This document shows, piece by piece, positions 1-38,622 of a stretch of DNA of 38,622 nt. Position numbers and translations under genes: made by a program. The notes beneath the pieces were generated by a model, which ran no database searches, had not been told where the DNA came from, and saw only the letters and a list, made by a program, of their open reading frames with translations. This DNA comes from Lachnospiraceae bacterium (GTDB lineage: Bacteria > Bacillota > Clostridia > Lachnospirales > Lachnospiraceae): NCBI GenBank assembly GCA_021772075.1, contig JAETNQ010000035.1, positions 1 through 38,622 on the forward strand, in the 5' to 3' direction. The first letter of the stretch is position 1. Every line of letters starts with the position of its first letter.

Positions 1-59
1 GAGCTATAAATGAGCAAATTTGAATTTTTACCAAAACTGCTTTAAATGCCTTAAAACTA

Positions 60-145
60 AAGACATCATACCTTTTTGGGTGTATACTGTTTTTGTCCAG
101 AAAACAATAACCTGCAAAGGATGATGTCTTATAGAAAACAGTATA
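60..145 (+). promoter_or_regulatory. Transposase leader with two overlapping inverted repeats
   Basis: Positions 60-69 are complementary to 121-130 (10 bp), and positions 83-93 are complementary to 135-145 (11 bp). The two stems are interleaved, so they can form only as alternatives or as a pseudoknot. The first stem buries the ATG ATG at 121-126 and the end of the AAAGG just before it. Insertion sequences commonly use such leaders to stop transposase being made from transcripts that read in from outside; that role is inferred here. Confidence 0.5.
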
Positions 146-214
146 TACCATTCAACGCTGCTTTACAACTGCTTTAAGAACTTAAATTTATGCCGTGTCT
201 TTTCCCAGACGGTC

Positions 215-1312
215 ATGAAACATATCATGGCCATACTGATATCCGTCTTTTCCCTTGGATATCATGGGAAGACTATCGATTTTGAAAAATACAGCCCCTG
301 CCACCGTACCACGGTTGCACATTTCCTCAATAAAGGGAAATGGGATGACGCCAAGCTGGAAAACATACTGAAAAGCACTGTCATCCAGTTCATCTATAAA
401 GAAGCCCAGAGATCTGGAAAGCCTGTGTTCTGCATCGTGGACGATACCATCTCCTCCAAGACAAAGCCTTCGTCACGGGCTCTGCACCCGATTGAAGATG
501 CGTATTTCCACCAGTCCCATCTCAAGGGGAAGCAGGATTATGGCCATCAGGCTGTAGCCGTCATGTTCTCCTGCAACGGCATCGTCCTTAATTATGCCAT
601 TGTCATGTATGACAAGTCCAAATCAAAGGTAAAGATAGTACAGGAGATTGCGGATGAACTGCCCGTCCCGCCGGTTGTTTCCTATTTCCTTTGCGACAGC
701 TGGTATACATGCGGCGACATCATGGATGCTTTTATCAAAAAGGGCTTCTATACCATTGGCGCACTGAAGACGAACCGGGTGCTGTACCCCTGCGGCATAA
801 AGCAGAAGGCAGGCGAGTTCGCCCTTCATTTACGGAAGACAGATGCTGCTGTCAGCCTCGTGACCGTTGGCAGCCGGAGCTATTATGTCTACCGATATGA
901 AGGGAACCTCAACGGCATTGAAAATGCAGTGGTCCTGATCAGCTATCCGAAGGACGCGTTCCATGTACCCAAAGCCCTGCGGGCTTTTATCAGCACAGAT
1001 GCCTCTCTGAGCACCCGGGAGATTCTGGACATATATGTGGAACGGTGGCCGGTGGAGGTGTTCTTCCGCCAGTCAAAGGACAGACTGGCATTTGACCGGT
1101 ACCAGGTTCGCTCATCACAGGGAATCAGGAGGTACTGGCTGCTGATGTCGCTGGCCCATCTGCTTGCATGTACTGGATGTGGTGAAACCATGTCTTTCGA
1201 AGATGGCTATGCATATATTTATAGCCATATCCAGGAAGAGCGGATTCGTTTCGTCTACCAGTGTGGAGCAAGGCACATTGGCTTTGAGCAGGTTATAGCT
1301 TTAGTGGCATAG
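215..1312 (+). CDS. IS4-family DDE transposase, probably N-terminally frameshifted
   Basis: Transposase that would cut and rejoin the insertion sequence ends. The 365-residue frame shows the DDE acidic residues in VDDT (about residue 76) and CDSWYT (about residue 160), and the IS4 Y-R-E-K signature in YVERWPVEVFFRQSKD (about residues 273-288), with Glu in WPVEVFF as the third catalytic acid. The ATG at 215 has no good ribosome-binding site. The same frame is open back to 125 and reads like transposase sequence (FKNLNLCRVFSQTV) just before Met215. An ATG at 121/124 in another frame reads YRKQYIPFNAALQLL and then stops at 175. Together these look like one N-terminus split by a one-base frameshift near 170-177. 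The element is either inactive or depends on frameshifting. Confidence 0.85.
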   Translation: MKHIMAILISVFSLGYHGKTIDFEKYSPCHRTTVAHFLNKGKWDDAKLENILKSTVIQFIYKEAQRSGKPVFCIVDDTISSKTKPSSRALHPIEDAYFHQSHLKGKQDYGHQAVAVMFSCNGIVLNYAIVMYDKSKSKVKIVQEIADELPVPPVVSYFLCDSWYTCGDIMDAFIKKGFYTIGALKTNRVLYPCGIKQKAGEFALHLRKTDAAVSLVTVGSRSYYVYRYEGNLNGIENAVVLISYPKDAFHVPKALRAFISTDASLSTREILDIYVERWPVEVFFRQSKDRLAFDRYQVRSSQGIRRYWLLMSLAHLLACTGCGETMSFEDGYAYIYSHIQEERIRFVYQCGARHIGFEQVIALVA

Positions 1313-1339
1313 GCTTATTGTACAGGTTTATATTGGTTA

Positions 1340-1684
1340 GTGCCTTGCAGTTCAAAAATTGAAAAATTTGAACGTCTGATACAAAAGAAACAGGGACAGC
1401 ACAAGCCGACTGATACAATTAAAATTGTGAAAGTCTTTAACCGAAGGACGGTTCTTTTATTTCAAGATATGTTTCCTGTGATTGCGCCATACATAGACGG
1501 GCAATATATAAAAGGCGGTCAGCCTGTTAGAATTGCCGACCAAAAGATAATACAGGAAATGGAAAAGAACGCAAAAAAGATAATTAATTTGTTACATAGG
1601 GGTGTACGTTTTACACCAACGCAGCCAGACGTAGCAAAGATTGAGAAAATCATGTTAGAGGAATTACAAAACAAGTCTTTTTGA
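1340..1684 (+). pseudogene. C-terminal fragment of an unrecognised gene next to the insertion sequence
   Basis: A 114-codon frame with a GTG first codon and no ribosome-binding site. It is AT-rich, unlike the transposase, and reads as the end of a longer, charged helical protein (KFERLIQKKQGQ, then MEKNAKKIINLLHRG). The frame opens directly after the transposase stop, as expected if the insertion sequence cut off the 5' part. I do not recognise the family. It converges on the membrane-protein gene ending at 1704, leaving only 19 bp between them. It could instead be a small intact gene, but the lack of a start signal argues against that. Confidence 0.45.
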
Positions 1685-1703
1685 GATAATCAACCATCTT
1701 TGT

Positions 1704-2408
1704 TTAAAAATGAAGCCTGCGCCTCACGGCATCCCGGAGCCTTCTTTTGGAAAGCAGGGTAATCAATGCGATGACGATGATCCCGCAGACAGTAAGGACG
1801 ATGGCGGACCAGGAAGGAGAGAGGGGCTTGTCAAAGTAATGGTCGATGAACAATTCGATGCCGACGCAGAGGACGGCCGTTTCCGCAAAAATATAGAGCG
1901 CTGTGGCGATGATGGAAACGGGGAGTTTCCGTATGCAGAGAGTAAGGATTTCCGCCAGCAGGGTCACTAAGGCTACAATGGGGACGGCGAGCTGCCAGAA
2001 CCATCGGTCGGATGCGGTCAGATAGGTGATCATATACAGATAGGCGCCAATTGCGATGCCGTCCAGAAGAAGCGACAGATAAATGGGCTGCCTTGTATAG
2101 ATTACGGCAGGAATAGACAGCACAAACAGGACAATGCAGATGCCGATAATCAGCAGCGACCACAAATTGTTGTTGAAAACAAACAGATTTAACAGCGCGC
2201 AGCCAATGGAAGTAGCTGACAGCACGATGGTTAAGAGGATGCCAAGATCTTTTCTCTTCACGGTTTCTACTTGCCCTCTTTCCATAGGATAAGGGGAAGC
2301 GGGAGAAGCCTGGCGCAGCTGTCCCGGATGGATAACGGGGGTATTGCAAAGGGGGCAGGATGTTAAAGAAGAATCCAGCTCTACTCCGCAGTTTACACAA
2401 TATGACAT
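1704..2408 (-). CDS. Zinc-ribbon polytopic membrane protein (DUF6320-like)
   Basis: A 234-residue protein with an N-terminal zinc ribbon (CVNCG then CPLCN, four cysteines within the first 25 residues), a short Pro/Gln-rich linker, then about six hydrophobic segments and a basic tail (SKRRLRDAVRRR). The start at 2408 is preferred over an in-frame ATG at 2420, because AAGGA lies about 12 nt upstream of it but directly abuts the 2420 ATG. The gene follows the acyltransferase by about 40 bp and is probably co-transcribed with it. From memory, zinc-ribbon DUF6320 proteins neighbour alcohol-acetyltransferase-like genes in Lachnospiraceae, which fits, but the family name is not verified. The biochemical role is unknown. 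Confidence 0.75.
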   Translation of the reverse strand: MSYCVNCGVELDSSLTSCPLCNTPVIHPGQLRQASPASPYPMERGQVETVKRKDLGILLTIVLSATSIGCALLNLFVFNNNLWSLLIIGICIVLFVLSIPAVIYTRQPIYLSLLLDGIAIGAYLYMITYLTASDRWFWQLAVPIVALVTLLAEILTLCIRKLPVSIIATALYIFAETAVLCVGIELFIDHYFDKPLSPSWSAIVLTVCGIIVIALITLLSKRRLRDAVRRRLHF

Positions 2409-2448
2409 TCTAATTACCATTCCTTTCTGATGCCCGAGAGGGTGTTTT

Positions 2449-3735
2449 CTATCGGTTGCTTTCTATTTTGACATGGATGCCGTCCTGCACCAGTTTGCGG
2501 AAAAAATACCGTTCCACATCCGCTTCTATGATGCTGCTGGCAAAGTTGATAGTAAGGGTATCCTCAAAACTGACAATGGCGCAGTTGGTCCGGGAGGAAA
2601 AAGGCTGTCCCATATAGATGTCAAACCGTTCGATATAAGGCTTCATATCCTCCGGCGTCTTTAAGGCCCCCATGTTCGTCAGTCCTGCAGAGGAGTTCCG
2701 GTCCTGCACTTTTGTATAAAAAAGGCGGACGGTGTAATCTTTGATAAAAAGCGGGACGACGCGTATCAGAGGATTTTTCTGGGTGGAGGCGTTCGTAGTG
2801 ATGTCGCCGCGGAGGAATTTTTCGTTAATATAATAGCGCATATAATTCCTTACATGGATGACGATCTCATCGAAAGTATATTCCCCGAGCCTGGGATCGA
2901 TGGAAGGATATACCATAGTTATAAAATTACGCAGCGTTTTTGACGGGAAAAAACGCCTCAGGTTGACAGGCATTGCGATTTTCACAGGGCGGAGCTTCGG
3001 ATGCCAGTCGTTGGATTGTTTTTGCAGGAGCGCATAGAGCAAAACGGAGTTCAGGTATTCCGTGATGGTGGCATTATATTTTGCGGCTACGCCCATGACC
3101 TGTTTGACGGACATGATGCCGTCGATAATATTCAGGGTATAAAAGGGTTCTTTGGTTCCTCTGACCCGGTAAGCTTTTTCTCCGGGTCGGGGAGGGCGGA
3201 CCTGGGCGTTGGCATAGCGCATATAGGCGTCTTCCAGTTCCTCCGGGTCGGGAGGGCTGTCCACGTCAAGCACGAAACCTCCGGTGGAAATGGAGTGGCC
3301 CAACAGTCTCAGATATACGGCAGTGATCGTCTGCAGCACATACATGCCGCCGGAGCCGTCGCCTAAGCTATGGTGCGCTTCCAAAGCAATCCGGCATTCG
3401 TGGTAGTAGATGCGGATGAGATAGCGGTTGTTCGCCTTGAAAGGCATGGGCATACAAGGGTTTTTAATATCCGGCTGCACGAAGGGACCTGGCCTTTCGT
3501 TGCTTTCCAGATAGCGCCAGAAGAGTCCCTTGCGGATGGCCACCTTGTAGGTGGGGAAACGCCGCAGGGCGATGTCCACTGCTTTTTGGAGGATGTCCGG
3601 GTCTATGGTTTCTTTCAAAACGACGGAAAGCCGGTAGACGGAGGAAAAATCCTTACGCTGCAGGGTGGGATAAACGATGGCTGACAAGTCCAGTTTATAC
3701 CATATTTTTTTATTGTTTTTTTTGCTGATCGCCAT
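2449..3735 (-). CDS. Condensation-domain-like acyltransferase (alcohol acetyltransferase-like)
   Basis: A 428-residue protein of the CoA-dependent acyltransferase/condensation superfamily. The active-site motif HHSLGDG is at residues 121-127, where the second His would be the general base and the Asp structural. Residues before it form the N-terminal half (SSVYRLSVVLKETIDPDILQ is a typical opening), and the C-terminal half includes a PVNLRRFFPS segment. Such stand-alone proteins are annotated as alcohol acetyltransferases or PapA-like enzymes; the acyl donor and acceptor cannot be read here. The start is set by AGAGGA 6 nt upstream. It is divergent from the alpha/beta hydrolase at 3861 and is followed by the zinc-ribbon membrane protein, so the three may form one ester- or lipid-modifying pathway. 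Confidence 0.8.
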   Translation of the reverse strand: MAISKKNNKKIWYKLDLSAIVYPTLQRKDFSSVYRLSVVLKETIDPDILQKAVDIALRRFPTYKVAIRKGLFWRYLESNERPGPFVQPDIKNPCMPMPFKANNRYLIRIYYHECRIALEAHHSLGDGSGGMYVLQTITAVYLRLLGHSISTGGFVLDVDSPPDPEELEDAYMRYANAQVRPPRPGEKAYRVRGTKEPFYTLNIIDGIMSVKQVMGVAAKYNATITEYLNSVLLYALLQKQSNDWHPKLRPVKIAMPVNLRRFFPSKTLRNFITMVYPSIDPRLGEYTFDEIVIHVRNYMRYYINEKFLRGDITTNASTQKNPLIRVVPLFIKDYTVRLFYTKVQDRNSSAGLTNMGALKTPEDMKPYIERFDIYMGQPFSSRTNCAIVSFEDTLTINFASSIIEADVERYFFRKLVQDGIHVKIESNR

Positions 3736-3792
3736 AGAAAATCCTCTTTTTGGAAAGGTTGGCCGCCGGGCGGCTCTTTTTATTTTAGATTA

Positions 3793-3818
3793 TACCACAA
3801 TTTGCGGATTATGTGGTA
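3793..3818. promoter_or_regulatory. Dyad TACCACA-N12-TGTGGTA between divergent genes
   Basis: A perfect 7-bp inverted repeat centred between the acyltransferase gene (minus) and the hydrolase gene (plus). A TAAAAT hexamer that could serve as a -10 for the plus-strand gene overlaps the right arm (3816-3821). The position suits an operator controlling both directions, but no regulator gene is adjacent. Confidence 0.4.
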
Positions 3819-3860
3819 AAATTAGAGAAATAACTTACAGATAGGGAAAGGGTTATTCTT

Positions 3861-4757
3861 ATGGCAATGACAGAAAAAAGAAATATGAATCTGATGAATC
3901 TGATAAAAAGAGTACACAGCGTAGTGGAAAATACGGATATTGAGAAGCACAGGCAGTCGCAGGACCATTTCGGGGCGCTGCTTGGGAGCAGCAAGGATAT
4001 ACTGGTTCGTGAAATGGTGATTGAGGATATTTATGCGGAGTGGATTTCGGTCAACAGGGCGCATATGAAAAAATATGTGGTCCTCTACTGCCACGGGGGA
4101 GGATACTCCACAGGAAGCAGTTTATATGCGAGGACGCTGACGACAAAACTGGCGATGTCAACTTCCATGGACGTGCTTTGCTTTGATTACCGGCTGGCGC
4201 CGGAACATCCTTATCCTGCCGCGCTGGAGGATGCGATGAAAGCCTGGAATTACCTGATGCTGCTTGGTTATGGCGCGAGGGATGTTATGGTGGCGGGAGA
4301 CTCGGCGGGGGGGAATCTGGCCCTGGCCTTGGTGCATAAACTGAAGAGCGAGAACAGGCTGCTGCCCAGAGGGCTGGTGCTGATGTCGCCATGGACAGAC
4401 TTGACCGCATCCGGTAAGTCCTATCAGACGAAGAAGGATGTGGATCCGGTATTGGATGCGGAATATATCGGTGAGATGGTTCATAACTATGCGGAAGGGC
4501 AGGAACTGGAGAATCCTCTCATTTCACCTGTTTTCGGGGATTTTATGGATTTCCCGGCCACTTATATCCAAGTGGGAAGCAATGAGGTGCTTTTGGAAGA
4601 TTCCCTCATGCTCCATAAAAAGATGATCAAGGCGAACGTGCCTGTGAGGATGGATATTTTTGAGGGCATGTGGCATGTGTTCCAGATGTCGCCGTTTAAA
4701 ACGGCTTATGAGGCGATGGATAAAAACGCGGAATTTATTTATAACATATGCCGTTAA
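3861..4757 (+). CDS. Alpha/beta hydrolase, hormone-sensitive-lipase/esterase family
   Basis: A 298-residue cytoplasmic esterase-like hydrolase. The oxyanion-hole motif HGGGY is at residues 78-82, the nucleophile elbow GDSAG at 146-150 (Ser148), and the family signature DYRLAPEHPYPA at 109-120. The catalytic His is His272 in GMWHVF, and the acid is Glu242 (which aligns with the usual Asp of DPL) or Asp247. No signal peptide is visible. An AAAGGG lies 9 nt before the ATG. It is divergent from the acyltransferase gene, so making and breaking esters may be paired. The substrate is unknown. Confidence 0.85.
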   Translation: MAMTEKRNMNLMNLIKRVHSVVENTDIEKHRQSQDHFGALLGSSKDILVREMVIEDIYAEWISVNRAHMKKYVVLYCHGGGYSTGSSLYARTLTTKLAMSTSMDVLCFDYRLAPEHPYPAALEDAMKAWNYLMLLGYGARDVMVAGDSAGGNLALALVHKLKSENRLLPRGLVLMSPWTDLTASGKSYQTKKDVDPVLDAEYIGEMVHNYAEGQELENPLISPVFGDFMDFPATYIQVGSNEVLLEDSLMLHKKMIKANVPVRMDIFEGMWHVFQMSPFKTAYEAMDKNAEFIYNICR

Positions 4758-4785
4758 AAATGGAATCCTTCAAGGAGAAAAGAAT

Positions 4786-4890
4786 ATGGAAGCGTCGGAA
4801 GCCAAGAATTTTGAAATAAAAAAAGGATTTTCCGGCTGCGCGCCGAATATTGTAAATGTAAGGAAGGGGGGTCTGCTTTGGGAATGTTGA
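4786..4890 (+). CDS. Possible 34-residue small ORF overlapping the next gene
   Basis: ATG at 4786 is preceded by AAGGAG at a spacing of 8 nt. The frame runs 34 codons and overlaps the first 13 nt of the following dGTPase-like gene. The peptide is not hydrophobic (it begins MEASEAKNFEIKKG). It could be a leader peptide that couples translation to the next gene, or chance. I recognise no family. Confidence 0.3.
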   Translation: MEASEAKNFEIKKGFSGCAPNIVNVRKGGLLWEC

Positions 4891-5891
4891 TTCGTGAAAA
4901 GCTGGAACAATGGGAGAAGGAGTATTTAAGCCCGTATGCTTCTTTAAGTATGAATTCCAAAGGCCGGTTAAGGGAAGAGGAACAATGCGACATCCGTCCG
5001 GTTTACCAGAGAGACCGGGACAGGATACTACATAGCAAGTCCTTCCGCAGACTGAAGGATAAGACGCAGGTCTTCCTGACTCCGGAAGGAGACCATTACC
5101 GTACAAGGCTGACGCATACTCTGGAGGTTTCCCAGAATGCCAGAACGATTGCAAAAGCGCTCAGGTTGAACGAAGACTTGGTGGAGGCCATCGCCCTTGG
5201 GCATGATTTGGGCCATACGCCGTTCGGACATGCCGGGGAGAGGGCTTTGAATGAAGTATGCCCTTATGGATTCTGCCACAGCGAGCAAAGCGTGCGGACG
5301 GTGGATGTGCTGGAAAAAAACGGGCAGGGGCTGAATCTGACGCAGGAGGTCAGGGATGGGATACGGAATCACCAGACAAAGGGAATGCCTTATACCTTGG
5401 AAGGCAAGATCGTCCGTTATTCGGATAAGATCGCCTATATCCATCACGATATGGATGACGCCATACGGGGCGGAATCCTGCAGGAATCCGATGTACCGAA
5501 GGAAATCGGGGAAGTGATCGGCTTTACCACAGGAGAAAGGCTGGATCATTTTATCCATGACCTGGTGACGTACAGCTATGAAAAGAACGAGATATGCATG
5601 TCCCCTTCGGTGGAAGAGGCGATGCGGAAGCTGAGAAGCTTTATGTTCGAGCGGGTATACCAGAACAAGGCGGCGAAAAAGGAAGAGGAGAAGGCGGAGA
5701 CGCTGATGAAATCTCTTTATGAATATTATTTCCGGCATTTGGGGAAGCTGCCGGAACGTTTGAGGGAAAGAATGGACCAATACGGGGAAGCGCCGGAGAT
5801 CATTGTGTGTGATTACGTGGGCGCGATGTCGGATCGGTTTGCCATTGCAAAATACGAGGAATTGTTTATACCAAAGTCGTGGCATTATTAG
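4878..5891 (+). CDS. Deoxyguanosinetriphosphate triphosphohydrolase-like HD protein
   Basis: A 337-residue HD-superfamily phosphohydrolase of the Dgt-like group, expected to hydrolyse dNTPs to deoxynucleoside and triphosphate. The metal-binding HD signature is visible: His80 in RLTHTLEV, His109-Asp110 in LGHDLGHTPFGH, and a downstream Asp in RYSDKIAYIHHD. The opening RPVYQRDRDRILHSKSFRRLKDKTQVF matches the family. I chose the TTG at 4878 because an AGGAAGGGGGG sequence ends about 7 nt before it; the ATG at 4884 is an alternative. The gene lies immediately upstream of dnaG, a common order in Clostridia. It is the start of the housekeeping run here. Confidence 0.88.
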   Translation: MGMLIREKLEQWEKEYLSPYASLSMNSKGRLREEEQCDIRPVYQRDRDRILHSKSFRRLKDKTQVFLTPEGDHYRTRLTHTLEVSQNARTIAKALRLNEDLVEAIALGHDLGHTPFGHAGERALNEVCPYGFCHSEQSVRTVDVLEKNGQGLNLTQEVRDGIRNHQTKGMPYTLEGKIVRYSDKIAYIHHDMDDAIRGGILQESDVPKEIGEVIGFTTGERLDHFIHDLVTYSYEKNEICMSPSVEEAMRKLRSFMFERVYQNKAAKKEEEKAETLMKSLYEYYFRHLGKLPERLRERMDQYGEAPEIIVCDYVGAMSDRFAIAKYEELFIPKSWHY

Positions 5892-5954
5892 AGAATGAAG
5901 CTGTGCCGACGGGTTTTAGAACAGCTGAGTCATTCGATGGTATAGGGGGATGGA

Positions 5955-7733
5955 ATGTATTATCCGGATGAGATTGTTGAAGAAGTACGGATGAAGAATG
6001 ATATTGTGGACGTGATTTCCGGCTATGTCAGGCTGCAGAAGAAAGGAGCGAACCATTTCGGATTGTGTCCTTTCCATAATGAAAAATCGCCGTCCTTTTC
6101 GGTTTCGGGTGGCAAGCAGATGTATTACTGTTTTGGCTGCGGAGCGGGCGGAAATGTTTTTACGTTTATTATGGAATACGAGAACTATTCGTTTCCCGAG
6201 GCGGTGAAGCTGCTGGCAGACAGGGCGGGGGTGAATCTGCCGGAAGTCGAGTATTCCGAGGAAATGAGAAAAAAGGAAAGCCGTAAAAGCAGACTCCTGG
6301 AGATCAATAAGGAGGCCGCCAAGTATTTCTATTACCAGCTCCGGTCCGACAGGGGGGAGAAGGGATACCGTTACCTTGCGGAGCGGGGGCTCAGCCAGGA
6401 GACAATGAAAAAGTTCGGCCTTGGCTTTGCCGGTATATCCAGCGGCGATTTGGTGCAGTACCTCCGTTCCAAAGGATATGGGGACGAGCTGATACGGGAA
6501 GCGGGCGTGGCAGTATTTGATGAAAAATACGGACTCCACGATAAGTTTTGGAACAGAGTCATGTTTCCGATCCAGGATATCAACCACCGGGTCATCGGTT
6601 TCGGCGGGCGGGTGATGGGGGACGGCAAGCCGAAATACCTGAATTCCCCGGAAACGATGATTTTTGATAAAAGCCGTAATTTGTACGGATTGAACTTTGC
6701 AAGGACATCGAGGCAGAGCTATATTATCCTCTGCGAAGGATATATGGATGTGATCGCCATGCACCAGGCGGGGTTTATCCAGGCGGCGGCGTCTCTTGGG
6801 ACGGCATTTACGATAGGACAGGCGAATCTGGTAAAACGATATGCAAAGGAAGTGCTGCTCGCTTATGACAGCGACGGTGCGGGGACAAACGCCGCCCTGC
6901 GGGCTATCGGTATATTGAGGGAAGCGGGGCTGACCGGAAAAGTAATTAATATGGAACCATACAAGGATCCCGATGAATTTGTGAAAAATCTGGGGGCGGA
7001 AGAGTTTGGGAAGAGGATTGAAAGAGCCGAAAACAGCTTTTTCTTTGAACTGCGGATGCTGGAACGGGATTACGACCTGAAAGATCCGGAGTCCAAGACA
7101 AAGTTCCATCGGGAAATCGCCAGAAAGCTTTGCGGATTTTCGGAAGAAGTGGAGAGGGAAAATTATCTGGAAGCGGTGGCTGACAAATACCGCATAGGTT
7201 TTGAAAACCTGAGAAAGCTGGTGGCTTCCTATGCGGCGCAGACCGGGCTGGCGAGTCCCGTCGTACGTCCGAAATCGGGGCTGGCGGAGAAGAAAAACAT
7301 GCCGGAGGAAAACAGGAAAAAAGCACAGCGCCTGCTGATCACATGGGTGACGGACGAGCCGGGGATATATCCTAAAATAGCAAAATACATCAATGCAGGG
7401 GATTTTACGGACGAATTGTACCGGAAGGTTGCGGACAAGCTGTTTGAGGGGCTTTCAAAAGGGGAGTTCAATCCTGCGGCGCTGGTCAGTTTGTTTGAAG
7501 ATGAAGAGGAACAACGCGAAGTGGCGGCTCTTTTTAATACGAAGCTGGAGGAACTGGAGACAAAAAAAGAGCGGGAAAAGGCTCTTCACGATATTATATA
7601 TACGGTAAAGAGAAACAGCTATGAATATTATTCCGGGAGAATGGGAGCGGATATGGATGCCCTGAATAAGGTAATTGCAGGAAAAAAAGCGCTGGAAGAA
7701 CTTAGCAAAACGCATATTTCTCTGGATGAATGA
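5955..7733 (+). CDS. dnaG: DNA primase DnaG
   Basis: Primase that makes RNA primers at the replication fork, working with the replicative helicase. The N-terminal CHC2 zinc finger uses Cys38, His41, Cys59 and Cys62. The TOPRIM domain has Glu261 in ILCEGYMDV and the Asp305/Asp307 pair in LLAYDSDGAG. The C-terminal 150 residues are the less conserved helicase-interaction region. At 592 residues the length is normal. AGGGGG lies 5 nt before the ATG at 5955. It sits 38 bp before rpoD, which is the classical macromolecular-synthesis arrangement. Confidence 0.97.
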   Translation: MYYPDEIVEEVRMKNDIVDVISGYVRLQKKGANHFGLCPFHNEKSPSFSVSGGKQMYYCFGCGAGGNVFTFIMEYENYSFPEAVKLLADRAGVNLPEVEYSEEMRKKESRKSRLLEINKEAAKYFYYQLRSDRGEKGYRYLAERGLSQETMKKFGLGFAGISSGDLVQYLRSKGYGDELIREAGVAVFDEKYGLHDKFWNRVMFPIQDINHRVIGFGGRVMGDGKPKYLNSPETMIFDKSRNLYGLNFARTSRQSYIILCEGYMDVIAMHQAGFIQAAASLGTAFTIGQANLVKRYAKEVLLAYDSDGAGTNAALRAIGILREAGLTGKVINMEPYKDPDEFVKNLGAEEFGKRIERAENSFFFELRMLERDYDLKDPESKTKFHREIARKLCGFSEEVERENYLEAVADKYRIGFENLRKLVASYAAQTGLASPVVRPKSGLAEKKNMPEENRKKAQRLLITWVTDEPGIYPKIAKYINAGDFTDELYRKVADKLFEGLSKGEFNPAALVSLFEDEEEQREVAALFNTKLEELETKKEREKALHDIIYTVKRNSYEYYSGRMGADMDALNKVIAGKKALEELSKTHISLDE

Positions 7734-7771
7734 TAATACTATGACTACATGAGGAAGGATGGAACCAAAAA

Positions 7772-8884
7772 ATGGATGAAAACACACAAGCAAAGTTTGA
7801 GGAGCGGTTAAAAGAGCTTCTGAACGCTGCGAAAAAGAAAAAGAATGTTTTGGAATATCAGGAGATCAGCGACTTCTTCAGCGACATGACGCTGGAGGAG
7901 GAGCAGTTTGACAGGATATTGGAAACATTAGAACAGAATAACGTGGACGTGCTCCGTATTACGGAGGAGGATGATGTGGACGACGAGGAAATCATTCTGA
8001 CGGAGGAGGACGAGGTGGATGTGGAGAACATCGACCTGTCCGTGCCGGACGGCATCAGCATTGAAGATCCGGTCAGAATGTATCTGAAAGAGATCGGAAA
8101 GGTTCCCCTCCTCAGCGCGGAGGAAGAAATCGAACTGGCAAAGAAGATGGAAATGGGCGACGAGGATGCGAAAAAGCGTCTGGCGGAAGCCAATCTGCGT
8201 CTGGTTGTCAGCATTGCCAAGAGATATGTGGGCAGGGGCATGCTTTTCCTCGATCTGATTCAGGAGGGGAACCTTGGCCTTATTAAGGCTGTGGAAAAAT
8301 TCGATTACCGGAAGGGATATAAATTTTCCACTTATGCGACCTGGTGGATCCGCCAGGCGATTACGAGGGCGATTGCGGACCAGGCGAGGACGATCCGCAT
8401 CCCTGTGCATATGGTGGAGACGATCAATAAATTGATCCGCGTCAGCAGGCAGCTGCTCCAGGAACTTGGGCGGGAACCTACCCCGGAAGAAATTGCGGAA
8501 GAGATGAATATGCCCGTGGACAGGGTAAGGGAAATTTTGAAGATATCCCAGGAACCGGTTTCTTTGGAAACGCCGATCGGCGAAGAAGAAGACAGCCATC
8601 TTGGAGATTTTATACAGGACGATAATGTGCCGGTACCGGCGGATGCTGCTGCTTTTACTTTGTTAAAGGAGCAGCTGGTAGAGGTACTGGGTACATTGAC
8701 GGAACGGGAGCAGAAGGTGCTTCGGCTTCGCTTCGGGCTGGATGACGGGCGGGCAAGGACTTTGGAAGAAGTGGGGAAAGAATTCAACGTGACCCGCGAA
8801 CGTATCCGCCAGATCGAAGCAAAGGCGCTGCGCAAGCTCCGCCATCCCAGCAGAAGCCGGAAATTAAAGGATTATCTGGACTGA
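7772..8884 (+). CDS. rpoD: Primary RNA polymerase sigma factor (RpoD/SigA)
   Basis: Housekeeping sigma-70 factor of 370 residues. Region 1.1 is short and very acidic (about residues 50-90). Region 1.2 begins at [11 protein letters not shown], region 2 contains [12 protein letters not shown] and the promoter-melting [13 protein letters not shown], region 3 follows ([13 protein letters not shown]), and region 4.2 ends in [23 protein letters not shown]. All core parts are present, so it should recognise TTGACA/TATAAT promoters such as those seen elsewhere in this window. Its TGA overlaps the trmK ATG by one base. Confidence 0.98.
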
Positions 8885-9666
8885 TGGGGGAAGGGCATAA
8901 GGCAGTAAAGCTTTCCGGAAGGCTGCGGACAGTGGCCGGAATGGTAACGAAAGGGAATATCGTATGCGATGCAGGGTGCGACCATGGCTTTGTATCCATT
9001 TATCTGGTCCGGGAGGGGATAAGCCCCAAAGCGATTGCGATGGATGTCAACGAGGGTCCTCTGCGGGCAGCCGGGGAGCATGTGAGGGAGTTTGGGCTGG
9101 CGGACTACATAGAGACCAGGCTGTCCGACGGAGTGGCGGCTCTTAGCCCGGGCGAGGCGGATACATTGATCTGTGCGGGCATGGGCGGCAGACTGATCAA
9201 GAGGATCATGGAAGAGGGGAAAGAGAAGATCCGGCAGATGCAGGAAATGATTCTGCAGCCCCAGTCGGAAATAGGGGCGGTAAGGGAATATCTGAGGAAA
9301 GAAGGATATTCTATCGCAGATGAAAATATGGTTTTGGAAGAGGGAAAATACTATCCGGTAATAAAGGCTCTGCCCGCATTTTCCATGCAAGAGGCTTTGA
9401 AAAAAGACGGGAAGAGGCTGGCGGACAGAGCGGAGCAGGGCGGAGAACAGGGAGATGCCGGATGGCATAAAATAGAAGATAAATACGGGCCGGTGCTGCT
9501 GAAAAAGAAAGATCCTGTATTAGAGGATTATTTGCGGCGGGAGCAGAAGCTTTGCATGCAGATCATGGAAAATCTTCGTAAAAACGGCAGGGAAACGCAA
9601 AGGCGCCAGGAAGAGATCGGGGACAGGCTGCGCGGGATCGAGGCTGCGCTTTCCTGTTACCGGTAA
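8884..9666 (+). CDS. trmK: tRNA (adenine(22)-N1)-methyltransferase TrmK
   Basis: A 260-residue class I SAM-dependent methyltransferase expected to make m1A22 in tRNA. SAM motif I is CDAGCDHGFVSIYL (about residues 30-43), the acidic end of strand 2 is AIAMDVNEGPL, and the TrmK-type GMGGRLIKRIMEEG follows at about residue 99. The C-terminal part is a charged helical coil (about residues 210-255), as in the family. Translation is coupled to rpoD through a TGATG overlap. A short charged stretch around residue 180-195 (LADRAEQGGEQG) appears to be a linker insertion. Confidence 0.9.
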   Translation: MGEGHKAVKLSGRLRTVAGMVTKGNIVCDAGCDHGFVSIYLVREGISPKAIAMDVNEGPLRAAGEHVREFGLADYIETRLSDGVAALSPGEADTLICAGMGGRLIKRIMEEGKEKIRQMQEMILQPQSEIGAVREYLRKEGYSIADENMVLEEGKYYPVIKALPAFSMQEALKKDGKRLADRAEQGGEQGDAGWHKIEDKYGPVLLKKKDPVLEDYLRREQKLCMQIMENLRKNGRETQRRQEEIGDRLRGIEAALSCYR

Positions 9667-9698
9667 AGAGTAGATAAAAGAAAGGCAGGGGCATTCGT

Positions 9699-10499
9699 AT
9701 GGAAAGCAAAAAAAGCGTGGAATGCGGCATAATAATAGAAAGCCTGGAGCAGTTATGCGCCCCGGTGTTTGCAGAGAACTGGGACAATGTGGGACTGTTG
9801 GCGGGACGCCGGGATAAAGAAGTGGAAAAGATATGCATTGCAGTGGACGCGACGGATGCGGTCGTGGAAGAGGCGGTGAGGAAGGGGGCGGATATGCTTC
9901 TGACCCACCATCCGCTTATTTTTTCTGCCATGAAAAAGATCAATACGGATGACTTTATCGGAAGGCGCCTGGTAAAGCTGATACGGAACGATATCAGCTA
10001 TTATGCGATGCATACGAATTTTGATGTGATGGGGATGGCGGACGCGGCGGCGGACGAGATCCGGTTAAAAGAAAGACAGGTATTGAGCATCACTTATGAG
10101 GATGAGATCGCGAAAGAGGGGATCGGAAGGTACGGGAAGCTGCCCCAGGTTATGACGCTGGAAGAATGCGCCTCTTATGTAAAAGATGTATTCCATTTGG
10201 AGAGCGTGAAGGTTTACGGAGAAAGGGATGTGGCGGTAGAGTGCGCCGCCGTATCGCCGGGATCGGGCAAATCCATGATACGCCCGGCGGTGGAGGCCGG
10301 GGCGGAGGTGCTGATTACCGGGGATATCGAACATCATGAGGGGCTGGACGCGGTGGCCCAGGGACTGGCGATCATTGATGCGGGGCATTATGGATTGGAA
10401 AAGATTTTTGTTCCTTATATGATGGAGTATATCGAGAGGGAATTCCCGCAGATCGCTGTTTTTGCGGCGAAGGAAGGGAATCCGTTCTGGTTAGCGTGA
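9699..10499 (+). CDS. Nif3-like dinuclear metal-centre protein (YqfO/YbgI family)
   Basis: A 266-residue Nif3-family protein, corresponding to the short form without the middle PII-like insertion. Metal ligands are visible in LLTHHPLIF (about residues 69-77), in YAMHTNFDV and in DAGHYGLEK near the C-terminus, and GDIEHHEG is also typical. The family forms a hexameric ring with two metals per subunit; its activity is still debated (GTP cyclohydrolase-like or a tRNA/metal role). It follows trmK by 32 bp, a conserved pairing in Firmicutes. Its stop codon lies inside the first stem of the structured repeat at 10494. Confidence 0.92.
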   Translation: MESKKSVECGIIIESLEQLCAPVFAENWDNVGLLAGRRDKEVEKICIAVDATDAVVEEAVRKGADMLLTHHPLIFSAMKKINTDDFIGRRLVKLIRNDISYYAMHTNFDVMGMADAAADEIRLKERQVLSITYEDEIAKEGIGRYGKLPQVMTLEECASYVKDVFHLESVKVYGERDVAVECAAVSPGSGKSMIRPAVEAGAEVLITGDIEHHEGLDAVAQGLAIIDAGHYGLEKIFVPYMMEYIEREFPQIAVFAAKEGNPFWLA

Positions 10500-10605
10500 G
10501 AAGTACATCTAAAGCTCACGCCAGAGGGCGTTTCGCTAAGATGTACTAGACTTGCTTCGCAAGTCTTTCTCACGCAGAAGAATGCCCAAAATGCGGGCAT
10601 TCTTC
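10494..10605 (+). repeat. Structured palindromic repeat element, copy A
   Basis: A 112-nt element with five stems. P1 is 10494-10502 with 10567-10575. P2 is 10502-10510 with 10539-10547 (A10502 can pair in either P1 or P2). P3 is 10518-10522 with 10527-10531, with an AGAG loop. P4 is 10549-10555 with 10559-10565. P5 is 10577-10587 with 10595-10605. P1 encloses P2/P3 and P4 as a three-way junction, and P5 stands alone as a terminator-like hairpin without a T-run. The element begins at the nif3 stop codon. A second copy at 16642 keeps every stem while changing paired bases. Confidence 0.9.
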
Positions 10606-10652
10606 CCGCTGGCAGACTAAGTGGTTGAGGAATGGTATTATTGTCACAGATA

Positions 10653-10680
10653 TTTATGTCATAAAATGTTTATGTCATAA
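10653..10680 (+). repeat. Direct repeat TTTATGTCATAA upstream of the ATPase gene
   Basis: Two perfect 12-bp copies, at 10653-10664 and 10669-10680, with a 16-bp period, 20 bp before the ATPase start. A TTGTCA at 10641-10646 could be a -35, but no good -10 lies at the proper spacing. The repeats could be an operator for the module. Confidence 0.5.
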
Positions 10681-10699
10681 GGCGATCATGGGGGTTTAG

Positions 10700-11977
10700 A
10701 TGAGGATAGAGCTGGAAAATGTGGGGAAAATTGGACGGGCGCGGATTGCATTGGACGGGATTACAGTGATCGCGGGCGAGAACAGTACGGGAAAGAGTAC
10801 TGTGGGGAAGATGCTTTATAGCGTATTTAAGGCATTTTATAAAATTGGGGAACATATTAGGGAAGAAAGAGTACGTGCTATTTATAATGTTTTTGCGGAA
10901 GGGGTTTTAATTCCTCCACAAGGTTCTTTAAAACAGTTGTTTTTTGGGAAAATTTCGCAGATGCTTGACGAGTTAGGTGAATATAGAGGAAATGAACAAA
11001 AAATTATTGACGAGTTTGAAGGCCTCTATAAGAAATTATTTTCCCATCCTTTGATTAAAGGAAATGGAGAGCGTTTAGAATCGAAAGCGAAAAAAATAAA
11101 TGATTATTTATATTTGGACGATGGAGAGCTGGTAAAGTTTATTCTTAAAAAAAGTTTGGAAGCGGAATTTGGGGAGACGATAGGGCATTTGAATTTCCCT
11201 GAGGAAGAGAGCCATATTGCTATAGAAATAAAGGACGATGCCATCGATTTTCAGGTGCTGGCAGACGGGGAGATAGAGATTCGGCAGTTTATCAGCCTGA
11301 TGAAGGAGATTATCTATATAGATGATCCGTTTGTGGTGGATAATTTGCATAGAAATGAGTTTCATGTTTTCGATACGCTGAGGCATCGGAGCGATTTGCA
11401 GAGGAAACTGGCGAAAGGCAAAGCCGGGCTGGAAAATATATTGGAAGAACTGGCCGTTCAAAAGAAAATGCAGAATATTTTAAATGCCATGAAGGGAGCC
11501 TGTGACGGTGAAATTGCAGCAGACTATTATGACAATTATGTATATAGATCCGAGGGGCTGCGGGATAGCTTGGCGATGGTTAATTTGTCCACGGGCATGA
11601 AAAATTTTGTGATACTAAAGCAGTTGCTGCAAAATGGAAGCATTGATGAGAACGGGATCATTATTCTTGATGAGCCGGAGATTCATTTACATCCTGAGTG
11701 GCAGTTGAAATTTGCGGAAATTATTGTGCTGCTTCAGGTGGAATTCGGCATCCATATTTTGTTGAATACGCATAGCCCCTATTTTTTGAATGCGGTTGAA
11801 GTGTATACGAATAAGTATGGAATCGGGAATAAGTGCAGATATTATTTAGCGGAAGAAAAAAATGGCAGAGTAAGTATGGAGGATGTTTCCCGCCAGATAG
11901 AGCTTATTTATGCGAAATTGGCAAGGCCGTTGCAGGATTTGGAAAATATGGGGTATTGGGATGGAAATACGGTATGA
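10700..11977 (+). CDS. AAA/OLD-like ATPase (AAA_15/AAA_21 type)
   Basis: A 425-residue SMC/ABC-like ATPase. Walker A is GENSTGKST (residues 26-34), an ABC-type signature LSTGMK is at 296-301, Walker B IIILDEPEIHLHPEW begins at 320 (Asp324, Glu325), and the switch histidine is in NTHSPYF (His358). The centre (about 60-280) is helical and charged, where family members carry the coiled-coil insert. There is no C-terminal TOPRIM domain, so it is not a full OLD nuclease. Ribosome-binding site GGGGG lies 4 nt before the ATG. It overlaps the next gene by 17 nt. Base composition is clearly more AT-rich than the flanking housekeeping genes, suggesting acquisition. ATPases of this kind are core parts of several phage-defence systems. 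Confidence 0.85.
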   Translation: MRIELENVGKIGRARIALDGITVIAGENSTGKSTVGKMLYSVFKAFYKIGEHIREERVRAIYNVFAEGVLIPPQGSLKQLFFGKISQMLDELGEYRGNEQKIIDEFEGLYKKLFSHPLIKGNGERLESKAKKINDYLYLDDGELVKFILKKSLEAEFGETIGHLNFPEEESHIAIEIKDDAIDFQVLADGEIEIRQFISLMKEIIYIDDPFVVDNLHRNEFHVFDTLRHRSDLQRKLAKGKAGLENILEELAVQKKMQNILNAMKGACDGEIAADYYDNYVYRSEGLRDSLAMVNLSTGMKNFVILKQLLQNGSIDENGIIILDEPEIHLHPEWQLKFAEIIVLLQVEFGIHILLNTHSPYFLNAVEVYTNKYGIGNKCRYYLAEEKNGRVSMEDVSRQIELIYAKLARPLQDLENMGYWDGNTV

Positions 11978-12557
11978 TGAAATAGAAATATTCCGCGATA
12001 ATATTTCTACGCTTAAGAAAACCTCGCTGGATGACGAAAATATGGTAAAGTACTATATGACGGATGCAGAGGTTTCGGTGATTCATTTTGATAAAGTGAA
12101 AAAAGCGTATGTCAGAAGCTTGGAGCGAAAGCCGAAATTTCTGCCCTGTTCCAGTGATGCGCTGTATATAGGAAGCGGAGGGAAGATCTGTTTTATTGAA
12201 TTTAAAAATGGAAAAATAAATGACAAACAAAAATATAACGTTTATCAGAAAATTTATGAAAGTTTATTGATTTTTTGCGATATTACAGGCGAGAGCATTT
12301 CTTTTTGCAGGAATCACGCAGAATTTATATTGGTTTATAATGAAACAAAAAATGACAAAATAAAAGAAGAAAAGGAAGAGGGCAGACTGCAAGAGTCCGA
12401 ATCAAGGGTAGAGATCGGTAAGTATTTCCATAGGAAAGGAAAGAAACATTTTATCAGGTTTGGTCTGGAAAGGTTTGAAAGACTGTATTTTCAAAGAGTT
12501 TTTACATATACGGAAGCAGAATTTGAGAATGAGTTTGTAAAAGGCATAAGCAAATAA
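11961..12557 (+). CDS. Small protein with PD-(D/E)XK-like signature, partner of the ATPase
   Basis: A 198-residue protein with no recognised family name. It shows Asp66 (CSSDALYI) and, 13 residues later, Glu80-Phe-Lys82 in a hydrophobic strand followed by NG (ICFIEFKNGK), then a helix with Lys and Gln (KQKYNVYQKIYES). This order matches the catalytic core of PD-(D/E)XK nucleases, though the fold is inferred. The C-terminal half is basic and aromatic (HRKGKKHFIRFGLERFERLYFQR). I chose the ATG at 11961; a longer in-frame start at 11910 lies deep within the ATPase gene and has no ribosome-binding site. Overlap with the ATPase gene implies coupled translation and probably a complex. Confidence 0.65.
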   Translation: MEIRYDEIEIFRDNISTLKKTSLDDENMVKYYMTDAEVSVIHFDKVKKAYVRSLERKPKFLPCSSDALYIGSGGKICFIEFKNGKINDKQKYNVYQKIYESLLIFCDITGESISFCRNHAEFILVYNETKNDKIKEEKEEGRLQESESRVEIGKYFHRKGKKHFIRFGLERFERLYFQRVFTYTEAEFENEFVKGISK

Positions 12558-12620
12558 AAAATAATGCACTAGGTCTGCTGGAAAACACAGGCTGAAAACA
12601 TTCGGAATGGGAGGGTGTGT

Positions 12621-14276
12621 ATGGTAACGGTAACGATCGACGGCGAAAGAAGGCAGTACGAAGAAGGCACGACGTATGAAGAGATTGTCCGGGAATATCA
12701 GGAGAAATACAATAATAGGATCGCGCTGGTCACGGTTAACGGAAAGATCAGGGAATTGTTTAAAAAAGTGAAAAAGGACTGCGAGGTTTCTTTTTTTACG
12801 ATCAGCGACCCCGTAGGGCATAAATCATACGTAAGGACGGCGATCATGCTGATGATCAAGGCCTTGCATGACGTGGCGGAAGAGGGAAGCCTGGAAAAGG
12901 TAAAGGTGGAGTTTGCCATCGGCTCTGGGTATTATTGCAGCGTGAAAGGAAAGGTGAAGCTGGACCAGGAGTTTATCGACAGGCTGAATCAACGGATGCG
13001 GGAGCTGGTGGAGGCCGATCTGCCTTATGTGAAAAAATCTTATCCATTGGGCGATGCGGTGGAGATCTTCCGCAGCCAGAATATGAAAGAAAAAGAAAAG
13101 CTGTTCCGTTACAGGAGAAGTTCTTATGTAAACGTATATTGCCTGGACGGATATTACGATTATTATTATGGTTATATGCTGCCGAGTACGGGGTATGTCA
13201 AGTATTTCCAGGTATTTGCCTATGAAGACGGCCTGATGCTTCTGCTTCCGGATCCCAAATCGCCGGAAAAGCTGCCTTCGATGGAGCCGAGGAAAAAATT
13301 GTTTGATACGCTGAAGCAGTCGGACGATTGGGGAAATATGGTCAATGTAGGAACGGTGGGCGATCTGAACGATCAGATCTGCCGGGGAAATATCAACGAT
13401 CTGATTCTCGTGCAGGAGGCGCTTCAGGAGAGGCGGATCGGGGAGATCGCGAGGGAGATCGTGGAGCGGAAAGGCATAAAATTCGTGATGATCGCAGGTC
13501 CCTCCTCGTCGGGGAAAACCACATTTTCCCATAGGCTGTCGATACAGCTTCGCACTTATGGGCTGTCCCCCCATCCGATCGCGCTGGATAATTATTTTGT
13601 GAACCGGGAAGATACGCCCAGGGACGAAAAAGGGGATTATAATTTTGAATGCCTGGAAGCGATCGACGTGGAGCAGTTTAATAAAGATATGCTCGATCTT
13701 TTGTCTGGAAAGACGGTAGAACTTCCCAGTTTTAATTTTAAGACGGGGAAAAGGGAATACAAGGGCGATTATAAGACATTGGGGCCGGAGGACGTCCTCG
13801 TGATCGAAGGCATCCATGGGCTGAATGACGCGATGTCGTACGCGCTTCCCAATGAGAGCAAGTATAAAATCTATATCAGCGCCCTTACGAGCATTAACAT
13901 TGACGACCATAACCGGATCCCGACCACCGACGGGCGGCTCCTGCGCCGCATGGTAAGGGATGCGCGGACGCGGGGGACATCGGCGAAGCGGACGATCGAG
14001 ATGTGGGCTTCCGTGAGGAAAGGGGAAGAGGAATATATTTTCCCGTTCCAGGAAAGCGCGGATGCGATGTTTAATTCCGTGTTGATTTATGAGCTGGCAG
14101 TCTTGAAACAATATGCGGAACCCCTTTTGTTTGGGATAGGAAAAGGAGAACCGGAATATTATGAGGCGAAAAGGCTGTTAAAATTTTTGGAATATTTTAT
14201 CGGCGTCAGCAGCGACAATCTTCCGAAAAACTCCATATGCAGAGAGTTTGTGGGTGGAAGCTGTTTCCATGTATAA
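12621..14276 (+). CDS. Nucleoside kinase with TGS-like N-terminus (uridine kinase-like)
   Basis: A 551-residue fusion. Residues 1-60 resemble a TGS domain (VTIDGERRQYEEGTTYEEIV), residues about 70-240 resemble the threonyl-tRNA synthetase second additional domain (IGSGYYCSVKG), and residues about 285-490 form a uridine kinase-like P-loop kinase with Walker A GPSSSGKTT near residue 292 and LDNYFVNREDTP after it. The fusion is a known Firmicutes form expected to phosphorylate a nucleoside with ATP or GTP; the exact substrate is uncertain. The ATG at 12621 is preceded by GGGAGGG at 5 nt; a GTG at 12615 overlaps that site and is rejected. It follows the AT-rich ATPase module with a 63-bp gap. Confidence 0.88.
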   Translation: MVTVTIDGERRQYEEGTTYEEIVREYQEKYNNRIALVTVNGKIRELFKKVKKDCEVSFFTISDPVGHKSYVRTAIMLMIKALHDVAEEGSLEKVKVEFAIGSGYYCSVKGKVKLDQEFIDRLNQRMRELVEADLPYVKKSYPLGDAVEIFRSQNMKEKEKLFRYRRSSYVNVYCLDGYYDYYYGYMLPSTGYVKYFQVFAYEDGLMLLLPDPKSPEKLPSMEPRKKLFDTLKQSDDWGNMVNVGTVGDLNDQICRGNINDLILVQEALQERRIGEIAREIVERKGIKFVMIAGPSSSGKTTFSHRLSIQLRTYGLSPHPIALDNYFVNREDTPRDEKGDYNFECLEAIDVEQFNKDMLDLLSGKTVELPSFNFKTGKREYKGDYKTLGPEDVLVIEGIHGLNDAMSYALPNESKYKIYISALTSINIDDHNRIPTTDGRLLRRMVRDARTRGTSAKRTIEMWASVRKGEEEYIFPFQESADAMFNSVLIYELAVLKQYAEPLLFGIGKGEPEYYEAKRLLKFLEYFIGVSSDNLPKNSICREFVGGSCFHV

Positions 14277-14315
14277 AAGCATGAAATGAAAATTTTCAGG
14301 AAGAAAAAAACAATC

Positions 14316-14738
14316 GGTACTAAGTAGAATAAATGATCGCGGCCGCATCGAAAGATGCGGGTGAGGAAAGTCCGGGCTTCACAGGGCAGGATGCCGGATA
14401 ACGTCCGGTGGAGGCGACTCCAAGGCTAGTGCAACAGAAATAAACCGCCCCATGGAAGAGCTTTTGTTCTTTCGTGGAAAGAATCAAACTTGTTTGGTTC
14501 TTTGGCGTACCAGGCTTTTTGCCTGCTACGTTGGTAAGGGTGGAAAGGCAGTGTAAGAGACTACCGTCTGCCTGGTAACAGGCGGAGCCATGTAAACCCC
14601 ATCCGAAGCAAGACCAAACAGAAAGCGAAAGGCTTGCCCGGCCTGCTTTCAGGTAGGTCGCTGGAGATTACCGGCAACGGTGATCCTAGATAGATGATCA
14701 TTCACGACATAACCCGGCTTATCGTTCTGCTTAGTACC
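14316..14738 (+). ncRNA. rnpB: RNase P RNA
   Basis: RNA component of ribonuclease P, which matures tRNA 5' ends. The universal core is visible: GAGGAAAGTCCGGGCTTCAC in the 5' third (about 14363), the CAACAGAAA segment near 14442, the AGAGACTACCG region near 14568, and the 3' core GACATAACCCGGCTTA near 14706. The 5' end (GGTACTAAG at 14316) pairs with the 3' end (CTTAGTACC at 14730-14738) as stem P1, which sets the boundaries. A long stem near 14455-14530 is probably the variable P12 arm. Confidence 0.96.
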
Positions 14739-14787
14739 TTGTGTTTCATAAATTTATTACAACAAATAAAACGTAGTCTTTGAGTGA

Positions 14788-14817
14788 TAAAATCTCTCCG
14801 GAGCCGGAGGGATTTTT
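14788..14817 (+). terminator. Rho-independent terminator after rnpB
   Basis: A GC-rich hairpin (CTCCGG paired with CCGGAG, extended by ATC with GAT around one mismatch) is followed by TTTTT. It lies 50 bp after rnpB and 28 bp before the next gene. Confidence 0.75.
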
Positions 14818-14844
14818 GAATCATGGGAGAAAGGCGGATAGAAT

Positions 14845-15867
14845 ATGGCTGTGGAAAAAGCGGATAATTTGCCGGAAGAGGCGGCGCGGGATTTTACGGT
14901 CCGGCAGCATAAAGCGGCATATGGGATAGGAATCGCGATCATAGGGATGGGCATTTTCTTTCTGGTTTTGGATATCATATATCATGTTTCCCATATAGCG
15001 TTGTGGATGTACGCGGTGATCCTGCTGATTCTCCTGTTCGGGATGCTGGTCTGCCTGGAGGCGAAGAACCGGCAGCTTGCGGTGACGAAAAACGGTTTGT
15101 ATTATTGCAATATGTTTGGAGTGGCAAAACGGTTTGAGGTAGAAGATATCGGTTTTGCAAAAGCCGTTTTTAGCACGGCATGGCATCTGGATTGTGTGCT
15201 GTATGATAAAAAGGGGAAGAAAATATGCCGCTTGGAGGCAGGCATGGAGAATATGGACCGCATGTTTTTGTGTCTGCATGATAATAAAGTCGATATTCAT
15301 ATGGGAAAAGGGGTAAAACAGGCGATGGGAGACCTTGCGCCATCGGAAATGGGGATGTTTTCCCAGGAAATCATGGAGGAGGAAAATCTGCCGGATTTAT
15401 CTGGGAGAATATATGGACAGGCTGAGGCGCTGCTGGAAGAGTGGAAGGAGAGGAACCGGAAGCTGGGGGCGGAGCTGCTTTATGGATATGCGGAATATTA
15501 TGGCGGCCGGCTCGATCCGGAGGCGGATGTGCAGCCGGAAAGCAGCCGGATCACCGGAAACGGTAAGAAACTGCCGGAGGATTATGTATGCGTCCTGGAA
15601 GTCTATATACAAAAAGATGGATCTATGGTGCGGAACAGAAAGGGGAAGCTGCAATATATGGTCTGCCCGGTATTTTATAAAAGGAAAGCAATGACGAAAG
15701 AAGCAGAGATCCGTTTTTACTATAATGCGGGGTGGAAAGAGGATATGGAAAGCGTTTTGGCATATTGGGAAAAATATCTGCCGAAGCATAAGTTTGTGCT
15801 GGAGCAGACAGGATTGGAATATGAACTGAAGAAGGAAATCAGGACAGGAGGAGATCGGAGTGAATAG
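14845..15867 (+). CDS. Membrane protein with PH-like region, function unknown
   Basis: A 340-residue protein not recognised as a named family. Residues about 25-75 form two hydrophobic segments (GIGIAIIGMGIFFLVLDI and ALWMYAVILLILLFGMLV). The following stretch (QLAVTKNGLYYCNMFGVAKRFEVEDIGFAKAVF) has the strand pattern of bacterial PH-like domains next to a membrane. The remainder is soluble and charged, with a helical region (EALLEEWKERNRKL). GAAAGG lies about 10 nt before the ATG. Its end overlaps the ZIP transporter gene by 8 nt, so the two are co-translated; a link with metal transport is only contextual. Confidence 0.65.
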   Translation: MAVEKADNLPEEAARDFTVRQHKAAYGIGIAIIGMGIFFLVLDIIYHVSHIALWMYAVILLILLFGMLVCLEAKNRQLAVTKNGLYYCNMFGVAKRFEVEDIGFAKAVFSTAWHLDCVLYDKKGKKICRLEAGMENMDRMFLCLHDNKVDIHMGKGVKQAMGDLAPSEMGMFSQEIMEEENLPDLSGRIYGQAEALLEEWKERNRKLGAELLYGYAEYYGGRLDPEADVQPESSRITGNGKKLPEDYVCVLEVYIQKDGSMVRNRKGKLQYMVCPVFYKRKAMTKEAEIRFYYNAGWKEDMESVLAYWEKYLPKHKFVLEQTGLEYELKKEIRTGGDRSE

Positions 15868-16639
15868 CAGTATACTTATTGGAATAGGTATTCCGTTTTT
15901 AGGGACAATGCTGGGGGCGGCCTGTGTTTTTCTGCTGAAAGGAGAAATGAATGCAATAATGCGCAAGGCGATGCTGGGATTTGCCTCGGGGGTAATGGTG
16001 GCAGCATCGGTCTGGTCGCTGCTGATTCCGGCGATGGATCTGTCGGAGCCGATGGGAAAGTTTGCTTTTGTTCCTGCGGCAGCGGGCTTTTTGCTGGGGA
16101 TTGCTTTTCTGCTCATTTTGGATCGGGTAGTGCCGCATCTGCATCTCGGCAGCGAAGAACAGGAGGGAATCAAGAGTAATTGGAAGAAATCCACGATGCT
16201 GGTACTGGCGGTAACGATCCACAATATACCGGAGGGAGCGTCCGTGGGGATCGTGCTGGCGGGGGCTATGGCCGGGGGAAGCCCGATTACTATGGCAGGA
16301 GCCATCGCTTTGTCGGTGGGGATCGCCATACAGAATTTCCCGGAAGGGGCGATCATATCGCTGCCGCTGAAAGAGGAAGCGGGAAAGGGAAAGGCTTTTG
16401 TGCTGGGGACGCTGTCCGGGATCGTGGAGCCGGTGGCGGCCGGTTTGACGCTGCTTCTGGCCGGCCTGATCGATCCGTTTATTCCTTATACCCTGGCTTT
16501 TGCGGCGGGGGCTATGCTTTATGTAGTGGTGGAAGAGCTGATACCGGAATCGGCAGAAGGGGAACATTCCAATATGGGAACGATTGGGTTTGCGGTCGGA
16601 TTCGTCATTATGATGGCGCTGGATGTGGCATTAAGTTAG
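15860..16639 (+). CDS. ZIP-family divalent metal transporter
   Basis: A 259-residue inner-membrane transporter of the ZIP family (zinc and possibly iron or manganese uptake). The metal-binding helix IV motif HNIPEG is in TIHNIPEGASVGI (about residue 120), and helix V carries IQNFPEGAIIS (about residue 157). About eight hydrophobic segments are visible. A cytoplasmic loop contains HLHLGSEEQEG (about residue 94), the expected variable metal-binding loop. GTG start at 15860 with AGGAGGAG 6 nt upstream. It overlaps the preceding gene by 8 nt. The structured repeat and a terminator follow directly. Confidence 0.93.
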   Translation: MNSSILIGIGIPFLGTMLGAACVFLLKGEMNAIMRKAMLGFASGVMVAASVWSLLIPAMDLSEPMGKFAFVPAAAGFLLGIAFLLILDRVVPHLHLGSEEQEGIKSNWKKSTMLVLAVTIHNIPEGASVGIVLAGAMAGGSPITMAGAIALSVGIAIQNFPEGAIISLPLKEEAGKGKAFVLGTLSGIVEPVAAGLTLLLAGLIDPFIPYTLAFAAGAMLYVVVEELIPESAEGEHSNMGTIGFAVGFVIMMALDVALS

Positions 16640-16641
16640 CA

Positions 16642-16752
16642 GTGTGAGAAGTACTTCTAAAGCTCATGCCAGAGGGCATTTCGCTAAGAAGTACTAGACT
16701 TGCTTCGCAAGTCTTTCTCACACCGAAGAACGCCTGAAATACGGCGTTCTTC
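16642..16752 (+). repeat. Structured palindromic repeat element, copy B
   Basis: Second copy of the element at 10494, with the same spacing until one deleted base in the P5 loop. P1 is 16642-16650 with 16715-16723, P2 is 16650-16658 with 16687-16695, P3 is 16666-16670 with 16675-16679, P4 is 16697-16703 with 16707-16713, and P5 is 16725-16734 with 16743-16752. It starts 3 bp after the ZIP transporter stop. Against copy A, four base pairs are changed on both sides. Confidence 0.9.
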
Positions 16753-16767
16753 CCGTTGATGGTTTGT

Positions 16768-16807
16768 GCCGCCGGGAGGCAGAAGCTGCCTGAAAAGCGG
16801 CGTTTTT
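16768..16807 (+). terminator. Rho-independent terminator after the ZIP operon
   Basis: An outer stem GCCGC (16768) with GCGGC (16797) and an inner stem GGCAG/CTGCC (16778-16790) are followed by GTTTTT. It ends transcription from the ZIP gene and faces the converging two-component operon, whose last codon is at 16835. Confidence 0.65.
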
Positions 16808-16834
16808 CCTGTTGGCGGTTTTTTCAGGGGTGAA

Positions 16835-18139
16835 TCAGGGGCGGAAGGGCAGACGGACGAGGAAGGTGCTGCCGCCGCCCGGGGTATCCATGACGCGGAT
16901 CGTTCCTTCCAGGGAGCGGATGATCTCGCTGGCGATGGGAAGGCCGAGGCCGAAATGGTCTTTGACGCTGCGTGACCGGTCGGAGCGGTAGAAACGCTGG
17001 AATATTTTATCCTTTTCCTCGTCGGGGATGCCGATGCCGTTATCGATCACGGAAAGAGTAAGAACTTCCGATTTTTTTATGGTATCGAGAGACAGGGACG
17101 CGGAGATGCTCCCGCCGGAGGGCGTATAGCTGATGGCATTGTGAAAGAGGATGGAGATTACCTGGCTTAGACGTTCTCCGTCGCAAAGGCAGGGAGGAAG
17201 GGCGGTCCGGGGAAGGGAGATAGCGAAGGAAATATTTTTTTCCTTAGCCATCGGCTCGAAGGCTTCGAAAGAGTTTAAAAGCAGGGTATCGCATTCCACA
17301 GGCTGCAGGCGGACGGGGAATGCGTGGGCATCCGCCTGGGAAAGAAGAAGCATATCGCTGATCAGGCGGGACATCCTCTGTCCTTCGGAGGCAATGGTGG
17401 AAAGGAAGTTCTCTTTTTCTTCGGGAGAGGCTTTTTTTATGGCGGAGACGGAGGAAAGAATGACAGCCAGGGGCGTACGAAGCTCGTGGGAGGCCGCCGC
17501 TACGAACTGTATCTGTTCTTTCCGGTTCCGCTCGATGGGGGCAAGCAGTTTTTTCGTAAAGAAGAAGGAAAAGAGGGAGAGCAGAAAAACAGCCGCCAGA
17601 TCGATCAGCGCAAAGTGGATGCGCTGGTTTTTGATTTTGGCGTTCAGCTCCTGCAGAGGATACAGGACAAGAATTTCCGTATATTGTTTTTCCCGGCTGA
17701 TCCGGGCGACACAGGCATAATAGTCCTCTCCGGTAGATGCGGTAAATGGAAACTCGGAATGATAAACCATATCTTCCTCGGAAGGATCTGTATTTTCGAT
17801 GGAAAAAGAAGAGGAGAAGTAATCCAGGGCTTCTTCTTCCGTATTCAGGCGGTCCTGGCCGTGTTTTCTCTGGCTAAAGAGCAGGGGAACCCCGTTGTCT
17901 GTGATTCGTATAAAATAGGAATTATTGGCTTCCATGCGGGAAAGCCATTCGTGGGTGATTACATTCTGCTGCTTGAAGTTATTGACAAAGTTATCCATCG
18001 CATGCTGGAAAGAAAGGAACTGGCTTTGTGTCAGTCCGCTTTCGGAGACATAGAGATAGACCAAAGACATAACAAGCAGTATAGCGGCGGTGGTCCCGGC
18101 GCATAAAATCGTGAGGTGATAGTGTACTTTGCGGAACAT
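16835..18139 (-). CDS. Sensor histidine kinase
   Basis: A 434-residue membrane kinase. TM1 is about residues 10-30, an extracellular sensor of about 140 residues follows, TM2 is about 176-194, and a short linker leads to the HisKA domain with His218 in AASHELRTPL. The HATPase domain has the N box (FHNAISYTPSGG), G1 (DNGIGIPDEEK) and G2 (FGLGLPIASEII). I set the start at 18139, where AAAGG lies 7 nt upstream; the frame is open to 18205 but only through the end of the response-regulator gene. It follows that gene in one operon. The sensor domain is not a family I recognise. Confidence 0.93.
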   Translation of the reverse strand: MFRKVHYHLTILCAGTTAAILLVMSLVYLYVSESGLTQSQFLSFQHAMDNFVNNFKQQNVITHEWLSRMEANNSYFIRITDNGVPLLFSQRKHGQDRLNTEEEALDYFSSSFSIENTDPSEEDMVYHSEFPFTASTGEDYYACVARISREKQYTEILVLYPLQELNAKIKNQRIHFALIDLAAVFLLSLFSFFFTKKLLAPIERNRKEQIQFVAAASHELRTPLAVILSSVSAIKKASPEEKENFLSTIASEGQRMSRLISDMLLLSQADAHAFPVRLQPVECDTLLLNSFEAFEPMAKEKNISFAISLPRTALPPCLCDGERLSQVISILFHNAISYTPSGGSISASLSLDTIKKSEVLTLSVIDNGIGIPDEEKDKIFQRFYRSDRSRSVKDHFGLGLPIASEIIRSLEGTIRVMDTPGGGSTFLVRLPFRP

Positions 18140-18194
18140 AGAATGCCTTTCTAAACGGACAGGTCTGCTTGCGCGGACATTATTTGGAGGATGA

Positions 18195-18869
18195 TCAGGA
18201 TACAAGCATGCGGTAGCCGACGCCTCTGACAGTGTGCAGGGTTACGGTGCTGCCGACGGTGATTAGACGGCGGCGGAGAAAATGGATATAATTGTCCAGA
18301 TTGCCGTCTTCGATCTCTGCATCCAGGCCCCAGACGCGGGCAAGCAGCTGCTCTCTGGTGAGGATCTGCCCTGGATTGCGGAAAAAGGACTGGAAGAGTT
18401 CATTTTCCTTTTTGGACAGGGAACAGGAGGAGCAGGGGCCGGCCAGGCGGCTTTCGCCGATATGCAGCGTCAGATCGCCCAAGGACAGGCTGTCGTCTCC
18501 CTGGATCATGGGGGAACGGCGCGTGACGCAGCGGATGCGGGCCAGTAATTCTTCGAAATCAAAGGGTTTGACGAGATAATCGTCAGCGCCCAGGTCAAGG
18601 CCGGTAATTTTGTCGTTTAAAGTGCCGAGGGCGGTGATCAGGATGACGGGAGTGCTGTTATTTTTCCGGCGCATCAGGGTAAGAACTTCGGTTCCGTCCA
18701 GAAGCGGGAGCATACGGTCCAGCAGGATGACGTCGTGGATATTCTGGTCAATATAAAAAAGCGCCTCCTCCCCGTCGGAGCAGGAATCGACGATAAAATT
18801 CTCTTTTTCCAACTGGTATTTTAAGGAGTGGTTCAGTTTTGGGTCGTCTTCCGCCAGCAGTAAACGCAT
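18195..18869 (-). CDS. OmpR-family response regulator
   Basis: A 224-residue regulator. The receiver domain has the acidic pocket EDD (residues 7-9), phospho-acceptor Asp51 in ILLDRMLP, Thr79 and Lys101 in LVKPFD. The C-terminal winged helix (about 130-222) contains ILTREQLLARVWG and the recognition-helix region DNYIHFLRRRL, and ends with TVRGVGYRM. GAAAGGAG lies 7 nt before the ATG. An 11-bp tandem repeat upstream of its promoter recurs upstream of the operon at 22319, indicating autoregulation and a target. OmpR-family dimers typically bind tandem repeats with 10-11 bp spacing. Confidence 0.95.
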   Translation of the reverse strand: MRLLLAEDDPKLNHSLKYQLEKENFIVDSCSDGEEALFYIDQNIHDVILLDRMLPLLDGTEVLTLMRRKNNSTPVILITALGTLNDKITGLDLGADDYLVKPFDFEELLARIRCVTRRSPMIQGDDSLSLGDLTLHIGESRLAGPCSSCSLSKKENELFQSFFRNPGQILTREQLLARVWGLDAEIEDGNLDNYIHFLRRRLITVGSTVTLHTVRGVGYRMLVS

Positions 18870-18927
18870 AAAAGAATCTCCTTTCAGGGATAGCTTGCAG
18901 ATGTTTCGTATTTATTATACGGGTTTT

Positions 18928-18962
18928 ATTGTAGCAAGTAAATCTCTAAAAAGTCTCTAAAA
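18928..18962 (-). promoter_or_regulatory. Response-regulator promoter with tandem 11-bp repeat
   Basis: Read on the minus strand, two units TTTTAGAGACT (18952-18962) and TTTTAGAGATT (18941-18951) are followed after 7 bp by TACAAT (18928-18933) as the -10. A second possible -10, TATAAT, lies at 18914-18919. The same repeat and 7-bp gap occur at 22250-22284. Confidence 0.7.
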
Positions 18963-18994
18963 AGGGAACAAACGCCGTCACGCCGGCTTATTGT

Positions 18995-19036
18995 AATGAA
19001 AAATACCTCCGGCCGCGCGGCTGCGGCAGGAGGTAT
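18995..19036 (-). terminator. Rho-independent terminator of the small membrane-protein cluster
   Basis: A long stem (ATACCTCC at 19003-19010 with GGAGGTAT at 19029-19036, extended inward by GCCGC/GCGGC) is followed on the minus strand by TTTTT (18998-19002 region). It ends the operon that finishes at 19066 before it reaches the two-component genes. Confidence 0.8.
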
Positions 19037-19065
19037 ATCAATCAATGTAATATTATTATCGCCTG

Positions 19066-19302
19066 TCAGATCCTTTTCTTTACTAAATAGAATAACAAAC
19101 CGATCAAACTGCCGATCATCCCATATAATAGGCAGCTGAAAATGCCATACGGCATGCGCCTTAGTATATATTCAGGAATTCCTGCTGAGAAAGAGAAAAA
19201 GGAGAAACGTCCTTTGAAAAGAAGCATTAGACAACGTGCTGCGATGCCGCACAAAAACCCTATTATGATCATACTTCTTTCTTTTTTTTTAATCCATTTC
19301 AT
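19066..19302 (-). CDS. Small membrane protein, 78 residues
   Basis: A hypothetical protein with a basic N-terminus (KWIKKKERS), two hydrophobic segments (about 11-28 and 52-73) and a KKR end. It starts 3 bp after the stop of the preceding gene, so it is the last gene of the four-gene cluster. No family recognised. Confidence 0.6.
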   Translation of the reverse strand: MKWIKKKERSMIIIGFLCGIAARCLMLLFKGRFSFFSFSAGIPEYILRRMPYGIFSCLLYGMIGSLIGLLFYLVKKRI

Positions 19303-19305
19303 TCG

Positions 19306-19590
19306 TTAATTCCCTTCTTTCTTATATTGTCTGTAGTAATAAAAGATAAAAAAAATCATAAAAAACCAGACACCGGGGAAAATATAGGTGGCTGTATGAT
19401 AGTAGTCAGGTCTTAGTCGAATGCTGCTAGTGGGTAAAAGCTTGGTGCATACATAGGGAATGGCAAAAACCAAGTATAAAGCAGGGACAAATAATCCTTT
19501 CCACCAGCATTTTTTCTTAGAAAGCCATATTTGGATAATGGTTAGTATGATAGTTATTATCAATAATAATTTTAATTCATTATAAATCAT
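19306..19590 (-). CDS. Small membrane protein, 94 residues, paralogue of the gene at 19918
   Basis: A protein with three hydrophobic segments (about 6-24, 32-50 and 70-88) and a basic tail. It aligns by eye with the 93-residue protein encoded at 19918-20199: both open with an Ile/Leu-rich helix, then L(S/A)(K/R)KK, a Trp-containing loop, a Pro-Ala hydrophobic helix ending in AI, and an aromatic final helix. AAAAGGAG precedes the ATG. It lies between the exported-protein gene and the 78-residue gene. No named family; a membrane partner of the exported protein is one possibility. Confidence 0.6.
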   Translation of the reverse strand: MIYNELKLLLIITIILTIIQIWLSKKKCWWKGLFVPALYLVFAIPYVCTKLLPTSSIRLRPDYYHTATYIFPGVWFFMIFFIFYYYRQYKKEGN

Positions 19591-19602
19591 GGTTTCTCCT
19601 TT

Positions 19603-19937
19603 TCAATAGAATTCGTATTGAATTTGAACTTGCTGATGTATGGTGACACCGTGAGGCAAATCGTCTGCATTTAACGGAAGATGCGTTATGGTTTGTCCCG
19701 ATTGCCGGTATCCGTTTAAAAATGTAAATGATTTATACTGTTCGCCATATCTGACATGGCTTTCTATTCCAGCGCCGTCCGTATACCAGTACTCTTTATA
19801 AGATACAAGAAGATCCTCCCGGTAGCTTCGGGGAGCTGCTTTTGTTTCGGCGGCCAAACAGGTGGTTCCTATGGTCAGGATACAAATAACGGCCGCTAAG
19901 AGAAGACATAAACTCTTTTATTTTTTATATTTTTCAT
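19603..19937 (-). pseudogene. Exported small protein disrupted by a frameshift in an A-tract
   Basis: The frame 19603-19917 encodes a clear signal peptide (KSLCLLLAAVICILTIG followed by an AxA-like site at CLAAETK) and an 80-residue mature part rich in Tyr and Gly (KEYWYTDGAGIESHVRYGEQY). It has no start codon: it opens directly after the TAA of the upstream gene. An ATG at 19937 in another frame gives MKNIKNKR and soon stops. Adding one A to the AAAA run (19916-19919) joins the two into a normal signal peptide beginning MKNIKNKKSLC. The coding remainder is intact, so the lesion is recent, a length-variable switch, or a sequencing error. A TTG at 19857 would give an 84-residue form without export signal. 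Confidence 0.7.
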
Positions 19938-20199
19938 ATTCCTTCTGCTTCTCTTTCCATCGTGTTCGCCAATAAACCATTTCAAACAGGCAAGCAAGGA
20001 AAATGGGGGGAATCATAAAGGCAAGCAATTTGCCGACCGGGATACCGACCCAAAACAGATCCGCCCATGCATAAATGGCAAAGGCCAGGAAAGCAGCCGG
20101 TAGAAGCATGCCTGCCCAATGAGGCATTTTCTTTCGTGCTAAGACAATCTGTATGAAAGCTGAAATAACTGCCAGGATAATCCAGGTTTTTATGATCAT
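19918..20199 (-). CDS. Small membrane protein, 93 residues, first gene of the cluster
   Basis: A protein with three hydrophobic segments and a very basic, charged end (RTRWKEKQKEYEKYKK). It is a paralogue of the 94-residue protein at 19306-19590. AGGAGG lies 9 nt before the ATG. A leader of about 140 nt separates it from a TTGACA-17-TATGAT promoter that carries the putative BlaI-type operator. Its last 20 nt overlap the proposed start of the exported protein. No family recognised. Confidence 0.6.
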   Translation of the reverse strand: MIIKTWIILAVISAFIQIVLARKKMPHWAGMLLPAAFLAFAIYAWADLFWVGIPVGKLLAFMIPPIFLACLFEMVYWRTRWKEKQKEYEKYKK

Positions 20200-20260
20200 G
20201 AATGAATTCCTCCTATCTCATGTCCTGTATGAAAAATGGTATATCAATTCATGTGCCAGT

Positions 20261-20287
20261 GATTCCATCTGTCCCCTGCATTGGAAT
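20261..20287 (-). other. Possible hairpin in the leader of the small membrane-protein operon
   Basis: GATTCCA and TGGAATC form a 7-bp stem with a 13-nt loop in the roughly 140-nt untranslated leader. No T-run follows. Its role is unknown. Confidence 0.3.
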
Positions 20288-20328
20288 CCCCTCCTTCCCC
20301 TTTTGTAATTGCTTATTAGCAATAAATA

Positions 20329-20378
20329 GACTACTATATGTCTTCCTATATCATATTATAATATCTGGTAATTGTCAA
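20329..20378 (-). promoter_or_regulatory. Promoter and putative BlaI-type operator of the small membrane-protein cluster
   Basis: On the minus strand: -35 TTGACA (20373-20378), 17-bp spacer, -10 TATGAT (20350-20355), then GAAGACA-N5-TAGTC (20329-20345) at the likely transcription start. The same order is found at 22169-22220 before the blaI-like gene. AGACA and TAGTC form an imperfect dyad related to the TGTAGTC half-sites known for BlaI/MecI. Confidence 0.7.
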
Positions 20379-20403
20379 TAAGAAATTTGGTTTTCTTACT
20401 GAT

Positions 20404-21708
20404 TTAATGGACACATTGTGTAAATGTTGCTTGCGAAATTTGCTTTCCAATGATGCAATTTCCGCATTTCGTACAATATTGGCTTTCGTAATAGGTCATG
20501 GTACAGCTTCCGTCGCTGTTTTTATTGTGTCTTTCTGCTACGCCAGTTATGTAAGTATGACTACAGTTTGCATATGTGTCAGTTTCATGGATTGGATAAA
20601 TATTTCCAGCCTTATCCACAAACTGTTCGTCGTATAATATGACATCTGTAAAAGCAAGATTTTCCCCAAGCGGCGTAAAGGCAACATCCAGCTGATCCTT
20701 GTTTTTCATATCTTCTACAAAAACAGCAGGAACCACGGACACTTCCTCATAAGCAAGTACGGTAATCGAATTCAATAGTACCAACGCGCATACAAGCAGC
20801 GCGGACAGGATGCCGTTTAATTGTTTCTTTTCTTTCCCACATTTCATAATCCATTCAATCCTTTCGTATAATTTTGTTCCATTTTTGGACAGCGCCGTTC
20901 CCCATACCCGGTCTGCATCCTTTTGGACGGAGCGTTCCACTAACATAGAGGCATATTGGAGGCGGTTTTCGTCCGAATACCCTTCCAGCGTCAGTTCATC
21001 GCAGGATGTTTCACAGACGAAATCGAATTCGCGCCGGAAATGATAAGCGACGGGATTGAACCAGTGGATCCCGAGGACAATGCTTTCTGCCATTTTCCAA
21101 AAAGTATCGGAACGCTTCACATGCATCAGTTCATGTCCGAGAAGCATTTCCTTTTCCTGGGGATTTTCCGGCAGCGAACAGACAATCACCGGTTTTCGGA
21201 TACCCATGGTAAAAGTAATATTTTTTTCATTGCATAGACATAACAGAACATTTTTCCGTACATGGAGCCGCTTTTTTTGTATTTTGAGGGTATCCGTGTC
21301 TTCTGCCGGTATTTCCGTATTTCCATGTTTTAAGATTTCCCGGCTCGTTTTAAGGTAACGGATGAGCTGCACCGCAAAAATAATTCCTGTAGCCAGGCAC
21401 CATAAGCCGGCAGCCGCCAGCCTGCGCTGGTATCCATCGCTTATGCCAAAATAATTTTCTGCCCGGTACAGTAATTTTCCATCGTGAAAATAGCGAAAAC
21501 CCGTAAAAGGTGTTGGAAAGAGGGCTTTTATGATTTTTCGGTATAATACCGCCAGGTAAGGCAGGGGTATCAAATAGTATAGCATGACTGCTTTTAAAAA
21601 AAGATATTGCCAGCGTTTCGGCAGATATCTGCCGATGGTATGCTTCTGGAAGAGATAAAGAAAAAACATACAGCTTCCAGACAATGTCATGACCAGAATA
21701 TAGTTCAT
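20404..21708 (-). CDS. BlaR1/MecR1-like M56 metallopeptidase with Cys-rich C-terminus
   Basis: A 434-residue membrane protease-sensor. Three or so N-terminal hydrophobic segments precede the M56 zinc protease domain with HELMH (residues 192-196) and the downstream CETSCDELTLE that supplies a ligand. A final transmembrane segment (ILSALLVCALVLLNSITVLAY, about 305-325) leads to an outer domain of about 105 residues with six Cys and several His, ending CTKCGNC...CVH. It has no penicillin-binding SxxK domain, unlike true BlaR1 (about 585-600 residues), so the signal is probably not a beta-lactam. AAGGAGG lies about 6 nt before the ATG at 21708. It follows the blaI-like gene by 53 bp; cleavage of that repressor is the expected output. 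Confidence 0.85.
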   Translation of the reverse strand: MNYILVMTLSGSCMFFLYLFQKHTIGRYLPKRWQYLFLKAVMLYYLIPLPYLAVLYRKIIKALFPTPFTGFRYFHDGKLLYRAENYFGISDGYQRRLAAAGLWCLATGIIFAVQLIRYLKTSREILKHGNTEIPAEDTDTLKIQKKRLHVRKNVLLCLCNEKNITFTMGIRKPVIVCSLPENPQEKEMLLGHELMHVKRSDTFWKMAESIVLGIHWFNPVAYHFRREFDFVCETSCDELTLEGYSDENRLQYASMLVERSVQKDADRVWGTALSKNGTKLYERIEWIMKCGKEKKQLNGILSALLVCALVLLNSITVLAYEEVSVVPAVFVEDMKNKDQLDVAFTPLGENLAFTDVILYDEQFVDKAGNIYPIHETDTYANCSHTYITGVAERHNKNSDGSCTMTYYESQYCTKCGNCIIGKQISQATFTQCVH

Positions 21709-21761
21709 AGATACCTCCTTTTTGCTGCGTTGGCGGCAAAGATTATGGTTTTTTGTAACTT

Positions 21762-22139
21762 TCATTCCCCGGGGGTAAAACGCTGTTCGATAATAGCCAG
21801 GATTTCTTCGGCCTCTTCTTTGCTGATTCCTCTCTGTTCCGTAAAAGAAGCAAAAAATCTGCTTAATTTTCCATCGTACATTTGGTCGATGCCCTCCTGC
21901 ATCTGGAGGCTGCAGTATTCTGTCCTGGAATAAACTGCCTTTACGATCCGGTTTTCCCTTTCCACCAGTTTCTTTTCTTCCAGCCTTGCAACCAGTGTAT
22001 TCAGCGTCTGGCGCTTCCATTCTTTTCCTGCTTCCACCAGCTTTTTGAGCAATTCCGACTGCTTGATTTCCCCGCCGCATTTCCAAAGCATTTCCAGCAC
22101 TTCGTACTCTGCGTCCGATACATGGAACTTATGATACAT
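21762..22139 (-). CDS. BlaI/MecI-family transcriptional repressor
   Basis: A 125-residue repressor. The winged helix occupies about residues 5-80, with SDAEYEVLEMLWKCGG at the start and the recognition region EWKRQTLNTLVARLEEKKLVERE, followed by a dimerising C-terminal half. In this family an M56 sensor protease triggers repressor cleavage and release from DNA. AAGGAG lies 8 nt before the ATG. The promoter upstream carries the GAAGACA-N5-TAGTC element also present before the small membrane-protein cluster. Confidence 0.92.
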   Translation of the reverse strand: MYHKFHVSDAEYEVLEMLWKCGGEIKQSELLKKLVEAGKEWKRQTLNTLVARLEEKKLVERENRIVKAVYSRTEYCSLQMQEGIDQMYDGKLSRFFASFTEQRGISKEEAEEILAIIEQRFTPGE

Positions 22140-22168
22140 GATGTCCTCTCCTTTTCCGTCTTTAGATT

Positions 22169-22220
22169 GACTATTTCTTGTCTTCTACTTAAAAATACTA
22201 TATCCTTGCTATTTTGTCAA
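22169..22220 (-). promoter_or_regulatory. Promoter and putative operator of the blaI/blaR-like genes
   Basis: On the minus strand: -35 TTGACA (22215-22220), 17-bp spacer, -10 TATTTT (22192-22197), then GAAGACA-N5-TAGTC (22169-22185) just after the predicted start site. This suggests autorepression by the BlaI-like protein. Confidence 0.7.
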
Positions 22221-22249
22221 ATATGATGTTTGACTTTGGAATTTTAAGG

Positions 22250-22284
22250 TTTTAGAGATTTTTTAGAGATTAGGCTGGTATGAT
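22250..22284 (+). promoter_or_regulatory. Promoter of the Asp-box/ABC operon with tandem 11-bp repeat
   Basis: Two perfect units TTTTAGAGATT (22250-22260 and 22261-22271) are followed after 7 bp by TATGAT (22279-22284). There is no good -35, as expected for an activator-dependent promoter. The arrangement duplicates that before the response-regulator gene. Confidence 0.75.
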
Positions 22285-22318
22285 GACAAAAAGTCAAACA
22301 AGAAGGGGCGATATTGCT

Positions 22319-24709
22319 ATGAGGAAGAAAAGGACGATGAAGGGGATATCTGCGTGGCTGCTCCTTGCCGCTATGGCGTTCGGAGCGGCTGGGACAATGG
22401 GATGCGGACGGACGGAAGAGAACGGGGCCGCAGGGAATCCGGGCGGCAATGGAAGAAGCGCTGCTTATGGAGAAGAGGGTTCTACAGGAGGTTCCGGGGA
22501 AGAGGAAGACCGGGAAAAGGTAATGGGACGCTATCTGGAAAGCGCGGACGAGACTTTGAAAGAAAAAGCGAGAGGCGGGGGAGATATCGCGCAGATGGAG
22601 GACGGCAGTCTTGTGGTCATGTCGGGATACGGCGGGAAGTGGGTATCCAAAGATGGAGGGATGACATGGGAACGGGAAAAAGCGGCATGGTATGAGGATC
22701 TGATGGCGGCCGAATGCTGGATAATGAATACGGCGGTGGCGAAGAACGGCGATATTGCCGTCATATATGCCGGAGGAGAAGAGGGCGGGGAAGAAGAAGG
22801 AGCGGAAGAAAGCGGCAGCGTTTTTTCGCCTAAATACGGAATCGCCTCTGCGGACGGGGGTTTCCAAAAGCTGGATCTTTCCTTCAGGGATTCCGAATAC
22901 GTGAATCGCTTTGCTTTTTCCGAAGACGGCAGACTCTTTGGAAGCGATTTGGGAGGAAAAGTATATGAGATAGACAGGGAAAAGGGAACCATGAAAGAAT
23001 GGATCGAGCTGTCCGGGTGGGTGCAGTATATGGCGGAGAAAGATAACAGGCTGATGCTTTTGAACAGCGACGGCGTGACCATTCTGGATCTGGAGACAGG
23101 AAAAACGGTAAAGGATCAGGTGATGAATGATTTCCTGCATGAGCAGCTGGGTTCCCATATCAGCAGCGATACAGAAGGCGTTGTGTCTCTTTTGCTGATG
23201 CCCGGGGAAAGCGGGATTTTGTATTTTGCCTGTGAAAAGGGGATTTACCGGCATGTGGCGGAAGGAAATGTGATAGAACAGGTGGTGGACGGAACGATTA
23301 CTTCGTTCAGCGACCCGTCTTATGGGATAGCGGATGGCATCCTTTTGGAGAACGATGTATTTCTTTTGCTGCTTGCGGACGGCAGGCTGATGAGATATAC
23401 CTATGACCCGGATATGCCGGCTGTGCCGGAGGTACAGCTGAAAGCATATAGTTTGAAGGATAATCCGCAGCTGAAAAAGGTGATCAGCGCTTTTCAGTCG
23501 GAACATCCGAAAGTTTATATCCGATATGAGATCGGAATGGGGGAGAATTCGCCTGTGACAAGGGATGATGCGTTAAAAAAGCTGAATACGGAGATTGCGG
23601 CAGGAAAGGGGCCGGATATTTTTATTCTGGATGATATGCCGATCGATTCCTATGCGGAAAAAGGAGTATTGATGGATTTGGATTCCTGGCTGGGGACAAA
23701 GACGGAAGACCAATATTTTACCAATATCATCCATGCTTTCCATACGGCGGAGGGAACTTATGCGGCGCCGTCCCAGTTTTCTGTAGGACTTACTGCGGGC
23801 AGACAGCCGGATATAGAAAGAATGACTGATTTGGAAGGAATTGCCGCAATCGTGGACGAGTACGATGCAAAGAAAGCGGATGGCATTATTCTGGGGGTGA
23901 AAAACGAGAGCGAATTGTTAAATGTGCTGCTTCCCGCTTGTCTGCCCGCATGGATGAACGGGGATGGAAAGATAAACGAGGAATTGCTGGCGGAATTTTA
24001 TGAGTCGGCAAAAAGAATGTGGGATGTGGAAAATGCAAGAATGAGCGGGGAGCAGAAGGAAGAATATGAAAGATGGGAAAAAGAGCGGCAGTTAGCGGGC
24101 GTATCGGAGGAAGATAAGAGGGAGTTCCAGATCAGGATGTCGGAGATCGGCCTGATTACGGGGGAAAAGGAGTTTGCAGCCGGCATGATGACGGATTCCA
24201 ACAGTTTTGATGTATTGATCTCCTGTTTTAAATTCCCCGGAAAAGAAGATTACAGTTTCGCCGCTTATAACGGCCAGGCCAAAGGAGTGTTTATGCCGGA
24301 AAGCCTGCTGGGGATCAACGCGGCATCCCCGCACCGGGAGACAGCCTTGGAATTGATGGAGAAGATGCTGGATGACGACGGATGGCTGGGGATGCCGGTC
24401 AATAAAGAAAAATGGGAGGAAAAGTTCCATCAAAACGCTGCGGAGGACGGAGGCAGTTACGCATCGATGGGCGGAAGCAAGGGGGAGGAAAAGGAAGAGT
24501 ATTATCATCTTGATATTTATCCCGCTTCCGGGGAAGAGATCGAACGGTTGCTGAAAATAGCGGAAGCCGCCCGGATTCCATATGTAAAGAATTCCGTTCT
24601 GGAAAACGCGGTTTGTGAGACAGGGGAAAAAGTGCTGGCCGGGGAAATGAGCGCTTCGGCCGGAGCAGAAGAAGTGGTTCAAAAACTGGCGATTTATATG
24701 TCGGAATAA
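22319..24709 (+). CDS. Lipoprotein with Asp-box N-domain and ABC solute-binding C-domain (copy 1)
   Basis: A 796-residue secreted lipoprotein-like protein. An N-terminal hydrophobic signal is followed by Cys in TMGCG (a weak lipobox), then a Gly/Glu-rich linker. Residues about 60-370 look like a beta-propeller: an Asp-box SKDGGMTW (near residue 108), repeated short strands and motifs such as FSEDGRLFGSDLGGKVYEID. From about residue 375 (VQLKAYSLKDNPQLKKVISAFQ) the protein is a family-1 extracellular solute-binding domain, with AAGKGPDIFILDDMPIDSY as its typical core. I chose ATG 22319, with AAGGGG about 10 nt upstream, over 22280, which lies at the -10. A binding protein fused to a propeller is unusual. 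It heads the operon running to 30525. Confidence 0.8.
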   Translation: MRKKRTMKGISAWLLLAAMAFGAAGTMGCGRTEENGAAGNPGGNGRSAAYGEEGSTGGSGEEEDREKVMGRYLESADETLKEKARGGGDIAQMEDGSLVVMSGYGGKWVSKDGGMTWEREKAAWYEDLMAAECWIMNTAVAKNGDIAVIYAGGEEGGEEEGAEESGSVFSPKYGIASADGGFQKLDLSFRDSEYVNRFAFSEDGRLFGSDLGGKVYEIDREKGTMKEWIELSGWVQYMAEKDNRLMLLNSDGVTILDLETGKTVKDQVMNDFLHEQLGSHISSDTEGVVSLLLMPGESGILYFACEKGIYRHVAEGNVIEQVVDGTITSFSDPSYGIADGILLENDVFLLLLADGRLMRYTYDPDMPAVPEVQLKAYSLKDNPQLKKVISAFQSEHPKVYIRYEIGMGENSPVTRDDALKKLNTEIAAGKGPDIFILDDMPIDSYAEKGVLMDLDSWLGTKTEDQYFTNIIHAFHTAEGTYAAPSQFSVGLTAGRQPDIERMTDLEGIAAIVDEYDAKKADGIILGVKNESELLNVLLPACLPAWMNGDGKINEELLAEFYESAKRMWDVENARMSGEQKEEYERWEKERQLAGVSEEDKREFQIRMSEIGLITGEKEFAAGMMTDSNSFDVLISCFKFPGKEDYSFAAYNGQAKGVFMPESLLGINAASPHRETALELMEKMLDDDGWLGMPVNKEKWEEKFHQNAAEDGGSYASMGGSKGEEKEEYYHLDIYPASGEEIERLLKIAEAARIPYVKNSVLENAVCETGEKVLAGEMSASAGAEEVVQKLAIYMSE

Positions 24710-24735
24710 GAAATGGGAGAGAAAGGAGCGGGAAT

Positions 24736-27147
24736 ATGGGAAAGAAAAGAAGATCGGGCAGAGTTGCGGCATGGCTGGCAGCGTTTGCCATGATGGCGGG
24801 AGCGTTTGGCATGGCTGCCTGCGGACAGATAGAAGATGCCCCGGCAGAAAGCGGCACGGCAGGAACGACGCCGGCGGCCGGAGGGGAAAAGGAAGGAGCA
24901 GCGGATGAGGAAAAGGTGATGGGACGTTACCTGGAGCAAATGGATGATTCATTGAAAGAAGAATTGGACGTGGAAAGCAAGCTGGTGAGGATGGCTGACG
25001 GAAGCCTGGCAATCTTTTCGAAGAGGAGCGGGAAATGGGTATCCAAAGATAACGGGGCTACATGGGAGAAAGAAGAACTGGCATGGTATACGGAACTGGA
25101 TGCGTCCAACTGGCTGATGGATATCGCGGTGGCTGCGGACGGCTGTACGGCAGTCATTTATGAACCGAAAGAAGGGGACGGAGAGAATGAGGCAGACAGC
25201 GGGAACGGTGAAGCCGATGGGGAAGCGGGGGGAATCGAGATGCAGGAGATGGATTTTTCCGTTCATCCCCGGTACGGTCTGGCAGAGCCGGATGGTTCCT
25301 TTCGGGAAATAGAAATTCCTTATAAAAATGAGGAATATGTAAATCGCTTTGTTTTTTCCGATGACGGCAGGCTGTTCGGTTCTGCCTTGGGCGGAAAAGT
25401 ATATGAGATCGACAGGGAAAGCGGTTCTTGCAGCGAATTGATCGAACTTCCCCATTGGGCTCAGTATATGGCGGCAAAAGACGATAAACTGATGATGGCG
25501 GACGGGAGGGGAGTGACGATTCTGGATTTGTCTTCCGGGGAGATTTTGGAGGATCAGGTTCTGGATGATTTTATGAAAGAGCAGGGCGGCAGTCTCGAAT
25601 ACCATACGACAGGAATGAATCCCCTTCTGATCCTGCCCGGCGAGGAAGGAATTTTGTATCTTGTTTTTGAAAAAGGAATTTACCGACATGTGATCGGCGG
25701 CAATGTAATAGAACGGGTGGTGGATGGCACGCTTACTTCCCTGGGAAACCCGTCTTACGGGCTGGCGGACGGCGTTTTGCTGGAAAATGACGTTTTTGTG
25801 ATCCTGTTTTCCAACGGAGAAGTCGCAAAGTATACGTATGATCCGAATCTGCCCGCTGTGCCCAAGGTGCAGCTTAGGGCATACAGCCTGATGGAAAACG
25901 AGCAGCTGCGGACGGTGATCTCTTCCTATCAGGCCAGCCATCCGGAGGTATATATACGGTATGAGACGGGAATGGACGGGAATCCGGCCGTGACGAGGGA
26001 TGATGCATTGAAGAAGCTGAATACGGAAATTGCGGCGGGAAAGGGACCTGATATTTTTATTTTGGATGATATGCCTATGGATTCCTATGTGGAAAAGGGG
26101 GTGCTGGCGGATCTGGCTCCTTATTTGGAAGGGATGGGAGAGGATCGGTATTTTACAAACATTATCCGCTCTTTCCAGACACCGGAGGGGATTTATGGAG
26201 TGCCCGCCCAGTTTCAAGTGGCCTTGCTGGCAGGAAAACAGGAAGATATAGAGAAAATGACGGATCTGGAGGCGATAGCAGAAACGGCGGAGGCGTACAG
26301 GGAAAAGAAGCCCGATGGCATGATCTTCGGAGCCAGGGGGGAAGAAGAAATGCTGAATCAGCTTCTGCCTTTCTGCGCGCCGGCCTGGAAGACGGAAGAC
26401 GGGAAGATAGACGGGGAAGCGCTGGCGCAGTTTTATACACTGGCAAAAAGGATATGGGCTGCGGAAAGCGAAGGGCTGGACGAGGAAACCAAGGAAGAGT
26501 ATGAAGAGTGGCTGGAGGATATGCGGGCTTCCGGAATTACGGAAGAGGAAATACAGGAGCACCAGCAGTCCATGGGCGGCAGAATGCTGGATTACCTGGC
26601 AGGGAGCCAAGAATTTGTTCTTGGTGTGATAAGTGATAGCTTCAGCTTTGATGAGATGATTTCCTGCTTTAAGATAAAGGGTAAAACGGACGGAGGTTTC
26701 GTGCCGGGCAGCGGACAGGCGGACGGCGTATTCGTGCCGGACAGCATTATGGGAATCAGTCAGACTTCCGCCCATCAGGATATTGCGGCCAAGCTGCTGG
26801 CGGAAATGCTGGAAGACGACGGCTGGGGGGGAATACCGGTGAACAGGGAGAAATGCAGGGAAAAGTTTCTCATAAACGCTACAGAAGACGGCGGGAGCTA
26901 CGGAACCATTGGCGTGCAGGAGCAGGATGGCAGCAATTACATTGGAATGGATATTTATCCTGCCTCGGAAGAAGAGATCGGCCTTCTGATGAAAGCGGCG
27001 GAGGAAAGCAGCACGCCGTATATAAGGGATTCCGTCCTGGAAGGCGCGGTATGTGAAACAGGAAAAAAAGTGCTGCGGGGAGAGATGGATATTGCGGCAG
27101 GCGTGGAAGAAGTGCTGAAGAAGACGGAGATATATATGTCCGAATGA
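24736..27147 (+). CDS. Lipoprotein with Asp-box N-domain and ABC solute-binding C-domain (copy 2)
   Basis: An 803-residue paralogue of the preceding gene, colinear over its whole length and very similar in the solute-binding half (DALKKLNTEIAAGKGPDIFILD is shared almost exactly) and at the C-terminus (both end IYMSE). Signal peptide with MAACG as lipobox, Asp-box SKDNGATW near residue 100, and propeller-like strands to about residue 375. A Gly/Glu/Asp-rich loop near residue 145-165 is longer than in copy 1. The similarity shows tandem duplication followed by divergence, perhaps for two ligands or two partners. GAAAGGAG precedes the ATG. Its end overlaps or abuts the permease gene. Confidence 0.8.
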   Translation: MGKKRRSGRVAAWLAAFAMMAGAFGMAACGQIEDAPAESGTAGTTPAAGGEKEGAADEEKVMGRYLEQMDDSLKEELDVESKLVRMADGSLAIFSKRSGKWVSKDNGATWEKEELAWYTELDASNWLMDIAVAADGCTAVIYEPKEGDGENEADSGNGEADGEAGGIEMQEMDFSVHPRYGLAEPDGSFREIEIPYKNEEYVNRFVFSDDGRLFGSALGGKVYEIDRESGSCSELIELPHWAQYMAAKDDKLMMADGRGVTILDLSSGEILEDQVLDDFMKEQGGSLEYHTTGMNPLLILPGEEGILYLVFEKGIYRHVIGGNVIERVVDGTLTSLGNPSYGLADGVLLENDVFVILFSNGEVAKYTYDPNLPAVPKVQLRAYSLMENEQLRTVISSYQASHPEVYIRYETGMDGNPAVTRDDALKKLNTEIAAGKGPDIFILDDMPMDSYVEKGVLADLAPYLEGMGEDRYFTNIIRSFQTPEGIYGVPAQFQVALLAGKQEDIEKMTDLEAIAETAEAYREKKPDGMIFGARGEEEMLNQLLPFCAPAWKTEDGKIDGEALAQFYTLAKRIWAAESEGLDEETKEEYEEWLEDMRASGITEEEIQEHQQSMGGRMLDYLAGSQEFVLGVISDSFSFDEMISCFKIKGKTDGGFVPGSGQADGVFVPDSIMGISQTSAHQDIAAKLLAEMLEDDGWGGIPVNREKCREKFLINATEDGGSYGTIGVQEQDGSNYIGMDIYPASEEEIGLLMKAAEESSTPYIRDSVLEGAVCETGKKVLRGEMDIAAGVEEVLKKTEIYMSE

Positions 27148-27158
27148 AAGGCGGGAAG

Positions 27159-28007
27159 ATGAAGAGAGGAATAAGGAGGAAATGGGCTGGGTGCTGCTTT
27201 TTGCTTCCTAGTTTTTTGGGGGTTCTGCTTTTTGTGGTCCTTCCTTTTGCTGATGTGGCCAGAAGGTCTTTTATGACGGCGGTCACGAAGGAAGCGGCGG
27301 GGATGAAGAATTATAAGATGATATTTACTAACAGCGCTTTTTTGCTGGCGGCAAGGAACACGCTTCGGTTTACTCTCGTCTGTATTCCGCTGATGGTGGC
27401 GCTGGGGCTGGTCATTGCCCTGGCTATGGGCGGGATCCGGCATATGCAGATGGTCAAATCCCTGTATCTGTTTCCGCTGGCTCTGCCGACAGCGGCGGTG
27501 GCGGTTGTATGGAAGATGGTTTTTTATGAGAAAGGATTCCTGAATAAGTATTTGGAGCAGCTGGGTATGGGGGGAGGCATGGATTACATAGGGGGAGATG
27601 CGGCGTTTTATGTGCTGGCGGGGACTTATATATGGAAGAATCTGGGATATACCATTGTATTATGGCTGGCGGGGATCATGGGAGTAAACGGGGATATGAT
27701 GGAGGCGGCCAGGGTGGACGGCGCGGGAAGGCTGCAAAGGTTTTGGTATGTATTGCTTCCGAATCTAAAGGGGAGTTTGTATATTATTGTGGTTATTTCC
27801 TTTTTAAATTCTTTTAAAATATACAGGGAGGCTTATCTGGTGGCGGGGGCTTATCCCCATGACAGTATTTATATGCTGCAGCATCTGTTTAACAACTGGT
27901 TTGTGAATCTGGACCTGGATAAAATGGCTGCAGCTGCGGTAGTATGCACGATGTTTTTTCTTGTTTTCATATTATTGCTGCAAGGCCTGTGGGATAGTGG
28001 AGGTTAG
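27159..28007 (+). CDS. ABC transporter permease (MalF/UgpA type)
   Basis: A 282-residue inner-membrane permease with about six transmembrane segments. The EAA loop that contacts the ATPase is EAARVDGAGRLQRFWYVLLPNLKG (about residues 180-203, from Glu to Gly). The ATG at 27159 has AAAGG 7 nt upstream; an earlier in-frame ATG at 27144 overlaps the previous stop and cannot be excluded. It pairs with the following permease. There is no ATPase gene in the operon, so a shared MsmX-like ATPase elsewhere would be needed. Confidence 0.9.
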   Translation: MKRGIRRKWAGCCFLLPSFLGVLLFVVLPFADVARRSFMTAVTKEAAGMKNYKMIFTNSAFLLAARNTLRFTLVCIPLMVALGLVIALAMGGIRHMQMVKSLYLFPLALPTAAVAVVWKMVFYEKGFLNKYLEQLGMGGGMDYIGGDAAFYVLAGTYIWKNLGYTIVLWLAGIMGVNGDMMEAARVDGAGRLQRFWYVLLPNLKGSLYIIVVISFLNSFKIYREAYLVAGAYPHDSIYMLQHLFNNWFVNLDLDKMAAAAVVCTMFFLVFILLLQGLWDSGG

Positions 28008-28008
28008 G

Positions 28009-28896
28009 ATGAAGGTTCATGTAAATAAGAAAAAATTAGGGAAAGCCTGGATGCATATCAGAAAAGCGGCGGTGGAATCGGCCTTATTTTTCCCGGTGCT
28101 TCTGGTCTGCATTCCCGTTTTTCTGCTTTTGACAGGGAGTTTCATGGCCAGGGATGAATTGAGGGAGGGACTCGGCCCGGTATTTACGGGGATGGGGGAC
28201 TATATCCGGTGGAAGCTTGTGCCGGATTACCCCACTTTTGAAAATTATAAGAAGATATTATTGGAAACACCGCAGTTTTTCGTGCTGTTTTGGAATTCTG
28301 TGAAAATGACAGGATGCATCCTGGCCGGCCAGCTTCTGATAGGAGTACCGGCGGCGTGGGCTTTTGCGGTATACCGGTTTCGCATGGGAAAGGCGCTTTT
28401 TACTTTGTATGTGGTTCTGATGCTTCTGCCCTTTCAGGTGATGATGCTGTCGAATTATCTGGTATTGGACAGGCTGCATCTGATGAATACCCAGTGGGCG
28501 GTCATAGGTCCCGCCGTATTTTCTACTTTCCCGGTTTTTATCTGTTACGGGGGATTCAAGCAGATACCGGCGGCTATGCTGGAATCGGCGAGGATGGACG
28601 GGGCAGGGGAGTTTTTTGTTTTTCTCAGGATAGGGCTTCCCTTGGGGAAAGGAGGGATCCTTTCCGCTATGACGCTGGGATTTCTGGAATATTGGAATTT
28701 GATGGAGCAGCCTCTCGCTTTTTTGGAAAGCAAGGAGCTGTGGCCCTTGTCGCTGTATCTGCCGGAGATCTCCTGGCAGCAGGCGGGATATGCTTTTGCC
28801 GCTTCGGTGATTACGCTGATACCGCCTGTTTTTGTATTTCTGATGGGGCAGGATTATTTGGAGCAGGGAATTGTTTATGCGGGATTAAAGGGTTAG
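28009..28896 (+). CDS. ABC transporter permease (MalG/UgpE type)
   Basis: A 295-residue permease with about six transmembrane segments and the EAA loop ESARMDGAGEFFVFLRIGLP (near residue 190). A loop after the first transmembrane segment (ARDELREGLGPVFTGMGDYIRWKLVPDYPTFENYKKIL in sense) is a typical outward region. GGAGG lies before the ATG at 28009, directly after the first permease stop. It works with the gene before it as a heterodimeric channel fed by one or both Asp-box binding proteins. Confidence 0.9.
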   Translation: MKVHVNKKKLGKAWMHIRKAAVESALFFPVLLVCIPVFLLLTGSFMARDELREGLGPVFTGMGDYIRWKLVPDYPTFENYKKILLETPQFFVLFWNSVKMTGCILAGQLLIGVPAAWAFAVYRFRMGKALFTLYVVLMLLPFQVMMLSNYLVLDRLHLMNTQWAVIGPAVFSTFPVFICYGGFKQIPAAMLESARMDGAGEFFVFLRIGLPLGKGGILSAMTLGFLEYWNLMEQPLAFLESKELWPLSLYLPEISWQQAGYAFAASVITLIPPVFVFLMGQDYLEQGIVYAGLKG

Positions 28897-28914
28897 AAAA
28901 GGAGCATGGAAGGG

Positions 28915-30525
28915 ATGAAGAAAAAAGAAAAAATGGCGGCGGGTTTTCTGGTTTTTTTGGCTCTGATGTGGATGTGTACGCTGATTTCCAAAAGCATATA
29001 TGCTTCGAAACTTCCCCGCGTAACGACGGCGCTGGCAGAAAAGCGGCGGATAGAGCATGTGGTGGAAACGGACGGGATCATAAAGCAGGGGAGCGACGTG
29101 GCGGTGCATACCCTGCCCGGGCTGCGGGTGAAGCAGATCTGTGTACGCGCGGGCGACGAAGTGGAAGAGGGGAGCGAGCTGTTCTGGCTGGATCAGGAGG
29201 ACTTGGAGGAATGGATCGAAGCGAAGAAGCTGGAGGCGGCAAAACTGGAATACCAGATAGCGGATATGAAAGAGAACCGGGCGTTGGATGAGCTGGAGAG
29301 GCAGAAGGGAATACGGCGGGCGGAAGAAGACAGGGAGACGGCGGAAAATAAGGCGGGAACGGCGCTGGAACGGGCGGAAGGGGAACTGAGGCAGACAGAA
29401 GAAAAGTTGGACAGTTTCAACCAGGCAGGCCCTCCTGTGGCTTCCGAAGAAGAGAAACAAAAGGCTTATGCGGATTACAATGACTGGGTGGAACAGGGGA
29501 AGCAGATGGAAGCCACCGTATCCGGCAATCAGATCAGCGTATCGGAAAAAGAAAAATATTTGGAGGAGATCAGGGGAAAAGGCAGCGAAGCGGAGATACA
29601 AAAGGCAGAGGCGGAGCTGGAGGAGGCGAAAGAAAGGCTGGCGGCTTCCGAGAGCAGTTATGAGAATTATAAAGCGAATCCAAAACAGCAGCCGGATTTT
29701 GGCGGGGAGGACAGCGCGAAGAAAGCATGGGAAAATGAAAAAGAAGCGCTGGAAAAAAATGTGCAGAGCGCGGAATATGGAAAGGAAGATGTCCTGTCCG
29801 GCAATGCGGACAGTCTGCGGAATGCGGACAGGAATCTGGAAGACGCGAATACGCCGGGCCGCGCGGACAGCGCATTGGAGATCGCCCGGATGGAGCTGGA
29901 AAGCCTGAAAAGGGATATTGAAAAGTACCGGGCAATCTACAAGGCCGGCGGCAAGGTAGTCAGCGACAGGAGCGGGACGGTTACGAAGGTCAATGTGACG
30001 GTGGGGGAGCGGACTGTGGATGGAGCGGCAGTAATATGCGCGGATAAGGAAGTGCCTTACCAGTTTGAAACTTTGATTACCAGAGAGCAGAAAAAATATG
30101 TAAACCAGGGGGATGCGGTGACGTTGGATACCCCGGAAGGAAAGAATGAACTGGAGATCAATTATCTGGAAGAAGATGCTTCCGGCTCCTACCGGGCAGT
30201 GGTTTATCTGCCCGAGGGGAAGGGGACTCTCGGCATGAGCGGCACCATGACGAAGCGGGCGGCTTCGGAAAGCTATGACTGCTGTATTCCCATAGAAGCG
30301 CTGCATAAAGAAGGAATAGGAGAGCGCTATTATATTTATCTGGCGGGGGAAAGAGAGGGAATCCTGGGAAGAGAGCGGTATGTGGAAATGAGGTATGTAA
30401 AAGTAATGGATAGAAACGATAGTTATGCCGCCTTGGCGGACGGAGAAGTGGCAAAGGATGAGGAGGTCATTACGGGGAGCGATAAAGAGATCGGGAATAA
30501 TACGGTGATACGGGTGAGCCGGTGA
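28915..30525 (+). CDS. HlyD-like membrane-fusion/adaptor protein
   Basis: A 536-residue protein with an N-terminal anchor (about residues 8-25), then a first half-lipoyl motif (about 55-95, LRVKQICVRAGDEVEEG), a long charged alpha-helical coiled coil (about 100-330), the second lipoyl half (GGKVVSDRSGTVTKVNVTVGE, about 345) and a beta-barrel C-terminus. This is the layout of RND/MacA/HlyD adaptors, usually paired with an exporter. Here it ends an operon of importer-type permeases, with no MacB, RND or ATPase gene next to it. ATG 28915 is preferred (AAAAGGAG at 10 nt) over 28906. A terminator follows at 30578. Confidence 0.85.
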   Translation: MKKKEKMAAGFLVFLALMWMCTLISKSIYASKLPRVTTALAEKRRIEHVVETDGIIKQGSDVAVHTLPGLRVKQICVRAGDEVEEGSELFWLDQEDLEEWIEAKKLEAAKLEYQIADMKENRALDELERQKGIRRAEEDRETAENKAGTALERAEGELRQTEEKLDSFNQAGPPVASEEEKQKAYADYNDWVEQGKQMEATVSGNQISVSEKEKYLEEIRGKGSEAEIQKAEAELEEAKERLAASESSYENYKANPKQQPDFGGEDSAKKAWENEKEALEKNVQSAEYGKEDVLSGNADSLRNADRNLEDANTPGRADSALEIARMELESLKRDIEKYRAIYKAGGKVVSDRSGTVTKVNVTVGERTVDGAAVICADKEVPYQFETLITREQKKYVNQGDAVTLDTPEGKNELEINYLEEDASGSYRAVVYLPEGKGTLGMSGTMTKRAASESYDCCIPIEALHKEGIGERYYIYLAGEREGILGRERYVEMRYVKVMDRNDSYAALADGEVAKDEEVITGSDKEIGNNTVIRVSR

Positions 30526-30577
30526 GGGCTTTTGCAAAGAAAAACGTTTTATCATGATTGATTATTTGCAGAGGGAT

Positions 30578-30632
30578 AACTGCTGTAAAAGCGGGCAATG
30601 GGGATTGCTGTATTTTACAGCAGTTGTTTTTA
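30578..30632 (+). terminator. Rho-independent terminator of the Asp-box/ABC operon
   Basis: A perfect 13-bp stem (AACTGCTGTAAAA at 30578-30590 with TTTTACAGCAGTT at 30613-30625) with a 22-nt loop is followed by GTTTTTAT. It lies 53 bp after the HlyD-like gene and faces the end of the converging ArsR-like gene. Confidence 0.85.
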
Positions 30633-30701
30633 TAAAAGCATTGTCGGAGATTAAACCAACAGATGGCGGAATGCTCCTTTTTATGTTATTTGGACAAGAC
30701 T

Positions 30702-31631
30702 TTAATAAACGATTTTTAATACGATATTCTGTGGGTAATCTCCGAACTTTTCTCCAAAAAGATTCAATCCGCCCACATAATGCGCATCCGGATCTACGCC
30801 AATGCGGAGGGAAAGATATGGCTTCTCTTGTAAATTTAAAGAATCCAGGCAGTATTCGCCTACGAAGCCTTCATCCAGATAGGTTCCGTTTGCAGTGATC
30901 TTCAGTTCGTGCAGCATGCCGAATTGTGTATTGTTTTGATCCCACCATTCCGGATTGAGCCGCCCGCGCCGCCCGCCATAATCTCCTGGGCTGTGAATGG
31001 TCGCCAGGAGAATTTCATTAACATGGATCCCGATATCGGATTTCCAGTCGTTGCGGTAGCCGGGAGCCTCTGAGCAAATTTCGAAGGAAAAGGAGATGCT
31101 TTTTATATTTTTCAGTTTTTGAATTCGCTCGGTAGAAAAACGATATTCCAGATATCCGCTGGTAAACCAGATGAGCTGCGCGTTTGCGCGCTCGGGCATA
31201 TAGAATCCGGATGTCCGGTCTTCGGAGTCCAGGGGGCCGCTGTCTGAAACAATACCACAGGGGGCGCAGATTTGAAAATCGAAATAATTACCGATGGGCA
31301 TGGCTTCCAATAATACGTTTTCTCCGGGCGTGGCGGTACGGTCAGTCAGAATTTCAAAAGAGATATTGGAAATCCGCAGGGCACAGATCTTCTGAGAACC
31401 TCGAAGGCCGGGCTTTGAGGTGGTAATGACAAGTCCGGCTTCCTCCAGCGTATTTATATGTACGCCGGTGGAAGATATAGGGATCTGTAAAAGTTTGGCC
31501 AGTTCACTCACGTTTAGGGGCATATCACGGATTAGACGTAAGATCTGCAGGCGGATTTCGGAAGAGAGCGCCCTGGCAACTTTGGCGGAAGCTGTAATAT
31601 CTGATAAATCAAAAGTGATCCGTTCTTTCAT
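30702..31631 (-). CDS. ArsR-like winged-helix regulator with large C-terminal domain
   Basis: A 309-residue regulator. Residues about 10-80 form an ArsR-type winged helix (LSSEIRLQILRLIRDMPLNVSELAKLLQ, then a recognition region with SSTGVHINTLEEAGL). Residues about 100-309 are beta-rich with many aromatic and Gly residues (including YGGRRGRLNPEWWD and the end part LSLRIGVDPDAHYVGGLNLFG), which looks like a beta-sandwich or carbohydrate-binding-like module and not a metal site. I set the start at 31631, with AAGGAG 7 nt upstream. It is divergent from the sugar ABC/GH cluster and probably senses its substrate. Such two-domain ArsR proteins occur near glycosidase loci in Firmicutes, but no ligand is known to me. 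Confidence 0.8.
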   Translation of the reverse strand: MKERITFDLSDITASAKVARALSSEIRLQILRLIRDMPLNVSELAKLLQIPISSTGVHINTLEEAGLVITTSKPGLRGSQKICALRISNISFEILTDRTATPGENVLLEAMPIGNYFDFQICAPCGIVSDSGPLDSEDRTSGFYMPERANAQLIWFTSGYLEYRFSTERIQKLKNIKSISFSFEICSEAPGYRNDWKSDIGIHVNEILLATIHSPGDYGGRRGRLNPEWWDQNNTQFGMLHELKITANGTYLDEGFVGEYCLDSLNLQEKPYLSLRIGVDPDAHYVGGLNLFGEKFGDYPQNIVLKIVY

Positions 31632-31648
31632 AGACCTGCTCCTTATTG

Positions 31649-31694
31649 GGAATAATCTATTCCTAATCATAAGCATTTTGGCAGAGTTCGTCAA
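31649..31694 (-). promoter_or_regulatory. Promoter and palindrome of the ArsR-like gene
   Basis: On the minus strand: -35 TTGACG (31689-31694), 17-bp spacer, -10 TATGAT (31666-31671), then the perfect palindrome GGAATA-N3-TATTCC (31649-31663) at the expected start of transcription. The palindrome is a candidate autoregulatory operator. Confidence 0.7.
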
Positions 31695-31726
31695 GAGAAG
31701 AGCAGAAGTTTGTCTTGCTTGTTAAG

Positions 31727-31752
31727 ACCATATAATCATACCATATAATTAT
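31727..31752. repeat. Tandem 13-bp repeat ACCATATAATYAT
   Basis: Two adjacent copies (31727-31739 and 31740-31752) differing at one base, upstream of the ArsR-like gene promoter and within the divergent intergenic region. Confidence 0.55.
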
Positions 31753-31761
31753 AAAAAAAAT

Positions 31762-31775
31762 GGAACAAATATTCC
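31762..31775. promoter_or_regulatory. Dyad GGAAC-N4-ATTCC
   Basis: An imperfect copy of the GGAATA/TATTCC palindrome found at 31649. The bases just before and across it (31753-31770) also match the second half of the 30-bp repeats at 31795 and 31956 at 15-16 of 18 positions. Confidence 0.45.
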
Positions 31776-31794
31776 GTAAATGATAATAAGAAAG

Positions 31795-31824
31795 AAATAA
31801 ACATACAAAAAATATGGAATAAAT
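31795..31824 (+). repeat. 30-bp direct repeat, copy 1
   Basis: Shares 27 of 30 bases with 31956-31985. Both contain AAATAAACATACAAA followed by ATGGAATA. It lies upstream of the divergent ArsR-like promoter. Confidence 0.7.
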
Positions 31825-31908
31825 ATAAATGAAAAATGTTAATAGTAAACAAAAAGAAAAGACGAATTTGTGCAAAACGTAAAAAAATAAAGAATTATTT
31901 TTGGAATA

Positions 31909-31938
31909 TTGACAAAAAAGTAGAAACAATGGTAATCT
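31909..31938 (+). promoter_or_regulatory. Promoter of the sugar ABC/GH operon
   Basis: -35 TTGACA (31909-31914), 18-bp spacer, -10 TAATCT (31933-31938). A GGAATA abuts the -35 (31903-31908), and the second 30-bp repeat starts about 17 bp after the -10, a position suited to repression. Confidence 0.6.
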
Positions 31939-31955
31939 AAAAAATAGAAACGGGC

Positions 31956-31985
31956 AAATAAACATACAAATAAAATGGAATAGAT
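31956..31985 (+). repeat. 30-bp direct repeat, copy 2
   Basis: Second copy of the repeat at 31795, located in the early transcribed leader of the operon between the promoter and the ribosome-binding site at 32020. A likely operator. Confidence 0.7.
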
Positions 31986-32034
31986 GTCCGGAATTGTTAC
32001 AAAAAAACAAAACCAAATAAGGAGGAATATGAAC

Positions 32035-33354
32035 ATGAAAGCAAGAAGAGTGTTAAGTATGATTCTTACGGCGGCAATAGTAATGGGAGTTTGTGCCGGC
32101 TGCGGCAGCAATTCTGGAGGGGAAACCGGCGTGCAGCCAAAACAAGATGAACAGGAAGCAGAGAGCACAAAGGAGGAAAGCCAGGGGGCAGATAAGGTAC
32201 AGATTACATTTTTGAATGGTTTTACCGGCGGAGATGGCGATTACATGAGAAAGATTACGGATGGCTTTAATGCGTCCCAGGATCAATATGAGATTCTGGA
32301 AAGCCAGGAAAAGGATCATCTCACAAACTATAAGGCAAACGGGGCGGATATGGTCGTGATCCAGGGATCCGAGTTATATACTTACATGGCGGACGGCATG
32401 ATCCGGGAAGTGTCTTCCATCTATGAAGCGGCAGGATTATCTTTGGACAATTATGTAGATGCGGCACAAGATATTGTAAGCCTGGACGGCGGGATCTATG
32501 CATTCCCTTTGGATATTCATCCGTTGACCATGTTTTATAATAAAGAACTGGTTGCGGAGGCGCCGGCCACATATGAGGAACTGGCAGCGTTGAATACAAA
32601 GCTGCAGTCAGAGAATAAGGATGTATATGCCATGGCGGTTCCGGGCGCTGGATTATCAGAATGGTACTACATGATGCTGGCAGCGCAGAATGGTGTAGAA
32701 TTCGAAAAAGATGGCGCATGTAACTTTGCAACAGATGCGTTTGCGGATACCCTGATGAAGTGGCATGATGTGATTTTTGTGGATAAAATCAGTCCGGCTA
32801 ATATGGGGCTGGATGGAGAATTCACCAGTTTTGCAAAAACGGCAGATGATGTGACCGTGCAGTCAGCAGTTGCATTGACTGGCCCGTGGTTCTATACAGC
32901 AGCGCTGGATGTGTACGGAGATAATCTGGGGATCGCGCCGGTTCCGTTGATCGGAAAAGAGCAGACCACTTATGCAGGCTCTCATAACATTGCGGTTTCC
33001 TCTTCGGTGACAGAGGAAGCGAAACTTGCAGGCATCGCGGAGTTCTTCCGGTATATGTATACACCGGAAAACCTGTTAAACTGGGCAGATGCAGGACAGA
33101 CGCCTGTTCATAAGGAAACATTAGAACAGATCAAAGCAAATCCGGAAAAGTATCCTCTTCCGGCTGTCAATGCAGAGCAGGTGGTAAATGCAAAGATTGC
33201 GCCGCAGGTTTATAATGTGGGCGGACAGTTGGCATATCTGAATGAAACAATTTTTGGAAGGATTGTCTCAGAAGAAAATCTTACCAGGGAAGATCTGATG
33301 AAAGAATTGGAAAAGGCAACGGAAATCGCACGGCAGGTGGCTGACGAAGAATAA
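32035..33354 (+). CDS. Sugar ABC transporter solute-binding lipoprotein
   Basis: A 439-residue family-1 extracellular binding protein that would capture an oligosaccharide outside the cell and pass it to the permeases that follow. Signal peptide with the lipobox-like CAGC (Cys near residue 23), a Gln/Glu-rich linker, then the two-lobed domain. The region YAFPLDIHPLTMFYNKELV (about residue 155) and a later ALTGPWFY are typical of the family. AAGGAGG precedes both ATG 32029 and ATG 32035; I chose 32035 for its 9-nt spacing. First gene of the operon. Confidence 0.92.
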   Translation: MKARRVLSMILTAAIVMGVCAGCGSNSGGETGVQPKQDEQEAESTKEESQGADKVQITFLNGFTGGDGDYMRKITDGFNASQDQYEILESQEKDHLTNYKANGADMVVIQGSELYTYMADGMIREVSSIYEAAGLSLDNYVDAAQDIVSLDGGIYAFPLDIHPLTMFYNKELVAEAPATYEELAALNTKLQSENKDVYAMAVPGAGLSEWYYMMLAAQNGVEFEKDGACNFATDAFADTLMKWHDVIFVDKISPANMGLDGEFTSFAKTADDVTVQSAVALTGPWFYTAALDVYGDNLGIAPVPLIGKEQTTYAGSHNIAVSSSVTEEAKLAGIAEFFRYMYTPENLLNWADAGQTPVHKETLEQIKANPEKYPLPAVNAEQVVNAKIAPQVYNVGGQLAYLNETIFGRIVSEENLTREDLMKELEKATEIARQVADEE

Positions 33355-33364
33355 GAAAAGTTAT

Positions 33365-33428
33365 TCCGCTTCGCGGACTCGGATAGGCGGAGGGATTTGG
33401 GACCGTCCATGCCGAAGGCTGGACGGTC
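33365..33428 (+). other. Two hairpins between binding-protein and permease genes
   Basis: TCCGC-TTC-GCGGA (33365-33377) and GACCGTCC (33401-33408) paired with GGACGGTC (33421-33428), with no T-run. Hairpins here commonly protect the binding-protein mRNA 3' end so that it is made in excess over the permeases; this role is inferred. Confidence 0.55.
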
Positions 33429-33456
33429 TGTAACAAGATAAAGGCATACGAAGGGA

Positions 33457-34383
33457 ATGGATAGAGAGATGAAAAAAAGGACGGGGAAGGCAATTCTATT
33501 TTTTACACCGTTTATGATATGTTTTTTTACATTTTGGGCGCTTCCGTTTCTTTACGGAGTGTATATGAGTTTTCGAAAAGTTTCTCTGACGAAGGGGGAC
33601 CGTGGGTTTGTCGGGCTTGAAAATTACAGGGCTTTGTTTGAACAGAGTTCCATGTATGCCCAGGATTTCCTGACGGGTTTGAAAAATACATTGCTTTTTG
33701 TGGCGGTCAGTGTTCCGCTTCTGATCGTAATCGCACTGGCGCTGGCCTTAATCGTGGAGGCATTGCCAGCGCGCCTGAAAAGTGTTTACAGGACGATCTT
33801 TTTTATGTCGTACGCTATTTCGGTTACTGCGGTTTCTTCTGTATTTTTATGGCTGTTTAACGGCAACGGCGGCTATATCAATAATCTTCTGGTACAGGCG
33901 CATCTGATTCAAAAGCCTGTTCCCTGGCTGGAGGCGCAGCCTTTTGCATGGATCGTGCTTGTAGCGGCAACTCTGTGGTGGACGGTCGGATACAATATGA
34001 TGCTGTTTATTAACGGACTGAATGAGATTGACGGGGCGCTGTACGAAGCTGCTTCTGTAGATGGCGCGGGATTCTTGAAAAAGCTGTGGTATATTACATT
34101 GCCGGGGCTTCGGAATGTGACGGTATATGTTTCCCTGACTTCTATTATTGCATCCTTTAATATGTATGGGCAGGCCAATCTGATCACAAAAGGCGGCCCC
34201 ACACAATCCACTAAAACATTGATCATGGTTATTCAGGATGTGATCTTAAAGAAAAATAATCTGGGAGTAGGAAATGCAATGGCTCTTGCCATGGGGGTGG
34301 TCGTTATGGCATTTGCTCTGTGTCAGCAGCATCTGACAAAAGAAAAAAAGGAATTGAAGGAGGTGGGAGGAAATGGCAGGTAA
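33457..34383 (+). CDS. Sugar ABC transporter permease (MalF/UgpA type)
   Basis: A 308-residue permease with about six transmembrane segments; the opening (ILFFTPFMICFFTFWALPFLYG) is typical. The EAA loop is EAASVDGAGFLKKLWYITLPG (near residue 200). The start is uncertain between 33457 and the in-frame ATG at 33469, neither with ideal ribosome-binding spacing. Overlaps the next permease gene by 11 nt. No ATPase gene is present in the cluster. Confidence 0.92.
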   Translation: MDREMKKRTGKAILFFTPFMICFFTFWALPFLYGVYMSFRKVSLTKGDRGFVGLENYRALFEQSSMYAQDFLTGLKNTLLFVAVSVPLLIVIALALALIVEALPARLKSVYRTIFFMSYAISVTAVSSVFLWLFNGNGGYINNLLVQAHLIQKPVPWLEAQPFAWIVLVAATLWWTVGYNMMLFINGLNEIDGALYEAASVDGAGFLKKLWYITLPGLRNVTVYVSLTSIIASFNMYGQANLITKGGPTQSTKTLIMVIQDVILKKNNLGVGNAMALAMGVVVMAFALCQQHLTKEKKELKEVGGNGR

Positions 34384-35206
34384 GGTTCGGCTTAAAAAAG
34401 TAATTTTGGTCTTTGCGGCAACCATTATTGCGTATCTTTTTCTGGTGCCCTTACTGTTTATGCTTTTTACAAGCTTTAAAACGCTGTCGGAGTCGATTGC
34501 CTCTTCAGAATTGCTTCCGCAGCTTTGGACGATAGAAAATTATCTTTCTATTTTATCTGACACCGTGAATTCTCCCATTTTGCGATGGTTTGTGAATACG
34601 GTGATTGTCACGGTGACAGGAACCGTGGCAACGGTAGCGGTAGACTGTTTTGCGGCCTATGCATTGTCGCGCCTGAATCTTCCGGGAAAGAAAAAGATTC
34701 TGGTGATGATTGTATGGGTGATGAGTATTCCGGGGATCGTGACATTATTCCCCTCGTTTTATCTTTTTCGGCAGATATCCCTGATCGATACATATGTGCC
34801 GTTGATCCTTCCTTATATGGCAAATGTAACCGGTGTATATCTGATTTATAATTTTTTAGTGGACTTCCCGATCAGCCTGGAAGAAGCGGCAAAAGTAGAC
34901 GGGGCGGGAGTGTTTAGGACTTTTACGGTAATTGTGCTGCCTTGTATCCGTCCGATTATATTGACATTGGCATTTGTCACGTTTTTGGGGATCTATAATG
35001 ATTACCTCTGGCCGTCGCTGGTAGTGACATCAAATGAAATGAAAACACTGACGGTAGGGATTGCCTCCTTGGTACTGGGGGCAAACTTTGTAAATCCGGG
35101 ACTGATGATGGCGGCTACAGTGTTTGCCGTTGTGCCTGCTTTGATCTTGTTTATGTTTTTGAATAAATACATTGTTAGAGGAGAAACAAATGTGGGAATC
35201 AAATAG
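34373..35206 (+). CDS. Sugar ABC transporter permease (MalG/UgpE type)
   Basis: A 277-residue permease with about six transmembrane segments and the EAA loop EEAAKVDGAGVFRTFTVIVLP (near residue 170). GGAGGTGGGAGG lies just before the ATG at 34373. It overlaps the GH43-like gene by 17 nt, linking transport to hydrolysis of the same sugar. Confidence 0.92.
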   Translation: MAGKVRLKKVILVFAATIIAYLFLVPLLFMLFTSFKTLSESIASSELLPQLWTIENYLSILSDTVNSPILRWFVNTVIVTVTGTVATVAVDCFAAYALSRLNLPGKKKILVMIVWVMSIPGIVTLFPSFYLFRQISLIDTYVPLILPYMANVTGVYLIYNFLVDFPISLEEAAKVDGAGVFRTFTVIVLPCIRPIILTLAFVTFLGIYNDYLWPSLVVTSNEMKTLTVGIASLVLGANFVNPGLMMAATVFAVVPALILFMFLNKYIVRGETNVGIK

Positions 35207-36185
35207 GGAATTTTCGATGCTGAAACCGGTATATGACAAGGTGGAAACCAGAAAGCTGGAAGAATTGTATCTGCGGGATCCGTTCCTCTTTGCAGACCGG
35301 AAAAGAAGATGTTATTTTTTATATGGGACCAATATGAATACATGTGATGGGGCGGCGGATCTGGATCCTTTTTTTGAAACTTGGATCAGCCGTGACCTGC
35401 AGGTATTCCAGGGGCCTTACCTTGTATTTCAGCCTGACAGAGGATTTTGGGGCGTGAAGCATTACTGGGCTCCGGAAGTACATGTCTATCATGGGGCGTA
35501 CTATATGTTTGCGACATTCAAAGGGGGGATCGGAGAGAACCGGGGTACGGCCATATTGAAAGCAGAGCGTCCGGAGGGGCCGTTTTGGGAACACAGTAAA
35601 GGTCCTGTCACGTTAAAAGGACATGAATGTCTGGATGGTACTTTTTATGTGGATTTGGATGGAAATCCATGGATCGTATTCTGCCATGAATGGACGGAGC
35701 TTTTTTACGGAAAAATCAAAGCGCTTCCGCTCAAAGAAGATCTGACAGAGGCAGTTGCTGCAGAACCTGTTGTCATTGTAGATACAGAAAAAGACCACTT
35801 GCCATGGATTCGCCAGATGCATGATCCGCGGGTGCATAAAAAAGGATATTTGACGGACGCGCCTTATCTGCACCGGCTTCCCGGCGGGGCGCTTCTGATG
35901 ATGTGGTCCAGTTACGCAATTCCTGGTTATATGGGGGAGGGTGACGGGGGATATGTGATTGCAGGCTGTATCAGTAAAAATGGGAAAATGGAAGGGCCTT
36001 GGGAACATATTCCCGGGCTGTTGTTGGATCGTAATGCGGGGCATTCTGCGCTGTTTTATGATCTGCAAGGGAATCTGAAGCTGATCTCCCACTGTAATGA
36101 TACAAAACATGGGCAGGAAAGCCCGGTTATTTTGGATGTCAGGGAGAGTCAGGATGGAATTCGAATTTTATGGAGGAATGAGTAA
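35190..36185 (+). CDS. Glycoside hydrolase family 43-like enzyme
   Basis: A 331-residue cytoplasmic five-bladed-propeller glycosidase of the GH43 type (arabinofuranosidase/xylosidase activities are common). Likely catalytic base Asp30 in LRDPFLF, a WAPEV motif at 93-97, the pKa-modulating Asp149 in LDGTFYVD. The position of the acid Glu is taken by Asp223 in TDAPYL; related subfamilies show TDGP here, so it may be normal for them, but activity should be verified. No signal peptide, so it acts on imported sugar. Start at ATG 35190, with GGAG 6 nt upstream; the earlier in-frame TTG lies inside the permease gene. Confidence 0.8.
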   Translation: MWESNREFSMLKPVYDKVETRKLEELYLRDPFLFADRKRRCYFLYGTNMNTCDGAADLDPFFETWISRDLQVFQGPYLVFQPDRGFWGVKHYWAPEVHVYHGAYYMFATFKGGIGENRGTAILKAERPEGPFWEHSKGPVTLKGHECLDGTFYVDLDGNPWIVFCHEWTELFYGKIKALPLKEDLTEAVAAEPVVIVDTEKDHLPWIRQMHDPRVHKKGYLTDAPYLHRLPGGALLMMWSSYAIPGYMGEGDGGYVIAGCISKNGKMEGPWEHIPGLLLDRNAGHSALFYDLQGNLKLISHCNDTKHGQESPVILDVRESQDGIRILWRNE

Positions 36186-36186
36186 C

Positions 36187-37971
36187 ATGAAGAGTAGGAC
36201 AGAGTATCCAAGACCACAATTTGTCAGAAAGGATTGGTTGTGTCTGAATGATATATGGGATTTTCGGTTTGGGGATCAAGCGGACTGGCAGGATATTCAG
36301 GTACCTTTTGTATTTCAGAGTAAAAGCAGCGGGATAGGCACTGATCGTATGTGCGATAATGTGGTTTATAGAAGAAGGGTACAGATACCAGGGGAATGGA
36401 AGGGGCAAAGGATTCGAATCCATTTCGGCGCAGTAGATTATCAATGCCGTGTTTATGTGAATGGAAACATGGCGGGTTGCCACACTGGCGGTAATATCGG
36501 ATTTTCCTTTGATATTACGGGATTGTTGAACTGGGAAGAGGAGGAAGTGTTGGTGGAGGTGCATGATCCCTGCACAGATGAGACAATCCCCCGGGGCAAG
36601 CAGTCCTGGACGGAGCAGCCGGATTCTATTTGGTATACACGATCTACAGGAATCTGGCAGTCAGTATGGCTGGAACCTCTTCCGCAGATTTCGATCAGGG
36701 ATGTGAAGTTTACTTCGGATATTGATAGAGGAATGGTACAGATGGATTATCGGCTGTCTGAATCAAGTATGGAAACAGCGCTGCATATCCGGGTCTCTAT
36801 GAAAGGAGAACAAGTGGCGGATGTGATAGTGCAGCAGGTAAAGGCAGAAGGGAGTCTGACCTTAAGTCTGTATGAAAATCAGATTTTCCGTACAGCGAAT
36901 CATGACAGCGGTTGGTGTTGGAGCCCGGAATCCCCCAATTTGTTTGATGTGTCTTTGCTTTTGGAAAAAGAGGGAAAAACAATAGACCAGGTCGATACTT
37001 ATTTTGGAATGCGCAAGGTTGAGACTAAAAATGGTATGCTCTATCTGAATAACAGACCTTATATTCCTAAGCTGGTATTAGATCAGGGGTATTGGAAGGA
37101 CAGTCTGATGACAGCAGAGAAAGACGAAGACTTTAAGCAGGATATCCTGCTCGCAAAAGAGATGGGATTCAATGGATGCCGGAAGCATCAAAAGAGCGAA
37201 GATCCCCGCTTTTTATACTGGGCGGATGTTCTGGGCTATCTGGTATGGGGCGAGATCGGCGCCTGTGCACAGTACAGTCGCCGTTCCGTAAACCGCACCA
37301 TGAAGGAATGGTCTGAGGCGGTAAATCGGGATTATAATCATCCGTGCATTATGGCCTGGGTGGTATTGAATGAGAGCTGGGGGGTTCCCTTTATTCGTAC
37401 AGATAAATGCCAACAAGCACACTCTTTGGCGCTATATTACCATGTGAAGTCATTGGATCCAACAAGATTGGTGGTTGGGAACGACGGTTGGGAAATGACC
37501 AAGACGGACATTTGCGCAGTGCATCATTATAGTCATGGAGAAGAAGGGGAAACAGCAAAGCAGAGCCGCTTCCAGGAAAGTCTGAAAACGCTGGAAAATA
37601 TCCTGCATGCCATGCCGGCTGGCCGACAGGTTTACGCGGAAGGCTTTTCTTATAATGGAGAACCGGTCATGCTGACGGAGTTTGGCGGAATTTCGTTCCA
37701 AAAGGAAACGGAGGATGAATGGGGCTATACCAGCGTGAAGTCGGGAGAAGAATTTATCAATGTGTATGCCCGTCTTCTGTCCGCAATTCAGGATTCGGAA
37801 GTATTGTCTGGCTACTGTTATACGCAGCTTGCCGATGTGGAGCAGGAGGTGAACGGACTTCTCACCGCAGACCGAATTCCCAAAGTAGAGGTAGAAAAGA
37901 TCCGGGAACTCAATCTTGAAATTGAGAAGTATCTGTTAAAGGGCCAAAGGGGGATAAATGGTTTTGGTTGA
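36187..37971 (+). CDS. Glycoside hydrolase family 2 enzyme
   Basis: A 594-residue GH2 glycosidase (beta-galactosidase, beta-glucuronidase or related). An N-terminal sugar-binding jelly roll (about 15-185, with RIHFGAVDYQCRVYVNG and VEVHDPC), an immunoglobulin-like domain (about 186-285) and the TIM barrel follow. Acid/base Glu396 is in VLNESWG and nucleophile Glu498 in LTEFGG. There is no signal peptide, so it acts in the cytoplasm on transported oligosaccharide together with the GH43-like enzyme. I chose ATG 36187, with GGAGG 10 nt upstream, over frames open further upstream inside the GH43 gene. Last gene of the operon. Confidence 0.9.
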   Translation: MKSRTEYPRPQFVRKDWLCLNDIWDFRFGDQADWQDIQVPFVFQSKSSGIGTDRMCDNVVYRRRVQIPGEWKGQRIRIHFGAVDYQCRVYVNGNMAGCHTGGNIGFSFDITGLLNWEEEEVLVEVHDPCTDETIPRGKQSWTEQPDSIWYTRSTGIWQSVWLEPLPQISIRDVKFTSDIDRGMVQMDYRLSESSMETALHIRVSMKGEQVADVIVQQVKAEGSLTLSLYENQIFRTANHDSGWCWSPESPNLFDVSLLLEKEGKTIDQVDTYFGMRKVETKNGMLYLNNRPYIPKLVLDQGYWKDSLMTAEKDEDFKQDILLAKEMGFNGCRKHQKSEDPRFLYWADVLGYLVWGEIGACAQYSRRSVNRTMKEWSEAVNRDYNHPCIMAWVVLNESWGVPFIRTDKCQQAHSLALYYHVKSLDPTRLVVGNDGWEMTKTDICAVHHYSHGEEGETAKQSRFQESLKTLENILHAMPAGRQVYAEGFSYNGEPVMLTEFGGISFQKETEDEWGYTSVKSGEEFINVYARLLSAIQDSEVLSGYCYTQLADVEQEVNGLLTADRIPKVEVEKIRELNLEIEKYLLKGQRGINGFG

Positions 37972-38018
37972 GATAAGTTTATAATGGAAACATGTTTTGG
38001 CATATGTGAATAGAGCGG

Positions 38019-38314
38019 ATGAAAGGAGTTGTTGTGGAGATACTGAGAAAAATAGACCTTTTCCAGAAAGAGATCAACGCGCTGCGCCCGATGGAGGGCG
38101 GGATGCACGGGTGCTTATCACGGGGTCGCAGTATCCCGTGGCTGCCCCGGAGAAGGTGAAAAAGGAGATGGACCGGCTGTTTGAGTGGGTACGGAAGGAA
38201 CGGGGAAAATACCACCCCGTGGAATCTGCCGCCCAGTTCCACAAGAGGTTTGTGTTCATCCACCCGTTCAAGGACGGCAATGCAACATTGAGGCACCGAA
38301 AGAAAGTAGCATAA
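38019..38314 (+). pseudogene. Remnant of a Fic-family gene
   Basis: Two reading frames carry pieces of one Fic protein. The first (from ATG 38019 or GTG 38034) reads EILRKIDLFQKEINALRP, a typical Fic N-terminal helix. From about 38110 another frame reads ITGSQYPVAAPEKV and then FVFIHPFKDGN, the Fic active-site motif, but it breaks off before the required GR of HPFxDGNGR and continues as unrelated sequence. The inhibitory-helix region and much of the core between the two pieces are missing. The gene is therefore dead through internal deletion, frameshift and 3' truncation. Intact Fic proteins AMPylate target proteins. Confidence 0.8.
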
Positions 38315-38622
38315 CAGCGGCAAACTGCTTTGTATATAAATTTAAAAGGAAGTTAAATTTTAAGAATGAATAACATAAAAGGGAGCCACAGAGTGACTCC
38401 CCCAGTGCAGTCCTGAAACATACACCTCTTTCAATAACTATAATATACAGTATGGATCGAAAAAATGCAAGATAAATTTTGGATTCAAAATGGTTTGAAA
38501 AGGGTTATGGTTACAATTCACGGCCCAGCCGATTAGGATTTTTAAAATTTCTGTGTTTTCATAACCATATAAATCAGAGTGTGCAAGTGCCAAAAAAATG
38601 TTGGATTTTCAACATTTTTTGG
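38315..38622. other. Non-coding AT-rich tail with two inverted repeats
   Basis: No supported gene. A hairpin GGGAG...CTCCC with an inner CAC/GTG (about 38380-38401) may be a terminator remnant. At the window end, 38590-38603 and 38610-38622 form a 13-14 bp inverted repeat (CCAAAAAAATGTTG with one fewer A:T on the right) around GATTTT. It could be a terminator or the edge of a mobile element that continues past the window. Confidence 0.5.

Follow-up and report, generated by a model that had tools for sequence, protein, structure and literature searches.

Repeats of about 100 bases with a common branched fold, placed mostly at stop codons, in the Lachnospiraceae

The window analyzed here, a stretch of 38,622 nucleotides from a Lachnospiraceae bacterium of the Kineothrix group (GenBank assembly GCA_021772075.1, contig JAETNQ010000035.1; own genome, G000), contains two copies of a structured repeat on the plus strand. 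Copy 1 (10492–10605) lies at the 3′ end of a NIF3 gene and consists of a three-way junction, formed by helices P1 to P4, followed by a P5 hairpin. As read from the sequence and the predicted fold, the 5′ arm of P1 (10494–10501), which contains the NIF3 TGA stop codon (10497–10499), pairs with 10568–10575. P2 (10502–10547; 10502–10510 with 10539–10547) surrounds P3 (10513–10515 with 10535–10537 and 10518–10522 with 10527–10531), and the P4 hairpin (10548–10566; 10548–10555 with 10559–10566) is a module that is absent or replaced in other copies. P5 (10577–10605) pairs 10577–10587 with 10595–10605. Copy 2 (16640–16752) has the same architecture and starts right after the TAG stop codon (16637–16639) of a ZIP transporter gene; its three-way junction spans 16642–16723 (P1, 16642–16649 with 16716–16723) and its P5 hairpin spans 16725–16752 (16725–16734 with 16743–16752). 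The adjacent segment (16753–16779; CCGTTGATGGTTTGTGCCGCCGGGAGG) appears by eye to be the truncated beginning of the 3′ tail of a longer unit, a tail that is complete in other copies and ends there in GGGGGTTAG or similar. The repeat is slightly larger than given in the initial annotation: the conserved part begins 2 bases ahead of P1, hence the boundaries adopted here, and many Kineothrix copies extend beyond P5 through a linker and another GC-rich hairpin to an end that reads GGGGGTTAG or similar (by eye). What follows this end is either another unit or, for several of the copies, the start of the next gene (by eye).

At copy 1, the native end of the NIF3 gene has been replaced by the insertion: related proteins end, for example, in FWVMV or FWIL followed by their own stop codon, whereas the window protein ends in FWLA followed by the TGA of the element. 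Downstream (10700–12557), an ATPase gene (AAA_21/AAA_15) and a gene for a 215-amino-acid protein without a Pfam match, possibly a defense-type pair, are located between NIF3 and a uridine-kinase-like gene in the window and in the congener G003; in the other relatives compared, NIF3 is followed directly by the uridine-kinase-like gene, without this pair. We rejected the idea of a gene cassette comprising this pair and bounded by repeats because its other end carries no repeat. At the gathering score, the only Rfam match in the whole window is a class A RNase P RNA (14321–14737, 311 bits), used below as a yardstick of G-U content, and neither copy is matched.

The initial annotation had pointed to paired differences between the two copies, and all four are present at the given coordinates (by eye): C10495-G10574 versus T16643-A16722 in P1, A10507-T10542 versus T16655-A16690 in P2, C10519-G10530 versus T16667-A16678 in P3, and T10583-A10599 versus C16731-G16746 in P5. 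P4 (AGACTTGCTTCGCAAGTCT) has the same letters in both copies (by eye). RNA folding predicts the same form for both, in agreement with the five-stem form first described, at −61.4 kcal/mol for copy 1 (z = −10.1) and −56.4 kcal/mol for copy 2 (z = −10.3), with none of 200 shuffled sequences as low.

A blastn search with copy 1 yielded 23 matches (E ≤ 1e-3) in the own genome; of the 15 other congeneric genomes searched, 6 had matches as well. Some of these cover P5 alone; in the congener G013, such matches lie within whole units that have other stems. We then employed a covariance model (R1) built from 30 copies. In the window, R1 matches copy 1 (122.9 bits) and copy 2 (124.6 bits) only. At E ≤ 1e-3, it detected at least 38 copies in the own genome, at least 98 in G013, at least 91 in G015, at least 35 in G003, at least 27 in G004 and at least 15 in G006 (all congeners), and no copy in 5 of the genus's 16 genomes, among the best 150 candidates of each. 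In a family sample with one genome per genus, at least 22 of 299 genomes, the own genome included, had matches (best 12 candidates per genome). At E ≤ 1e-4, at least 6 of 295 genomes in an order sample matched, all from the same family (best 12 candidates per genome), and the own genome was the sole match among 398 in a phylum sample (best 9 candidates per genome); under these strict filters and among these best candidates, neither the phylum nor the order sample included a match beyond Lachnospiraceae. Because the filters were strict and only the best candidates of each genome were scored, all these counts of copies and genomes are minimum values. In Rfam searches of seven copy-bearing loci, with E up to 1 or 0.5, no match fell on a copy; the matches obtained, RT-2 at E = 0.38 and two ribosomal-protein leaders, lie off the copies. 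The plasmids and phages searched by blastn gave no match, and in the literature surveyed, mainly open access, we found no title or abstract describing the repeat. Thus, this is a real repeat family without an Rfam entry, consistent with the initial failure to assign it to a named family. Direct arrays also occur: in locus L164 (G027:C25, 1316–1736), four R1 matches with the same architecture follow one another, three of them at a spacing of about 92 bases.

Covariation was assessed in an alignment of 30 copies that was made from sequence only, with the structure taken from copy 1; the unit comprises 43 base pairs in six helices. In this alignment, 96.9% of the cells pair, and pairing falls to 40–47% when the partner column is displaced by one to three positions. 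Double changes affect 24 of the 43 base pairs and amount to 149 cells, compared with 42.0 ± 5.8 in shuffled and 4–15 in slid controls, so that the structure is under selection, as had been proposed from the two copies. When 116 distinct matches were aligned to the model, 41 of the 43 pairs showed double changes, in an alignment that leans toward the structure. Parsed units are 96–144 bases long and the ribosomal-operon copies about 86–98, for an overall range of roughly 85–145. Upon folding, most copies from other genera retain P1, P2 (with its CTAA/AAGA border), the inner hairpin and P5, with quite different letters; a few weak matches (L162 and L165) show no such fold.

The types of base pairs bear on the question of which nucleic acid folds. 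Of 122 matches, the best 100 were counted (two poorly aligned pairs of the 43 omitted, identical rows included); their 3838 cells comprised 3671 Watson-Crick pairs, 72 G-T, 35 A-C and 60 others. Accordingly, G-U accounts for 72 of 3743 standard pairs, less than 2%, compared with 9 of 98 in the one molecule used as a yardstick, the RNase P RNA of the window. This scarcity is odd for RNA and would not be predicted from a constraint on RNA only. A pure DNA palindrome, which the low G-U share suggested, was rejected because G-U is about twice as frequent as A-C: with G-U ahead by about two to one, strand symmetry is not shown. Counted as genome-level states, the non-Watson-Crick pairs include 46 G-U and 26 A-C (P = 0.024), an excess that is a mild, weak sign of folding of the sense strand. 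Copies in ribosomal operons share a mismatch in P2, A-G at its third pair (AGAA..TCT/AGAA..GCT type, by eye; L404 8549–8634, L405 6281–6366, L406 4275–4364 and L408 4176–4265, with the arms reversed in L284); judging from the sequence, it may be a protein-binding feature.

Placement relative to genes was examined in 65 copies, one per chosen locus, with the second units of tandem arrays mostly left out. The nearest upstream gene is in the same sense in 54 copies and in the opposite sense in 8, and none was called for 3. In 41 of the 65, the upstream stop codon ends at 0 to +9 relative to the start of the element; 9 of these stops end just ahead of the element, 20 use its first bases and 12 are a TGA or TAA within the P1 arm. 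Another 10 copies start at least 10 bases behind the stop, and 3 have the stop at +21 to +37. A second, overlapping set comprised the copies of G000 and G003 with loci, 60 of 75; here, too, the stop ends at 0 to +9 in 41. The association with gene 3′ ends that had been seen in the window, where copy 1 includes the NIF3 TGA and copy 2 abuts the ZIP TAG, thus extends to the family. The upstream stops are TAG, TGA and TAA, so a single target word does not explain the placement. Given that stops in two frames lie close to the beginning of the element, any insertion at a gene end would be expected to produce some of this placement; this does not explain the copies in other genera that lie right after the TAA stops of ribosomal-protein genes. 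In the 60 copies of G000 and G003, the tetranucleotide at the 5′ junction is TTAG in 24, GTAG in 21, ATAG in 3, GGAG in 3 and another in 9; the G of this GTAG/TTAG tag is usually paired in P1, and copies from other genera do not conserve the tag. On contigs C1–C3 of G003, 32 of 34 copies are on the leading (G-rich) strand (31 without the copy at C1:1194349, located where the skew switches sign; two C4 copies omitted), compared with 251 of 311 sampled genes (19 of 20 stretches, one with unclear skew omitted; summed by hand; binomial P = 0.028), a bias accounted for mostly by the orientation of the copies, which matches that of the gene. At the other end of complete Kineothrix units, the GG-rich terminus may serve as the ribosome-binding site of the next gene; the evidence is anecdotal, from single copies, and a script found such a site joined to a start codon in 2 of 53 cases, often choosing, as a longest-frame script, starts inside the repeat.

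Copies also reside within operons, with the genes named from translations by eye. They include copies between rpsE and rpmD (two genera), between rpsH and rplF (two genera and the congener G011, with a weak match in a third genus, G102), between rpsK and rpsD, rpoA and rplQ, and trpF and trpB (other genera), between pstC and pstA, rplW and rplB, and secY and adk, between gyrB and gyrA (L368), and between rpsN and rpsH (own genome and G003). Among translated copies from other genera, 6 of 23 are in ribosomal-protein or rpoA operons, and the spc operon of G102 has three matches, one of them weak (E = 2e-4). When the flanks of the copies were compared, ribosomal-protein genes were the only families that recurred in four or more genomes, four others being found in three. 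The rpsN–rpsH copy is identical at 85 of 86 positions between G000 and G003, which exceeds the conservation of the spacer that follows (82 of 93) and of rpsH (361 of 400) but not that of rpsN (181 of 186). In 30 rpsH loci of other genera, picked regardless of the repeat, the element is absent from all, and four of these genomes have repeats elsewhere; hence, the element is not needed at this site across the family. In L368 (G936:C4, 1501–1617), the gyrB–gyrA copy is followed by a repeated gyrB end and the start of a second unit, a direct duplication that takes in the end of the gene.

Orthologous sites differ in occupancy. The copy 1 site is filled in 3 of the 15 genomes compared (the window genome, G003 and G013) and empty in the 12 others (L175–L179, L181–L185, L189 and L212). 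The copy 2 site is filled in 1 of 10, the window genome, with a relic in G013 (by eye), and is empty in the other eight, including G003. A site has been gained or lost between genomes with about 84% DNA identity. A comparison of 30 copies from G000 with 30 from G003 yielded ten pairings at nine shared sites, where the flanks are 80–93% and the element 64–89% identical; P4 is present, absent or of a different sequence, and an extra hairpin is variably present at the P2/P3 border. In 7 of the 10 pairings, the predicted folds of the two members both follow the plan; in the other three, one member departs from it, in that the best predicted fold differs in P2/P4 (L307), the inner part is shortened (L314) or P5 is missing (L308). 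The mean likeness of copies within a genome is 0.83 in G000, 0.86 in G013 and 0.81 in G015, compared with 0.67–0.77 between genomes; the value for G003, 0.75, is not above the between-genome range. It is probably as DNA that the copies spread and are lost.

Under a purely selfish reading, the repeat would be a single-stranded DNA element of the IS200/IS605 or GTAG-REP kind that inserts beside TTAG or GTAG, with a Y1 transposase that has been lost or acts from elsewhere, and the stop-codon position would reflect a TAG target plus tolerance. The prevalence of TTAG and GTAG junctions, the leading-strand excess over genes, the TAG stop that GTAG-REPs often provide according to passages in PMC3733652, and a P1-like word, not an R1 match, 120 bases ahead of a Y1 fragment in L075 all fit this view. 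The distribution of the transposase does not: Y1_Tnp matches were found in 8 of 21 repeat-positive compared with 26 of 39 repeat-negative genomes of the family, leaving 13 of the 21 repeat-positive genomes, from other genera, without a match, as is G015 with its at least 91 copies (genome 92% complete). Among 49 of 50 Y1 loci scanned with R1 (the masked L062 excepted), only L061, from G012, has a copy, about 1 kb away, and the right end of the IS200-type gene there is unrelated to the repeat (by eye). The right ends of this TnpA subfamily are unlike the repeat in 3 of 5 loci (L061, L064 and L071; by eye, the others being cut or unreadable), so the repeat, compared with the ends that are legible, does not look like a nonautonomous derivative of this IS200/IS605 subfamily. 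In other genera, the tag is not conserved and some stops are TAA or TGA. We consider this selfish reading improbable, though it deserves to be kept in mind. Mobilization by a RAYT or IS200 element was rejected as such, on account of these right ends and of the lack of a Y1 match in most repeat-bearing genera; of the initial proposal of an RNA element or a REP-like repeat mobilized in trans, the selection for structure, the copy number and the 3′-end placement are borne out, and the tyrosine transposase is not. A Y1 subfamily at first looked confined to repeat-bearing congeners. The IS200-type TnpA genes of these congeners are mostly interrupted or truncated (L064, L066, L071 and L072) and open in G012 (L061). 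A reverse transcriptase was also rejected as the agent: RVT_1 has matches in part of the repeat-bearing and in part of the repeat-free congeners, and none in G015 or G012.

Alternatively, the repeat could be a conserved cis-acting operon RNA, originally of ribosomal-protein operons, multiplied by ordinary duplication and gene conversion without dedicated mobility. The share of other-genera copies in ribosomal-protein or rpoA operons, the high conservation of the rpsN–rpsH copy and the hairpin swaps at shared sites, which resemble conversion among copies, point in this direction, but the abundance in G013 and G015 next to the lack of any match in five other congeners, the gain or loss of a site between genomes with about 84% DNA identity and the 30 rpsH loci without the element make it unlikely. 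An intrinsic terminator or attenuator family would account for strong hairpins at gene 3′ ends, and an isolated P5-like match in the own genome (L024; G000:C69, 1501–1529) is followed by a T run. However, no terminator-like site was found near copy 1, a T run is absent after P5 among the full copies listed, and ribosomal-protein genes, normally coexpressed, have copies between them; we regard a terminator as very improbable. The L024 hairpin with its T run is perhaps an ordinary terminator that resembles P5. Chance, or a recent segmental duplication of one locus, could be entertained as long as the window, with its two copies, was all there was to see; dispersed copies in many genera, at least 38 of them in the own genome alone, and 149 double changes compared with 42 leave it virtually no probability and refute it.

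BOX elements are modular dispersed noncoding repeats able to form structure. RUP, ERIC and NEMIS are small dispersed noncoding repeats with the same ability, several repeats of this type having terminal inverted repeats and TA ends; the passages on them in PMC2229807 make no mention of strong double changes or of placement at stop codons. The closest parallels are GTAG-REPs, REPINs and BIMEs, which passages in PMC3733652 describe as palindromic and present in many copies, mostly between unidirectional or convergent genes, near the 3′ end of the upstream gene, where GTAG-REPs often provide a TAG stop and carry a short tag 5′ of the hairpin; all these features recur here. Yet the GTAG-REPs of that account are palindromes of 20–40 bp with an unpaired GTAG tag at one end, whereas the units described here span roughly 85–145 bases, with several helices and exchangeable hairpins, have TTAG as frequently as GTAG with the G usually paired, lose the tag in other genera and are also seen as direct tandem units. 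Genomes with GTAG-REPs also carry a RAYT gene, which repeats often flank (PMC3733652, in the passages considered), a trait that was not found for this family; the same passages note that some species may have lost their REPtrons and that most descriptions of tagged REPs concern gamma- and alphaproteobacteria. By behavior, the family is REP-like; by the tested criteria of size and transposase, it falls outside the GTAG-REP superfamily. Clostridial ribosomal-protein leaders (S10-Clostridia, RF03136; S4-Clostridia, RF03140) are structured RNAs of the same operon as the L404 copy, and both match in L404 (RF03140 just below the cutoff), but neither covers the copy; the repeat has other positions and another model. 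Integron attC sites carry RYYYAAC and GTTRRRY boxes and are associated with an integron integrase; GTTAG ends occur among the units here, and a complementary CTAAC box was not noticed by eye. Escherichia coli REPs located just behind a stop codon are said to stall ribosomes (cited in a passage of PMC12306157) and thus share with the present repeat a structure right downstream of the stop; the fold and the host differ, and the structure described here often overlaps the stop codon.

The reading that best fits these observations, to which we assign about an even chance, is that of a REP-like dispersed element that is cotranscribed with the operon and forms an mRNA structure abutting the stop codon. 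Each copy would present branched stems (a three-way junction, simpler in copies without P4) and a second hairpin, with the first base pairs mostly on or right behind the upstream stop codon, and would be read within the mRNA of the upstream gene. Because the fold begins on the stop codon, a terminating ribosome would have to open P1, and the fold could re-form behind the last ribosome as it leaves and act on the mRNA at the stop codon. The last ribosome and the structure would then have no bare RNA between them, an arrangement suited to blocking 3′ exonucleases or to a processing point; either might set the level of the upstream cistron, and the structure could possibly also slow termination. 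Such an element would be tolerated in operons because it supplies its own stops and, in complete Kineothrix units, the GG-rich end. That it is, moreover, placed by stop codons of any kind, serves operons, including ribosomal-protein ones, and is renewed by whole-hairpin exchange is a tentative proposal, somewhat doubtful as a whole, under which exchange of entire hairpin modules would let the fold persist at a site while many stem letters change.

Lachnospiraceae thus carry a larger, branched and strongly covarying repeat family with a placement tied to stop codons and without a transposase found. The many natural copies, the filled and empty orthologous sites and one well-conserved copy in a ribosomal-protein operon make the role of gene-end repeats directly testable and provide a clean case for how hairpins change both arms together.
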